A stretch of 64,000 nt of DNA from Providencia rettgeri (lineage in GTDB: Bacteria; Pseudomonadota; Gammaproteobacteria; Enterobacterales; Enterobacteriaceae), in assembly GCF_041075285.1 (NCBI RefSeq), contig NZ_CP163512.1:930001-994000 (forward strand), given 5' to 3'. The notes under the pieces were generated by a model, which saw only the letters and a program-made list of their open reading frames with translations, ran no database searches and was not told the DNA's origin. Below, piece by piece: positions 1 through 64,000 of this stretch. A program made the translations under genes and the position numbers. Within the stretch, counting starts at the first letter, position 1; the number at the start of each line of letters is the position of its first letter.

Positions 1-54
1 CCCGCGATATACTATTAATCACGCTCGCGAACACTAATGCTCGTCATATTTCGC

Positions 55-143
55 GTTGTAGGGGGGTTGGCTTCTTTCAAGTCCTCGGGTCACATACTTT
101 TGTATGCTCCCCGAGATACTTTCAATCGCCGCCTACCTACAAC
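55..143. repeat. 89-bp palindromic element, copy 1
   Basis: The element begins with GTTGTAGG and ends with its exact complement CCTACAAC. Inside is a hairpin (84-115) with arms CTCGGG/CCCGAG and CATAC/GTATG around a TTTT loop. Two more copies of the same length follow at 310 and 511. The form is that of a REP- or MITE-like intergenic element without coding capacity. The family name is not known to me. Confidence 0.85.
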
Positions 144-166
144 ACGAACTATTTAGAGCATTATAT

Positions 167-282
167 GAAGTTAGTACGCTATACGAAGTTAGTACGTTAC
201 ACGAAGTTAGTACATTATACGAAGTTAGTACGCTATACGAAGTTAGTACGTTATACGTAGTTAGTACGTTATACGAAGTTAG
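167..282. repeat. 18-bp tandem repeat array, 6 full units plus a partial
   Basis: Six head-to-tail 18-bp units of the form GAAGTTAGTACGYTAYAC run from 167 to 274, with a partial unit to 282. Each junction contains TATACGAAGTTAG or a close variant. Because 18 is a multiple of three the array stays open in frame (repeating LYEVST), which makes a spurious ORF here. Unit number differs after each palindromic element (6, 3, 0). Confidence 0.85.
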
Positions 283-309
283 CGTATTGAATGGTTTGTG
301 TTATTCCTT

Positions 310-398
310 GTTGTAGGGGTGTTGGCTTCTTTCAAGTCCTCGGGTCAGATACTTTTGTATGCTCCCCGAGATACTTTCAATCGCCGTCTACCGACAAC
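310..398. repeat. 89-bp palindromic element, copy 2
   Basis: Second copy of the same length; the internal hairpin lies at 339-370. The right end is CCGACAAC, one mismatch from the complement of the left end. It is preceded by a 25-29 bp segment (GAATGGTTTGTG...) that also precedes copy 3. Confidence 0.85.
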
Positions 399-421
399 AC
401 GAACTATTTAGCGCATTATAT

Positions 422-483
422 GAGGTTAGTACGCTATACGAAGTTAGTACGTTACACGAAGTTAGTACGTTATACGAAATTAG
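422..483. repeat. 18-bp tandem repeat array, 3 full units plus a partial
   Basis: Three units of the same 18-bp repeat (422-475) and a partial unit sit at the same distance behind palindrome copy 2 as the longer array does behind copy 1, so the palindrome, 21-bp linker, 18-bp array and 29-bp tail form one composite repeat. Confidence 0.8.
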
Positions 484-510
484 CGTACTGAATGGTTTGT
501 GATATTCCTT

Positions 511-599
511 GTTGTAGGGGGGGTGGCTTCTTTCAAGTCCTCGGGTCACATACTTTTGTATGCTCCCCGAGATACTTTCAATCGCCGCCTGCCTACAAC
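511..599. repeat. 89-bp palindromic element, copy 3
   Basis: Third copy, hairpin at 540-571, ends GTTGTAGG/CCTACAAC intact. It is followed only by a single partial 18-bp unit (623-630) before the tail segment. iscX starts 100 bp further on. Confidence 0.85.
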
Positions 600-698
600 A
601 CGAACTATTTAGCGCATTACACGAAGTTAGCATAGTGAATGGTTTGAACGAGCATCAATGTTACAAAATTGATCAGATAATCAAATTGGTGAGTAAAT

Positions 699-899
699 AT
701 GAGTTTAAAATGGTCGAATAGCCGCGAAATTGGCGAAGCATTGTATGACGCATTTCCAGATGTTGATCCAAAAACCGTGCGTTTTACCGATATGCACCAA
801 TGGATTTGTGATTTAGAAGAGTTCGATGATGATCCGCAAAAATCGAACGAAAAGATCCTAGAGGCTATCTTATTAGTTTGGCTGGATGAGTTCGAATAA
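699..899 (+). CDS. iscX: IscX, Fe-S cluster assembly accessory protein
   Basis: Small acidic protein (66 aa, the family length) of the ISC iron-sulfur cluster system. It binds the cysteine desulfurase IscS and iron and tunes cluster assembly. The sequence is almost the same as E. coli IscX, including the stretch around [18 protein letters not shown] and the acidic C-terminus. ATG start behind GTGAG. In E. coli it closes the isc-hscBA-fdx operon; here about 700 bp of repeats separate it from whatever lies to the left, so it may need its own promoter. A terminator follows directly. Confidence 0.95.
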
Positions 900-919
900 T
901 CAGCAATAACCCCGAATAA

Positions 920-955
920 CCGAGTGTCTATTAGAAATAGTACTCGGTTTTTTAT
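920..955 (+). terminator. Terminator after iscX
   Basis: Stem CCGAGT (920-925) pairs with ACTCGG (942-947) and runs into a T tract. Confidence 0.8.
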
Positions 956-1065
956 TCAGCACTATAATGATATCCCTAACGCTATTAATCAGTTAAGGTA
1001 ATAATATCTGCCGACAGATGATTGGGCTTTTGCTGTCTGCAAAAATAGACAAAGTGAGAGAAACG

Positions 1066-2361
1066 ATGACAAAACAAATTATGCCAGTAATGATTTCGTG
1101 TGAGCCTGCCGCACCCTGTTGGGGGGAAGGTGCATTGCTGAGCTCTAGCGACAAAGGGATGACAATCCACCTGAAACACGCGGGTAAACTCTGTGCAGTG
1201 CAAAGTGCAGGCCGCAAACTCGACGGTCAAGGTATCCGTAATGTAGCGCTGACTGGCGAAGGCTGGGATTTAGAAAAAAGCTGGGCATTTTGGCAAGGGT
1301 TTCGTGCACCAAAAGGGGCGAGAACTATCGAATGGCCAGTATTGCCTGAAGAGGATCGTAAAGAATTAGAAAACCGCATACGTACCGTTGATTGGGTGCG
1401 TGACGTGATTAACGCACCAGCAGAAGAGCTCGGTCCTGAGCAATTGGCTCAACGAGCTATTGATTTACTTTGCACCGTTGGCGCACATGACATTAGTTAT
1501 CGCATTGTAAAAGGTGATGATTTATTAGCACAAGGGTACGCAGGTATTCATACCGTAGGCCGTGGCTCTAGCCGCCCACCCGTATTCTTAGCCTTGGACT
1601 ATAACCCTGGAGCAAACCCAGATGCGCCTGTATTCGCGGCATTAGTCGGTAAAGGGATCACATTCGACTCAGGTGGTTATAGCATCAAACCTTCTTCTTC
1701 CATGAACTCCATGAAAGCGGATATGGGGGGAGCTGCGACACTGGCAGGTTCATTAGCACTCGCCATTTCTCGTGGCTTGAAAAAACGCGTAAAAATGTTC
1801 TTATGCCTTGCTGACAACATGGTCAGCGGTAACGCCTTTAAATTAGGCGATATCATTCGCTACCGCAACGGTAAATCCGTTGAAATCATGAATACGGATG
1901 CTGAAGGTCGTCTAGTGTTAGCTGATGGCTTGATTGATGCAAGCAAAGAAAAAGCAACGCTGATCATCGATGCGGCAACCTTGACGGGTGCGGCTAAAAC
2001 CGCAGTAGGCAATGACTACCACTCTGTATTGAGCTTTGATGACAATTTAGTCGCTGATTTGATGAGTGCGTCGGATGAAGAGTTTGAATTGTTCTGGCGT
2101 TTACCATTGGCTGAGTTCCATCGTCAACAATTACCGTCAGGTTTTGCTGATTTGAACAACATCGCAGCTCCATCTCATACCGCGGGGGCAAGTACAGCGG
2201 CGGCATTCTTATCTCATTTTGTTGAAAATTATCGTCAAAATTGGCTGCATATTGACTGTTCTGCCACTTACCGTAAATCGCCAGTCAGCTTATGGGCTGA
2301 AGGTGCAACGGGGATTGGTGTGAGAACGTTAGCGAATTTATTAATCAGTAAAGCAAAATAA
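1066..2361 (+). CDS. pepB: Peptidase B (leucyl aminopeptidase family M17)
   Basis: Cytosolic metal-dependent aminopeptidase, 431 aa, close to E. coli PepB (427 aa). The C-terminal catalytic domain carries the M17 signature NTDAEGR (residues 276-282) and the metal/catalytic stretch KGITFDSGG with K196 and D201. The N-terminal domain is the short PepB type. The in-frame reading extends upstream to 1018, but the ATG at 1066 behind GTGAGAG matches the E. coli N-terminus (MTxxMxV) and is chosen. The order iscX-pepB-sseB is that of E. coli. Role: last steps of peptide breakdown, including Cys-Gly from glutathione turnover. Confidence 0.95.
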
Positions 2362-2379
2362 ATCGCATGTATTCATATC

Positions 2380-2415
2380 AGGCACGAAAGAGGGCTTTTC
2401 GTGCCTATTTTTTTA
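2380..2415 (+). terminator. Terminator after pepB
   Basis: Perfect 10-bp stem AGGCACGAAA (2380-2389) / TTTCGTGCCT (2397-2406) followed by a run of seven T with one A. Confidence 0.85.
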
Positions 2416-2501
2416 TCTCGGTGATGTTCACCGCAACAATTTTTACCTCAACAAAAGTACGCGTATAATAAGCGATTATCTTTTATGGTAGGGGATGGGC
2501 G

Positions 2502-2954
2502 ATGTCGCAACAATCGAACAATAACAGTGTTAAGCAAGAGACTGAGATCCAATTTACAGAGTTAACGGTGCCAAAAGGGGCCTCGCTGAAATTGAGTGTA
2601 TTAGACGAAGAGCCTCAAGGGATCGTCGATGCGCTGAGCGAATTTTTTAAGCAACATAAAGTGGTTAGACGTGCATTTATGGTATCGGCACTGGAAGCCG
2701 ATGAAGGCGAAGAAACCCCTATCTTGATGGTTGCATTAGAGTTTACCTCGGGCGCAGAAAATATTGATACGATTATTCATGAAGCAGGCACACTGGCTTG
2801 TGAGTATTTAAATGATGATGAATCAATAGATTTTTGTGTGGTTGATGAACATGAAAAAGGGATCAGTCATTTTATTACTCAACATGTTCAACCTTTTTAT
2901 CAGCGTCGCTTAGGCAGTTTTTTACGTGACACCATTCCAGTAAAAAATACTTAA
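2502..2954 (+). CDS. sseB: SseB C-terminal-domain protein (half-length SseB)
   Basis: Only 150 aa against about 258 in E. coli SseB (enhanced serine sensitivity protein). From about residue 25 it aligns with the second half of SseB, ending in the well-conserved EKGISHFITQHVQPFYQRR and GSFLRD. The first 20 residues (Gln/Asn-rich) replace the whole N-terminal SseB domain, and the upstream 140 bp holds only the pepB terminator and leader, so no separate N-terminal half is encoded. ATG at 2502 behind AGGGGATG looks a genuine start. SseB function is poorly known; the reduced form may be normal in this genus. sseA does not follow as it does in E. coli. Confidence 0.85.
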   Translation: MSQQSNNNSVKQETEIQFTELTVPKGASLKLSVLDEEPQGIVDALSEFFKQHKVVRRAFMVSALEADEGEETPILMVALEFTSGAENIDTIIHEAGTLACEYLNDDESIDFCVVDEHEKGISHFITQHVQPFYQRRLGSFLRDTIPVKNT

Positions 2955-3268
2955 TAAATCACCTGTTGAGTGGGGATCTCATTTTCTCACTCATAAAACG
3001 GTAATTGGTAATTAATTACACTTATATTCGACTTTCTATTTATAAAATATCCCGTAATACCTCTGTTTTCGCCGTTGATAGCTTTTTCCGTTTTGTCTGA
3101 TAGGTCTTTATATAACATTCTGTTAAATTATGATAATAAATGAAACAAATCTTTTTCGTTTTCATTTATGCATAACTTAAAGCCATTCTAAATGCATAAT
3201 GGGTTTTAACCTCCTGTTAAAACCTTAAAAAAACAGCAAATTTATAACTAATTAAAGGGCGGGCGGTA
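2955..3268. other. Intergenic leader of yfhM
   Basis: No ORF. It is AT-rich and holds a perfect 9-bp stem GGTTTTAAC/GTTAAAACC (3202-3224) about 45 nt before the yfhM start and a looser inverted repeat around 3140-3175. Neither has a T tract on the plus strand, so they look like 5' leader structure rather than terminators. Confidence 0.5.
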
Positions 3269-6200
3269 ATGAAACAACAATCTAGTTGGGCTTCATTGGC
3301 GGGTCTAAAAACGAAAAAACGCTATATTGCAATCGCATTAGCATCTGTCGTGGCATTATCCGGTTGTGATGACACGGCGAAAGAGCCAACCACAAAAGAA
3401 AACAACGTTGCATCGACGGCAGAAAATCAAACCAAAACAGCACCAGTCGCCGAACAGAAAAAAGTGGTAGCAAAGCTTTCCACAGAAGAGTTAGTGAAAA
3501 AATATGCTGGGAAAGAGTTAACGGTATTAGATGCCTCTGAATTGCAACTTGATGGCGCAAGTGCAATGGTGATTACTTTCTCGGTGCCCTTACAAGCCAA
3601 CCAAGATTTTGGGCAATATATTAACCTGATTGATGTGAAATCTGGCAAGTTAGATGGTGCTTGGGAACTGTCTGATAACCAAATGGAACTGCGCTTTCGC
3701 CATTTACCCCCATCAAAAGAGTTAAATCTTACCATTAATCCAGGTATTAAAGCGGTTAATGAACGCACCATTTCTGAAACCTTCGATAAAAAACTCACAA
3801 CGGCGCAAATCGTCCCAACGGTAGGCTTTGCAAGTAAAGGTTCTTTATTACCCAGCAAAGTGGCACAAGGCTTACCAGTGATTGCTTTAAATGTTGATAA
3901 AGTTGATGTGAATTTTTTCCGTGTGGATGAAAAGCAGTTACCGCAGTTTTTAGCCCAGTGGCAATACCGTAGTAATTACGAGTATTGGTACTCTGAGGAG
4001 TTTCTTGATAAGGTCGAACTGGCCTACACTGGGCGTTTTGATTTAAACCCCGATAAAAATACGCGCCAGACTATTTTACTGCCCCTGAAAGATATTAAAG
4101 AACTGCAACAAGATGGCGTATACCTTGCCATCATGCAAAAAGCGGGATCGTACAGTTACCAATTTCCGGCGACGGTATTCACCTTAAGTGATATTGGCGT
4201 GTCGCTGCACAGCTACCAAGATCGTGTAGATATTTTCACTCAATCACTTGCCAACGGTTCCGCACTCAAAGGAGTGGAACTGCGCATTTTGGATGAAAAA
4301 GGCCAATTAGTTACCAAAGGCACGACGGATGGCGATGGTCATGCTCAACTGGATAAACTCGCTGGCGGCAAATTATTACTGGCAACGCAGAATGGGCAAA
4401 CCAGCATGATTGATTTAACGCAACCTGCGTTAGATCTTTCTGAGTTTGATATTTCAGGTCCAGAAGGCTTTGCAAAACAATTCTTTACCTTTGGTCCCCG
4501 TGACTTATATCGTCCAGGTGAATTGTTGCTAGTCAATGGATTACTGCGTGATGGGGATGGTCATCCAGTCAAATCCCAACCTGTTAAAGTGGATATTTTG
4601 AAAACCGATGGACAAGTGGTGCGCAGCTTTGTTTGGCAGCCAGAGGAAAACCAAAACGGGTTATATCAATACCAATTTGAAATTCCCAAAAATGCGGAAA
4701 CAGGTGGGTGGTCTTTACGCTTTGATTTAGGAGACGGCTCCCCACTGCGTTACTACAAATTCAACGTTGAAGATTTTATGCCTGAACGCATGGCACTAGA
4801 AATCGTCGGCAGTGATGTTCCACGTTTAACCGACCAATCTGTTGATTTTGATATCCAAGGCCGTTATTTGTACGGCGCGCCAGCCGCTAGCAATGAGTTG
4901 CAAGGCCAAATATTACTGAAAGCAAATCGCGAAGCTGTAGCGAAATTACCGGGCTTTGAATTCGGTTCAGCTAATGAAGAGGGATTACCCCGTAAGTTAG
5001 ATGAATTTGACCTAACGCTTGATAGCAATGGTGAAACGGTGATTTCAATTCCAAATAGCAATTGGAGTGGGGTGCGCTCGCCAATTTCTGCGGTTTTGCA
5101 AGCCAGCTTATTAGAAGCCGGCGGTCGCCCTGTTACCCGTCGTGCGGAGCAAGCGATTTGGCCAGCGGAAAATTTAGTGGGGATCCGCCCATTATTTGCC
5201 AAAAAAGAAATCTATGACTATCGCACTGACCGTTATGTGAAACGCCATAATGTGGACGAAAATTCTCTGGCTGAATTTGAGCTGGTGATGGCAGATGCGG
5301 CAGGGAACAAACTGGCTGCTGACAATTTAACGGTTCGTTTAGTGTATGAGCGTCGCGATTATTACTGGAGCTGGTCTGAAAGTGGTGGCTGGACATCCAA
5401 TTACGATCAAAAAGATTTAGTGATGGCGAATGAAAACATCGCTATCGCCAAAGATGGCACCACAAAAGTGTCTTTCCCTGTGGATTGGGGCGCATACCGC
5501 ATTGAAGTGCTAAATCCTGAAAACCAATTAGTCTCCAGCCTGCAATTTTGGGCGGGCTATTCATGGCAAGATAATACTGGTGGAAGTGGCTCTGTACGCC
5601 CTGATCAAGTCAAATTAAGCTTGAACAAACCCGCTTACTTACCGGGGGATAAAGCAAAAGTTCGCATTGAGTCACCGAAAGCAGGTAAAGGGTATGTGTT
5701 ACTAGAATCAAGCAATGGCCCATTGTGGTGGCAAGAGATTGATGTGCCTCAAAAAGGTCTAGATGTTGAAGTGCCTATCAATAAAGAGTGGGCTCGTCAC
5801 GACTTATATGTCTCAGCCGTTGTAGTTCGCCCGGGTGATGACTCAAAACAAGCGACGGTAAAACGTGCTGTAGGTGTGCTACATCTGCCGATCGCAGATG
5901 AAAATCGCAAAATCGCATTAGCACTAAGCGCACCCGATAAAATGCGTCCAAACCAAGACTTAACGGTAAAAATTAAAGCAACAGCACAAGATGGCAAACC
6001 ATTACCGGAAAAAGTCAATGTGTTGTTATCTGCGGTCGATACGGGCGTGTTGAATATCACGGATTTTAAAACGCCAGATCCATACGATGCCTTTTTTGGC
6101 CGTAAACGCTATGGTGTTGACCAATATGACGTTTATGGTCATCTGATTGAGGGGCAAGGTAAAGTTGCCAACCTGCGTTTTGGGGGGGACAGTGAAGAGG

Positions 6201-8308
6201 CGGCACTTGAACACGGTGGTATGAAGCCACTGACGGAAGTGCAAATTATCGCTGAACAAGCTAAGCCTGTTACATTGGATAAAAACGGGGAAGGGGAAAT
6301 CTCCCTTGCTATTCCGGATTTCAATGGTGAATTGCGTGTGATGGCGCAAGCATGGAATGAAAAAGACTTCGGCCATGCGGATAGCAAAGTGACTGTCGCT
6401 GCGCCGTTAGTGACGCAGATGTCAATGCCACGCTTTATGGCGGGTGGTGATAAGTCCTATTTTGCCCTCGACCTGACCAACATGACCGATAATACACAAA
6501 ACCTGACGGTGAATTTCACTGCATCGGGTATGGTGAAGCTGGATGGCGTGACGAGTCGCGAATTAGCGTTACCAAAAGGTAAACGTACAACAATTAACTT
6601 ACCTGTCCGTGCCGATTATGGTTTTGGTCAAGGTGAAGTGTCGATGACGATTAACGGCATGAAGATCGACGGGGAGGCAAACAAAGATTATCGCAATAGT
6701 TGGAAAGTGGGCGTTCGTCCTGCACAACCAGCGGAAACTATTGCCTTTGCAACGTCGATTGAACCGGGAAGCGTCTGGTCACTGCCAACCAATCAAATTG
6801 CGGCCTTGAACCCAGAAACCCTTGAAGGGCAAGTCCTCTTAACCAGTCGTCCACCGTTAGATATTTCCCGTTATATTCGCGAGTTATTTGCTTATCCGTA
6901 CGGTTGCCTTGAGCAAACTATCAGTGGTTTGTATCCGTCATTGTTCTCCACACAAGCGGAACTGAACAAGTTAGGTATTAAAACTCAAACGGATGCGGAT
7001 CGCCACAAAGCGATAGAAATTGGTATTCCACACTTGCTAAGTATGCAGCGTGGTGACGGTGGTTTCTCCTTGTGGGATAGAAACGGTCGTGAAGAATACT
7101 GGTTAACGGCTTATGCTGCGGATTTCTTAAACAAAGCAAATCAGCGAGGCTTTACCGTTCCACAAGAGGCATTAAGCAACGCCAATACGCGTTTATTAAG
7201 CTACTTGCAAGATGGTAATCAAATCAATTATCCCTATACTGAGAACCTGTCGGCAGCGCGTTTTGCGACACAGGCATATGCCGGTTTAGTGTTAGCATCC
7301 CAGCAAAAAGCACCATTAGGGGCATTGCGCCAATTGTATAGCCAAAGTAACAATGCAATCAGTGGGTTACCTCTGGTTCAGTTAGGGGTGGCGCTAAATC
7401 TTATGGGCGATAAAGCTCGTGGTGAAAGTGCTATTATTGATGGATTGAAAAAGCAGCGTAATCGTTATACCTATATCGGTGATTACGGTTCAGTTATTCG
7501 CGATGATGCGATGATTATTGCGTTATTGAATGAATATAATTTGATGCCGAAATCCCGTGACCAAAAACTGCAAACCCTGTCAAATAACCTGATCTCACAG
7601 CGTTACTTCTCGACACAAGAGAGTAATGCACTGTTCTTAGCTGGGCGTTTCTACTTGAATGAGTCTGAAACACCGTGGAAAGCGACAATTAACGGGCAAG
7701 AGCCACCGATGATCTCGGACAAACCTGTCAGCGAGTTTTTAACCAAAGGTCAAATTCAAAACGGCTACAGCATTGAAAATAGTGGAACAAGTACATTGTA
7801 TACACGCCTCAATGTGGTGGGTTATCCACAACGCTCACCGAAACCAATGTCGAATGTTCTCGGTATTCAGCGTAGCTACTTTGATATGAAAGGTAACCGT
7901 ATTTCATTGGATAGATTAAGAAGTGGTGAGATGGTGGTGGTAAAACTGGAAGTGCAAGCGTCACAAAGCGTGCCCGATGCGCTGGTGGTCGATTTACTGC
8001 CTGCTGGCTTAGAGTTGGAAAACCAAAACTTAGCCAATAGCAGTGCGAACTTGAGCGAGTCAGCACCAAACTTGCAAGAGCTGATTGATGATATGCAGCA
8101 ATCACAAATTCGTCATATGGAATACCGTGACGACCGCTTTGTGGCTGCCGTTGAAGTTCAGAAGTATCGCCCAACGACATTAGTGTACTTGGCACGTGCG
8201 GTGACACCGGGTGTGTATAGCATCCCTGTCCCACAAGTTGAGTCCATGTATGTCCCAGATTGGCGTGCAACTGGCTACTCAGAAGGCCAAGTCGAAATCG
8301 TTCGCTAA
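3269..8308 (+). CDS. yfhM: Bacterial alpha-2-macroglobulin lipoprotein YfhM
   Basis: 1679 aa, like E. coli YfhM (1653 aa). A broad-spectrum protease trap anchored in the periplasm. N-terminal lipoprotein signal with lipobox ALSGC, lipidated Cys33; the following Asp34 would favour inner-membrane retention by the Lol rule. MG domains fill the first two thirds; the thioester motif CLEQ begins at Cys1213, within YPYGCLEQ, as in thioester-type macroglobulins. The C-terminal part (DALVVDLLPAGLELENQN) is the receptor-binding-like end. It is followed 72 bp later by pbpC, the classical partner: PBP1C repairs peptidoglycan while YfhM traps invading proteases. SD AGGGCGG before ATG. Confidence 0.96.
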   Translation: MKQQSSWASLAGLKTKKRYIAIALASVVALSGCDDTAKEPTTKENNVASTAENQTKTAPVAEQKKVVAKLSTEELVKKYAGKELTVLDASELQLDGASAMVITFSVPLQANQDFGQYINLIDVKSGKLDGAWELSDNQMELRFRHLPPSKELNLTINPGIKAVNERTISETFDKKLTTAQIVPTVGFASKGSLLPSKVAQGLPVIALNVDKVDVNFFRVDEKQLPQFLAQWQYRSNYEYWYSEEFLDKVELAYTGRFDLNPDKNTRQTILLPLKDIKELQQDGVYLAIMQKAGSYSYQFPATVFTLSDIGVSLHSYQDRVDIFTQSLANGSALKGVELRILDEKGQLVTKGTTDGDGHAQLDKLAGGKLLLATQNGQTSMIDLTQPALDLSEFDISGPEGFAKQFFTFGPRDLYRPGELLLVNGLLRDGDGHPVKSQPVKVDILKTDGQVVRSFVWQPEENQNGLYQYQFEIPKNAETGGWSLRFDLGDGSPLRYYKFNVEDFMPERMALEIVGSDVPRLTDQSVDFDIQGRYLYGAPAASNELQGQILLKANREAVAKLPGFEFGSANEEGLPRKLDEFDLTLDSNGETVISIPNSNWSGVRSPISAVLQASLLEAGGRPVTRRAEQAIWPAENLVGIRPLFAKKEIYDYRTDRYVKRHNVDENSLAEFELVMADAAGNKLAADNLTVRLVYERRDYYWSWSESGGWTSNYDQKDLVMANENIAIAKDGTTKVSFPVDWGAYRIEVLNPENQLVSSLQFWAGYSWQDNTGGSGSVRPDQVKLSLNKPAYLPGDKAKVRIESPKAGKGYVLLESSNGPLWWQEIDVPQKGLDVEVPINKEWARHDLYVSAVVVRPGDDSKQATVKRAVGVLHLPIADENRKIALALSAPDKMRPNQDLTVKIKATAQDGKPLPEKVNVLLSAVDTGVLNITDFKTPDPYDAFFGRKRYGVDQYDVYGHLIEGQGKVANLRFGGDSEEAALEHGGMKPLTEVQIIAEQAKPVTLDKNGEGEISLAIPDFNGELRVMAQAWNEKDFGHADSKVTVAAPLVTQMSMPRFMAGGDKSYFALDLTNMTDNTQNLTVNFTASGMVKLDGVTSRELALPKGKRTTINLPVRADYGFGQGEVSMTINGMKIDGEANKDYRNSWKVGVRPAQPAETIAFATSIEPGSVWSLPTNQIAALNPETLEGQVLLTSRPPLDISRYIRELFAYPYGCLEQTISGLYPSLFSTQAELNKLGIKTQTDADRHKAIEIGIPHLLSMQRGDGGFSLWDRNGREEYWLTAYAADFLNKANQRGFTVPQEALSNANTRLLSYLQDGNQINYPYTENLSAARFATQAYAGLVLASQQKAPLGALRQLYSQSNNAISGLPLVQLGVALNLMGDKARGESAIIDGLKKQRNRYTYIGDYGSVIRDDAMIIALLNEYNLMPKSRDQKLQTLSNNLISQRYFSTQESNALFLAGRFYLNESETPWKATINGQEPPMISDKPVSEFLTKGQIQNGYSIENSGTSTLYTRLNVVGYPQRSPKPMSNVLGIQRSYFDMKGNRISLDRLRSGEMVVVKLEVQASQSVPDALVVDLLPAGLELENQNLANSSANLSESAPNLQELIDDMQQSQIRHMEYRDDRFVAAVEVQKYRPTTLVYLARAVTPGVYSIPVPQVESMYVPDWRATGYSEGQVEIVR

Positions 8309-8318
8309 TTATCACTTT

Positions 8319-8355
8319 AAGCCCTTATATTATGGCAGTATAAGGGCTTCTCTTT
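8319..8355 (+). terminator. Hairpin between yfhM and pbpC
   Basis: Perfect 11-bp stem AAGCCCTTATA (8319-8329) / TATAAGGGCTT (8339-8349), then CTCTTT. The T run is weak, so it may attenuate rather than stop transcription into pbpC. Confidence 0.6.
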
Positions 8356-8380
8356 ATTTATCATTTCGGTACACCCAGCA

Positions 8381-10702
8381 ATGAAAAAATGGTTACGTCG
8401 CACAGGCTTTACGCTCGCGTTTCTAGGCATTTTGCTGCCGTTATTATTTTTAATAGCAGATAAAATTTGGCCTTTGCCAATCAAACAAATAGAAATGGCA
8501 CGAACTGTGGTAGCCGCCGATGGCACGCCATTGTGGCGTTTTGCAGATAGAGACGGAATTTGGCGCTTTCCCGTCAAAATTAATGAGGTCTCCCCTGATT
8601 TTATTGATGCGCTATTAACCTATGAAGACCGCCATTTTTATCAACACCCCGGCGTGAATCCTTTTTCTTTAGTCCGTGCAGCAGGGCAGTTTGTTAGCTC
8701 AGGTCGAATTGTTTCTGGCGGTAGTACCATTTCCATGCAAGTGGCGAGGCTTATCGATCCCCATGAACGCACACTGGGGGGCAAATTAAAACAGCTGTGG
8801 CGAACCGCTCAGTTGGAATATCACTATTCAAAAGATGATATTTTAGAAATGTATTTAAACCGTGCGCCCTATGGCGGCACAATAGAAGGCATTGGCGCAG
8901 CAAGTTGGGTTTATTTGAACAAATCGCCGTCAAAGCTGACGCCCAGTGAAGCCGCGTTATTTGCCGTACTTCCCCAAGCCCCTAGCCGCTTACGACCAGA
9001 TCGTTATCCTGAGCGGGCTCAAGCTGCACGAGATAAAGTCCTCGATAGGCTTGAAGCCTACCAAGTGTGGAGCCATGAAAAAGTGGCAGATATTAAGCAA
9101 GAACAAATCTGGCTTGCGCCCCGTAAAAACCCACACTCTGCCCCGTTGCTTGCGCGTCGAGTCGCCAGAGACTCTCAAGAATCGATTGTTGAAACCACCA
9201 TTGATGCCAGTTTACAAAGCCAACTCGAAGATATGGCAATGAACTGGAAAAACCAACTTCCTAAGCAAACGTCTTTGGGGATTTTAGTGGTTGACCACTC
9301 AGATATGGCAGTGAAAGCTTATATCGGTTCGATTGATTTTCAAGATGATAGCCGTTTTGGTCATGTAGATATGATCAGTGCATGGCGTTCTCCCGGTTCG
9401 ACCTTAAAACCCTTTTTATATGCATTAGCAATGGATGATGGTTTAATCCATGCAGAATCCTTGTTACAAGATGTGCCTCGACGCTTTAATGATTATCGAC
9501 CAGGTAATTTTGATAGTGGTTTTAATGGGCCGGTGAGTGTTAGTGATGCGTTAGTTCGTTCATTAAACCTCCCGGTGGTACAGCTATTAGACGTGTATGG
9601 CAGTAAACGTTTCACTGCGCAATTACGTAATGTAGGGACGGAATTACGCTTCCCTGTTGGCAGCGAGCCTAATTTGTCGCTGATCTTAGGGGGAACCGCC
9701 ACGCGGATGGAAGATTTAGTGTCAGCTTACAGTGCTTTTGCTCGGCAGGGTAATGTATCACCGCTGCGTTTTAAACCGACCGATGAAATTCGCGATAGGG
9801 CGCTGATGTCTCCGGGAGCCGCTTGGATTGTTCGCCGTATCATGGGGGGAGAAGCACGCCCAGTTCCAGAGGCAAATTTATCAGGGCAACTCAACTTGGC
9901 GTGGAAAACGGGCACCAGTTATGGTTACCGAGATGCATGGGCGATAGGTGTCAATCCGCGTTATACCATCGGAGTATGGGTAGGGCGACCTGATGCTACC
10001 CCGGTTGCAGGGCAATTAGGTGTCGCAACAGCAATTCCGATTATGAACCAAATAAATGGTATGTTGCTCAGTAGAATTTACCTCTCCCACGAAACGTTAC
10101 CCAAAGACAGTAAACCCGCAAGTGTTAGCCAAGCGGTGATCTGTTGGCCGGGAGGTACTTCGCTATTGAAAGGTGATAATAATTGTCGGCAGCGGCGTTT
10201 AAGTTGGATATTAGATAACACCATTCCTCCGACATTAATGGCGCGAGATCAAGAGTCGTTATTAGGGTTAAGGCAAAAAATTTGGGTTAACGATCAAGGT
10301 TTACAAGTGGCCGCAGACTGCCCGAATGCACAAGAAAAAGAGGTGCATCTTTGGCCAATTACCCTTGAGTCTTGGTTGCCATCAAGTGAAAAGCGGGAAA
10401 ACCGCCTACCAAAAGCGGATTTGAGTTGTCCCCCCTTAAAATTAGAAATGCCACCTTTGCTCATTTCTGGTGTGCGTGATGGTGAAGTTTTACAGCGTTT
10501 GCCAGGAAAAACCAGCTTGGATTTACGTTTAGTAACGCAAGGTGGACAAGGGCAGAAATGGTGGTTTTTAAATGGTGAACAAGTCAATACGACGGAACAA
10601 AATGGCGCTATTTTGCTAACTCTCGAAAAAAGCGGAAATTACCAAATATCTGTTTTAGATTTAAGCGGTCAAGTTACCGCACTAAACTTTAGCGTGAAGT
10701 AA
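8381..10702 (+). CDS. pbpC: Penicillin-binding protein 1C
   Basis: Bifunctional peptidoglycan glycosyltransferase/transpeptidase-like inner membrane protein, 773 aa. N-terminal membrane anchor at about residues 8-27, GT51 domain with catalytic EDRHFYQHPG (Glu82), transpeptidase domain with SxxK at Ser340-Lys343 (SPGSTLKP), SLN, and KTG at 509-511, and a C-terminal BiPBP_C domain (about 690-773) typical of PBP1C. Periplasmic. In E. coli it is the neighbour of yfhM and the two proteins are thought to act together. No good Shine-Dalgarno is visible before the ATG; translation may depend on the upstream gene. Confidence 0.95.
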   Translation: MKKWLRRTGFTLAFLGILLPLLFLIADKIWPLPIKQIEMARTVVAADGTPLWRFADRDGIWRFPVKINEVSPDFIDALLTYEDRHFYQHPGVNPFSLVRAAGQFVSSGRIVSGGSTISMQVARLIDPHERTLGGKLKQLWRTAQLEYHYSKDDILEMYLNRAPYGGTIEGIGAASWVYLNKSPSKLTPSEAALFAVLPQAPSRLRPDRYPERAQAARDKVLDRLEAYQVWSHEKVADIKQEQIWLAPRKNPHSAPLLARRVARDSQESIVETTIDASLQSQLEDMAMNWKNQLPKQTSLGILVVDHSDMAVKAYIGSIDFQDDSRFGHVDMISAWRSPGSTLKPFLYALAMDDGLIHAESLLQDVPRRFNDYRPGNFDSGFNGPVSVSDALVRSLNLPVVQLLDVYGSKRFTAQLRNVGTELRFPVGSEPNLSLILGGTATRMEDLVSAYSAFARQGNVSPLRFKPTDEIRDRALMSPGAAWIVRRIMGGEARPVPEANLSGQLNLAWKTGTSYGYRDAWAIGVNPRYTIGVWVGRPDATPVAGQLGVATAIPIMNQINGMLLSRIYLSHETLPKDSKPASVSQAVICWPGGTSLLKGDNNCRQRRLSWILDNTIPPTLMARDQESLLGLRQKIWVNDQGLQVAADCPNAQEKEVHLWPITLESWLPSSEKRENRLPKADLSCPPLKLEMPPLLISGVRDGEVLQRLPGKTSLDLRLVTQGGQGQKWWFLNGEQVNTTEQNGAILLTLEKSGNYQISVLDLSGQVTALNFSVK

Positions 10703-10801
10703 TAGAGGAAAAACGTGACGTAGCCGAAAAAATAGTATTTTTTGCTATAAAAACTTTAACAAAATGTTGTTGTGACTGTAGGAAATTGTAATAAGAGCCC
10801 C

Positions 10802-10807
10802 TATAAT
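10802..10807 (+). promoter_or_regulatory. Possible -10 box upstream of ndk
   Basis: Consensus TATAAT lies in the 277-bp pbpC-ndk gap, but no convincing -35 box sits at 16-18 bp, so this is only a candidate. Confidence 0.25.
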
Positions 10808-10979
10808 CATCGCCTTATTTTCTTTTTCCTAGGTGTGCTGATTTTAAAAGGCAAAAAACCTAATGTCTGAATTAGAAATAATATAAAAAACTAAAACATG
10901 CCCTATTTTACGTTCTTGCATCCTAATTTACAGGGAAGAGCAAAGAATAAAGGCCTAATAAATCGCTAAGAGGTTATTT

Positions 10980-11405
10980 ATGACTGTTCAACGTACATTT
11001 TCTATTATTAAACCAAACGCTGTGAAGAAAAACGTAATTGGTGCTATTTACAACCGTTTCGAAAGCGCAGGTTTCAAAATCATCGCGGCTAAAATGATGC
11101 ACTTAACCCGTGAACAAGCTGAAGGTTTCTACGCTGAACACAAAGGCCGTCCTTTCTTTGATGGTTTGGTTGAGTTTATGACGTCAGGCCCAATCATGCT
11201 GCAAGTATTAGAAGGTGAAAACGCAATTCAACGTCACCGCGACCTGATGGGGGCTACTAACCCTGACAACGCATTAGCAGGGACTTTACGTGCTGATTAC
11301 GCGGACAGCTTCACTGAAAATGCAACTCACGGCTCAGACTCTGAAGAGTCAGCGGCACGTGAAATCGCGTATTTCTTCACTGCGGATGAAATCTGCCCAC
11401 GTTAA
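10980..11405 (+). CDS. ndk: Nucleoside diphosphate kinase
   Basis: Transfers the gamma-phosphate of ATP to nucleoside diphosphates through a phosphohistidine, balancing (d)NTP pools in the cytosol. 141 aa, family length. Starts with [10 protein letters not shown], and carries the active-site NATHGSDS with His117. SD GAGG 8 bp before ATG. Followed by its own terminator. Lies between pbpC and rlmN as in E. coli. Confidence 0.97.
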
Positions 11406-11460
11406 TTAACGTATCAACAAAGTGCATTAGCATTATTGTTATAAAGTTTGTACAATGCGA

Positions 11461-11495
11461 CGCCCTGCTATAATTAGCGGGGCGCTTATATTTTT
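11461..11495 (+). terminator. Terminator after ndk
   Basis: Stem CGCCCTGCT (11461-11469) / AGCGGGGCG (11476-11484) with one G-U pair, then CTTATATTTTT. Confidence 0.75.
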
Positions 11496-11563
11496 AAGAC
11501 TACCCAAAATCTACGTCGTGCTGAACCAGCACTGCCGAAAAGTGTAACAACGAGGCAATACAC

Positions 11564-12745
11564 ATGTCCGAGATGACGACTGATGCACAATGTGCAACAT
11601 CTTCCGCTATTTCTGTCGCACCAGAAAAAACGAAGCAAAAAGTTAATTTACTTGATTTAAATCGCAAGCAAATGCGTGAATTTTTCGTGCAAATGGGGGA
11701 GAAACCATTTCGCGCCGATCAGGTAATGAAATGGATTTATCATTATTGCTACGATGACTTCGAGCAAATGACAGATATTAATAAAGTGCTACGCGCCAAG
11801 TTGCAAGAAGTGGCTGAAATTCGAGCACCTGAAGTGGCTGATGAACAACGTTCATCAGATGGTACGATTAAATGGGCTATCAAAGTTGGTGACCAACTGG
11901 TTGAAACGGTGTACATCCCAGAGGCTGACCGTGCAACACTGTGTGTTTCATCCCAAGTAGGGTGTGCATTAGAGTGTAAATTCTGTTCCACAGCACAACA
12001 AGGTTTCAACCGTAATCTGCGTGTTTCTGAAATAATCGGTCAAGTTTGGCGCGCCGCAAAAATTATTGGTTCATTAAAATCCAGTGGGCGTCGCCCGATT
12101 ACTAACGTTGTTATGATGGGGATGGGTGAACCACTACTCAACTTAAACAATGTCGTTCCTGCAATGGAAATCATGTTAGATGACTTTGGCTTTGGTTTAT
12201 CGAAACGCCGTGTCACGATTTCAACTTCAGGTGTGGTACCTGCATTAGATAAACTGGGTGATATGATTGATGTGGCATTAGCCATTTCACTGCATGCACC
12301 AACGGATGATATTCGTGATGACATTGTCCCAATTAATAAAAAATACAATATCGAAACCTTCCTCAAGAGTGTAAATCGTTATCTGACAAAATCCAATGCG
12401 AATGCAGGGCGAGTCACCGTTGAGTATGTGATGCTCGATCATGTAAACGATAGTGTAGAGCAAGCACATCAACTGGCTGAATGCTTGAAAAATACGCCAA
12501 GTAAAATCAACTTGATCCCATGGAACCCGTTCCCCGGAGCGCCATATGGTCGAAGTTCGAACAGTCGTATCGATCGTTTTGCTAAAGTATTGATGGAATA
12601 TGGGTTTACGACTATAGTTCGTAAGACTCGTGGTGATGATATCGACGCAGCTTGCGGTCAATTAGCTGGCGATGTTATCGATAGAACCAAGCGAACGTTG
12701 AAAAAACGCTTAGCTGGGGAACCTATCCAGGTAAAATCAGTCTGA
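11564..12745 (+). CDS. rlmN: Dual-specificity 23S rRNA/tRNA C2-adenine methyltransferase RlmN
   Basis: Radical SAM enzyme that makes m2A2503 in 23S rRNA and m2A37 in a set of tRNAs. 393 aa (E. coli 384). The Fe-S motif CALECKFC supplies Cys134, 138 and 141; Cys127 (LCVSSQVGC) and Cys364 (DAACGQ) correspond to the two mechanistic cysteines of E. coli (118 and 355). The SAM-binding GMGEPLLN is present. The N-terminal 25 residues are a variable extension; conserved sequence starts at [16 protein letters not shown]. First of a run rlmN-rodZ-ispG-hisS conserved in enterobacteria. Confidence 0.97.
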
Positions 12746-12947
12746 TTTATAGATATTATCCAATCAGTGAGTTAGGTAATGTTTCGGAGGCGTTTTTGCG
12801 TTAGGCAAAATGCCTTTGTTCACCTACAATAGTTAAAGCAATAAGATAAATTTAATTGTTGTTTGAAAACGATGATAAATTCTGACGAATAAAGCTGATC
12901 AATGTTCGCTTTATAATTTTTTAACTTGGAAATAGTGTTGCCAGCAA

Positions 12948-13898
12948 ATGACTATCGAAAATAATACCGAACAAACTACAGTGACTGTAGGCCAATTATT
13001 AGCGCAGGCACGTGAGCGCATGGGGCTAACGCAAGATGTTGTTGCGGAACGATTATGCCTTAAAATCAGTACGGTAAAAGAGATAGAACAAGACATTGCT
13101 CCAGCCGGTGTTGAGCCGACTTTCTTACGCGGCTATATTCGTTTATATGCGCGTATGGTGGGTGTATCAGAAAGTGACATTAAAACATTCATGAAGGTGG
13201 AAGAACCTGTTCCGCTGGCTAAAGTTTCGCCAATGCAAAGCTACTCTCTTGGAAAGAGACGCAAAAAACGCGAAGGTTGGTTGATGAAATTGACGTGGCT
13301 CATTGTGATTATATTAATTGCCATGGTAGGTATTTGGTGGTGGCAAGATCATAATGCGCAAAAAGATGAATTAGTTTCGATGGCAAATCAAAGTGACTTG
13401 ATTTTGTCTCAACAAGATAGCAGTTCAACGCCCGTTGAATTACCGAACTCAATCGATGAATCTTCAATAACAGCGGGAACTGTCACGCCGGAGAATAATA
13501 CGCCAGAAACATTGGTGCCAGAAACACTGACACCGAATACCGCCTCTGCTGAAGCGCCTGTGAGAACTATTCCATTACCGAATGCACCACAGTCAAACGT
13601 TTCATTAGATAGAACGCAAAATGCACCAACGGAAGAAACTATCCCTGTGAGTAGCAGTGCGTTAGTCCTCAATTTTACAGGGCAGTGCTGGTTAGAAATC
13701 CGTGATGCGAACAATAAAATTTTATTTAGTGGCACGAAAAATAATGGCGATAAGCTGGAGTTAGATGGGACCGCGCCTTACCGTTTAAATATCGGTGCGC
13801 CTGCTAACGTCACCGTTCAATTTCAAGGCAATCCAGTTGATTTAAGCCGTTTTATCAAAGCGAAACGTCCTGCGAAATTAAAGCTACCTGAAGCTTAA
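12948..13898 (+). CDS. rodZ: Cytoskeleton protein RodZ
   Basis: Membrane protein linking MreB filaments to the elongation machinery and maintaining rod shape. 316 aa. An N-terminal Cro/CI-type HTH (about residues 16-75, RMGLTQDVVAERLCLKISTV) binds MreB; a basic juxtamembrane stretch LGKRRKKREGW precedes one TM helix (about 113-131); a Thr/Pro/Glu-rich periplasmic linker leads to a C-terminal DUF4115 beta domain (about 235-313) ending near PVDLSRFIKAKRPAKL. All parts match E. coli RodZ; the linker is somewhat shorter. Confidence 0.95.
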   Translation: MTIENNTEQTTVTVGQLLAQARERMGLTQDVVAERLCLKISTVKEIEQDIAPAGVEPTFLRGYIRLYARMVGVSESDIKTFMKVEEPVPLAKVSPMQSYSLGKRRKKREGWLMKLTWLIVIILIAMVGIWWWQDHNAQKDELVSMANQSDLILSQQDSSSTPVELPNSIDESSITAGTVTPENNTPETLVPETLTPNTASAEAPVRTIPLPNAPQSNVSLDRTQNAPTEETIPVSSSALVLNFTGQCWLEIRDANNKILFSGTKNNGDKLELDGTAPYRLNIGAPANVTVQFQGNPVDLSRFIKAKRPAKLKLPEA

Positions 13899-13916
13899 AA
13901 ACAATTTGTAAAAAAG

Positions 13917-13965
13917 AAGCAAACTATATCCGAAAACATCTTTTTTGATAGGTTATAGTTTGCTT
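13917..13965 (+). terminator. Inverted repeat between rodZ and ispG
   Basis: 12-bp arms AAGCAAACTATA (13917-13928) and TATAGTTTGCTT (13954-13965) with a 25-nt T-rich loop. Could be a weak terminator or leader structure. Confidence 0.4.
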
Positions 13966-14054
13966 TCTTGTGTATAGTGGAATGCATAGAAGCAATAGTT
14001 AACACTGTACTATGGTAACAAAGAGCACATGGACGTTCGGAGAATTAAAGAAAA

Positions 14055-15173
14055 ATGCATAACGAATCACCGATTAAAAGACGCAAATCCACCCGTATCA
14101 ATGTAGGTAGCGTGCCAATAGGCGACGGTGCTCCTATCGCCGTTCAGTCAATGACTAACACCCGCACGACCGATGTCGAAGCCACGGTTCGCCAAATCAA
14201 ATCCCTTGAGCGTGTCGGGGCTGATATTGTACGTGTTTCTGTTCCAACGATGGACGCGGCGGAAGCCTTCAAACTGATTAAACAGCAAGTGAATGTGCCA
14301 TTAGTGGCAGATATTCACTTCGATTATCGTATCGCACTGAAAGTGGCTGAATATGGCGTCGATTGCTTACGTATTAACCCAGGTAATATTGGTAGCGAAG
14401 AACGTATTCGCCAAGTTGTTGATTGCGCACGCCATTATGGCATTCCTATTCGTATAGGTGTGAATGGCGGTTCATTGGAAAAAGATATTCAAGAAAAATA
14501 TCGCGAACCCACACCGGAAGCGCTAGTAGAATCAGCTATGCGCCATGTTGATATTTTAGATAGGTTGAACTTCGACCAATTCAAAGTCAGCGTTAAAGCT
14601 TCTGATGTATTTCTCGCCGTGGGCTCGTACCGTTTACTGGCGAATAAAATTGACCAACCGTTGCATTTAGGGATCACCGAAGCAGGGGGCGCGCGTGCAG
14701 GTTCAGTCAAGTCGGCTATTGGTCTTGGTATGTTATTGTCAGAAGGCATTGGCGATACCTTGCGTATCTCTTTAGCTGCGGATCCGGTTGAAGAAATTAA
14801 AGTTGGCTTTGATATTCTCAAATCACTGCGTATTCGTTCTCGCGGTATTAACTTTATTGCCTGTCCAACGTGTTCTCGTCAAGAATTTGATGTTATTGGC
14901 ACGGTAAATGAACTTGAGCAACGTTTAGAAGATCTGATTACACCTATGGATGTCTCCATTATTGGCTGTGTGGTCAATGGCCCGGGTGAGGCTGAAGTGT
15001 CAACCCTAGGTGTTGCAGGGGCGAAAACCAAAAGTGGTTTCTACGAAGACGGTAAACGCCAAAAGGAACGTATTGATAACGATAAAATTATCGACCAGTT
15101 GGAAGCAAAAATTCGCGCTAAAGCGGCTATGATGGATGCGAACAACCGAATTGAGATTAATTTAAAGAACTAA
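14055..15173 (+). CDS. ispG: 4-hydroxy-3-methylbut-2-enyl diphosphate synthase (IspG/GcpE)
   Basis: Iron-sulfur enzyme of the MEP pathway that converts MEcPP to HMBPP for isoprenoid synthesis. 372 aa, same as E. coli. The three cluster cysteines are Cys270 and Cys273 (CPTCSRQ) and Cys305 ([10 protein letters not shown]). TIM-barrel N-terminal domain with QSMTNT and [12 protein letters not shown]. Same position between rodZ and hisS as in E. coli. Confidence 0.97.
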
Positions 15174-15187
15174 ATTGTTCAGGCAAC

Positions 15188-15226
15188 TTCAAGCTACACG
15201 GTTATCTGCTGTAGCTTGAAATTTTT
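15188..15226 (+). terminator. Terminator after ispG
   Basis: Perfect 11-bp stem TTCAAGCTACA (15188-15198) / TGTAGCTTGAA (15210-15220) followed by ATTTTT. Confidence 0.75.
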
Positions 15227-15395
15227 AGAGCACAATTCAAATTATTATCTGTAGTTGTTTTTAAAATCGCTCAAGTACTGTGCAAATCAACGGATAAATC
15301 TCGATTCATATCAGGATTTGGTGTTTGTTGATTGAACCTGATGATATTTCGCTCTTATAATCAAACTAATGTCATTCTGAAAATAGAGAAAGAAA

Positions 15396-16673
15396 GTGGG
15401 AAAAAATATCCAAGCCATTCGCGGCATGAATGATTATTTGCCAGCCGATACACGTGTATGGCAGAAAATCGAAGCAACATTAAAAAATATTTTACAGGGT
15501 TATGGTTTTAGTGAAATTCGTACCCCGATTGTAGAGCAGACCCCGCTATTTCGCAGAGCGATTGGTGAAGTGACGGATGTTGTTGAAAAAGAAATGTACA
15601 CTTTCAATGACCGTAACGAAGAAAGTCTGACATTACGCCCTGAGAATACCGCTGGCTGTGTCCGTGCGGGTATTGAGCATGGCCTGCTGTACAATCAGGA
15701 ACAGCGTTTATGGTACTTGGGCCCGATGTTCCGCTATGAACGCCCTCAAAAAGGCCGTTACCGCCAATTTCACCAATTAGGTGCGGAAGTATTTGGTTTA
15801 GCCGGTCCAGATATTGATGCTGAAGTCATTTTAATGACAGCCCGTTGGTGGAAAGCACTAGGCATTAGTGAACATGTGACGCTAGAACTGAACTCAATTG
15901 GTTCTTTAGAGGCGCGTGCCAATTATCGCGAAGCGCTGGTGGCATTCTTAGAGCAACATAAAGATAAGCTGGATGAAGACTGTAAACGCCGTATGTACAC
16001 CAATCCACTACGGGTTTTAGATTCCAAAAATCAAGATATTCAAGCTTTATTGAATGATGCGCCGGAACTGTTTGACTACCTTGATGTCGAATCACGTGAA
16101 CACTTTGATGGTTTATGCAAACTATTGGATAATACCGGGGTTAAGTACCGTATTAATCAACGTTTAGTTCGTGGTCTTGACTATTATAACCGTACCGTTT
16201 TCGAGTGGGTAACAACAGCATTAGGTTCACAAGGTACTGTGTGCGCAGGGGGACGTTATGATGGTCTCGTTGAACAGCTCGGCGGTCGTGGAACCCCTGC
16301 GGTTGGTTTTGCGATGGGCATGGAACGAATGGTGTTGTTAGTTCAGGCAGTTAATCCTGAATTTACAGCAGATACGTCAGTCGCGGATGTTTATTTGGCA
16401 TCATTTGGCGATAATAGCCAACAAGCTGCATTGCAGGTTGCAGAAAAAGTGCGTGACGAATTGCCAACATTGCGGGTAATGACTAACCACGGTGGCGGAA
16501 ACTTCAAGAAACAGTTAGCAAGAGCCGACAAACAAGGCGCTAAAATTGCACTGATCTTGGGGGAAGATGAAATTAATAATGGCCAAGTTACCTTAAAAGA
16601 TTTACGAACTGGCGCGCAAGAAACTATTTCACAGCAACTAATGGCATCACGCATTACTGAGCTATTAGGTTAA
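15396..16673 (+). CDS. hisS: Histidyl-tRNA synthetase
   Basis: Class II aminoacyl-tRNA synthetase, 425 aa. Class II motif 2 is seen in [19 protein letters not shown], the HisA motif in [15 protein letters not shown], and motif 3 in [12 protein letters not shown]; a C-terminal anticodon-binding domain follows (about 330-425). The start is GTG at 15396, giving [16 protein letters not shown], and E. coli hisS also starts with GTG. SD AGAAAG. Gene runs 10 bp before yfgM and 30 bp further bamB, apparently one transcript. Confidence 0.97.
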
Positions 16674-16683
16674 GGAGAGACAA

Positions 16684-17307
16684 GTGGAAGTCTATACGAA
16701 CGAAAATGATCAAATTGACGCGATTAAACGCTTTTTCGCAAATTATGGTGCGCCATTAGTCATTGGTCTGGTCATTGGTGTGGGTGGGGTGTTTGGTTGG
16801 AATTATTGGCAGTCCCATAAGGCCAATGTTCTGCAAGAAAGCGCGCAAAAATATGAAACAATCAACACTGAACTACGCTCAGGTTCAGAACAGGGCATTG
16901 CTGCTGCGCAAAAATTTGCGGCTGAAACGGATGATGTTTACAGTGCCATGATGGGGCTGGAACTTGCACAAATCGCGGTCGACAAAGGTGATTTAGCCAG
17001 TGCGCAAACGGCATTAAGCAATGCGTTGGCGAAAGCAAAAACAGTTGATATGCAAGATCTGATCAACTTACGTTTAGCGCGAGTACAACTTGCTCAAGGC
17101 AATGCTGATGGCGCAATCGCCTCTGTTGCCAATATCAAAGGTAAGTCATGGCAAGCGACGGCACAGGATGTCCGTGGTGATGCTTTACTCCATAAAGGCG
17201 ACAAAGCCGGCGCAAAAGCCGCTTACGCACAGGGGTTAGAAAGTGAAGGTTCTCAATCGATTAGAGGTATTTTGACTCTGAAATTGAACAACGTATCTAA
17301 TTCATAA
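16684..17307 (+). CDS. yfgM: YfgM, inner membrane chaperone-network/TPR protein
   Basis: 207 aa tail-in protein (single TM at about 23-41) with a periplasmic TPR-like domain. In E. coli YfgM binds PpiD and the SecYEG translocon and takes part in periplasmic chaperone traffic and RcsB stability. The start is GTG at 16684 behind AAGGAGAG, and the sequence begins MEVYTNENDQIDAIKRFF as in relatives. Forms the hisS-yfgM-bamB group known from enterobacteria. Confidence 0.93.
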   Translation: MEVYTNENDQIDAIKRFFANYGAPLVIGLVIGVGGVFGWNYWQSHKANVLQESAQKYETINTELRSGSEQGIAAAQKFAAETDDVYSAMMGLELAQIAVDKGDLASAQTALSNALAKAKTVDMQDLINLRLARVQLAQGNADGAIASVANIKGKSWQATAQDVRGDALLHKGDKAGAKAAYAQGLESEGSQSIRGILTLKLNNVSNS

Positions 17308-17327
17308 GAAGAAAGGAAACGACAAAC

Positions 17328-18500
17328 ATGCAGTTGCGCAAAACTCTTTTGATAGGCCTAGTCGCTTCAGCTTTACTTGCCGGTTGTTCCAGCGAAACTG
17401 ATTCTATCGTTATGGCGCCACTACCACAGGTTGAGAATCAATTTACTCCCTCAATTGTTTGGGATAAATCTGTTGGTAACGGTGTTGGGCAATTTTACTC
17501 TGAATTAGCGCCTGTTTGGGATGGTTCAGCAGTTTACGCGGCGGATCGTAAAGGTTTAGTGAAAGCATTTGAGCTCGATAGCGGTAAAGAGATTTGGTCG
17601 GTTGATCTTTCCAAGCGCACAGGTTTCCTTTCTGCTAACTTGTCTGCGCTGTTGTCGGGTGGTTTAACCATTGATGGTGACAAAATCTTTATTGGTACCG
17701 AACGCGGTACAGTCATCGCGTTGAATAAAGAAGATGGTCAAGTTGTTTGGGATGTTGAAGTCGCCGGTGAAGCACTATCTAAACCAACCGTTAGCAATGA
17801 TTTAGTGTTAATCCATACGAGTAATGGTCAATTGCAAGCCCTTGATGTTAACAGTGGTGAAATCAAATGGACCGTGAACATGGATACACCATCACTGTCA
17901 TTGCGTGGTGAGTCAGCCCCTGCGGTCGCTTTTGGTGCAGCGATTGTGGGCGGTGACAACGGTCGCGTCAGTGCAGTGTTATTGTCCCAAGGCCAGTTGA
18001 TTTGGCAACAGCGCATTTCACAAGTGACCAGCTCTACCGAAATTGGTCGTTTGAATGATGTCGATATGTCACCGATTATTGATGATGGTAAAGTGTATGC
18101 AATTGCATACAATGGCACATTGGCGGCATTAGATATGCGTTCAGGGCAAATTCTATGGAAACGCGAATTAGGTTCGGTGAACAATATGGTGTTATCAGGG
18201 GAAAATTTATACTTGGTAGACCAAAATGACCGAGTTCTGTCCGTGCGTAAAAGTGACGGCGTGACCTTATGGACACAAGAAGAGCTGCTTAACCGTGGGT
18301 TATCGGCACCAGAGATGTATAATGGCTACCTTGTTGTCGGTGATAAAGAAGGCTATTTGCATTGGTTAGATATGAATACAGGTGGGTTTGTTGCGCAAAA
18401 CAAACTGAATAGCTCCGGTATTCATGCACGTCCAGTTGTGGCAAGTGATAAGCTGATGGTTCAGGCAAAAAACGGAACAGTTTATCTGTTAACGCGTTAA
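17328..18500 (+). CDS. bamB: Outer membrane protein assembly factor BamB
   Basis: Lipoprotein of the BAM complex that folds outer membrane beta-barrels; an eight-bladed PQQ-like beta-propeller. 390 aa, as in E. coli (392). Signal peptide with lipobox LLAGC (Cys20), Ser at +2 consistent with outer membrane sorting. Repeating propeller units are seen as W...D..(S/T)G motifs (LDSGKEIWSVDL, LDVNSGEIKWTV, LDMRSGQILWKREL). SD GAAAGGAAA. Ends with a strong terminator before der. Confidence 0.96.
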   Translation: MQLRKTLLIGLVASALLAGCSSETDSIVMAPLPQVENQFTPSIVWDKSVGNGVGQFYSELAPVWDGSAVYAADRKGLVKAFELDSGKEIWSVDLSKRTGFLSANLSALLSGGLTIDGDKIFIGTERGTVIALNKEDGQVVWDVEVAGEALSKPTVSNDLVLIHTSNGQLQALDVNSGEIKWTVNMDTPSLSLRGESAPAVAFGAAIVGGDNGRVSAVLLSQGQLIWQQRISQVTSSTEIGRLNDVDMSPIIDDGKVYAIAYNGTLAALDMRSGQILWKRELGSVNNMVLSGENLYLVDQNDRVLSVRKSDGVTLWTQEELLNRGLSAPEMYNGYLVVGDKEGYLHWLDMNTGGFVAQNKLNSSGIHARPVVASDKLMVQAKNGTVYLLTR

Positions 18501-18533
18501 TTTTCTGACAAACTGGCATTTTACCGATAAAAT

Positions 18534-18570
18534 AAACGGTTCCTGATAACAGGAGCCGTTTCGTTTTTTT
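18534..18570 (+). terminator. Terminator after bamB
   Basis: 12-bp stem AAACGGTTCCTG / CAGGAGCCGTTT with one G-U pair and an ATAA loop, then a seven-T run. Confidence 0.85.
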
Positions 18571-18629
18571 GTTTTCTGAGTTTAAGCCTCAGAATTCCTT
18601 AGTTAATTAAAGTTGTGAGGCATCTAAGA

Positions 18630-20105
18630 ATGATACCCGTCGTAGCGCTGGTAGGGCGTCCAAACGTAGGAAAATCCACGTTATTTAACCGTTTAACCCG
18701 TACCCGTGACGCATTAGTAGCGGACTTTCCTGGTCTGACTCGTGATCGTAAATATGGACGCGCTGAAGTGGAAGGGCATGAGTTCATTATTATTGACACG
18801 GGTGGTATCGATGGGACTGAAGAAGGTGTGGAAACACACATGGCCGCGCAATCCTTACAGGCTATTGAAGAAGCAGACATCGTACTTTTTATGGTTGATG
18901 CCCGCGCGGGTCTAATGCCTGCGGATGAAGGTATTGCTAAGCACTTACGTAGTCGCAAGAAAAAAACCTATTTAGTGGCAAATAAAACTGATGGTATTGA
19001 TGTTACCACAGCAATTGGTGATTTCTATTCTCTTGGCTTAGGTGAAATCCACCCGATTGCTGCTTCCCACGGTCGTGGTGTTACACAATTGATTGAGCAA
19101 TCATTAAAGCCGTTTATTGTTGAAGATGAAGAAGTTGAGTTAACGGAAGAAGAAGAAAATGCCGCCTATTGGGCTGAGTTAGAAGCGAAAGGCGAACTCG
19201 CAGAAGACGACGAAGACGATTTTGACCCAACAACGTTGCCGATTAAGCTCGCAATTGTTGGCCGCCCTAATGTGGGTAAATCAACGCTAACAAACCGTAT
19301 TTTAGGCGAAGAGCGTGTGGTGGTATTCGATATGCCGGGCACGACTCGCGATAGTATCTATATCCCAATGGAACGGGATGATCGCGAGTACATTCTTATT
19401 GATACGGCAGGGGTGCGTAAACGTGGGAAAGTCACCGAAACCGTTGAAAAATTCTCTGTTATTAAAACGCTACAAGCCATTGAAGATGCTAACGTTGTTT
19501 TATTAGTTATCGATGCGCGAGAAGGCATTTCAGACCAAGATCTATCTTTACTTGGCTTTATTTTGAATGCTGGTCGTTCATTGGTGATTGCGGTGAATAA
19601 ATGGGATGGTATGAAGCCTGAAGATCGTGAACACGTGAAAGATATGCTTGAATTGCGTCTTGGTTTTGTTGATTTCGCGCGTATTCACTTTATCTCTGCA
19701 TTACACGGCAGCGGTGTGGGTAACTTATTTGAATCTGTTCAAGAAGCCTATGAATCCGCAACGCGCCGCGTTGGTACAGCATTACTGACCCGTATCATGA
19801 AAATGGCGGAAGATGAGCATCAACCGCCGATGATCCGCGGTCGCCGTGTGAAAATGAAATACGCGCATGCTGGCGGGCATAACCCACCGATTGTGGTGAT
19901 CCACGGGAATCAAGTCTCTGATTTACCAGATAGCTATAAACGTTATCTGATGAACTATTTCCGTCGTTCATTGCAAGTCATGGGGACGCCAATTCGTATC
20001 CTATTTAAAGAGGGTGAAAACCCGTATGCGGATAAGAAAAATAAACTGACAGCAACGCAATTACGTAAACGTAAGCGTTTGATGCAGCATTTGAAAAAAC
20101 GTTAA
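18630..20105 (+). CDS. der: Ribosome biogenesis GTPase Der (EngA)
   Basis: Tandem-G-domain GTPase needed for 50S subunit maturation. 491 aa. P-loops GRPNVGKS occur at about residues 8-15 and again about 215-222, with NKTD and NKWD specificity motifs and an acidic linker (about 160-205); the C-terminal KH-like domain ends in a Lys/Arg-rich tail. The frame is open to a GTG at 18615, but the ATG at 18630 with GAGG nine bases upstream fits the E. coli start [14 protein letters not shown] and is chosen. Confidence 0.96.
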
Positions 20106-20141
20106 TATGTCATTAAGGTACATTTAACCTTAATCGACATC

Positions 20142-20176
20142 AAAGCCGTAACATATCAACCTGTTACGGCTTTTTG
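20142..20176 (+). terminator. Terminator after der
   Basis: Stem AAAGCCGTAACA (20142-20153) / TGTTACGGCTTT followed by TTGTTAT. A second small stem ATTAAGGT/ACCTTAAT lies just upstream. Confidence 0.85.
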
Positions 20177-20277
20177 TTATATTACCTATTGACAGTTTTA
20201 GCGACTAAAGCGCAAACCCGTTCGGCCAATAATGAATAACAATGGTGTCGACGGATCATCAATGATTGAGGGAATTT

Positions 20278-21153
20278 ATGGATACTCGTTCTTCTACACG
20301 TTTAAATAAATATATTAGTGAAAGCGGAATTTGCTCAAGGCGTGAAGCTGACCGTTATATTGAGCAGGGAAATGTATTTATTAATGGTAAACGTGCAGGC
20401 ATTGGTGATCAAGTTTTCTCCGGTGATGTGGTGAAAGTTAATGGACAATTGATTGAGCCTCGTAATGAAGAAGATTTAGTCCTTATTGCTCTCAATAAGC
20501 CTGTGGGGATAGTCAGTACGACAGAAAGCGGTGAAAAAGATAATATTGTTGATTATGTGAATCACAGTACCCGCATTTTTCCGATTGGTCGCTTAGATAA
20601 AGACTCTCAAGGCCTGATTTTTTTGACCAATCATGGGGATTTAGTCAATAAAATTTTGCGTGCGGGTAATTCTCACGAGAAAGAGTACCTTGTGACGGTG
20701 AATAAACCTATCACTGATGAGTTTATTCGTGGCATGGGGGCTGGTGTCCCTATTTTGGGCACAATGACTAAAAAGTGTAAGGTGAAAAAAGAAGCCCCGT
20801 TTGTTTTTCGCATTACCCTTGTTCAAGGACTCAATCGGCAAATTCGTCGCATGTGTGAGTACTTTGGCTTTGAAGTGACAAAGCTCGAACGCATTCGTAT
20901 TATGAATGTAAAATTAACTGGAATACCGGTAGGTGAATGGCGTGATTTAACGGATGATGAGCTTATTGAATTATTTAATTTGATGGAAAAATCAGAATCC
21001 AATATTAAACCGAAAAAGTCTCAAAAGACGCAAACAACCAGTAAAAGTGGTAGCGGAGCGAAAACTAATACAGGGAATAAACCCAAGGCGAAACCTGAAA
21101 ACCCTACACGTAAAAAATTTACACAACCGGGTCGTAAAAAGAAAAAGCGTTAA
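20278..21153 (+). CDS. rluF: 23S rRNA pseudouridine(2604) synthase RluF
   Basis: Isomerises U2604 of 23S rRNA (and U35 of tRNA-Tyr in E. coli). 291 aa. N-terminal S4 domain ([24 protein letters not shown]), then the RsuA-family catalytic domain with [10 protein letters not shown]; the catalytic Asp is residue 107, as in E. coli. The C-terminal 60 residues are a Lys-rich low-complexity tail ending KKKKR, as in E. coli RluF. ATG 20278 with GAGGGA upstream is preferred to the TTG at 20266. Confidence 0.94.
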
Positions 21154-21292
21154 CGTGTGGGTTTAGTTAAAAATACACTGGAATACAAGGCTGAATGATT
21201 GGGCATTAGATTTGCTTAAACATCGGCCTTTTATATCAATAACATTAAAAAAAGTGAGTGATCAACGTGTTCTTACGGCATTAGCTTGTGAT

Positions 21293-22435
21293 TTACGATG
21301 AATGTTTATCGAATACCAATCCAACATTTTCCCAACTTTTTTGTGTCTGAAAGGCAATTTTTTCGCCAAATAGTTTGCGCGCATTATTTATGGTTGCAGT
21401 TGCAAACTGTTTGAAGTTAGAGGTGGATGTGACCTTAGGATCTGAAACCGCAGCTATCCAGATTTTCCCCGCAATATCCCACGTGTTTCCACCTAATTCT
21501 GTGGCTAATAAATAGAATGCCCGGTTGGGAATACCTGAATTGATATGAACACCACCGTTATCTACGGTATAAGGTAAATTCTGGTAGTCATCCATATGGG
21601 CAACTTGCGGATCTTTATTGTATCTTGAGAAATAATATGCGCTGCCAGGTTTAGACATTGAACGCAGGGCGGGCGCTTTTACTTTATTAATAAAAAGATT
21701 TTCCCCGAGTAACCAATTTGATGTTAAGGCACTTTCGTTGTTTACGAATTGTTTGACCATAATACCGATAACGTCAGCAACAGATTCATTAAGCGCCCCT
21801 GACTGGAAAATATAGTTAAAATTAGCTTTTGAGCTGATGTAACCGTGAGCGAGTTCGTGGGCGATTATGTCAATGTCATTGTAGAATGGACCAAAAGTTT
21901 TTCCATCTCCATCCCCAAAGAAAATAGCTTGAGAATCCCAGAAAGCATTGGCATAGTTTGTTCCATAATGAATAATCGCATTGATATTAGCAGCACAGCC
22001 AAACATTTGATCAATATTTAATTTCTCCTTAAAAAATGTACGAACAGTCCCTACAGAGTCAAAAACATGACCGGCAGGCTTTGATGGGGCTCTGGCATCT
22101 CCTTCACTCATCACAACTTTGTAGTCATCATAGAGCATGTGTTCATCGCTAGACAGTTTGTCCTGCTGGCAAATAGGAAGATCTGAGTGATTGTGGCTAG
22201 TATGGGCAACAGGTTGTTGGGCATCACGTATAACACGGTTATAGTTATTATCGGTACTCACACTACACTGGGATAACAAGTTACGCTGACGTTGGACTTC
22301 TTCATCGGTATAGACACGGCTCATCATATCATTGATATGTATTAGTGTGGATTTAAGTCCAACTGAGTCATTTTCAGTAATGAGGTTAGACACTAAACAT
22401 GGGGATAGTAATGAACGGGCAAGGATGTGACTCAT
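21293..22435 (-). CDS. M4-family metalloprotease, protealysin/grimelysin-like
   Basis: Thermolysin-type zinc protease of about 380 aa. Zinc motif HELAHG with His193, Glu194 and His197, third ligand Glu217 in ALNESVADVIG, and the active-site histidine His297 in NGGVHINSGIPNRAFYL. The N-terminal part is short, without a signal peptide, and contains a small propeptide-like segment, the layout of Serratia protealysin rather than secreted thermolysins. Those homologues act inside or leak from the cell and cleave actin in host cells. The start at 22435 has GGAG eight bases upstream; the frame is open to 22453. No gene for the cognate inhibitor emfourin, often next to protealysin genes, is visible on either side. 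Confidence 0.88.
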   Translation of the reverse strand: MSHILARSLLSPCLVSNLITENDSVGLKSTLIHINDMMSRVYTDEEVQRQRNLLSQCSVSTDNNYNRVIRDAQQPVAHTSHNHSDLPICQQDKLSSDEHMLYDDYKVVMSEGDARAPSKPAGHVFDSVGTVRTFFKEKLNIDQMFGCAANINAIIHYGTNYANAFWDSQAIFFGDGDGKTFGPFYNDIDIIAHELAHGYISSKANFNYIFQSGALNESVADVIGIMVKQFVNNESALTSNWLLGENLFINKVKAPALRSMSKPGSAYYFSRYNKDPQVAHMDDYQNLPYTVDNGGVHINSGIPNRAFYLLATELGGNTWDIAGKIWIAAVSDPKVTSTSNFKQFATATINNARKLFGEKIAFQTQKSWENVGLVFDKHSS

Positions 22436-22593
22436 GATATAACTCCATTTCAATTGGGTGAAATGGAATCATAATCGGTTATGTTATTATTGTAACTATA
22501 TGATATCTAAGCTATTAAATTAGTAACTGTTGTTTTTTATCAGAAAGGTAAAATATCATTTTTCTACCTTTCTATATAAGTTAATACTATTAA

Positions 22594-23511
22594 TTATGGT
22601 GATAGCCACTCTTTACCCGATATTAAAAAGTCAGTATAGAGTTTTGCTTCGGCGCTCTGCGGTTCAGGGTGATAGTCATACTGCCAGCGAACAAGTGGGG
22701 GCATAGACATTAAGATTGATTCAGTCCGACCACCACTTTGTAAGCCAAATAATGTCCCTCTATCCCAAACAAGATTAAATTCCACATAACGACCACGACG
22801 ATATAATTGAAACTGCCGTTCACGTTCACCCCATGAATAGTCCCGTCGTTTTTCAACAATGGGCACATAAGCGTGTAAAAAACCATTGCCGACCGCTTGG
22901 GTGAAGTTAAAACAGTGTTCAAACCCGCCTTGATTAAGGTCATCATAAAACAGACCGCCGACACCTCGTGGCTCATTTCTGTGTTTTAAGAAGAAATATT
23001 CATCACACCAATGCTTATATTTTGGATAGATATCCTCCCCAAAGGGAAGGCACAAATCGCGTGCGACCGTATGCCAATGGATAACATCTTCAGTAAAACC
23101 ATAATAGGGCGTTAAATCAAAGCCACCACCAAACCACCAAACAGGATCTTCTCCCTCTTTTTCGGCAATAAAAAAGCGAACATTGGCGTGCGTAGTTGGG
23201 ATATAAGGGTTTAGTGGGTGGATAACAAGAGAAACCCCCATCGCTTGGTAGCTACGACCTGCAAGCTCAGGACGGTGCGCAGATGCAGAAGCAGGAAGTT
23301 GTGCACCTTTAATATGCGAAAAATTGACACCCGTCTGTTCAAAAAGTGAGCCATTAGTTAAAACGCGACTACGTCCGCCGCCACCTTCAGCGCGTTCCCA
23401 TGTTTGCTCTAGAAAAGTTTCCTTACCATCTAGCTCAGTGATTTTTTTGCAAATAGTTTCTTGTAAGCTTAGCAAATAAGCTTTTACACGATTAATATCT
23501 GGGTAATTCAT
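22594..23511 (-). CDS. hemF: Oxygen-dependent coproporphyrinogen III oxidase
   Basis: Heme pathway enzyme that decarboxylates coproporphyrinogen III to protoporphyrinogen IX using O2. 305 aa (E. coli 299). Typical stretches are [41 protein letters not shown] and the C-terminal [18 protein letters not shown]. In E. coli amiA lies just before hemF; here the adjacent divergent gene is ypeA and amiA is absent. Confidence 0.96.
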
Positions 23512-23647
23512 TGTTTTCTAATAAAACCAAAGGGAAAAAATAATGAATAAAGTATACCTGTTTAAGGTAAAAAAGGCATATTGAATATTGATTGTGTTGT
23601 AAAACAAGTGATAATGACAGGAAGATTAGTTTAAACAGGCAAATGTT

Positions 23648-24079
23648 ATGGAAATACGGATCTTCCGCCAAAGTGATTATGAGGATGTACTGACATTATG
23701 GGAGCGTTGTTCCCTAATTGAATTTTCAGGGGATCCTGAACTTGACATCGAACGTAAATTACAATGTGGTGCAGACTTGTTTTTAGTTGCAGAAGTAACT
23801 GGGGAAGTTGTTGGCACTATTATGGGCGGTTATGATGGTATTCGTGGCACCGCCGTTTATCTTGCTGTACACCCTGATTTCCGTGGGCGGGGGATCGCGA
23901 ATGCGTTAGTCAGCCGACTGGAGAAAAAATTAATTGCCCGAGGGTGTGGCAGAATAGAATTATTAGTGAATGAAGAATTCGATGCTGCTATCACCATGTT
24001 TGAAAAAATGCAGTACGAAGAAGAACAACCAGAACGTTTGATTTATTCGAAAAAATTAACTCACGAAACGGATTTCTAG
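23648..24079 (+). CDS. ypeA: GNAT-family acetyltransferase YpeA
   Basis: 143 aa, a single Gcn5-related N-acetyltransferase domain. The acetyl-CoA loop is [14 protein letters not shown]; the N-terminus [21 protein letters not shown] matches E. coli YpeA. Substrate unknown. Divergent from hemF, and followed by yfeY, keeping the E. coli ypeA-yfeY-yfeX neighbourhood although yfeZ is missing. Confidence 0.92.
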
Positions 24080-24169
24080 GTTAATTGCTATTTGTTGTTT
24101 CATTGATTTGAATGTTTCGGCAAATAGATTGTCACAATATGCATTATGCGACGAATTAAAGAGGATGAT

Positions 24170-24775
24170 ATGTCCCAACATGCAAAATTAAATAACGCTC
24201 AGTGCCTTAGCAAGACATTAAAAGTTTCCCTTTTGGGCTCAATATTCCTGTTATCGGGATGTGCTGGGTTTAAATTTTTCTCACCATCGACTTGGTTTAG
24301 TAGCCCATTGATGGTGTCGAGTTCAGGGCTTGGTGAAGTGACCCACTTTACCCCTATGCAGGTGGATACCGTTAAAAAACAATTGGATGACCGTTACTCT
24401 ATTCGCAGTGGAATGCAAATGGAAAACGGTGAAGTGGTCACGATTTTTCAAGGCATTGATGACGATAAAGTGAAAGTTGAGATTATTGGTCCTGAGCATG
24501 GTTATGTTTCTCGAATTGTGGTGAGTGATCCCGATATTGTGACAGAGTGGGGCCCCAAAATTGGTACGCCATTTAGTGATATTTACGATAAAGCCTTTGG
24601 CGTATGTGGGTTGGGCGAACGCATAGATAATCTCCCAACCATTGAATGTAACTCACCACAATCTAGCCACGTGGTTTATCGCTTTACAGGTAAATGGCAA
24701 GGACCGGAAGATTTGATGCCATCAGATAACGACCTAAAAGAGTGGGAGATTTCTCAAATCCTTTGGCATAAATAA
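24170..24775 (+). CDS. yfeY: RpoE-regulated lipoprotein YfeY (DUF1131)
   Basis: 201 aa lipoprotein of unknown function; in E. coli its gene is under sigma-E control. Signal peptide with lipobox LLSGC, then a DUF1131 domain (GLGEVTHFTPMQVDTVKKQL ... GKWQGPEDLMPSDNDLKEWEISQILWHK). The frame is open to 24146, but the ATG at 24170 with AGAGG nine bases upstream gives a proper signal peptide and is chosen. Confidence 0.9.
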   Translation: MSQHAKLNNAQCLSKTLKVSLLGSIFLLSGCAGFKFFSPSTWFSSPLMVSSSGLGEVTHFTPMQVDTVKKQLDDRYSIRSGMQMENGEVVTIFQGIDDDKVKVEIIGPEHGYVSRIVVSDPDIVTEWGPKIGTPFSDIYDKAFGVCGLGERIDNLPTIECNSPQSSHVVYRFTGKWQGPEDLMPSDNDLKEWEISQILWHK

Positions 24776-24788
24776 GTCGTTTTCTAAA

Positions 24789-24826
24789 AATACCGTAATT
24801 AATTTAATTAGTTACGGTATTTTTTA
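24789..24826 (+). terminator. Terminator after yfeY
   Basis: Stem AATACCGTAA (24789-24798) / TTACGGTATT (24812-24821) followed by TTTTT. Confidence 0.8.
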
Positions 24827-25022
24827 TCACACCATTATTTTTCTACCGAATTTAAGAAAGAAATTTTCCCCTTTGTTAAATTTTCTTTCTTATAATAGAC
24901 AGCGAAACCTATAAAGCCTTGCGTTAAAACAAGGTGAAGAACACAGCGATAAGGTACGATAACCCTATCGTTTTAGATAACAGATAGGTTAGATAACATA
25001 TTTATTTTACGAGGTTTACCGC

Positions 25023-25922
25023 ATGTCTCATTCTCAAAGTGGTATTTTGAAAGAACATAGTCGTTTCGGTATTTTTATTGAAGCATTGGTGCAAGAAGGT
25101 TCGTTGGATGAAGTCAAAGACGGTTGTAAACGTTTTGTCGATGCTTTAACAAAATTACAAGCGCAATATCCAGATGATCGTCTTGGCGCGGTGATTGCGT
25201 TTGGTTCCGATACGTGGAAGCAATTGGGACGAGCTGGCAGTGCTCCGGAATTAAAACCCTTTCGAGCATTAGGTAAAGGACTAGCCCCTGCAACGCAACG
25301 GGATATGTTTATTCATATTCAATCATTGCGCCATGATATTAACTTTTCTTTAGCACAAGCCGCGTTAAAAGCATTCGGTAAATCTATCAATGTGGTTGAA
25401 GAAATACATGGATTCCGTTGGGTTGAAGATCGCGATTTAAGTGGCTTTATTGATGGTACAGAAAACCCACAAGGGGAAGAAATTGCCGAAGTGACTTTAA
25501 TTGATGAAGGAAACGATAAAGGCGGAAGCTATGTTTTAGTTCAACGCTATGAGCACGACTTAACCAAGTGGGACCGTTTCTCTGAACACGAACAAGAAAA
25601 AATGATTGGTCGCACGAAGAAAGACAGTGTTGAATTGGATGAAAATGCTCGTAATGTGACTTCTCACGTTTCACGTGTAGTGATTGAAGAAGAGGGTGAA
25701 GAGCTCGAAGTGATGCGCCACAGCTTGCCGTATGGTACAGCGAGCGGTAAGCACGGGCTATTTTTTATTGCCTACTGTGCAAGATTGCACAATATTGAAC
25801 AGCAACTGTTAAGTATGTTCGGTGAAAAAGATGGTAAATATGATGATCTGTTACGCATGACTAAAGCCGTTTCAGGTAGCTATTATTACGCACCTTCCAT
25901 TGAAATACTACTTGCGTTATAA
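25023..25922 (+). CDS. yfeX: Dyp-type peroxidase YfeX
   Basis: Heme peroxidase of the dye-decolorising class, 299 aa as in E. coli, cytosolic. The class motif GxxDG is GFIDGTENP with distal Asp144, and the proximal heme ligand is His215 (VTSHVSR), the same number as in E. coli YfeX. Reported activities for the family include porphyrinogen oxidation; deferrochelation is debated. SD GAGG before ATG. It has a 245-bp leader after the yfeY terminator and so probably its own promoter. Confidence 0.94.
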
Positions 25923-25932
25923 ATGACTCCTT

Positions 25933-25965
25933 GCCGCACGGATGCGGCGATTTCCTTATTTTTTA
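25933..25965 (+). terminator. Probable terminator after yfeX
   Basis: Short GC stem GCCGCA (25933-25938) / TGCGGC (25943-25948) with a T-rich tail to 25964. Confidence 0.55.
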
Positions 25966-26193
25966 ACTTCTTCCCTGTTTTTATCACCGTATCGATAAAT
26001 TCACCGCTATCCTTGAACCAACTTCATAAGTTTAACTATCTGATAATAAAAAAGATTTAATTGCTTATTTCCTTCCTTTCTTTGTTATTCCAATTTGATA
26101 TATTAAAATGTGATTGATAGCTACACAGTTATAACCAAAACCGCTACAGTGAACTCATTCAGATATTTTGCTTTAGTGATAAATGGGGATGAC

Positions 26194-27216
26194 ATGAAAA
26201 CACATTTTTTGAAGAAAACTGCTTTAGCTAGTTTAGCTACCCTGTCTTTTTTAGGTAGCCCGCATTTATTCGCTGCTGAACTCCTTAATAGTTCATATGA
26301 TATTGCCCGTGAATTATTTGTGGCCCTTAATCCCACCTTTGAAAAGCAGTGGAATGAGGCTCACCCTAATGACAAATTAACTATCAAACAGTCTCATGCG
26401 GGTTCATCAAAGCAAGCCTTGGCTATTTTGCAAGGGTTGAAAGCCGATGTCGTGACCTATAACCAAGTCACTGATGTACAAATTTTACATGATAAAGGCA
26501 ATTTAATTCCTGCTGATTGGCAAGCGCGTTTACCCAATAATAGTTCCCCATATTATTCCACGATGGCTTTTTTAGTGCGTAAAGGTAACCCGAAAGGGAT
26601 TAAAACGTGGGACGACCTTGTTCGTAGCGATGTAAAGTTGATTTTCCCAAACCCCAAAACATCCGGTAATGGTCGTTATACCTACCTTGCCGCGTGGGGC
26701 GCATTTGACCAAGAAAATAAAGGGGATACTACAAAAACACGTGAACAAATGAAGCAGTTCCTCAAAAATGTGGAAGTATTTGATACTGGCGGTCGTGGTG
26801 CAACAACCTCATTTATTGAACGGGGTCTTGGGGATGTATTGATCAGTTTTGAGTCTGAGGTGAACAATATCCGCTCACAATACGGGGAAACTGATTATGA
26901 AGTGATCGTGCCTCCTGTCGATATTTTAGCGGAATTCCCTGTGGCTTGGGTGGACAAAAATGTACAAAAAAACGGGACAGAAGAGGTTGCGAAAGCCTAT
27001 TTAAATTATTTATACAGCCCGCAAGCGCAGGAAATTATTACGAACTTTAATTATCGAGTGAATGATAAAGCGGTGATGGAAGCAAACAAAAGCAAATTCC
27101 CAGAAACGAAATTATTTACTGTTGAATCTCAATTTGAGAGTTGGCCAAAAGTGATGGATGTCCATTTCTCAACAGGAGGGGAGTTTGATGAATTAATGGC
27201 ACAAGGGCGCCGTTAA
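26194..27216 (+). CDS. cysP: Thiosulfate/sulfate-binding periplasmic protein CysP
   Basis: Substrate-binding protein of the sulfate/thiosulfate ABC importer, 340 aa. Signal peptide about 1-27 (cleavage near [10 protein letters not shown]), then the sulfate-binding fold with [28 protein letters not shown] and [18 protein letters not shown]. The frame is open to 26110 but the ATG at 26194 behind GGGGATG gives the correct signal peptide. cysP-cysT-cysW-cysA are translationally coupled by overlaps, as in E. coli; the 270-bp upstream gap should hold the CysB-controlled promoter. Confidence 0.96.
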
Positions 27217-28046
27217 TGAATCGGTCTGGAAAGCGTTTTTTGCCGGGCTTTGGCCTAACGCTGGGGAGTAGCTTGTTTTATACCTGTTTAATTTTGCTAC
27301 TACCAATGAGTGCGTTAGTGATCCAGCTCTCGGAAATGACATGGCAACAGTACTGGGCGGTGATCAGTTACCCGCAGGTGGTTGCCGCTTATAAAGTGAC
27401 ATTATTGTCTGCGTTAGTCGCAAGCTTATTTAATGCCGTGTTTGGGTTGTTATTGGCATGGATTTTAACGCGCTATCGTTTTCCAGGTAGAACATTATTA
27501 GACGGTTTAGTGGATTTACCCTTTGCCTTGCCAACAGCAGTAGCTGGGTTAACACTGGCGACCTTGTTTGCCACGTCTGGGTGGTATGGCCAATATCTTC
27601 ATCAGTTTGATATCAAAGTGGTGAATACTTGGTTAGGGATTGCGGTTGCAATGGCCTTTACCAGTATTCCTTTTGTCGTGCGGACGGTACAGCCTGTATT
27701 GGAAGAGCTAGGACCTGAATATGAAGAGGCTGCACAGACATTAGGTGCGAGCCGTTGGCAAACGTTTCGCCGAGTGATTATGCCTGAACTTTCCCCGGCA
27801 TTGCTTGCGGGAACCGTTTTGTCATTCACACGTAGTCTGGGGGAATTTGGTGCAATTATCTTTATTGCAGGGAATATTGCTTGGCAAACAGAAGTGGTTT
27901 CTTTAATGATTTTTAGCCAGTTACAGCAATTTGATTACCCTGCGGCAAGTGCGGTTGCATCCGTTATATTAGCCGTCTCGTTACTGCTGTTATTCAGTGT
28001 TAATTTAGTACAAAGTCGTTTCGGCAAACGTCTAGGGGGGAAATAA
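27216..28046 (+). CDS. cysU: Sulfate/thiosulfate ABC transporter permease CysT (CysU)
   Basis: 276 aa polytopic inner membrane permease with about six TM helices and the ABC-permease EAA loop (EEAAQTLGASRWQTFRRVIMPELSPALLAG). Pairs with CysW in the importer. Its ATG overlaps the cysP stop codon (TAATG), indicating translational coupling. Confidence 0.96.
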   Translation: MNRSGKRFLPGFGLTLGSSLFYTCLILLLPMSALVIQLSEMTWQQYWAVISYPQVVAAYKVTLLSALVASLFNAVFGLLLAWILTRYRFPGRTLLDGLVDLPFALPTAVAGLTLATLFATSGWYGQYLHQFDIKVVNTWLGIAVAMAFTSIPFVVRTVQPVLEELGPEYEEAAQTLGASRWQTFRRVIMPELSPALLAGTVLSFTRSLGEFGAIIFIAGNIAWQTEVVSLMIFSQLQQFDYPAASAVASVILAVSLLLLFSVNLVQSRFGKRLGGK

Positions 28047-28906
28047 TGGCGCAAATTACACCGTTACAAACCGCCCAACGCACATCGGTTAACTGGGGAA
28101 AATGGCTGCTAATTGCTGCTGGTATTTTATTTTCCATCCTATTGTTGGTGATCCCTATTATTTGGATTTTTATTACGGCGTTGCAAAAAGGATTAGGTGA
28201 AGTTCTGCTTAATTTATCTAATCCGGATATGCTTCATGCTATTGGATTAACGGTATTAATTGCGTTGATCACGGTTCCCGTTAATTTGATTTTTGGCACG
28301 ATGATGGCGTGGCTAGTGACGCGTTTCCAGTTTCCCGGACGGCAGCTCTTGCTTACATTAGTGGATATTCCTTTTGCCGTTTCCCCCGTTGTTGCAGGGC
28401 TGTTATATCTCCTATTTTATGGTTCAAACAGTTGGCTTGGTGGTTGGCTTGAAGGCTTTGATATCCAAGTCATGTTTTCATGGCCGGGAATGGCATTGGT
28501 CACGATTTTTGTCACTTGTCCATTTGTGGTAAGAGAGTTGGTGCCCTTGATGTTAAGCCAAGGTAGCCAAGAAGATGAGGCCGCAGTATTACTTGGCGCA
28601 TCAGGTTGGAAAATGTTTTGGCGTGTCACGTTACCCAATATTCGCTGGGCGCTGTTATATGGTGTTGTGTTAACCAATGCACGGGCTATTGGCGAATTTG
28701 GTGCGGTGTCGGTAGTTTCAGGGGCGATTCGCGGTGAAACGTACACGTTACCTTTGCAAGTTGAATTATTGCATCAGGATTACAATACTGTTGGTGCTTT
28801 TACTGCGGCGGCTATTCTTGCGCTAATGGCGATTATTACGTTAATCCTTAAAAGCGCGCTGCAATGGCATTTAAGTCGTCAGCAATCTGAATCAGGAGTC
28901 CATTGA
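28046..28906 (+). CDS. cysW: Sulfate/thiosulfate ABC transporter permease CysW
   Basis: 286 aa second permease subunit. TM helices throughout and an EAA loop DEAAVLLGASGWKMFWRVTLPNIRWALLYG. Start overlaps the cysT stop by TAATG. Its own end overlaps or abuts the cysA start. Confidence 0.96.
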   Translation: MAQITPLQTAQRTSVNWGKWLLIAAGILFSILLLVIPIIWIFITALQKGLGEVLLNLSNPDMLHAIGLTVLIALITVPVNLIFGTMMAWLVTRFQFPGRQLLLTLVDIPFAVSPVVAGLLYLLFYGSNSWLGGWLEGFDIQVMFSWPGMALVTIFVTCPFVVRELVPLMLSQGSQEDEAAVLLGASGWKMFWRVTLPNIRWALLYGVVLTNARAIGEFGAVSVVSGAIRGETYTLPLQVELLHQDYNTVGAFTAAAILALMAIITLILKSALQWHLSRQQSESGVH

Positions 28907-28908
28907 AC

Positions 28909-29997
28909 ATGAGTATTGAAATTGAAAAAATCGGTAAGTTGTTTGGGAAAACTCAAGTACTCAACGATATTTCACTGGATATTGCATCGGGTGAGATGGT
29001 GGCCTTATTAGGCCCTTCAGGTTCAGGAAAAACTACTTTACTGCGAATTATCGCAGGTCTTGAGCAGCAAAGTGGTGGGATATTGCGTTTTCATGGGCAA
29101 GACGTGAGTCGAATTCATGCGAAAGATAGGCTCGTTGGTTTTGTTTTTCAACATTATGCACTGTTTCGCCATATGACAGTGTTCGATAATGTAGCATTTG
29201 GCTTAACGGTACTACCGCGTAAACAGCGTCCTTCGTCTCAAGAAATTAAGCAAAAAGTTATGCAGTTATTGGAGATGGTGCAATTAGCGCATTTAGCCGC
29301 GCGTTTTCCTGCTCAACTTTCTGGCGGGCAAAAACAGCGTGTTGCACTGGCGCGTGCATTAGCGGTAGATCCACAAATTTTATTGTTAGATGAGCCGTTT
29401 GGCGCTTTAGATGCACAAGTGCGTATCGAACTGCGCCGCTGGTTGCGCCAGTTACATGATGAGCTTAAATTTACCAGCGTATTTGTGACACACGATCAAG
29501 AAGAAGCGATGGAAGTTGCGGATAGAATTGTAGTGATGAGCCAAGGGCATATTGAGCAGGTTGGCACACCAAAGGATATCTGGCAACGACCTGAAACCCG
29601 ATTTGTGCTGGAGTTTATGGGAGAAGTTAATCAAATTTCTGCACAGATCAAAGGGTCGGTTTTAGCGATTGATGGTTATGAGTTTCCATTAAATCATACG
29701 AGTGCACACCAAGGCGAGGTGGATGTCTTTTTGCGCCCTTGGGATATTTCATTAAAATCCGAAGTCGATGAACAGCACCGCTTGCCAGTAAAAGTGACTG
29801 AATCAGGTCCAAGAGGGCACTTTTGGCAGTTGACTGTGCAGCCAATAGGCTGGGGGAATGGTCCATTATCTGTAGTTTGGCAATCGAACGCGGTCATACC
29901 TAATCGCGGTGAACACTATTTTCTTGGTAGCCAACAAGCCAAAATATATCAAGGTGATACAGAGTTAATTTTTCCGCAATTAGCCAAGAGCGCTTGA
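28909..29997 (+). CDS. cysA: Sulfate/thiosulfate ABC transporter ATP-binding protein CysA
   Basis: 362 aa ATPase of the importer. Walker A GPSGSGKTT (about 36-44), signature LSGGQKQR, Walker B LLLDEPFG, H-loop VTHDQEEA, and a C-terminal TOBE-like regulatory domain (about 240-355). ATG at 28909 matches MSIEI of E. coli; a TTG at 28903 in frame is closer to AGGAG and cannot be excluded. Confidence 0.96.
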   Translation: MSIEIEKIGKLFGKTQVLNDISLDIASGEMVALLGPSGSGKTTLLRIIAGLEQQSGGILRFHGQDVSRIHAKDRLVGFVFQHYALFRHMTVFDNVAFGLTVLPRKQRPSSQEIKQKVMQLLEMVQLAHLAARFPAQLSGGQKQRVALARALAVDPQILLLDEPFGALDAQVRIELRRWLRQLHDELKFTSVFVTHDQEEAMEVADRIVVMSQGHIEQVGTPKDIWQRPETRFVLEFMGEVNQISAQIKGSVLAIDGYEFPLNHTSAHQGEVDVFLRPWDISLKSEVDEQHRLPVKVTESGPRGHFWQLTVQPIGWGNGPLSVVWQSNAVIPNRGEHYFLGSQQAKIYQGDTELIFPQLAKSA

Positions 29998-30017
29998 ATA
30001 GCGTTCTTCTTTCTTGT

Positions 30018-30058
30018 TAACACCGATAAGTTAAACATTATTGGTGTTATCTTTTATT
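30018..30058 (+). terminator. Terminator after cysA
   Basis: 12-bp stem TAACACCGATAA (30018-30029) / TTATTGGTGTTA (30038-30049) with one G-U pair, then TCTTTTATT. The remaining 300 bp to cysM are very AT-rich and hold no ORF. Confidence 0.7.
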
Positions 30059-30371
30059 ATTCCTGCTATTTTACCTCTCTTTTCTTTATCCCTATCGATG
30101 ACTTGCGATGGTGAGTGTCTTATTAATTATCAATTGTAATCGCTTGATAGATAAGTACTTTATTTATTATGAATAGAAGAAATATAGCTGGTAATTCTAT
30201 TAGCTTATTGTAATATAATATATCAATTAGCTATATCATTATAGGTAATAAAGATAATCTATTTTTCTAATAATATTATGAAGAGAATTCATGTCCACTC
30301 ATAGGCTTATTGGAGTAATATCTTATTTCTATTAATTCTAAGTGATAAATAAAAATGATAAGGATGCGAAA

Positions 30372-31256
30372 GTGTCAACTCTGGAACAATTTATTGGTCA
30401 CACCCCATTAGTAAAACTTCAGCGTTTGACGCAAGGGATTGATGCTGAAATTTGGGTAAAACTTGAAGGCAATAACCCTGCTGGCTCTGTAAAGGATAGG
30501 GCGGCTTTTTCTATGATCAGCGAAGCTGAAAAACGTGGCGAAATTAAGCCGGGTGACACGTTAATTGAAGCAACAAGCGGCAATACTGGCATTGCACTGG
30601 CAATGATTGCTGCACTAAAAGGCTATAAATTAAAATTATTGATGCCTGATAATATGAGCAAAGAGCGTCAGGCATCAATGCAAGCCTACGGCGCAGAGTT
30701 AATTTTAGTCAGTACAACAGTTGGTATGGAAGGGGCTCGTGATCTGGCGCAAGAGATGGAAAAAAACGGCGAAGGGAAGGTGTTAGATCAGTTTAATAAC
30801 CCTGATAACCCACTTGCACACTTTAAGACAACAGGCCCGGAAATATGGCAACAAACGCACGGTAAAATTACGCATTTTGTGTCAAGTATGGGGACGACTG
30901 GTACGATCACGGGCGTGAGCCGCTATTTAAAGTCACAATCAAAAGATGTGCATATTGTCGGCTTGCAGCCTGCTGAAAAAAGCCAAATACCAGGCATTCG
31001 CCGTTGGTCTCCTGGTTACTTACCGGGGATTTTTGATGGCACATTAGTGGATAGCGTACTGGATGTTAATCAGCAAGAAGCGGAAGAGACTATGAGGGCG
31101 TTAGCGAGGCTTGAAGGTATTTTCTGTGGCGTAAGTTCAGGTGGTGCGGTATCAGGGGCTTTACGCGTTGCGAAAGAAAATCCGGGGGCTGTGATTGTGG
31201 CAATTATTTGCGACAGAGGTGATCGCTACCTATCAACGGGTGTTTTTAACGGTTAA
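30372..31256 (+). CDS. cysM: Cysteine synthase B (O-acetylserine sulfhydrylase B)
   Basis: PLP enzyme that makes cysteine or S-sulfocysteine from O-acetylserine and sulfide or thiosulfate. 294 aa. PLP lysine Lys41 in NPAGSVKDRAA; phosphate loop [13 protein letters not shown]-terminal CGVSSGGAVSGAL. GTG start at 30372 with AAGGA upstream matches E. coli, whose cysM also starts with GTG; the frame is open to GTG 30342. Unlike E. coli, where it directly follows cysA, it is set off by a terminator and a 374-bp gap and may have its own promoter. Confidence 0.95.
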   Translation: MSTLEQFIGHTPLVKLQRLTQGIDAEIWVKLEGNNPAGSVKDRAAFSMISEAEKRGEIKPGDTLIEATSGNTGIALAMIAALKGYKLKLLMPDNMSKERQASMQAYGAELILVSTTVGMEGARDLAQEMEKNGEGKVLDQFNNPDNPLAHFKTTGPEIWQQTHGKITHFVSSMGTTGTITGVSRYLKSQSKDVHIVGLQPAEKSQIPGIRRWSPGYLPGIFDGTLVDSVLDVNQQEAEETMRALARLEGIFCGVSSGGAVSGALRVAKENPGAVIVAIICDRGDRYLSTGVFNG

Positions 31257-31309
31257 ATAATGTTTTTTTAGTAAACGTAGTATTTACACAACAGAATGAC
31301 AAAACGCAT

Positions 31310-31345
31310 AAAACCATCAGGCTATTCACCTGATGGTTTTATAAT
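31310..31345. terminator. Bidirectional terminator between cysM and crr
   Basis: Perfect 12-bp stem AAAACCATCAGG (31310-31321) / CCTGATGGTTTT (31329-31340); T-rich on both strands, serving the convergent cysM and crr ends. Confidence 0.8.
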
Positions 31346-31359
31346 TATTATGGGCGTTA

Positions 31360-31869
31360 TTATTTCTTAATACGCATAATGACAGTTTCGCCCACTGTCA
31401 CTGAACCTGTCAGTTTATTCAATTCTTTGATTTCATCCATGTTGGAAATCACGACCGGTGTTAAAACGGATTTCGCTTTTTCTTCTAACAGGGCTAAATC
31501 AAATTCAATCACTAAATCGCCTTTTTTAACCGCTTGACCTTCTTCAGCGATACGTTTGAAACCTTCACCTTTGAGCTCAACGGTATCAATACCGAAGTGA
31601 ACAAAAAGTTCAATACCATCATCTGATTCAATAGAAAACGCATGGTTGGTTTCAAAGATTTTACCGATTGTACCGTCTACTGGGGCAACAATTTTGTTAC
31701 CAGCAGGTTTGATGGCGATACCATCACCCACAATTTTCTCTGCAAAAACAACGTCTGGAACATCTTCAATATTGACGATTTCGCCAGATAATGGGGCGAT
31801 AATTTCAATACTGCCACTGCTACTTTTGTCTTCCGAAACGAGTGATTTCAGTTTGTCAAACAGACCCAT
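31360..31869 (-). CDS. crr: PTS glucose-specific EIIA component
   Basis: 169 aa EIIA-Glc. Takes phosphate from HPr and passes it to sugar permeases; its phosphorylation state controls adenylate cyclase and inducer exclusion. Phosphorylated histidine is His91 (His90 without Met) in [16 protein letters not shown]. Last gene of ptsH-ptsI-crr, 48 bp after ptsI. Confidence 0.97.
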
Positions 31870-31917
31870 GGACCTTCTCCTAATCGTTTTATATGGGACC
31901 GAACTAATGTGCTGTTC

Positions 31918-33645
31918 TTAGCATAACGTTTTTTCTTGGATAAAGGTATCTACAAGTTTCATTAATTCATCTGCTGTTGGTTGAGCAAGTGCTTGTTCAG
32001 CCAAAGCTTGGGTATCAGCAAAGTTCGCATTGCGAATGAGCTTTTTGATACGCGGAATTGAAATTGCGCTCATACTAAATTCATCCAGCCCCATGCCAAG
32101 TAGCAATAAGGTTGCACGTTCATCACCTGCTAACTCGCCACACATACCTGTCCATTTACCTTCAGCATGTGATGCATCGATCACCTGTTTGATTAGGTTA
32201 AGAACAGCTGGTGACATCGGGTTATAAAGGTGAGAAATCAGTTCATTACCACGGTCAACCGCTAAAGTGTATTGGGTGAGATCGTTCGTCCCAATACTAA
32301 AGAAATCAACTTCTTTAGCCAAATGACGGGCAATTATAGCGGCTGCTGGGGTTTCCACCATCACACCAACTTCAATTGTTTCGTCAAAGGCTTTCCCTTC
32401 TTCACGTAACTGAGCTTTTAACATTTCTAGCTCTGCTTTTAGTTCACGAACTTCTTCAACGGAAATAACCATCGGGAACATAATACGCAGTTTACCAAAA
32501 TTTGATGCCCTTAAAATAGCTCTTAATTGTGAGTGTAAGATTTCTTTGCGATCAAGACAAATACGAATTGCACGCCAGCCGAGGAATGGGTTCTCTTCTT
32601 TCGGTAAATTCATATAAGGCAGGTCTTTATCGCCACCGATATCCATGGTACGAACGATAACGGCTTGGCTACCCATCGCTTCAGCAACCGCTTTGTATGC
32701 TTGGAATTGCTCTTCTTCGCTAGGGAATGCGTCTCTATCCATAAATAAGAATTCGGTACGATAGAGGCCCACGCCTTCTGCACCATTACGTTCAGCACCG
32801 GCAACATCGCGCACAGTACCAATATTGGCACAGACTTCAACTTGGTGACCATCAAGGGTAATTGCGGGTAAATCTTTTAATTTAGCCAGTTCTTCTTTTT
32901 CTTGCAGATAGTCATCACGGAATGCTTTGAGTTTATCAATTTCAGCATCTGATGGGTTTAGGTAAATAGTATTATTTACGCCATCTAAGACAATGAAATC
33001 GCCATTTTTAATTTTGCTGGTGGCATCGCTAGTCCCAACAATTGCAGGTAACTCTAAGGAGCGAGCCATGATGGACGTATGGGAAGTACGGCCACCTAAA
33101 TCAGTAATAAAACCTAATACTTTATCAAGATTTAATTGCGCCGTTTCTGACGGAGTTAAGTCCGCGGCGACTAAAATAACTTCTTGGTCGATGGCACTTA
33201 AATCAACGATAGGGATATTTAAAATATTCTTCAATAAACGTTTACCGATGTCTCGTACGTCAGCCGCACGCTCTTTGAGGTACTCGTCATCAAGAGATTC
33301 AAGGGCTTGAGCTTGGTCTTCAATCACTGAATAAGCAGCGGCATCAGCCGTTTTTTTATCACTTTTGATTAAAGAAATAATTTCTTGCTCAAGTTCCTCA
33401 TCTTCCAGCAGCATGATATGACCTTCAAAGATCTCAGCTTTTTCAGCGCCTAGATTTTTTTCGGCTTTTTCTTTAATCAGACTGAGTTGTTCGGCGGATT
33501 TATTTCGCCCCTCAATGAAGCGTTGAATTTCTTTTTCGACCTGATCGTCTGCGATTTTTTTGGTGCTCACAACGATAGGGTCTTCTTTAAGGATCAAAGC
33601 CTGACCAAAAGCAAAACCTGGGGATACTAAAATTCCTGAAATCAT
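31918..33645 (-). CDS. ptsI: PTS enzyme I (phosphoenolpyruvate-protein phosphotransferase)
   Basis: 575 aa, family length. First PTS enzyme, autophosphorylated by PEP and donor to HPr. Active-site His189 in [16 protein letters not shown]-binding barrel with [19 protein letters not shown] and the active-site Cys region GMCGELAGD. Separated from ptsH by 150 bp, wider than the E. coli gap. Confidence 0.97.
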
Positions 33646-33730
33646 AATATTACCTTACTGCTGCTAGGGCTTAGTGCTGGGAGTTCTGATGTTGCAGAGA
33701 CGATGGTGCGTTTTATTGATTATGCAAATA

Positions 33731-33753
33731 TCCCCGAATGAAATCATTCAGGG
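33731..33753. other. Hairpin in the ptsH-ptsI gap
   Basis: TCCCCGAATGA / TCATTCAGGGA form a near-perfect stem with an AA loop and no clear T tract. Placed between ptsH and ptsI it could partly stop transcription or fix an mRNA end, giving more HPr than EI. Confidence 0.5.
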
Positions 33754-33795
33754 ACAAGAATGAGATCGATTAAACGCGTTCTCTAACGTGGGAAA

Positions 33796-34053
33796 TTATT
33801 CTAATTCGCCCATCAGTTTAACTAAATGTTCAACGGCTTCTTTTTCATCTTCGCCTTCAGCGGAGATGGTCACAACAGTACCTTGCGTCAAACCTAATGT
33901 TTGTAATTTGAACAGGCTTTTTGCGCTCGCTGATTTGCCACCAGAAATCAAAGAAATATCAGAAGTGAATGCTTTTGCTTCTTTCACAAACTGTGCTGCA
34001 GGACGAGTATGTAGACCGTTTGGTGCTGTAATAGTGACTTCTTGCTGGAACAT
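33796..34053 (-). CDS. ptsH: Phosphocarrier protein HPr
   Basis: 85 aa. Carries phosphate from EI to all sugar EII complexes, including the EIIA of MtlA encoded in this window. His15 in [12 protein letters not shown] and Ser46 region ([11 protein letters not shown]) are present. Confidence 0.97.
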
Positions 34054-34355
34054 AGTATTTCCTCAATAACTTTAGTTTTTTTAATTACCCAGACAATTGT
34101 AGATGAAATAGGCTAGGTTTGCGTATAAGTTAGATTATTAACTTGCAAAAAGGTTTCCTACTTTGAGCCGTATCAACCCTTTTTCGTTTTTTCCCTCAAA
34201 ATCGTGATGACATAGGTTAGTCGAAAAACATGGTAATGGGTATGTTCATTTGACTAAATTTTGATTAATTTCGAGGTGCAAAATAATTACTATGTTTAAT
34301 ACTAAACCCCAGATCAGAAATCATCCCCATCCGTGCTAAATTTTGATCTATGCCA
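34054..34355. other. ptsH upstream region
   Basis: About 300 bp without an ORF between ptsH and the cysK terminator. It should contain the ptsH promoters; no CRP site close to consensus was found by eye. Confidence 0.4.
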
Positions 34356-34386
34356 CAAAAAAAGCACCTTTAAGGTGCTTTTTTAA
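34356..34386. terminator. Terminator after cysK
   Basis: 13-bp near-perfect palindrome AAAAAAGCACCTT / AAGGTGCTTTTTT; T-rich on both strands. Confidence 0.85.
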
Positions 34387-34407
34387 CGATTATGTAACGA
34401 AAGTATG

Positions 34408-35361
34408 CTACTCAGCAGAGATATCCGCGAACAGTACGGTAGAGAGATAACGCTCACCGGAAGAGGGTAAAATCACCACAATGTTTTTGCCTTTATAGGC
34501 AGGATCTGCCGCAATTCTAGTTGCAGCCGCAATCGCTGCCCCTGAAGAAATGCCTGCTAAAATACCTTCTTTTTCCATTAGCTCGCGTGCGGTTTTAACC
34601 GCTTCGTCATCACTGATTTGAATCACTTTATCAAGTAGGGTTAGGTCTAAATTACCTGGAATAAAGCCTGCACCGATACCTTGGATTTTATGCGGACCAG
34701 GTTTGATTTCTTCTCCCGCTAATGCTTGGGTAATAACAGGAGAGGTTTCAGGTTCAACAGCAACGATGGTGACATCTTTGCCTTTAGTTTTCTTCAGGTA
34801 TCTCGCAATCCCTGTGATGGTACCGCCTGTGCCCACACCAGCAACGATAACATCCACATTGCCGTCAGTATCTTCCCAAATTTCTGGACCCGTCGTTTTT
34901 TCATGGATTTCGGGGTTTGCAGGGTTATTAAACTGTTGCAGTAAGAGGTATTTTTTAGGATTGCTATTGACGATTTCTTCCGCTTTTGCAATTGCACCTT
35001 TCATCCCTTTAGCGCCTTCGGTTAGAACAAGGTTCGCCCCTAATGCTTTCAAAAGTTTCCGGCGCTCAATACTCATGGTTTCAGGCATAGTCAGTGTGAG
35101 CTTATAACCTCTTGCTGCTGCGACATAAGCGAGAGCAATCCCTGTATTACCACTGGTTGGCTCGACCAATTCTTTGTCTTTGTTCAGGATACCTTTTTTC
35201 TCAGCGTCCCAAATCATGTTTGCACCGATACGGCATTTAACGCTGAAGCTTGGGTTACGCGATTCCACTTTTGCTAAAATATTGCCATTACCAAAGTGCT
35301 TTAAACGAACAAGTGGGGTATGGCCAATGGTCAACGAATTATCATCATAAATTTTACTCAT
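34408..35361 (-). CDS. cysK: Cysteine synthase A (O-acetylserine sulfhydrylase A)
   Basis: 317 aa PLP enzyme, main cysteine-forming step; also partner of serine acetyltransferase CysE. PLP lysine Lys42 in [12 protein letters not shown], substrate loop [16 protein letters not shown], and [14 protein letters not shown] near the C-terminus. Together with cysPTWA, cysM and cysZ this makes the window rich in sulfur assimilation. The E. coli order cysZ-cysK-ptsH is kept. Confidence 0.97.
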
Positions 35362-35410
35362 GGGATATCCTTAAAAAATCGGTTAGCCAGTAAAAGAGTA
35401 TTCGGCGTTC

Positions 35411-35416
35411 ATTATA
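35411..35416 (-). promoter_or_regulatory. Candidate -10 box of cysK
   Basis: Minus-strand TATAAT about 50 bp before the cysK ATG, without a good -35, as is usual for CysB-activated promoters. CysB sites would lie at higher coordinates, to about 35500. Confidence 0.35.
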
Positions 35417-35602
35417 AAATAGGGTGTGAGTCCAACATACGTGAAGAGCAGATTAATGCAAATATGATTTAGGACTAAGCTTATAACAAAAGGCTATTTT
35501 AGATCCAATTGTTCTAAAGCATAAATAATTAGCAAAGGATAGAGGAAATCAGAGGGAAAAAACCATAAAGTGCGCAGGTGGTCAAACCCGCGCAAAGAGA
35601 GA

Positions 35603-36367
35603 TTAATAACGCGCGTAGCGGCTGCGGTAGCGATCTACCCACATCAAGGTTGCCCCACAGACAGCAACAGGCATGATGACTAAGTTGATAATTGGTATCA
35701 TCATCAGCAAGCTGACAACGCAGCCAAATTGAACGTTTCGCACGCGCTCTTTGGCTAGGGCTTGCTTCATTTCGCTAAAACCGACACGGTGATTATCGAA
35801 AGGGTAGTCGCAATATTGGATTGACATCATCCACGCACCAAACAAAAACCATAAGATAGGTGCAATAGTTTGACCAATACCGGGTATTAAAAATAAAACT
35901 AATAGGCCAATCGCCCGCGGTAAATAGTAACCGATACGAACAAACTCGCGTTTGATCATCCGCGGAATGTCTTTTAATAATTCAGCCACCCCCGTATCCG
36001 GTGCGGGCTTACCGGTGAGTTCCGCTTCGAGTTTTTCCGATAACCAACCATTAAATGGTGCGGCAATAATATTGGCAACGGTACTGAAAAAATAGGTAAA
36101 CACTAATAAAATAGAAATCAAAGCCACTGGCCAAATTAGATAATTAAGCCATTGTAGCCAGTCAGGAACATAGCTCATCACTTGGTCAATCCAACCACCA
36201 AGCTTACTGTATAACCACCAAAATGCGCCCCCTAAAAAAAGAATATTCGCGAATAGGGGCAAAATCACAAAACGTTTGATGCCAGGGCGTGTAATTAATC
36301 GCCATCCTTGTGTAAAATAATAAAAACCGGAGTGGTCTTTTTGTGGCGAAAATGTTGATTGGGTCAT
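35603..36367 (-). CDS. cysZ: Sulfate transporter CysZ
   Basis: 254 aa inner membrane protein (E. coli 253) that imports sulfate for cysteine synthesis. Hydrophobic segments at about 30-60, 70-100, 140-190 and 205-240, ending in [11 protein letters not shown]. Conserved [16 protein letters not shown] and [20 protein letters not shown]. Divergent from zipA as in E. coli. Confidence 0.95.
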
Positions 36368-36585
36368 ACTTCTCGTTTTCTCCTTTTCGGTTGACCTTGT
36401 ATGATATAGATATGAATTTAGGCTGACTAGCCATTATTTGCTTAAAAAAGCAGCAAATGAAAGCGGAATATTCTCTTTCTTGTAAGAAAATCGTTCTGAG
36501 GGTTGCACTTAGAGCAATTGAGAAATAATCTTAAGGTAGTTTCCGCCGTGATGGCATTTTCATTCATCAACTAGAGATAGCAGCG

Positions 36586-37575
36586 ATGCAGGATTTGCGT
36601 CTAATATTAGTGGTCGTAGGTGCGATAGCGATTGTCGCTTTATTACTGCATGGTTTATGGACCAGCCGTAAAGAGCGCTCAAAGTTATTTCGCGACAGAC
36701 CTGTAAAACGTAGAAAAAATGACACGCAGGAGAATTCATCGGACTATGATGATTCTGCATTATTTACTGAAAATCAATCCACTCAGCAGGCACCTATTCA
36801 ACCCGCTGCGACTGAGCCTGTATATCCGGTAAAAAATGAGTCTCAAGTTGAACCTAATATACAGCCATTATCGTCGGTTGAACCTGAAATTAAAATGAGT
36901 ATGGCACCAGAGCCGCCAGTTCACGCTGAGCCTGTCGCTCAGCATGTTCAAGCTCCCCATGTGCCAGAACAACTGACCATCAATATGAATGATGATGTTG
37001 CTGAACCTGAAATAGGTACTCAACCAGTGCAGCATCATGCAACAGAACCGCATATTGATGGGCACAAACGACAAGAAGAGCCACAGCTTAAACACCATGA
37101 ACAGACGCCGTCGCACCCTGAAACGAAAGCTGAACCACAGGAAGAGCCTGCTACAACAAATCGCAAGGAGACAGTCCTGGTACTTCATGTAGCCGCACAT
37201 CAGGGGCAAGAATTACAAGGTGAAATATTACTACAAAGTATTCTTCAAGCGGGCTTCCAATTTGGTGAAATGAAAATTTTTCACCGCCACGTAAATCCGT
37301 CAGGCACTGGCCCCGTTTTGTTTAGTTTAGCGAATATGGTGAAACCAGGCTCCTTTGATCCTGAAACTATGGCTGATTTCTCTACGCCGGGTGTCTCCAT
37401 ATTTATGATGGTGCCATCCTATGGTGAAGCAAGCCAGAACTTTAAACTCATGTTACAAGCGGCACAGCGCATCGCATCCGATGCTGGTGGCGTGGTGCTA
37501 GATGATGAACGCAAGATGCTAACCCCACAAAAAATTGAGGTGTATCATGCGCGGATCAGAAATACACTAAATTAA
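36586..37575 (+). CDS. zipA: Cell division protein ZipA
   Basis: 329 aa essential divisome protein that tethers FtsZ to the membrane. Short periplasmic N-terminus with TM at about 4-24, basic stretch, a Pro/Gln/Glu/His-rich linker (about 55-190), and the C-terminal FtsZ-binding domain (about 195-329, [19 protein letters not shown] ... [15 protein letters not shown]). Upstream of ligA as in E. coli. Confidence 0.95.
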
Positions 37576-37589
37576 ACCAAGTGTTTTAC

Positions 37590-39651
<2,062 letters not shown>

Positions 39652-39668
39652 TAAACTATATTTTGAAT

Positions 39669-39704
39669 GGCTTAGTTATCTCATATAGGTGAGGTAATTA
39701 AGCC
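39669..39704. other. Hairpin after ligA
   Basis: Interrupted stem GGCTTA/TAAGCC with inner TTA/TAA and CTCA/TGAG pairs. No T tract. May protect the ligA mRNA end. Confidence 0.4.
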
Positions 39705-39843
39705 TTGATAGGTCATTATCAGACTTAAAGTAAATTTCCAACAACATTTCTGTGCAAAAAAGGTCATTTGTCCTGTTATCGTTAATTAAAACGTGATCAC
39801 CTTCTTCTTTTTGCAAAATACACCCACTTAGTTTTCAGGTTAA

Positions 39844-39859
39844 TGTGACCGTGGTCTCA
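39844..39859 (+). promoter_or_regulatory. Candidate CRP site upstream of nupC
   Basis: TGTGA-N6-TCTCA, one mismatch from the symmetric CRP consensus, 65 bp before the nupC start; a half site CGTGATCAC lies at 39792-39800. Two CRP sites with CytR between them is the known E. coli nupC layout. Confidence 0.5.
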
Positions 39860-39924
39860 TTTAAATGTTACCCATTACATAGAATATACACATAGACTGA
39901 TCCTTAAATTTGTTGGAGTCGCAT

Positions 39925-41109
39925 ATGACCTCGATCCTGCATTTCATTTTATCTTTAGTAGTAATTGCTGCTCTTGCCATCTTAGCAAGTAGTAACCGTA
40001 AGGGGATCCGTCCTCGTTATGTCGTTCAACTACTGGTTATTCAAATTGCATTAGCATATCTGTTCTTGAAATCGAATATCGGTGAATCTTTTGTTCTCGC
40101 TGTAGCTGGGGTGTTTACTCACCTGTTAGGTTATGCAGCGGAAGGTACAAAATTTATCTTCGGCGGCATGATTGAAGGAAATTTAGCGTTCTTCTTCTTA
40201 CAAGTTTTATGTCCAATCATCTTTATTTCTGCGTTAATCGGGATTTTACAGCACGTTAAAATTCTACCGATCGTTATTCGTGTTATCGGTACTGTATTAT
40301 CTAAAGTTAATGGAATGGGGAAACTGGAATCATTCAACGCAGTAAGCTCACTGTTACTGGGTCAATCTGAAAACTTTATTGCTTATAAAGATCAGCTTAA
40401 CCGTATGTCAGATCGCAGAATGTACACCATGGCAGCAACAGCAATGTCGACAGTATCGATGTCAATTGTTGGTGCATACATGACGATGCTGGAGCCACGC
40501 TTCGTCGTTGCAGCATTAGTCCTGAACATGTTTGGTACTTTCGTGGTGCTGTCTTTAATCAACCCATATCCACCCGAAGGTGAAGAAGACATTCAAATGA
40601 GCAACCTACATGAAGGTCAAAGCTTCTTTGAAATGTTAGGTGAATACATTCTTGCTGGATTTAAAGTTGCGATTATCGTTTCAGCGATGTTGATTGGTTT
40701 TATTGCCCTGATTGCTATGATTAACGGTATTTTCTCAGCAATTTTCGGTATTGATTTCCAAACTATGCTGGGGTACGTGTTCTATCCATTTGCTTGGATT
40801 TTAGGTATCCCTGCCGATGAAGCCCTACAAGTTGGCGGGATCATGGCAGTGAAGATGGTAACGAACGAATTCGTGGCAATGGATGGCTTACAAGCTATCG
40901 CTGGTGGCTTATCTGAGCGTTCAGTTGGTATTTTATCTGTGTTCTTAGTGTCATTCGCTAACTTCTCTTCAATTGGTATCATCGCAGGTGCTATCAAAGG
41001 GTTGGATGAAAAACAAGGTAATACAGTGGCACGTTTCGGCTTGAAATTACTGTACGGCTCAACCTTAGTGAGCTTCTTATCCGCAGCGGTTGTTGGATTA
41101 GTACTGTAG
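39925..41109 (+). CDS. nupC: Nucleoside permease NupC
   Basis: 394 aa proton-driven concentrative nucleoside transporter (CNT family), inner membrane. Conserved [11 protein letters not shown] and [18 protein letters not shown], plus the second core motif [17 protein letters not shown] at 39925 behind TTGGAG fits the family start; the frame is open to TTG 39910. Confidence 0.95.
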
Positions 41110-41133
41110 TTTGCAAAAAAGTGTTAAATTAAT

Positions 41134-41162
41134 AACGGCGTTCATTAGGACGCCGTTTTTTT
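41134..41162 (+). terminator. Terminator after nupC
   Basis: Stem AACGGCGT (41134-41141) / ACGCCGTT (41150-41157) with T run that leads straight into the ypeB leader. Confidence 0.75.
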
Positions 41163-41174
41163 ATGGGAGGAACA

Positions 41175-41393
41175 ATGGAAAAGCAAGATCTTATCGATAT
41201 GGCAAATACCTATATGCCATTTGGTAAATATAAAGGCTGCATTTTAATTGATTTACCAGAGGAATACCTTCTGTGGTTTTATAAAAAAGGCGAGTTCCCT
41301 TCAGGGCGTCTCGGTCAGTTAATGGAAATGGCCCTTGGTTTAAAAATTGAAGGGTTAGAAGGCTTGGTAAAGCCATTAAAACGCACCAAATGA
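41175..41393 (+). CDS. ypeB: DUF3820 family protein YpeB
   Basis: 72 aa protein of unknown function with the family motif MPFGKYKG and DLPEEYLLWFYKKGEFPSGRLG. Related proteins were labelled quorum-sensing-regulated virulence factor in Pseudomonas; its role in enterobacteria is not known. ATG 41175 has GGGAGG upstream and is preferred to ATG 41163. In E. coli ypeB lies beside ligA; here nupC stands between. Confidence 0.88.
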   Translation: MEKQDLIDMANTYMPFGKYKGCILIDLPEEYLLWFYKKGEFPSGRLGQLMEMALGLKIEGLEGLVKPLKRTK

Positions 41394-41397
41394 AAAA

Positions 41398-41814
41398 TCA
41401 CTCATGATCTAAAGCATCGGTGATTTTCTTACTCAATTGAATGAAGATATCTTGTTCTTGCGGTGTTAAAGCCGCTTTGACTTTTAATGCATTTTCCGCA
41501 CGACCAGCCGCTGCCCGTAGTAAAAAATGCCGTCCTTTATCCGTTAACTGAGTGATCAGCTCTCGCTTGTCATCATCTGATTTGGTTTGCTCGACAAATT
41601 GATAAGATTTTAATACTCGTAGAAATTTCGATAAATTTTGGCGAGAAATTCCAAGTGATTGGCTTAATTGGCTAGGTGTTAATCCCCCTTTTAGCCTCAA
41701 TATTTCCAGTACATCGTACTGCCCCCATGTAATTTGTTCCGGCGTAAAACTGACACGACGCGCAACAAGAGTACATTGTAACAATGATAATGCATCCTCA
41801 AGGGAACTGGGCAT
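41398..41814 (-). CDS. MarR-family transcriptional regulator
   Basis: 138 aa winged-helix repressor type. Recognition helix region LTPSQLSQSLGISRQNLSKFLRVL, wing SDDDKRELITQLTDKG, helical dimerisation ends. Divergent from a short-chain dehydrogenase with a 122-bp shared gap that contains a large perfect palindrome, so it probably controls that gene and itself. Inducer unknown. SD AAGGAAG before ATG. Confidence 0.88.
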   Translation of the reverse strand: MPSSLEDALSLLQCTLVARRVSFTPEQITWGQYDVLEILRLKGGLTPSQLSQSLGISRQNLSKFLRVLKSYQFVEQTKSDDDKRELITQLTDKGRHFLLRAAAGRAENALKVKAALTPQEQDIFIQLSKKITDALDHE

Positions 41815-41880
41815 AGTAATTCTTCCTTCTGATTTAACCGAATAAGTATACCTTGGCGTAAAGAATAAAACGATAAGTTG

Positions 41881-41920
41881 ATTAACTTTAGTTAACTAAT
41901 TATAGTTAACTAAAGTTAAT
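41881..41920. promoter_or_regulatory. Palindromic operator of the MarR/SDR pair
   Basis: Perfect 18-bp inverted repeat, arms 41881-41898 and 41903-41920, 4-bp centre. Each arm is itself built on a smaller palindrome TAACT-NN-AGTTA, so two dimer sites side by side are likely. It lies 16 bp before the SDR start codon. Confidence 0.7.
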
Positions 41921-41936
41921 TATAATTGAGGTAAAT

Positions 41937-42689
41937 ATGCGACAATTTACAAATCATATAGCATTGGTTACAGGGGCTTCTACGGGAGTTGGGTTTGCCA
42001 TTGCTAAAAAATTACACTCACAGGGTGCGACGGTTATTATCACTGGACGTCATGAAGAGGCGTTGACGCAAGCTGCTGCTGAAATTACGCCAATAGGTGA
42101 GCGCATCAGTGTGATAAAAATGGATGTTGCAAGCGCAAAGGAATTTCAATCTACGATTGAGCAGATAGAACGCAAATATGGCGCACTGCACTACTTGGTC
42201 AACAATGCAGGTATTACTGGCCCACATGGGATCAACATTGAAGATTATCCGTTAGAGGCTTGGCATGATGTGATTGAAACGGATATTACAGGAACATTCC
42301 ATGGCTTAAAATATGCAATACCAGCGATTCACCGCAGTGGTGGTGGGGCAATTGTCAATTTATCAGCATGTAATGGCGTGACTGGGATTGCCGGTATAGC
42401 GCCTTATACGGCGGCAAAACATGCAGTTTTAGGTCTCACAAGATCTGCCGCGTTAGAGAATGCGAAAAAAGGGGTACGGATTAATGCAGTAGGGCCTGGT
42501 TATGTTGAAACGCCCAATATTGCGATGTTACCGCAGAGTACTCAGGATTGGATGGCCTCGACGCACCCTATGGGGAGGATGGCGCAAACAGAGGAAATCG
42601 CTAATGTGGTCGCTTTTTTGCTATCAAAAGAAAGTAGTTTTATCACAGGCGCTTTTATTCCTATTGATGGTGGCTATACAGCTCAGTAA
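41937..42689 (+). CDS. Short-chain dehydrogenase/reductase
   Basis: 250 aa classical SDR oxidoreductase. Rossmann motif TGASTGVGFAIA (cofactor glycines), NNAG in YLVNNAGITGP, catalytic Ser in VNLSACNG, YTAAK with catalytic Tyr/Lys, and the usual C-terminal SSFITGAFIPIDGGYTAQ. Cofactor and substrate cannot be told from sequence. SD GAGG before ATG. Likely repressed by the divergent MarR protein. Confidence 0.9.
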   Translation: MRQFTNHIALVTGASTGVGFAIAKKLHSQGATVIITGRHEEALTQAAAEITPIGERISVIKMDVASAKEFQSTIEQIERKYGALHYLVNNAGITGPHGINIEDYPLEAWHDVIETDITGTFHGLKYAIPAIHRSGGGAIVNLSACNGVTGIAGIAPYTAAKHAVLGLTRSAALENAKKGVRINAVGPGYVETPNIAMLPQSTQDWMASTHPMGRMAQTEEIANVVAFLLSKESSFITGAFIPIDGGYTAQ

Positions 42690-42869
42690 TTGATTTGGTC
42701 GCTTTATATAATCAACCAGCGGATTATTTTACCCATTTTGCGACTCATGATGAGCTATCGATTCGCCGAGTATTTATATTAGCAATGTGATTGAACGGCT
42801 AGAAATGATTACATTGATGAGCTGGATAAAATTGGCAATAAAGAGTAATAATTAAAAGAAGGAAGAGAA
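42690..42869 (+). pseudogene. Possible remnant of a small gene
   Basis: After the SDR stop the plus strand has broken pieces of plausible coding sequence, LYNQPADYFTHFATHDELSI (from about 42699) and YIDELDKIGNKE-stop (ending about 42849), separated by stops. Could be a decayed gene or chance. Confidence 0.25.
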
Positions 42870-42945
<76 letters not shown>

Positions 42946-42994
42946 AATTTATAGATTTTGGTTTTTAAAACATACCATCTAACAGGGTATTAGA

Positions 42995-43070
<76 letters not shown>

Positions 43071-43242
43071 AAACAAAATCTTTTGGACGGGAGGCATCAT
43101 ATTCAAGCTCGATAGGAGTGTCAATAAAATAATCGGTTTTTCCGTTTAATTGCTGAAATATAGAGCGTTTTACAATCAACGCAAGGAAATAACTAAAAAG
43201 GGAAAGGCTGCCCCCAAGAAATGAGGGCAGAGAAAGCAATTA

Positions 43243-44664
43243 TTATTGTGCGGATGCTTCGCGTTCAGCAATAAATGCTAATGCTTTATCAATGCGCGCA
43301 ATAGAACGAGCCTGTCCAATAGCGTGAACAGTGACATCAAGACCCGGTGATTGACCAGCACCAGTAACAGCAACACGCAAAGGCATACCCACTTTACCCA
43401 TACCCACATCTAATTCAGTGGCAGTCGCTTCAATCGCATGGTGAACATTTTCAGCGGTCCAATCTGTGATCGCAGCTAATTTATCTTTAACCACTTCTAA
43501 TGGTTGACGAGCAACAGGGCGCAGGTGTTTTTTCGCCGCATCTGCATCGAATGCGTCAAAGTCTTGATAGAAATAATGGCATGACTCAGCCATTTCTTTC
43601 AGCGTCTTGCAACGTTCCCCAAGTAATTTAATTAGGTCGACTAATTGCGGTCCATTGCTAGTATCAATATTTTGCTGCTCAATATGCCAAGCAAGGTATA
43701 CCGCAACTTCTTCAGCAGGTAATGCATTAATGTAATGGTGGTTTAACCATTGGAGCTTTTCAGTGTTAAACGCACTTGCTGATTTACTGATCGCATCAAG
43801 GCTAAAATACGCTGTCATTTCCTCAACAGAGAATATTTCTTGGTCACCGTGAGACCAACCCAGACGGACTAAATAATTCAGTAAGGCTTGTGGCAAGTAG
43901 CCATCATCGCGGTACTGCATCACGCTTACTGCACCGTGGCGTTTAGATAGTTTTTTACCATCGTCACCTAAAATCATCGAAACGTGTGCATACACTGGCA
44001 CTGGCGCACCTAATGCTTTTAGGATGTTGATTTGACGAGGTGTATTATTAATATGGTCTTCACCACGAATAACGTGAGTAATTTCCATATCCCAGTCATC
44101 AATAACAACACAGAAGTTATATGTTGGTGAACCATCAGTACGACGAATGATTAAATCGTCCAGTTCTTGGTTACTAAATTCAATTGGGCCACGAATTTTG
44201 TCATCAAAAATGACGGAACCTTCTTGTGGATTACGGAAGCGAACAACATGCGGCTCGTCAGGAGTATGGTTATGTGCGTGATCACGGCAGCAACCGTCAT
44301 AGCGAGGCTTTTCATTATTCGCCATTTGCTCTTCACGTAGTGCTTCTAAGCGTTCTTTTGAACAGTAACAGCGATAAGCCGTACCCGCTTCGAGCATTTG
44401 ATCAATGACTGCATTATAACGGTCAAAACGTTTAGTTTGATAATAAGGACCTTCATCCCAATTTAAATTCAACCAGTTCATACCGTCCATAATGGCATCG
44501 ATAGCTTCCTGAGTTGAACGTTCTAAGTCAGTGTCCTCAATACGCAGGACAAATTCGCCCTGATTGTGGCGACTAAATAACCAGGAATACAGAGCGGTAC
44601 GCGCACCACCAACGTGCAAATAGCCAGTTGGGCTTGGTGCAAAACGGGTTTTGATTTTACTCAT
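43243..44664 (-). CDS. gltX: Glutamyl-tRNA synthetase
   Basis: 473 aa class I synthetase (E. coli 471). HIGH-type motif in [23 protein letters not shown]-type motif KLSKR ([12 protein letters not shown]), zinc-binding cysteine region [15 protein letters not shown]...CCRDH. ATG 44664 with AAGG upstream gives [14 protein letters not shown]; the frame is open to 44715 but that is not conserved. Flanked by tRNA-Ala and tRNA-Val genes exactly as in E. coli. Confidence 0.96.
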
Positions 44665-45056
44665 CGAGATTGCCTTAATTGCAAAACATTGTTTTTGAAG
44701 CGCTGAAGAGTTCACAGCCGAATAGATAAATGGCTACTGTATGCAACAGATTATGATAAATCGTGATGCGGTATAAAGCGTTATACCTGTGAAGTCAGTC
44801 AGCATTGCTAAAATGTGCCTCTATTCTATCATCCTGTGGTGATTCCTCAATCAAGTTATGAAGATACAGGGAAAGAAAATAAAAAAAGTGAAGCTAAAAA
44901 TAAAAATAAGTGAGAAGGGGGCGTTTATTTTCATTTTACAAAAGAATAAAAAGGAGAAATTATATAGGTAATTGATTAAAAAGGCAGCTTTTCAGGCGAA
45001 TATTGAAACATCTTGATTAATTTTGCAACGAACGAAAAAAATCTATCGAAAAAGCG
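44665..45056. other. Gap between gltX and the tRNA-Val operon
   Basis: About 390 bp, no ORF, A-rich on the plus strand. It should hold the gltX promoter (minus) and ends in the tRNA promoter. Nothing else recognised. Confidence 0.5.
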
Positions 45057-45084
45057 TTGACTCTGAACTCTGTATCCCTATAAT
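45057..45084 (+). promoter_or_regulatory. Promoter of the tRNA-Val/Lys operon
   Basis: TTGACT (45057-45062), 16-bp spacer, TATAAT (45079-45084), followed by a GC-containing discriminator; 18 bp before the first tRNA. Confidence 0.85.
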
Positions 45085-45102
45085 GCACCTCCATCGACGA
45101 CG

Positions 45103-45178
45103 GGGCGATTAGCTCAGTTGGTAGAGCACCTCCCTTACAAGGAGGGGGTCAGTGGTTCGAGCCCGCTATCGCCCACCA
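45103..45178 (+). tRNA. valU: tRNA-Val(TAC)
   Basis: 76 nt, anticodon TAC in CTTACAA, encoded CCA. First of three identical copies. Confidence 0.97.
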
Positions 45179-45204
45179 CCGTTGACGATAAAAACTAAAT
45201 GATT

Positions 45205-45280
45205 GGGCGATTAGCTCAGTTGGTAGAGCACCTCCCTTACAAGGAGGGGGTCAGTGGTTCGAGCCCGCTATCGCCCACCA
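45205..45280 (+). tRNA. valX: tRNA-Val(TAC)
   Basis: Second identical copy, 26 bp behind the first. Confidence 0.97.
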
Positions 45281-45311
45281 ATCATTTATAATGTGGTACA
45301 AGTCATGAAGT

Positions 45312-45387
45312 GGGCGATTAGCTCAGTTGGTAGAGCACCTCCCTTACAAGGAGGGGGTCAGTGGTTCGAGCCCGCTATCGCCCACCA
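45312..45387 (+). tRNA. valY: tRNA-Val(TAC)
   Basis: Third identical copy. Confidence 0.97.
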
Positions 45388-45423
45388 CTTCATTCATTAC
45401 TCACATAAAATGCTAGTTTAGAT

Positions 45424-45497
45424 GGGCGTTAGCTCAGTCGGTAGAATTATTGGCTTTTACAAGCTGGTTGCAGGTTCAACCCGAAGGGTAAGAAACT
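45424..45497 (+). pseudogene. Degenerate tRNA-Lys
   Basis: The 5' acceptor strand (one base lost) and D arm of tRNA-Lys are intact (GTTAGCTCAGTCGGTAGA), the anticodon arm is lost, and the second half (AAGCTGGTTGCAGGTTC, then CCGAAGG) matches the 112-bp repeats downstream instead of the normal tRNA. No 3' acceptor strand or CCA. It therefore joins tRNA-Lys and repeat sequence. Confidence 0.8.
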
Positions 45498-45521
45498 GTA
45501 ATTAGTTAACAATATTTAGAT

Positions 45522-45597
45522 GGGTCGTTAGCTCAGTCGGTAGAGCAGTTGACTTTTAATCAATTGGTCGCAGGTTCGAATCCTGCACGACCCACCA
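45522..45597 (+). tRNA. lysV: tRNA-Lys(TTT)
   Basis: 76 nt, anticodon TTT in CTTTTAA, encoded CCA. Position after valUXY matches E. coli lysV. Confidence 0.97.
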
Positions 45598-45636
45598 TCT
45601 AAGACAGTTAAGACAGTAAACACAAAGATCCCAGAT

Positions 45637-45712
45637 GGGTCGTTAGCTCAGTCGGTAGAGCAGTTGACTTTTAATCAATTGGTCGCAGGTTCGAATCCTG
45701 CACGACCCACCA
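45637..45712 (+). tRNA. tRNA-Lys(TTT), second copy
   Basis: Identical to the copy at 45522. Its CCA end runs directly into the first 112-bp repeat. Confidence 0.97.
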
Positions 45713-46268
45713 TCTCAAGTCTCCTTAAGTAAGCACGCAGTTGGTTAGCGATACCTCGACAAGCTGGTTGCAGGTTCGAGCCGAAGGCGAAATCCGTAGG
45801 ATTGACATCCTGCACGACCCACCATCTCAAGTCTCCTTAAGTAAACACGCAGTTGGTTAGCGATACCTCGACAAGCTGGTTGCGCCTTCGAGCCGAAGGC
45901 GAAATCCGTAGGATTGACATCCTGCACGACCCACCATCTCAAGTCTCCTTAAGTAAGCACGCAGTTGGTTAGCGATACCTCGACAAGCTGGTTGCAGGTT
46001 CGAGCCGAAGGCGAAATCCGTAGGATTGACATCCTGCACGACCCACCATCTCAAGTCTCCTTAAGTAAGCACGCAGTTGGTTAGCGATACCTCGACAAGC
46101 TGGTTGCGCCTTCGAGCCGAAGGCGAAATCCGTAGGATTGACATCCTGCACGACCCACCATCTCAAGTCTCCTTAAGTAAACAAGCAGTTGGTTAGCGAT
46201 ACCTCGACAAGCTGGTCGCAGGTTTGAGCCGAAGGCGAAATCCGTAGGATTGACATCCTGCACGACCC
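45713..46268 (+). repeat. Five 112-bp tRNA-Lys-derived tandem repeats
   Basis: Units 45713-45824, 45825-45936, 45937-46048, 46049-46160 and 46161-46268 (last lacks ACCA). Each has a 24-nt spacer starting TCTCAAGTCTCC, then 88 nt equal to tRNA-Lys from GCAGTTG to the CCA end but with an insert in the anticodon arm and a 27-nt insert in the T loop (GCCGAAGGCG...GATTGAC). Each unit closes with ATCCTGCACGACCCACCA, the true tRNA 3' end. No unit has the 5' acceptor strand or D arm. Units 2 and 4 differ from 1 and 3 by CGCCTTCG for CAGGTTCG, which makes a perfect 8-bp hairpin with CGAAGGCG. Confidence 0.95.
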
Positions 46269-47667
46269 TGTGTCGATAAATTGGCTTAATTAGCTAGACT
46301 GCACGTAGCGTGTGAGAAGAAAACTGTACACTGATCTGGACTGAGAAAGGAATAACGATAATTCTCATAAAAGCTTCCCAATAAAAACCAACAACAATTT
46401 ATTTTTTAGTACTGACAGAAACATATGATCAAAGCTTGGGTAGTGCTTTATAGGATAGAAAGTATTTAGCTTTTGAACAAACCACAGTGGGTTAATCGAT
46501 AAAATCACTACAAGTAATATTAGTGAATTTTTATTCTATAGATTGAGCTTTAATTAGTCTGTTAGCTGATGTATTTATGTAAATAACGACTAGCTAATAC
46601 CAAAAATAACGTAAATATTCGATTTTTTCTTTGGTTATCGCTCCAATAGTGATTTTTTTATTACCATATTTGAGATATTAGGTGATTTATTTTAAATGCG
46701 ATCAGTGTACCAATCTATATTGGAGTATCCAATAAAGATTGCTCTGTGGATTGCTGCTTAAATATACCTTGCTAGATTAATAACAGTACTAAAGTATAAC
46801 AATAAGTCAGAATATCATTATAATAAACATGGGTAATTTAAAGTTTGGATTAGGGGGGAGGGTATTTCTTGAAGTAAAAGCCTGTTAATTTAAAAATTAT
46901 CAATGTTAAATATTAATCATCTTCATCTGAAGATAAAATTAACAATATTAAAATTAGATAATCCAATAGGATTACTTTGTCATATTTTTGTGATGTCCAT
47001 CAAGTAAAGTGAATAATAAACTTCCTTAACGTTATGTTTTTGTTATGTTGAACATTGTGAATGGGTAAATTTTTACCGTGCTACTTTAAAAATTTAGCAT
47101 TTCCTCTAAAGGTAACACACTATGAGTTGTTGTATGTTATTGATATTTAATGACGCTAAAAAATAATAGAGGTAAAATTTATTTTTTTTACTATTATTTA
47201 CAGATATAAATGATATTGAATCATTTTTTATTCATTAAATGATTATTTACTATTAAAATCATTAAAAATGTTACAGTGTTAAATTATTCTGTTTATTTAC
47301 TTTATTTTTAGGTTATGCATCTAGAAAACACTATTTTTTTAGTGTAATATTTTATTGATTTCTTGTGACACAATTAATATGTGTAAGTGATGGGTGAGCC
47401 TTTATATCATAACACTATGATATTTATGGTATAATTTTATTATTTCTGCGAGGTAAGTGCCTCGTAATGTTCTGTTACATAGTTGTAACATCACTTTAAG
47501 ACTAGTTGAAACTCATTAGATTGCTAGTATATCATTCCTATCGATATATGCGGGATCGTCAGCGCTATTATCAAAGCAATACTTATTATATAAAAGATAA
47601 AAATAAAAAATGCAGTTACGTATCTGCTAATTTTATTTCATTAATATAAATTGAAGCGAGAATGTTT
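46269..47667. other. 1.4-kb AT-rich region without genes
   Basis: No ORF of useful length on either strand; strongly AT-rich, likely an H-NS target. No terminator recognised for the tRNA array. Just before the HTH gene are two small stems, CGAGG/CCTCG (47450-47465) and GTTAC/GTAAC (about 47474-47490). A 14-codon ORF at about 47122 has no support. Confidence 0.5.
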
Positions 47668-47961
47668 ATGAATACAAAATATCCTGTCGCTTGTGCAGTC
47701 GGACAAAAAATTAAAACGCTAAGAAAAGCTCAAGGTTATACTGTGTTTCAGTTAGCCAAAGAGATAGATATTAGTGAGCAACAATTATTTCGTTATGAGC
47801 GAGGTGTTAACCGTATTGACATTGATTGTTTGGTTCGCGTATTAAAAGTCTTAGGTGTTAATATGGGTGAATTTTTTAGTGAAATACTACAAGATGATGC
47901 TCAGCAAGATGAAAGAAGAGATTCAAAAGGATTTGATGACGCGATCTATTCCTTAGTATAA
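47668..47961 (+). CDS. MrpJ-like XRE/Cro-type HTH regulator
   Basis: 97 aa, one helix-turn-helix domain (about residues 10-65: VGQKIKTLRKAQGYTVFQLAKEI then SEQQLFRYERGVNRI). The form, a short protein with an SxQQxxRYERG recognition helix and an acidic tail, is that of the MrpJ family, which in Proteus sits at the end of fimbrial operons and switches between fimbriae and motility. No fimbrial genes are adjacent, so it would be an orphan member. The ATG at 47668 has the better spacing to GCGAG than ATG 47662. Confidence 0.75.
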   Translation: MNTKYPVACAVGQKIKTLRKAQGYTVFQLAKEIDISEQQLFRYERGVNRIDIDCLVRVLKVLGVNMGEFFSEILQDDAQQDERRDSKGFDDAIYSLV

Positions 47962-48113
47962 GGTAAATGATTATTTTGTCTCATAATGAAACGGAACTTA
48001 ATTATAACTTCTAGTTGTTTCAATTAAGAACGTAAATTAAGTGTGCATGCTATATGCATTTCACCAAAGAGAATAAAAATATTGATTTTCCCTTATTCTG
48101 TGTAAAACAAAAA

Positions 48114-48145
48114 AATAAAAGCCTGTAATGGGCTTTTATTTTTTA
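48114..48145 (+). terminator. Terminator after the HTH gene
   Basis: Perfect 10-bp stem AATAAAAGCC (48114-48123) / GGCTTTTATT (48131-48140) and T run. It lies 150 bp past the stop codon; the space between holds no ORF. Confidence 0.8.
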
Positions 48146-48274
48146 TTATATAAATACTTATGAAATTAACTTTAAATTAATAAGTGTAATTACTGAACAA
48201 ACAATTCAATTTTAGATGTGACCATTTTAACTTAATCAAGCAGATTAAATTTTAACAGTCCAGAATATTACTAT

Positions 48275-48303
48275 AAAGCTGATAACCTGATGTTATCAGC
48301 TTT
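48275..48303 (-). terminator. Terminator after the MetI-like gene
   Basis: Perfect 12-bp stem AAAGCTGATAAC / GTTATCAGCTTT just past the metI-like stop; only a short T run on the minus strand. Confidence 0.6.
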
Positions 48304-48310
48304 TAAATTA

Positions 48311-48979
48311 TCAATGAAAGCGAGCTTTTTTAGCAAGGTAATCGCCAATAAATTGCATTCCTTGGACAATAATGATTAAAGTCACCACCGTAATCGCCAT
48401 TGCCACATTATCAAAGCGTTGGTAGCCATAGTTCAAGGCAAGATCGCCAACGCCCCCTCCACCGACAGCACCTGCCATTGCAGTAGCGCCAACTAACGTA
48501 ATGCTTGCTGCGGTTAAACTCAAAATAAGGGAAGACTTAGCCTCAGGTAAAATGAAATGCCAAACTATTTGCCAATTTGTTGCGCCCATTGAGTCCGCAG
48601 CTTCAATAATCCCTGAATGTACACTTAACAGTGAATTTTCAACTAACCTGGCAGTATAGGGGGCAATAAAAATCACTAAAGGTACTATTGCTGCGGTTGT
48701 TCCTATGGATGTACCAACCATAAAGCGCGTTAGTGGGATCATCGCGACTAATAAAATAATAAATGGCAAGGAACGTATGATATTAATAATGGGGTTAACA
48801 ATGCGGTATATACATTTATTTTCCCAAATACCTTCAGGTCGAGTGATAACAAGTAGTATGCCTAATAAAATACCAAATAGAGAACCAAGAACTAAGGCAA
48901 CACTGACCATCGTAAAGGTTTCCGACATGGCGAGTAAAAATTGTTTACTGGTTAATGCTGTTTCAAATAATGCTGTCAT
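48311..48979 (-). CDS. MetI-type ABC transporter permease
   Basis: 222 aa, about five TM helices, EAA loop (EAADSMGATNWQIVWHFILPEAKSSLI) and GGGGVGDLALNYGYQRF typical of MetI. Inner membrane channel of a methionine-family importer. Start overlaps the MetN-like stop by 4 bp. It belongs to a minus-strand group of AhpD-like protein, monooxygenase, MetN, MetI that diverges from a MetQ-like lipoprotein; context suggests a substrate other than plain methionine. Confidence 0.9.
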   Translation of the reverse strand: MTALFETALTSKQFLLAMSETFTMVSVALVLGSLFGILLGILLVITRPEGIWENKCIYRIVNPIINIIRSLPFIILLVAMIPLTRFMVGTSIGTTAAIVPLVIFIAPYTARLVENSLLSVHSGIIEAADSMGATNWQIVWHFILPEAKSSLILSLTAASITLVGATAMAGAVGGGGVGDLALNYGYQRFDNVAMAITVVTLIIIVQGMQFIGDYLAKKARFH

Positions 48980-49989
48980 ATTGCCCCCTGACTTACTGCT
49001 ACGCCACGCAAACGTAAAAACTGTATAGCTTCCTCAATTTGTCCTTTATCTCCCATGATTTGTACAAACATGCTGCCAAGAACCACTCCGCTGATTTCTT
49101 TCATATTGGCAAAGAGAATATTAATTTTGACGATCTGTTTTAAGATTAGCTCATTAACCACAGGCTCTTGGGCTGATGAACCGAGAAACTCAAGGCGATA
49201 AACATTTTGCTGGTGATCTAAATTGTGCAGAACTCGCTCAGGGATTTCCTCATTTAAAACAGTTCCAACAAATTTTTGGGTTGTTGGGTGTTTTGGCGCA
49301 GCAAAAATATCTAATACTGTTCCTTCTTCTACAATTTTGCCTGCTTCCATCACTGCAACACGGTTACATATCTGCTCTATGACTTCCATTTCATGAGTAA
49401 CCAGCAGGATAGTTATATTTTGTTCTCGATTGATCTTTTTTAATAACAGTAAGATAGAGCGAGTTGTTTGTGGATCGAGTGCGGATGTCGCTTCATCACA
49501 TAATAATATTTGTGGGTTATTGATAAGGGCACGAGCAATACCTACACGCTGTTTTTGGCCGCCAGATAACTGGCCTGGATATTGGTTCTTTTTATCGCTC
49601 AGCTCAACATATTCCAGAATGTTATCAACGCGGCGATTGATCTCACGTTTATCTAGCCCAAGCAAAACTAAAGGCATGGCAATGTTTTGCGCGACTGTTT
49701 TGGTCTCAAGCAAATTAAAATGCTGAAAAATCATCCCGATACTTTTTTTATGGGCACGAGTTTCAGCGGGGGTATGTTGAGCAATATTTTGCCCATCAAT
49801 AATAACGGCACCACTAGATGGTTTTTCTAATTGATTGACCAAGCGAATAAGAGAGCTCTTTCCTGCTCCACTGTAGCCAATAAACCCAAAGATATCACCT
49901 TTATTGATATGCAAGTTAATGTCTTGCAACGCAACTAAAGATTGCCCATCTTTTTCATATACTTTTTGGACATTTTGAAATGTAATCAT
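48976..49989 (-). CDS. MetN-type ABC transporter ATP-binding protein
   Basis: 337 aa. Walker A GYSGAGKSS, signature LSGGQKQRVGIARAL, Walker B ILLCDEATSALDP, H-loop VTHEMEVI, and a C-terminal NIL domain (about 265-337), the ligand-sensing domain that gives trans-inhibition in MetN. Starts 3 bp after the monooxygenase stop codon. Confidence 0.93.
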   Translation of the reverse strand: MITFQNVQKVYEKDGQSLVALQDINLHINKGDIFGFIGYSGAGKSSLIRLVNQLEKPSSGAVIIDGQNIAQHTPAETRAHKKSIGMIFQHFNLLETKTVAQNIAMPLVLLGLDKREINRRVDNILEYVELSDKKNQYPGQLSGGQKQRVGIARALINNPQILLCDEATSALDPQTTRSILLLLKKINREQNITILLVTHEMEVIEQICNRVAVMEAGKIVEEGTVLDIFAAPKHPTTQKFVGTVLNEEIPERVLHNLDHQQNVYRLEFLGSSAQEPVVNELILKQIVKINILFANMKEISGVVLGSMFVQIMGDKGQIEEAIQFLRLRGVAVSQGAI

Positions 49990-49992
49990 AGT

Positions 49993-51453
49993 CTACTCTA
50001 CATGATCAGTGAGTTGCATACGTTCTGAAGGTGGAGTTGCAGGCTGCCACTCATCACCGAATAATTCAAACTCTTGGCTGGTTTTGATTAATTCAAGATG
50101 CAGCTCCCTATTGGCGAGGTATAACTGCGCTGCAATGTGGTCAGCTAAACGTTCCGCACCTGTATTCGTTCCTGGGATCAAGCCGATTACAGGTCCCATA
50201 CTGAGAGACGCACTTAAATTAAAGCAATAAAGTTGTTTGAGTTTTTCACTGTCAGCATCATTTTTCCCTTGTAATTCAAAATGCGCCCCTAAATAAGGGT
50301 GTGCGGCCAGTTCACTATTTTCCTCATTGACTGGTGCTGTATAAGCATTAGCCCAAGTTTTAATTAATGGAGTGATTTGGTTAAATGCAGGATCTTTGAA
50401 CCAATTAATCCGATACCCTGTCGCGAGGATCAAATAATCTAAAACGAATTGACCGGTTGTTGTCGAGATATGTAATTTTTTGTTTTTTAATTCAATATGC
50501 TTAACTTGGGTATTAAAATTAAAAAATGCATTTGAGTGGCGAGACACCCGTAAAGTACTGCCATGAGGGGCCGGGGTCTTAGCCTTAACCACATAATCCG
50601 CATAATGCCATTTTTGTGCATCTGTAAAGTAGGCATAAGCGTTTGTAAAACCCGGACTTCCTGCCACTTTCCCTCTGTTTACACGAGGCATATCGGTAGC
50701 ACGGATTAAAATTTCAACCGAATTGGCCCCATTTTCTAATGCGGTGGCGGAACTATCCATTGCGCCGGCGCTGTAGCCGACAACACCAATATCTAATCCT
50801 TTGAAACGACTGTAATCAGTGCCTGCATATGAATGTTCCCAATATTGTTGTGGTATGCCATCCATAAAATTTGGGATGTTAGGTTCACTAAATGACCCCA
50901 TTCCAGTTGCTAAAATCACATGTTGTGCAATGTAGTCGATAGTCCCTTCGGCAGTTTTAAAAAATAGCTGATTACCGTTATCTGTTAAATGTATGTCAAT
51001 TAGTTCATATTGATTAAATACTTTGGGGGCCGTTACCGTTTTAAACCACTGCAAGTATTCTCCCCATTGCAGGCGAGGAATTTTGTCTAATGCTTCCCAT
51101 TTCTCATCGCCAAACTGTGCCTTGAACCACGCTTGAAATGTCAGTGAAGGGGAGGCTAAAGCAGGGCCAACAACCTGTTTCGGGGAACGCAAGGTCTCCA
51201 TTAAGGCAGGGGAACGCCAAGGGCCTTCTTCTCCTACAGGCGCTTTTTCAAAAATAATTGCATTGATCCCCCTTAATTTGAGCGCAAATGCAGCTGTTAC
51301 GCCGGACATGCCCGCCCCAATGATGGCAACATCAATATGTCGCTTAGCGGCATCATTATTTGATAATGACCATGATGGGATGGGGATGTTCAGATATTGT
51401 AAATCTTGTGCAATTTGCGCTTCTAAAGCCGCTAAACCAGTGAGTCCATTCAT
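49993..51453 (-). CDS. Flavin-containing monooxygenase-like NAD(P)/FAD oxidoreductase
   Basis: 486 aa. N-terminal FAD-binding GAGMSGVTAAF, a second Rossmann motif GVVGYSAGAMDSSA for NAD(P)H, and FMO-type spacing with YWEHSYAGTDYSRFKG and ATGYRINWF. The frame extends to a TTG at 51483, overlapping the previous gene, but the ATG at 51453 has AAGGAA in the end of that gene and is the better start, leaving a 4-bp gap. Oxygenates an unidentified small molecule; grouping with a MetNIQ importer suggests it acts on the imported compound. Confidence 0.85.
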   Translation of the reverse strand: MNGLTGLAALEAQIAQDLQYLNIPIPSWSLSNNDAAKRHIDVAIIGAGMSGVTAAFALKLRGINAIIFEKAPVGEEGPWRSPALMETLRSPKQVVGPALASPSLTFQAWFKAQFGDEKWEALDKIPRLQWGEYLQWFKTVTAPKVFNQYELIDIHLTDNGNQLFFKTAEGTIDYIAQHVILATGMGSFSEPNIPNFMDGIPQQYWEHSYAGTDYSRFKGLDIGVVGYSAGAMDSSATALENGANSVEILIRATDMPRVNRGKVAGSPGFTNAYAYFTDAQKWHYADYVVKAKTPAPHGSTLRVSRHSNAFFNFNTQVKHIELKNKKLHISTTTGQFVLDYLILATGYRINWFKDPAFNQITPLIKTWANAYTAPVNEENSELAAHPYLGAHFELQGKNDADSEKLKQLYCFNLSASLSMGPVIGLIPGTNTGAERLADHIAAQLYLANRELHLELIKTSQEFELFGDEWQPATPPSERMQLTDHVE

Positions 51454-51457
51454 AACA

Positions 51458-52582
51458 TTATTCCTTATTCTCCAAGAGCTCAAACGGTTCCCCGAGAGAT
51501 AGCATTAAACGGTTTGCCCATGCGAAAAATGCGCTGGACTGAATTAAATCAAGTAACTCAAGTTCTGATAATCCCAATTGACGCAATATTGCAATTTGGG
51601 ATGCGGTGGCTTGAATGGGGGTTGCTGACAATGAAGCCACTAAATCAGTTATCGCTAATAAACGCTCGTCAAAGCCATCTGCAAGTATTTCACCCGCGGG
51701 TGTCGCTAATAGCTTATCGACATCACTACGGCGTTCTTTGGCATACTGGCTAGCTTTACGTGCATGAACAGATGCACAATAAATACAGCCATTTACTTTG
51801 CTAACAACTGCGGCGGCAAATTCACGCTCCCAACGTGGCAATCCACCCGTGGTATAAAAGACACCTCTGTCAATTAATGTTCGAATTTCTAAAATTTTGC
51901 TTTGATAAGCCAGTAGGAGAAAATATTCAGAGTTTAATTGGCCAAATTTTTTTAACACTTGAGCCTCTTCATCACTCAATGTTGTCGCTTTACGGGCTGT
52001 TATCCAAGCTTCCCATCCTAAATTATTTTGTGTAAAGGCTGTTGGCGATGGCTTTCCTTGGCGAGTTAAAGGCTGTTGATCCCATGTGCCAGCGACGATT
52101 TTTGCCGTGTCGAATGTGTCACTCTCTACTGTGTTTAACAGATTAATTCCTTCAACTAAACGTGCTTGGTAGGTCACAAATGTAATTAACTGAGCAAGTA
52201 AAATAATGTCGCTATTTTCCCAACCTTGAGTGACCAATTTCTCGATTAATGAGAAATCGGTATTTTTGGGGGATAACGTTAATATTTGCAAATATTCCGC
52301 AGCGGCTTGTAGGGCAGGCGAAAGATCTTCAGGTTTTAGTAATGACGATTTCTGCCAATAAAAATCGGCTAATTTTGGACTACCAGTTAATTTTGCAACC
52401 TGATGAGCAAAGTTGTAGCGAATATCAACAGGAAATTGCTGTGATGGCACAGAAAAAATTTCATTGTATGCAGCTTGGGTATTTTCAGTTGCGACTAAGC
52501 GTTCTTGACGGCTCAGTGCTAAATCGGAATCTGGTGATAAGCGTGTCAGCACATTAATTAAATCATCATTGAGAATAGTCAT
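51458..52582 (-). CDS. Two-domain AhpD/CMD-family protein (peroxidase-related)
   Basis: About 374 aa. The C-terminal half has the AhpD active site CIYCASVH (Cys266, Cys269, His273), a thiol peroxidase/carboxymuconolactone-decarboxylase-like motif. The N-terminal half (to about 190) resembles a second CMD-like domain without a CxxC. This fits a fusion of the Avi_7170 and Avi_7169 family proteins, which cluster with monooxygenases and ABC importers in other bacteria; the family match is from memory. ATG 52582 is preferred to GTG 52594. Confidence 0.75.
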   Translation of the reverse strand: MTILNDDLINVLTRLSPDSDLALSRQERLVATENTQAAYNEIFSVPSQQFPVDIRYNFAHQVAKLTGSPKLADFYWQKSSLLKPEDLSPALQAAAEYLQILTLSPKNTDFSLIEKLVTQGWENSDIILLAQLITFVTYQARLVEGINLLNTVESDTFDTAKIVAGTWDQQPLTRQGKPSPTAFTQNNLGWEAWITARKATTLSDEEAQVLKKFGQLNSEYFLLLAYQSKILEIRTLIDRGVFYTTGGLPRWEREFAAAVVSKVNGCIYCASVHARKASQYAKERRSDVDKLLATPAGEILADGFDERLLAITDLVASLSATPIQATASQIAILRQLGLSELELLDLIQSSAFFAWANRLMLSLGEPFELLENKE

Positions 52583-52796
52583 AGAGTAACTCACTTTTTT
52601 TAAACGTTTTTTTATCTCCTTTATTACATATCAATCACATCATTTCTCGAACGATCTATTTGTTATATCTATATATCTAAATGGAATTAAAATTGTTTTT
52701 TATATTACAAATGGATTAAGTTATAACTATCTGATCTAATAACAACGAAATTAATATGATTATACTGGCTCAAATATTTTCACAGGGTTGTTAGGT

Positions 52797-53639
52797 ATGT
52801 TAAAACAAAAATTAATTCATCTATCGTTAGTCGCAGTAGCAGTTATTACACTCTCAGCATGTGGTGATAACAATGAAAAGGATAATCCAGATAAAAAACA
52901 GATAACGATAGGTTTTGGAGTTGGGAATTATATCGACCAAGTTGATAAAGGGATCGTCCCTATTCTAGAAAAAAAAGGCTATAAGGTGACTTTGCGTCAA
53001 TTTTCACAAAATAGGCAAATTAACCCTGCATTTGAAGAAGGTTCTATTGATGCATCGGTCAACCAAAGCCGTGCATATATGGAGGCTTATAATAAAAAGA
53101 ATAACATTAATATGGTTGCACTGACTGATTCACCCAGTGCACCACAAAGCTTACGTTCTAAAAAGCACAAATCAATTGATGATGTTAAAGATGGCATGAT
53201 AGTTGCGCTATCCAATGACCCCGTTAATGCCGAACGTGGTGCGAGGATCCTTGAGCAATTAGGCTGGATTAAAATCAAACCGAATGTGAATACACTGAGT
53301 TTTAGTGTTAATGACATTTCACCAGGCAAATACAATTTGGATGTGCGTGAAACGGACGCAGCACAAGGATTAAGATTACTTGATGATGTTGATTTTGTTG
53401 TTGTCAATGGTAATTATGTTGCGAGTGCTGGACAACGCATTGCAGATGGACTGGTTGTGGAAAATTCGCCGTTAGAACATCGTGTTATTGTCACTGTAAT
53501 GCAAAAAGATCTTGATTCTCAATGGGCGAAAGACTTAAAGGAGGCTTTTGAGTCCAAAGAATATGCAGATTATATTCGTTCACAGCCTATTTATGATGGT
53601 TTTATTGAGCCTGAAAGTTGGAGTAAATACGCTAAATAA
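52797..53639 (+). CDS. MetQ/NlpA-family substrate-binding lipoprotein
   Basis: 280 aa. Lipobox LSAC followed by Gly, then a NlpA fold (GFGVGNYIDQVDKGIVPILEKKGYKV, NQSRAYMEAYN, ISPGKYNLDVRETDAAQGLRLLDDVDFVVVNGNYVASAG). Binding partner for the divergent MetNI-like proteins. Differs from housekeeping MetQ by a long charged linker after the lipid anchor (DNNEKDNPDKK). ATG 52797; the frame is open to TTG 52788. Confidence 0.9.
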   Translation: MLKQKLIHLSLVAVAVITLSACGDNNEKDNPDKKQITIGFGVGNYIDQVDKGIVPILEKKGYKVTLRQFSQNRQINPAFEEGSIDASVNQSRAYMEAYNKKNNINMVALTDSPSAPQSLRSKKHKSIDDVKDGMIVALSNDPVNAERGARILEQLGWIKIKPNVNTLSFSVNDISPGKYNLDVRETDAAQGLRLLDDVDFVVVNGNYVASAGQRIADGLVVENSPLEHRVIVTVMQKDLDSQWAKDLKEAFESKEYADYIRSQPIYDGFIEPESWSKYAK

Positions 53640-53848
53640 AATCCTAGTCTAATATTTTATTTAAGTTCTGATTTAGCCACTTATTATTAACTTAATAAGT
53701 GGCTTTTTAAACTAATTTACATGAAATTTATTCTTATTAAACTTCTAGACAACATCATGTTTTTACTGCTATTTAATAGAGAAGCAACACATCAAAAAAT
53801 AAAATCAAACAAACACGTTTACTAAAATCAGCCTGACAGGGGATAAGT

Positions 53849-54586
53849 ATGAGCCATGAACTAATTGATGCATTTAATGTCATAAAAAATAAAAAATGGG
53901 TTGATTTAACACATCGCTTTGACAGTAATTCACCGCACTTTTTTATGTTTGACGCCGCAGAGTTTAAAACTTTATTTGGTTACCCAGAGGGGTTCTTTGC
54001 TCAACAATTTACCTTCCCAGGACAGTATGGTACGCACATTGATGCGCCATGCCATTTTGTGGAAGGGAGACGCTTTTTACATGAATTAGAATTAAAAGAA
54101 CTTGTCCTGCCATTAATCGTGATTGATCAATCGGAACGGGCAAAACAAGATCCAAACTTTGCATTTTCGCAAAGTGATGTTCTCGCTTTTGAAGAGCAGC
54201 ATGGCAAAATTGAAGCTGGAAGTTTTGTCGCCTTAAGGACGGATTGGAGTAAGCGTTGGCCATCACAAGAACTGATGGATAATAAAGATGAAGAAGGCAA
54301 CAACCAAATACCAGGTTGGGGAATCGATGCTTTACAATTTTTATTTGAACAACGCGGTATTAAAGCCGTTGGGCATGAAACATTTGATACTGATGCAGCA
54401 AAAGATTTTCGCAAGAATAATGCGTTACTTGGTGAATACTATGTTTTAGACCAAGATACTTACCAAGTGGAGTTACTCGCAAACTTAGATCAGGTACCAG
54501 CTCGTGGAGCGATTATCTTTAATATTGTTGCCAAACCGAATAATGCGAGTGGGTTTCCCGTGCGCTCTTTTGCCATTTTGCCCTAA
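53849..54586 (+). CDS. Cyclase-family (kynurenine formamidase-like) metal hydrolase
   Basis: 245 aa, PF04199-type fold. The metal motif HxDxPxH is HIDAPCHF (His63, Asp65, His69), and GHETFDTDAA in the second half is typical. Known members hydrolyse N-formylkynurenine, isatin or similar amides; the substrate here is unknown. Convergent with an anion transporter gene across a shared hairpin. AGGGGA upstream of ATG. Confidence 0.85.
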   Translation: MSHELIDAFNVIKNKKWVDLTHRFDSNSPHFFMFDAAEFKTLFGYPEGFFAQQFTFPGQYGTHIDAPCHFVEGRRFLHELELKELVLPLIVIDQSERAKQDPNFAFSQSDVLAFEEQHGKIEAGSFVALRTDWSKRWPSQELMDNKDEEGNNQIPGWGIDALQFLFEQRGIKAVGHETFDTDAAKDFRKNNALLGEYYVLDQDTYQVELLANLDQVPARGAIIFNIVAKPNNASGFPVRSFAILP

Positions 54587-54603
54587 CACATTGAAATAAG
54601 TCT

Positions 54604-54632
54604 TACCAGCCACTCACTCGATGTGGCTGGTA
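54604..54632. terminator. Hairpin between convergent cyclase and transporter genes
   Basis: Perfect 10-bp stem TACCAGCCAC / GTGGCTGGTA; likely a shared terminator, T runs weak. Confidence 0.6.
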
Positions 54633-54649
54633 ATAAGCAACTATTATTC

Positions 54650-55882
54650 TTATAGCACTAGGGCTATCCATATCGCCGCTAATATCATGCATAGTGTGGC
54701 GACGACACCACCTGATTTTGCAAACTCACTGAACGATATTTTTACGCCATAAGCAGCGGCTTGTTCAACGACAATGATGCCTGCAAGGCTACCAAACACT
54801 AATAAATTACTCGAAAATCCTGAACCAAGCACTAATGCTGCCCCAAGGGGATCCGCATTTCCGTCTGGAGTTAAAAAAGGAACAAGGAGCATCACGGAAG
54901 GGTTATTTCCTACAATGGTACTGAGTACCCCTGTTACTAAAAATAATGCTAATGGATTATTTAAATCGACGCCATAAGTACGTAAGTCATTGAGTAGTTG
55001 CTGAGGAATACCTGTTGAAGCAAACGCCGCATTGACGACAAATAATCCCATAATTAAGAGCAATAAATTACCGTCAACTAATTTTAGCATGTCACTTGAT
55101 GCAATTGAGCGGTTTAATAATAAGAACCCAGCAGCAGTAAGGGCAATTAATTCCCTTGGAATATCACTCGCAATAAATGCAACAATAACGGCAAAAGTAA
55201 TAACACCTGCCTTGGTCGTTTCCCATACATTAAGTGTTTCTTGCGGTGTTGGTGTTGTTGTTTGCATTTCTTCCTTAGCAATATACCAACGGTGGCGGTA
55301 CAGCCAAACTAAAACTAACCACGTTATGGGTAATGAAAGTAAAGCCGGGATCGCTGAAGCCTCGAGTAAACCCACAAAGGAGATATCGAGTCCTTGAGCG
55401 GCGATCATATTTTGTGGGCTACCAATTAATGAGCCAGCAGCGCCGTTATTTGCTGCAAAGCAAAAACCTAATAAGAATGGGATAGGGTTTAAACCGCGAG
55501 ATAAGCTAATAGAAACCAATAACGGTGTCATCGCAACCACAACGACATCGTTTGTTAACAAGGCAGAAAGAATGCCGCCAACACCGATTAATACAGCTAA
55601 AAGAGTTGGAGGGGAAACCTTTAACATGGCAACTCGGTTGGCCGTCCAGCTATAAAAGCCAGACACAACAAATGATGCAGACACCACCATTAAACCAAAT
55701 AGCATCCCAATAGTTCGGTAATCGATGGCATCCCAAGCATGTGGTGGCGTAATACTATCTATTGCCATCATGGCTAACGCGCCAATAACTGCTGCACCTG
55801 TTCTATCGACTTTAAACCCGGGGAGTTTGCCAAAGCCCATGGCAACGTAAACCAAAAGAAAAACAATAATGGTTAATGTCAT
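54650..55882 (-). CDS. Ion transporter superfamily (ArsB/CitMHS/SLC13-like) permease
   Basis: About 410 aa, 10-12 TM helices. Two related halves with LTNDVVVVAMTPLL and VGNNPSVMLLVPFL, the paired asparagine-containing re-entrant signature of the ion transporter superfamily. Could export arsenite or carry a di/tricarboxylate or Na+; not decidable. No ars or citrate genes adjoin. Start ATG 55882 or GTG 55891; neither has a good SD. Confidence 0.8.
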   Translation of the reverse strand: MTLTIIVFLLVYVAMGFGKLPGFKVDRTGAAVIGALAMMAIDSITPPHAWDAIDYRTIGMLFGLMVVSASFVVSGFYSWTANRVAMLKVSPPTLLAVLIGVGGILSALLTNDVVVVAMTPLLVSISLSRGLNPIPFLLGFCFAANNGAAGSLIGSPQNMIAAQGLDISFVGLLEASAIPALLSLPITWLVLVWLYRHRWYIAKEEMQTTTPTPQETLNVWETTKAGVITFAVIVAFIASDIPRELIALTAAGFLLLNRSIASSDMLKLVDGNLLLLIMGLFVVNAAFASTGIPQQLLNDLRTYGVDLNNPLALFLVTGVLSTIVGNNPSVMLLVPFLTPDGNADPLGAALVLGSGFSSNLLVFGSLAGIIVVEQAAAYGVKISFSEFAKSGGVVATLCMILAAIWIALVL

Positions 55883-56217
55883 TGTATTCACATTTTAACT
55901 AAGAAATTTAATGATAATTTATCGGTGAATTTCTTCTGGATCAAGGTTAGATATCCTTTTAATAATAATAAGTTGCATTAAATCCTATTCATGATTATCG
56001 AAAAAAGATAGAAAATGGAAAAGAGGATTACCAGCCTTTTGAGCTTTCAATCTAAGGTCCATTTTATCGATAAGTGATAAGTGAAAGTTAATTACAAAAT
56101 AAAACAAAATGGTAATAGAAAGGTTAATTTCGTTTTTGGAAATGTTGAAAGACCCAAAGCAATGAAAATAATTCGTGATCATTATCTCTATTTTGGAAAT
56201 TAGTTCACTAAATTATA
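55883..56217. other. AT-rich gap upstream of mtl control region
   Basis: No convincing gene. Contains a further CRP-like half site, CGTGA-N6-TCTCT, at 56174-56189. Confidence 0.4.
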
Positions 56218-56233
56218 AGTGATTTATGTCACG
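56218..56233. promoter_or_regulatory. CRP site 1, mtl operon
   Basis: A-GTGA-TTTATG-TCAC-G, a symmetric CRP core with both GTGA and TCAC intact. Confidence 0.65.
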
Positions 56234-56289
56234 TTTTTTTGCTTTATTGCTCAACAATTGAACGTTGTAATAAAGTTACAACTTATATT

Positions 56290-56305
56290 TGTGATCATGC
56301 TCAAT
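56290..56305. promoter_or_regulatory. CRP site 2, mtl operon
   Basis: TGTGA-TCATGC-TCAAT; left half perfect, right half two mismatches from TCACA. Confidence 0.45.
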
Positions 56306-56333
56306 ATTTATATGGGGTGGTATAGGGGGTTTA

Positions 56334-56349
56334 AGTGATGTTTGTCACA
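56334..56349. promoter_or_regulatory. CRP site 3, mtl operon
   Basis: A-GTGA-TGTTTG-TCACA, one mismatch from the full consensus, 122 bp before mtlA. Several CRP sites in a row are also known at E. coli mtlA. Confidence 0.7.
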
Positions 56350-56412
56350 TAAAACCCGCGTGGTACGCATCCGCCAAAGGTCATGCTAGAGTGAAAGCGT
56401 CGAAAGATCCAC

Positions 56413-56436
56413 TAACGTTATTTGGCGATAACGTTA
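56413..56436. promoter_or_regulatory. Dyad in the mtlA leader
   Basis: TAACGTTAT (56413-56421) and ATAACGTTA (56428-56436), a perfect inverted repeat with a 6-bp spacer about 35 bp before mtlA. Operator-like. A second pair, CGTGGTACG (56359-56367) and CGTACCACG (56452-56460), flanks it. Confidence 0.5.
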
Positions 56437-56470
56437 CAACCTTATTGTTCTCGTACCACGGGGTTCTATC

Positions 56471-58420
56471 ATGGTAACATCAAATATCAAATTAAAGGTA
56501 CAGAATTTTGGGCGTTTCCTCAGTAATATGGTTATGCCTAATATCGGTGCTTTCATTGCGTGGGGGTTAATTACCGCGCTCTTTATTCCTACAGGCTGGT
56601 GGCCAAATGCAACATTGGCCCAACTTGTTGGCCCAATGATCACGTATTTATTACCACTACTAATCGGTTATACCGGTGGACGCCTTGTTGGTGGTGAGCG
56701 TGGGGGAATTGTTGGGGCAATCACAACCATGGGCGTGATTGTCGGTGCTGATATGCCAATGTTCATGGGGGCTATGATTGCTGGCCCATTAGGCGGTTTC
56801 GCGATTAAACGCTTTGACCGTTGGATTGATGGGAAAGTGAAAACGGGCTTTGAAATGCTCGTCAATAACTTTTCATCGGGTATTATTGGCATGCTATTGG
56901 CGATACTGGCTTATCTTGCTATTGGCCCACTTGTTGCTGGCTTGTCTAAAGTGTTAGCGGCTGGCGTAAATGTGATGGTGGAAAATAATTTACTGCCGCT
57001 GACCTCAATCTTTGTTGAGCCTGCAAAAATACTTTTTCTCAATAACGCGATCAACCATGGGATTTTTTCCCCATTAGGTATTCAGCAAGCCACTGAAACA
57101 GGTGCATCTATTTTCTTCTTGATTGAAGCGAACCCGGGACCGGGACTTGGTGTGTTACTTGCGTACATGTTTTTTGGTAAAGGTAATGCAAAACAATCCG
57201 CACCAGGCGCTGCAATTATTCACTTTTTCGGTGGGATCCACGAAATTTACTTCCCATATGTCTTAATGAATCCACGTTTGATCCTTGCTGTTATTCTTGG
57301 TGGGATGACAGGGGTATTTGTGATGAACCTATTTCATGCAGGTTTAGTTTCACCTGCCTCACCGGGCTCTATTTTTGCCGTGTTACTGATGACGCCAAAA
57401 TCTTCACTAGTTGGTGTTATTTTATCAGTGACGAGCGCAACGCTTGTTTCATTCTTTGTTTCTGCGATTTTAATAAAAAGAACTCGCGTAGGTGATGATG
57501 ATGAATTAGATAATGCGACGAAAAAAATGCGTGAAATGAAAACGCAATCTAAATCATCAGATAAAGCAACGGTTAATAACCATTCAACCGTTAACCTTGC
57601 AAGTGTGCGTAATATTATTGTTGCCTGTGATGCTGGTATGGGTTCAAGCGCCATGGGAGCAGGGGTATTAGCAAAAAAAGTGCGTGATGCAGGGTTGCTT
57701 GATGTTAATGTCACTAATATGGCAATCAATGATCTTCCTGCTGATGTCGATATTGTGATAACCCATAGAGATCTTACTGAAAGAGCAAAAACATTTGCGC
57801 CGAATGCAATGCATATTTCTTTAGCAAATTTCTTAGATGCTCAAACGTATAATGATCTTGTGACAAATCTAATTGCAAAAAAACATCCTATTGCCGCAAA
57901 TGATGGACGCTTAATTAAACAAACTATCGTTGCTGCAAATGATGAAACTTTTGATGTTGAAGATAAAGATGAAGCATTATTTACACTCAGTGCAAAACAC
58001 ATTTATTTAAACTTATCGGCCGAGAATAAAATACAAGCGATTCAATTTGCGGGACAAAAATTAGTCGAAGGTGGCTATGTTGAGCCTGATTATATTGACG
58101 CGATGTTAGCAAGAGAAAGCTTAACTTCAACTTATCTTGGCGAATCTATTGCAGTTCCTCATGGAACTATTGAAGCAAAAGATCGTGTTTTAAAAACAGG
58201 CATTGTTATTTGCCAATATCCTGATGGCGTTCAATTTGGCGATGAACCGGATGAAATTGCGCGTCTCGTTATTGGTATTGCAGCACAAAATAATGAGCAT
58301 ATTGAAGTTATTACGCGGATAACCTCAGCACTAGATGAAGATGGGGTGATCGAAAGACTGTGTAATACCCAAAATATTCAAGAAGTGCTCGAAATTTTAG
58401 CATCACAAAGTGCAGCGTGA
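56471..58420 (+). CDS. mtlA: PTS mannitol-specific EIICBA
   Basis: 649 aa (E. coli 637). Imports mannitol and phosphorylates it to mannitol 1-phosphate. EIIC membrane domain (about 1-335; [26 protein letters not shown]), EIIB with Cys386 in [20 protein letters not shown] (about 500-649) with His564 in [21 protein letters not shown]. Phosphate arrives from HPr and EI encoded at 31918-34053. First gene of mtlADR; strong CRP control region upstream. Confidence 0.97.
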
Positions 58421-58431
58421 GGATAATAACA

Positions 58432-59592
58432 ATGAAAGTCATTCATTTTGGTGCAGGTAATATTGGTCGGGGCTTTATTGGTAAATTACTCGCCGATGCG
58501 AATTCGCAACTGACATTTACAGATGTTAATCAGCCACTAATTGATCAACTAGAGCACCAGCAGTCTTACCAAGTTCATATAGTGGGTCAAGAAAATCGTA
58601 TTGAAAAAGTGCAGCATGTGCATGCAATTAATACGAATGATCCAAAAACGATTGAATATATCGCGACAGCAGATATGGTCACTACTGCGGTAGGTCCACA
58701 AGTTCTTGAAAAGATAGCGGCTACGTTAGCGCAGGGTATTGTTCTGAGGAATAAATTAAATAACCAAAGAGCACTGAACATTATTGCATGTGAAAATATG
58801 GTGAGGGGAACAAGCCAATTAAAACGTCATATTTTCAGTCTATTACCCCAAGAAATACATCAATGGGTTGAGCAGCATATTGGTTTTGTTGACTCTGCGG
58901 TTGATCGTATTGTGCCTCCAATGGATGCAGCTAATGACGATCCTCTTGCTGTAACCGTTGAATCATTTAGTGAGTGGATTGTCGACCAAACACAATTTAT
59001 TGGCAATATTCCGACAATTGATGGGATGGAGTTGACGGATAATTTAATGGCATTTGTTGAGCGTAAACTATTTACGTTAAACACAGGTCATGCCATTACG
59101 GCTTATTTAGGTCAACGATATGGTCACCAAACAATCAGTGATGCCATTAATGACCCAAAAATTCACGCTATTGTCAAATGTGCGATGGAAGAAAGTGGAC
59201 AAGTTTTAGTTCAACGGTATGGATTTAATGCAGATCAGCATCAGCAATATATTGAAAAAATATTAAACCGTTTTGCTAACCCTTATTTAAAGGATGATGT
59301 CAGCAGAGTAGGACGTCAACCTATCCGCAAACTCAGCCCAGAAGATAGACTTATTAAACCGTTATTAGGGACATTTGAGTATCAATTGCCTAATGATAAT
59401 CTGATTATTGGTATTGCTGCGGCTCTTCACTTTAGATGTTCTAGTGACCCTCAAGCAATTGAGATGGCTGAACTGATTAAAGAAAATGGTATCTATCAAA
59501 CCATAATTGAGTTGTGTGGTTTACAACAATACCCTCATATTGTCGATAAAATTTGTGCGCAATATGAGTTATTGAAGTTAAGTAACAAGTAA
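58432..59592 (+). CDS. mtlD: Mannitol-1-phosphate 5-dehydrogenase
   Basis: 386 aa. Oxidises mannitol 1-phosphate to fructose 6-phosphate with NAD. N-terminal [13 protein letters not shown], active-site [16 protein letters not shown], and [22 protein letters not shown] 58432 behind AGGA, 11 bp after the mtlA stop; an upstream GTG at 58417 is less likely. Confidence 0.97.
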
Positions 59593-59691
59593 TATTACGA
59601 GTCATAGGTTAATTACTGGGGTTCAATCACTTTATGGTTATTAGCAAACAAATAGTATGCGGATGGCCATAAAGTGGCAAAAGAAATTATT

Positions 59692-60222
59692 ATGGAATAT
59701 AAACAAGACATTGAAAATCAAATTCTTGAACGGTTAAATCAACGCCCAGAGGTACATTTATTTGTTCAAGAGGTTATTGCGTTAATTTCGCAAGCTATTG
59801 ATAAGTTAATGTTAAAGGTCTTTAGAAAGGATGACTATGCTGTAAAATATGCAGTTGAACCTCTTTTAACTGGGAATGGTCCATTAGGCGAGTTATCCGT
59901 TCGGTTAAAATTGTTATTTGCGTTAGGAGCAATTACGCGTGAAACCTATGAGGATATTGAATTATTCCTCGCCTTAAATGAATCCTTATCTCAGCAAGCG
60001 TTAAAGTTAAATTATATCGATGATGAAATTATCGGCAGTATTAAAATGTTGCACTGTATGGGGCCATTACCCGAAATGATGCGTTTTGATCAACCTGAAG
60101 ATATGGTTGACAAACAATTGATAGAGCTACAAAAGCAGCGTTATCAACAAATGGTAAAATCGTCATTAGTGTTATCTGTTACAGATTTAATTGCTCAAAT
60201 ATTAGAAACGGACGTTTTTTAA
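59692..60222 (+). CDS. mtlR: Mannitol operon repressor MtlR
   Basis: 176 aa. Represses mtl in E. coli; it has no classical DNA-binding domain and has been found to bind HPr. Matches around MLKVFRKDDYAVKYAVEPLL and GPLGELSVRLKLLFALGAI. N-terminus is shorter than in E. coli. The start is uncertain: ATG 59692 aligns with an internal Met of E. coli MtlR; GTG 59674 has a GGATG upstream and would add six residues. Third gene of mtlADR, 100 bp after mtlD. Confidence 0.93.
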   Translation: MEYKQDIENQILERLNQRPEVHLFVQEVIALISQAIDKLMLKVFRKDDYAVKYAVEPLLTGNGPLGELSVRLKLLFALGAITRETYEDIELFLALNESLSQQALKLNYIDDEIIGSIKMLHCMGPLPEMMRFDQPEDMVDKQLIELQKQRYQQMVKSSLVLSVTDLIAQILETDVF

Positions 60223-60334
60223 TTGACCATAGCATTTATTTCTTATCGCTTAATAAATTTAACTTGCCTATTTACTTTACCTAAAAATATGCTTTAAATA
60301 CAATTCATTATAATCAAAATTAATATGGTTGAAT

Positions 60335-60766
60335 ATGAATATTGTTATCACACATGAAGTAACCCAAGAAGATAGGGATGAATTATTGGCTGGGCTTCGT
60401 CGTTTTAATCTCCAGTTCTTAGATGCCTCTCGCTTTGGTCAATTAGGGGTGTATTTTAAAGATGGTGATGGTGTCATGCAGGGGGGCTTAATTGCGACAA
60501 TCAAAGCCAATTGGTTGTGTATTGATTATTTATGGGTCAATGACGCTGTAAGAAAAGCCGGAGTGGGAAGCAAATTAATGCAAACTGCTGAGCTTGAGGC
60601 GGTGAAAATCGGCTGTCTTCATTCTTTGGTCGATACATTTAGTTTTCAAGCATTGCCGTTTTATCAAAAACTAGGTTATGTCCAGCAAATGTCACTACCC
60701 GATTTTCCTGAAACGGGAATGCAAGTCTACTATTTAACTAAAATGAATTTAAAAAAATACCTTTAG
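60335..60766 (+). CDS. GNAT-family N-acetyltransferase
   Basis: 143 aa single GNAT domain. Acetyl-CoA loop [16 protein letters not shown], followed by the C-terminal beta-bulge region [16 protein letters not shown]. Substrate unknown. Stand-alone gene; the start may be TTG 60329 or ATG 60335, the latter preferred. Confidence 0.82.
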
Positions 60767-60845
60767 CAGATTGAATTTTGCCAGATAACCCAAAGTGGGA
60801 AAAACAGGTTTCATCCCACTTAAGTCTTCAACCTCAAGTGGCATC

Positions 60846-61274
60846 TTAGTTATTTTGATTACTTATCGCTGAAAAACAATCTCTTCCACTAGTTATCGTG
60901 CTTTTATTAGCGCTAGCGGATGGATCAACAGGTAAATTTAATTGATTTGCCCAGCATGCTAGGGTTAGTTTTGCATTTAATCTAACTGGCGTATTTATAT
61001 CTTTAGCTGATCGAATATTAAATGTTGAATACTCCATTAGCTTATCTTCCATAAAGATAAACGCTTGGTCCGCTTTCTGATTAGGGGCATCCTCTAATAA
61101 CTGATCTGCATAATAAAGCAGGGTATACGGGCTTTGCGTCGCCGTATTGGTTGGCTCTCCTTTAACTTGAAGCACGTCGGCTTTATCCATTCCTGCGATA
61201 ATCACTGAAGTTTGCTCGTTTTTAGCACAAGCCAATAACAGTAAAGGTAAAAGTAAAAACAGGGAGTATTTCAT
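60846..61274 (-). CDS. Small lipoprotein, BamE/SmpA-like start
   Basis: 142 aa. Signal peptide with lipobox LLLACA, then DKADVLQVKGEPTNT, a short pattern also seen in BamE-type (SmpA/OmlA) folds, and two later cysteines (AC, DC) that could pair. Function unknown. ATG at 61274; no strong SD. Convergent with the GNAT gene. Confidence 0.7.
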   Translation of the reverse strand: MKYSLFLLLPLLLLACAKNEQTSVIIAGMDKADVLQVKGEPTNTATQSPYTLLYYADQLLEDAPNQKADQAFIFMEDKLMEYSTFNIRSAKDINTPVRLNAKLTLACWANQLNLPVDPSASANKSTITSGRDCFSAISNQNN

Positions 61275-61486
61275 CAATCAATTATCTCGGTAAATAACGG
61301 GGTTAAACTGATAATAGAAGGTTATAGGAATAAGCAAAATGGTTAGAGTGAAAATAGGACTTTTCTATTTAGGGATGGATGAAAATCCGCAATAAGGTGA
61401 ACTTTAGGTAATATATAACGCTTTAACGTATATTAAAGGCGAATAGATAGCAGTTAAGTGGTATTAGCGAAATTGATATACATGAC

Positions 61487-61561
61487 TGGTGTCCCCTGCA
61501 GGAATCGAACCTGCAATTAGCCCTTAGGAGGGGCTCGTTATATCCATTTAACTAAGGGGAC
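61487..61561 (-). tRNA. argW: tRNA-Arg(CCT)
   Basis: 75 nt with encoded CCA; anticodon CCT in CTCCTAA, T loop GGTTCGATTCC. Equivalent of E. coli argW, a frequent integration site for P4-type elements. Confidence 0.95.
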
Positions 61562-61698
61562 TATGACACTATTGTTTTCAACTGTTGCTGTTGGTTTGTA
61601 TAGTACCGTTTTTATTGGGTTTGAATCAAGTTATTAGTTTATCTTTGTTGGTGAATGGCTTCCTCTGCTTTATGTTTTATCGTTTACCTCACTTGCTA

Positions 61699-61743
61699 TT
61701 GTGTACATATTGAGTACATTATCGAAATGTTCATTGTGTACAT
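61699..61743. promoter_or_regulatory. Direct repeats TTGTGTACAT before the integrase
   Basis: TTGTGTACAT (61699-61708), TTGAGTACAT (61710-61719), TTGTGTACAT (61734-61743), the last 11 bp before the integrase ATG. Position suggests integrase arm-binding or autoregulatory sites. Confidence 0.55.
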
Positions 61744-61754
61744 GAGATAAAGCT

Positions 61755-62930
61755 ATGGCGTTAAGTGACACTAAACTCAGCAGCCTTTTAAACAAACCAT
61801 ATTCTGGAAAGCCTGAGCTTACCGATGGTGATGGACTTAGCGCTCGTATCTCTCCCAACGGAACAATTGCATTTCAATATAGATACAGATGGAATGGTAA
61901 GGCGGTAAGATTAACAATTGGCCATTTTCCAGCTATGACATTGAAAGACGCCAGAATCGTCATTGGCGATATGCGAGAATTGTACACGAAAGGCCTTGAT
62001 CCTAAAATTTATTTGTCAAAAAGCGAAACAGAAGCGACATTAAAAGATTGTTTAGACTACTGGTGGGATAAGTATGCGGCACAGTTAAAGCCGAACACAC
62101 AGGCACTGTATAAGTCAGTCGTGTATAACACGATGTATACGCAGTTTGGTAATACGCCCATTGCAGATATCCCTATTTCCTCTTGGATAGAATTCTTCGA
62201 AAAGCAAGAGATGTTAAATCCTAAAAAAGCTAGGGTACTACTCATGCAATTAAGGTCTGTGATTAATTGGTGTGTTAGCAGACAATTTATATCATCTTGC
62301 GAAGTATTAAAATTAAGCCCTAAAACCATAGGTCAGCGACCCGATATTGGAGATCGCGTTCTTACCTATACTGAACTCGCTAAAATATGGTTAGCTCTGG
62401 AAAATTGTAAAATTGTCACTTCAAATAAGCGACTTCATCAAATGCTGCTACTTTATGGTGCACGTCTGTCTGAGATGCGTCTAGCCAATGCTTCTGAATT
62501 TAATATGGAAGAGATGATTTGGACGACACCAAAAGCGCATTCAAAAATGGGAAATGTGATTAGACGGCCTATATTTAAGCATGTAGAGCCCTACATAGAG
62601 CGATTATTAAATAATGGTAATGCCGTATTATTTGCGGGGCAGAAAATAGATAAAGCGATAGATAGGTCGTCAGCAAACCTATTTATGCGCAAATTGAGGG
62701 AGTCTATCGATATCCCTGAATGGCGTACCCATGACTTTAGGCGTTCAATGGTAACGAACCTATCTAACGAAGGAGTCATGCCCCATATCACAGAAAAAAT
62801 GCTGGGACACGAGCTTAGTGGGGCAATGGCAGCTTATAACAAGCATGATTGGATAACCGAACAAAAAACGGCTTATGAGCTGTATGCCGACAACCTGTTC
62901 TGGCATGTTAAAAAGTTGACTTCCGGTTAG
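61755..62930 (+). CDS. Tyrosine recombinase/integrase, P4 family
   Basis: 391 aa. N-terminal DUF4102-type arm-binding domain (about 1-85, LTDGDGLSARISPNGTIAFQYRYRWNGK), SAM-like core-binding domain (about 95-190), catalytic domain with Arg237 (GARLSEMR), His326 and Arg329 (THDFRRS), His352 (LGHE) and Tyr361 (AAYNKHD). Complete and apparently active. It lies on the 5' side of tRNA-Arg, divergent from it, whereas such integrases usually lie off the 3' end. Confidence 0.93.
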   Translation: MALSDTKLSSLLNKPYSGKPELTDGDGLSARISPNGTIAFQYRYRWNGKAVRLTIGHFPAMTLKDARIVIGDMRELYTKGLDPKIYLSKSETEATLKDCLDYWWDKYAAQLKPNTQALYKSVVYNTMYTQFGNTPIADIPISSWIEFFEKQEMLNPKKARVLLMQLRSVINWCVSRQFISSCEVLKLSPKTIGQRPDIGDRVLTYTELAKIWLALENCKIVTSNKRLHQMLLLYGARLSEMRLANASEFNMEEMIWTTPKAHSKMGNVIRRPIFKHVEPYIERLLNNGNAVLFAGQKIDKAIDRSSANLFMRKLRESIDIPEWRTHDFRRSMVTNLSNEGVMPHITEKMLGHELSGAMAAYNKHDWITEQKTAYELYADNLFWHVKKLTSG

Positions 62931-62995
62931 TGAGCTTACTTAATCACTAGCTTACCAGTCATAAATTAAACGCTGTTTTATGCTCTATTTAATCC

Positions 62996-63334
62996 TCATA
63001 TTTTCTTCTTGTGTACGACTTTGTAAAAATCATAATCAATAATAAATTCATTGGTTGTTAATGAGTGACGCATTCTAGCCTTATAGTTACAAGCGGTGCA
63101 CTGAATAATATAAAACAAGCCCTGTGTAGAATGATACTCAGGGAACAAGTTCGAGTTCATTCTACATTTATGACACTGATATTCTTTGGTTCTTGGGTCG
63201 TCATTTTTGTCCCACTTCAGCCCACACATATCACACGACCAGTCGTCTTTATTTTTTCGAATACCATAAAAATGACAGAAAGGGCATGTTTTCGGGTTGT
63301 ATGGGGTATGTTTTCCTTTATTTATATTTTTCAT
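62996..63334 (-). CDS. Zinc-ribbon protein of unknown function
   Basis: 112 aa from ATG 63334 (frame open to GTG 63415, 139 aa; neither has a good SD). Two pairs of CxxC zinc ribbons: CPFC with CDMC, and CHKC with CTAC, the layout of Lar-like restriction-alleviation or transcription-factor-type ribbons of phages and islands. Not recognised further. Convergent with the integrase, so probably island cargo. Confidence 0.65.
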   Translation of the reverse strand: MKNINKGKHTPYNPKTCPFCHFYGIRKNKDDWSCDMCGLKWDKNDDPRTKEYQCHKCRMNSNLFPEYHSTQGLFYIIQCTACNYKARMRHSLTTNEFIIDYDFYKVVHKKKI

Positions 63335-63962
63335 TTGCTTATCTATTATTTTATGGTCGAATTGCGTTATTTTAATAGCTAGGAGCTGTTTATCTTTGCT
63401 ACTGATTTTTACCACTAAAGTGGAAAATGTACCCGTTGTGGCTGACTGACGACGATTTGAATCAAATATCGTCCCTAAACGCTGCCATATGAGGTGGTAA
63501 TCTTAGCAAAGATAGTGATTGAGGATGTTTCAATGTATAGGCGCATTTATTCCTATTATATTAGTTATGTTTATTCATAGGGTGATGGTTAATGCGTTTT
63601 TTATCTGTCACTAAAACACGTTTTCTAAGTAGCAAACATATATTTATTCTGACAATAAGTGAAAGTTGAGCAAAAGAGAGATGTATTGAATAGCTTGGCT
63701 TTCTTTTGAGGGTGATATACTTTTATTTTTCAATAAAATACAGAGTAAAGGGTGAGTGTAAATCGCAGCGCTCAGATTTTTTGCGCCGATTAGTGATTAT
63801 TCTTATAATAAGAAAATGAATAATTAAGGTATAATAGGAAGTTAATTTGTAAAATCACTCAAAACGGTTAACAAAATTAATTTTTTCATTTTAATATTAT
63901 CAAATTCGTGAGCATGGTGGAAAGTACCGCAGCAGGACGGTGCAGGGAATGGAGAGGGTGTT
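63335..63962. other. AT-rich gap at the right edge
   Basis: No gene seen. A TATAAT at 63830-63835 has no matching -35 box. The final 60 bp are more G-rich and form the leader of the next gene. Confidence 0.4.
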
Positions 63963-64000
63963 ATGAAGTTTCGCATGACTAGCGTTTTTCTAGCGGGCGT
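63963..64000 (+). CDS. Start of a gene cut by the window end
   Basis: ATG at 63963 behind GGAGAGGG, reading MKFRMTSVFLAG, which looks like the start of a signal peptide. Too short to identify. Confidence 0.5.
   Translation, partial: MKFRMTSVFLAG

Follow-up and report, generated by a model that had tools for sequence, protein, structure and literature searches.

Among the systems that resemble the locus described here, the closest is the tyrT operon of Escherichia coli, which is followed by 178-bp repeats known for the rtT RNA; transcription there terminates in a Rho-dependent manner, and the transcript yields an rtT RNA of approximately 171 nt. To our knowledge, RtT has been known for decades at this one E. 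coli operon, and we know of no settled function for it. One study also lists rtT RNA with the variable-number tandem repeats by which two Salmonella serovars can be told apart (PMC2658671). Two other families invite comparison, namely tRNA-Lys itself or a pseudogene of it (RF00005) and the YrlA or Y RNA-like family (RF02553), whose likeness to the present units lies in tRNA-like D and T arms.

Here we describe a tandem array behind a tRNA-Lys operon in a 64,000-nt stretch of the Providencia rettgeri contig NZ_CP163512.1 (hereafter the window), and compare it with its counterparts in the genus and with RtT units across the order sampled, which we take to be Enterobacterales. Like the E. coli repeats, the window units stand in tandem directly behind a tRNA operon, carry as their tip the 3′ end of the resident tRNA with its CCA (4/5 units), and have two small 3′-proximal hairpins with mostly GNA loops before that tip, the sequence link for this last likeness running via a 123-nt type of unit only. 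They differ in being 112 bp long, with two hairpins and without the 5′ arm and GAGAA motif of RtT, and in their host, which is tRNA-Lys, whereas at E. coli tyrT it is tRNA-Tyr. Among the papers listed in searches of a CC-licensed library, none concerned RtT arrays at tRNA-Lys.

The array and its operon

The window operon, with three tRNA-Val and two tRNA-Lys genes (Table 1), is presumably the counterpart, by gene order, of the E. coli gltX / valUXY-lysV region; upstream and on the opposite strand lie two tRNA-Ala genes and a 490-aa ORF recognised by eye as gltX. Since 10 promoter-like sites were found in the region against 9.0 expected, the one listed ahead of the operon is a consensus match only. 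A consensus scan of positions 44900-47700 returned a single terminator-like site, at 47447, so there is no obvious transcription stop before the array. The array (45713-46268) lies directly 3′ of the second tRNA-Lys, and TRF reported a head-to-tail tandem at 45695-46268 with a period of 112, 5.1 copies, 96% matches and a score of 1071, so that the five-unit array first noticed in a sequence-only reading is real. That reading had all five units tipped with CCA, which is correct for four of them, the fifth being cut at GACCC.

Table 1. Positions of the tRNA operon, the repeat units and associated features in the window
Feature	Position	Strand	Remark
Promoter-like site of the tRNA operon (TTGACT, 16 nt, TATAAT)	45057..45084	+	11/12 consensus letters
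Three tRNA-Val(TAC) genes and spacers	45103..45387	+	
Degenerate tRNA-Lys-like sequence with one hairpin (ACCCGAAGGGT) at the T loop	~45424..45490	+	29-nt match to the array at 93%
tRNA-Lys(TTT) 1	45522..45597	+	
tRNA-Lys(TTT) 2	45637..45712	+	Source of the 3′ end copied by the units
Unit 1 (112 bp)	45713..45824	+	Leader, decayed D/anticodon part, T arm and insert, tip
Unit 1, T-arm insert (27 nt)	45780-45806	+	Two hairpins
Unit 1, tip	45807-45824	+	18-nt tRNA-Lys 3′ end with CCA
Unit 2 (112 bp)	45825..45936	+	GCGCC variant, CCA-tipped
Unit 3 (112 bp)	45937..46048	+	Identical to unit 1, CCA-tipped
Unit 4 (112 bp)	46049..46160	+	GCGCC variant, CCA-tipped
Unit 5	46161..46268	+	Truncated tip (ends GACCC, without CCA), then unrelated sequence

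The T arm, acceptor 3′ strand and CCA of the units are tRNA-Lys sequence, but they differ from a tRNA-Lys in that the 5′ acceptor strand is absent from all window units and the T loop holds a structured 27-nt insert, flanked by GCAGGTTCGA and ATCCTGCACGACCCACCA. In these respects the make-up given by the earlier reading stands; the part ahead of the T arm, which it had assigned to the anticodon arm, also resembles a decayed D arm, and in some congeners reads CTCAGTCGGTTAGC. In units 2 and 4, GCGCC replaces the T-stem strand GCAGG, so that two T-stem pairs are broken and an 8-bp hairpin, CGCCTTCG-AGC-CGAAGGCG, is created. Neither ARAGORN nor the RF00005 model called the array as tRNA, a complete cloverleaf being absent from it. 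The YrlA model gave a sub-threshold match (41.8 versus 69 bits) over the pair of normal tRNA-Lys genes, outside the array, and was rejected. Protein coding was rejected as well, because none of the periods 112, 142 and 173 can be divided by three and the frame is lost through those arrays. Elsewhere in the window (161-630), 18-bp tandem units (TTATACGAAGTTAGTACG) lie within a 201-bp duplicated block, and 12 letters of that unit equal what we take to be a loxP arm.

The other tRNA-Lys operon of the same genome (L036) has three tRNA-Lys calls. Two identical tRNA-Lys-like copies separate the second from the third; they retain the 5′ half, carry a two-hairpin T-loop insert and have lost the 3′ acceptor strand. 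The third is followed by a single 109-bp sequence that matches a unit at 98% and has a decayed tip. tRNA-Lys-like copies with one or two T-loop hairpins, some of them with the 5′ half, were also seen at L039, L065, L071, L081 and L083, and pseudo-tRNAs resembling the degenerate window copy at 45424-45490 are present in congeners too. Such copies are possible ancestors of the short units, and those of the L036 type suggest that the short units may have begun as a tRNA-Lys gene with an insert in its T loop.

Relation to the RtT family

We searched 13 genomes of the genus (the own genome and 12 others) with the Rfam RtT model (RF00391; gathering threshold 45 bits). Matches over the threshold were found behind tRNA-Lys in 4/12 of the other congeners searched (G003, G011, G014 and G023), nine of them scoring 80.7-105.5 bits and one 50.1, and the rtT parallel drawn by the sequence-only reading was thus a good lead, closer than it had supposed. 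The matches in G011 and G014 include units of 171-173 nt, those in G003 and G023 are last units with a decayed tip, and in G014 units of RtT length alternate with short ones within one array (171, 102, 171, 102). G021 had two matches, below the threshold, and the own genome had none. A window unit scored 15.2 bits against the model (E 0.87), under the 45-bit threshold, so that it falls outside RtT by the Rfam definition and we infer its descent via intermediates.

The inserts of the different unit types were compared with those of RtT-type units, using shuffles that preserve letter counts only. When the insert of a short 123-nt unit is aligned to the 3′ half of one RtT-type unit, 26/27 bases agree, a score reached by 0/500 shuffles, and this type aligns to positions 67-130 of the RtT model (20.2 bits, E 0.068, below threshold). 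The 142-nt type gave a weak result (10/500 shuffles reach its score), the 102- and 129-nt inserts were not above shuffles (107/500 and 298/500), and the window insert is no closer to the RtT-type inserts than shuffles are (244/500). The link of the window to RtT would therefore run through the 123-nt form, and since it is indirect it slightly lowers the odds of the identity given below. In congeners the RtT matches occupy the same Lys operons, which argues that the window array probably belongs to this family rather than being the independent case at another tRNA that had been proposed. We thus regard it as highly probable that the array consists of short RtT-like units in tandem, which belong with the tRNA-Lys operons of Providencia and have their origin in the RtT family. 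The short Providencia form is a class that the Rfam RtT model misses.

Distribution and evolution in Providencia

The earlier reading had named absence or random occurrence among close relatives as an outcome that would speak against it, and this is not what the genus shows. Across the tRNA-Lys operons of 24 Providencia genomes, own included, units were found behind one or both operons in 22/24, likewise counting the own genome, and both operon types have units in 13 genomes. At least one CCA-ended unit is present in 21/24 genomes (tip scan, 2 mismatches allowed), and 86/90 units in the genus are CCA-ended; G019 gave zero units by the tip scan, and the stretch of one further genome reads N (1/24 unscorable). 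There are 0 to 6 units per locus, with lengths of 86, 102-113, 123, 128-134, 142-143 and 170-173 nt and one of 365. The middle of this 365-bp unit (L080, in G021) is a long run of 6-bp repeats, TTCAAG and then TGCAAG. A looser pattern scan of the species collection returned 8 stretches, all from Providencia, a stricter array pattern returned zero matches in the same collection, and a plasmid search using the array gave no match.

The arrays evolve in concert: units of one array share a mean identity of 92% (119 pairs), units from the two loci of one genome 83% (112 pairs), and units from matching locus types of different species 68% (1862 pairs). In G007 and G016 (L049-L051, L068-L070), the 3′ end reads CCCGCACGGCCCACCA in seven called tRNA-Lys genes, and the unit tips of these two genomes carry the altered end, 4/5 exactly and 1/5 off by one base. 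The G007 units lie at a contig end, in a fetched piece without a tRNA, and their tips carry G007's own altered tRNA-Lys end.

Structure of the short module

We aligned 35 distinct modules of 65-66 nt from 20 fetched loci and the window. The T stem, lengthened by GGUU/GACC, surrounds two hairpins whose loops are mostly GNA, and in this comparative structure 96.8% of 665 cells are paired, versus at most 45.3% in slid versions. Double-changed cells number 53 against a shuffled mean of 18.5, in counts of a kind that related rows inflate, and the covariation score is 0.270 versus 0.128; two of the five covariation measures, the pairs with double changes and the further pair types, are not above the shuffles, 90/500 and 341/500 of which reach them. 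RNAalifold, unaided, recovered 17/19 of the comparative-structure pairs. Three window units were folded singly, and their folding was no better than that of shuffles (z -0.8 to -1.4), with minimum-energy folds that differ from the comparative structure. As judged from the alignment, the short module holds two covarying hairpins in the T loop. A model built on this module hit 186/394 genomes of the order, a spread that we rejected because the listed matches outside the own genome are nearly all of 38 nt and approximately 40 bits, that is, plain tRNA-Lys ends; among the matches listed, scores above 43 bits occur only in the own genome.

Tips and arms of RtT units across the order

RtT matches were found in 84/394 genomes of the order, 64 of them over the threshold. 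The E. coli matches listed stand beside tRNA-Pro and tRNA-Tyr and are labelled 'RtT sRNA', so these places are already annotated. From the better-scoring matches listed, 100 stretches were fetched, 99 of which have a tRNA call, and 98 loci were examined after removal of 2 that repeat one array; further overlaps may remain among these 98, and loci that share a genome or clade do not count as independent. The tip copies a tRNA of the same stretch (15-nt tip, at most 2 mismatches) in 83/98 loci, by tRNA 29 for Lys, 25 for Pro, 15 for Tyr and 14 for Ser. One of the 15/98 loci without a copied tip follows a tRNA-Arg and has a decayed tip.

The arm that precedes the GAGAA motif was compared with the tip in the 82/106 long units with the strict motif, the other 24 being dropped. 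It pairs with its own tip at 337/410 outer positions (82%) versus 56% with the tips of other tRNAs, and when the 44 distinct combinations are counted the figures are 160/220 (73%) versus 52% with other tRNA types. By tRNA, the pairing is strong for Tyr (106/110) and Ser (56/60) and weaker for Lys (100/130) and Pro (75/110), and another arm-tip test gave the same trend, with Lys weak.

Units of approximately 100 nt with three hairpins, RtT-like and shorter than the 130-position Rfam model, were also observed between tRNA genes in Lys-Val operons of other genera (L156, L188, L191, L193, L194, L198 and L201).

It is possible, though less likely than not, that RtT as a whole echoes tRNA tails throughout the order, as a structured element found behind five or more kinds of tRNA gene that would copy their 3′ ends and re-tune its arm and would have shrunk in Providencia to the two-hairpin T-loop form. 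It would in that case be a tRNA-mimicking end module that channels the termination and 3′ processing of tRNA precursors.

Leaders and stop signals

Units were sorted into terminal and internal ones, an internal unit being one that another tRNA gene follows in the operon. An intrinsic terminator was found in 60/160 terminal units (raw scan count), and a further 86/160 have a C-over-G excess of at least 10 in 60 nt, a value also seen in 10% of background stretches. Either a terminator or a C-rich leader resembling a Rho site is thus present in 146/160 terminal and 0/32 internal units, or 87/95 versus 0/22 when counted by locus. At the Pro and Ser loci the core stands behind an intrinsic terminator in 31/32 and 13/13 terminal units, respectively. 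Among the Providencia arrays, 24/32 lie above the 99th background percentile for C-over-G and 8/32 miss it, versus 0/29 of the operon parts above it; three Providencia 123-nt units that precede a tRNA-Val are not C-rich, as expected if the signal belongs to the operon end. The window leaders are borderline: over 78 nt their C-over-G maximum is 10, a value that 6.8% of background attains, and over 60 nt they give 9-10, at the edge of the threshold. One study describes rut sites as C>G bubbles and cites reports that Rho regulates tRNA genes (PMC9160355).

A stricter scan found an intrinsic terminator within 300 nt of the last tip or tRNA in 1/41 loci (49 fetched, minus 7 with Ns or short ends and 1 without a tRNA); it scored 0/19 for the tRNA-Ala operon, which is therefore not usable as a positive control. 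The terminators in Pro, Ser and some Lys units were detected with a slightly looser scan.

Possible roles of the units

We tentatively favour, as a plausible reading of these sequence patterns and one that falls somewhat short of an even case, that each unit is an end-of-operon cassette combining a stop signal in the leader with a mimic of a tRNA 3′ end for trimming. The leader would stop RNA polymerase running out of the tRNA operon, presumably through Rho at the Lys operons of Providencia and at Tyr operons, and through an intrinsic hairpin at the Pro, Ser and some Lys operons. On transcripts that had passed an earlier stop, the core (T arm, hairpins and CCA) would fold as a tRNA-3′-end mimic, halt 3′ exonucleases and leave a defined CCA end. 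Transcription of the window array itself is presumed here, and its tandem copies would provide redundancy, their number growing or shrinking by recombination. The leader may also be only the operon's own terminator, repeated as it sits between copied tips. Internal units keep the core without either stop signal, so the core alone would not be a terminator, and behind the intrinsic terminators of the Pro and Ser loci, where little RNA is expected, its presence counts against the cassette. The keeping of the core in these two situations is the main difficulty, and it leaves room for a role in RNA processing, for a trans-acting RNA or for an element acting at the DNA level.

The processed units could be stable small RNAs of the rtT kind that act in trans, as decoys for the enzymes of tRNA 3′ ends or as sponges; the multi-copy arrays, the covarying structure, CCA tips that copy the resident tRNA even where that tRNA has changed, and the 'RtT sRNA' label on the E. 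coli matches listed would all suit such a role. We nonetheless consider it unlikely, given that the units lack the 5′ acceptor strand, that their number per locus ranges from 0 to 6 within the genus, that the Pro and Ser cores lie behind an intrinsic terminator, and that nothing was found pointing to a particular target. Improbable too, in our judgement, is that a decaying copy of a tRNA was duplicated in tandem in a largely neutral way, with recombination between tRNA 3′ ends keeping the copies alike. The concerted evolution of the arrays (92%, 83% and 68% mean identity), the tRNA-like pseudo-copies with T-loop inserts close by and the truncated last units are what such a process would leave behind, but it accounts poorly for compensatory changes in both hairpins, for 5′ arms that track the resident tRNA, and for the presence of units in 22/24 genomes of the genus and of RtT matches in 84/394 of the order.

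The tip, being an 18-nt tRNA 3′ end that starts in the T loop, could moreover be a duplicated attachment core, in which case the units would be remnants of integrase-type attachment or decoy landing sites, consistent with their direct-repeat layout and with cores that in some cases stand behind terminators. Against this, no integrase was seen by eye among the up to three ORFs (at least 120 aa) within approximately 2.6 kb downstream of each Providencia locus, where most ORFs are found again in other species and phage-like genes occur at one locus; a tRNA call is present in 99/100 fetched stretches, and the arms covary with the resident tip, so that we hold a DNA-level element of this kind to be very unlikely.

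Significance for the RtT family

The feature is real, conserved and structured, and represents a new, short version of a family that is known but little understood; the short class of the window shows a gap in the coverage of the Rfam RtT model. What is most striking is the way in which tips and arms match the tRNA of their own locus. Units that do so at Tyr, Pro, Lys and Ser tRNAs are natural experiments on whether selection acts on the tip, the arm or the stop signal, and RtT-type units suggest a role, open to testing, at the ends of tRNA operons.
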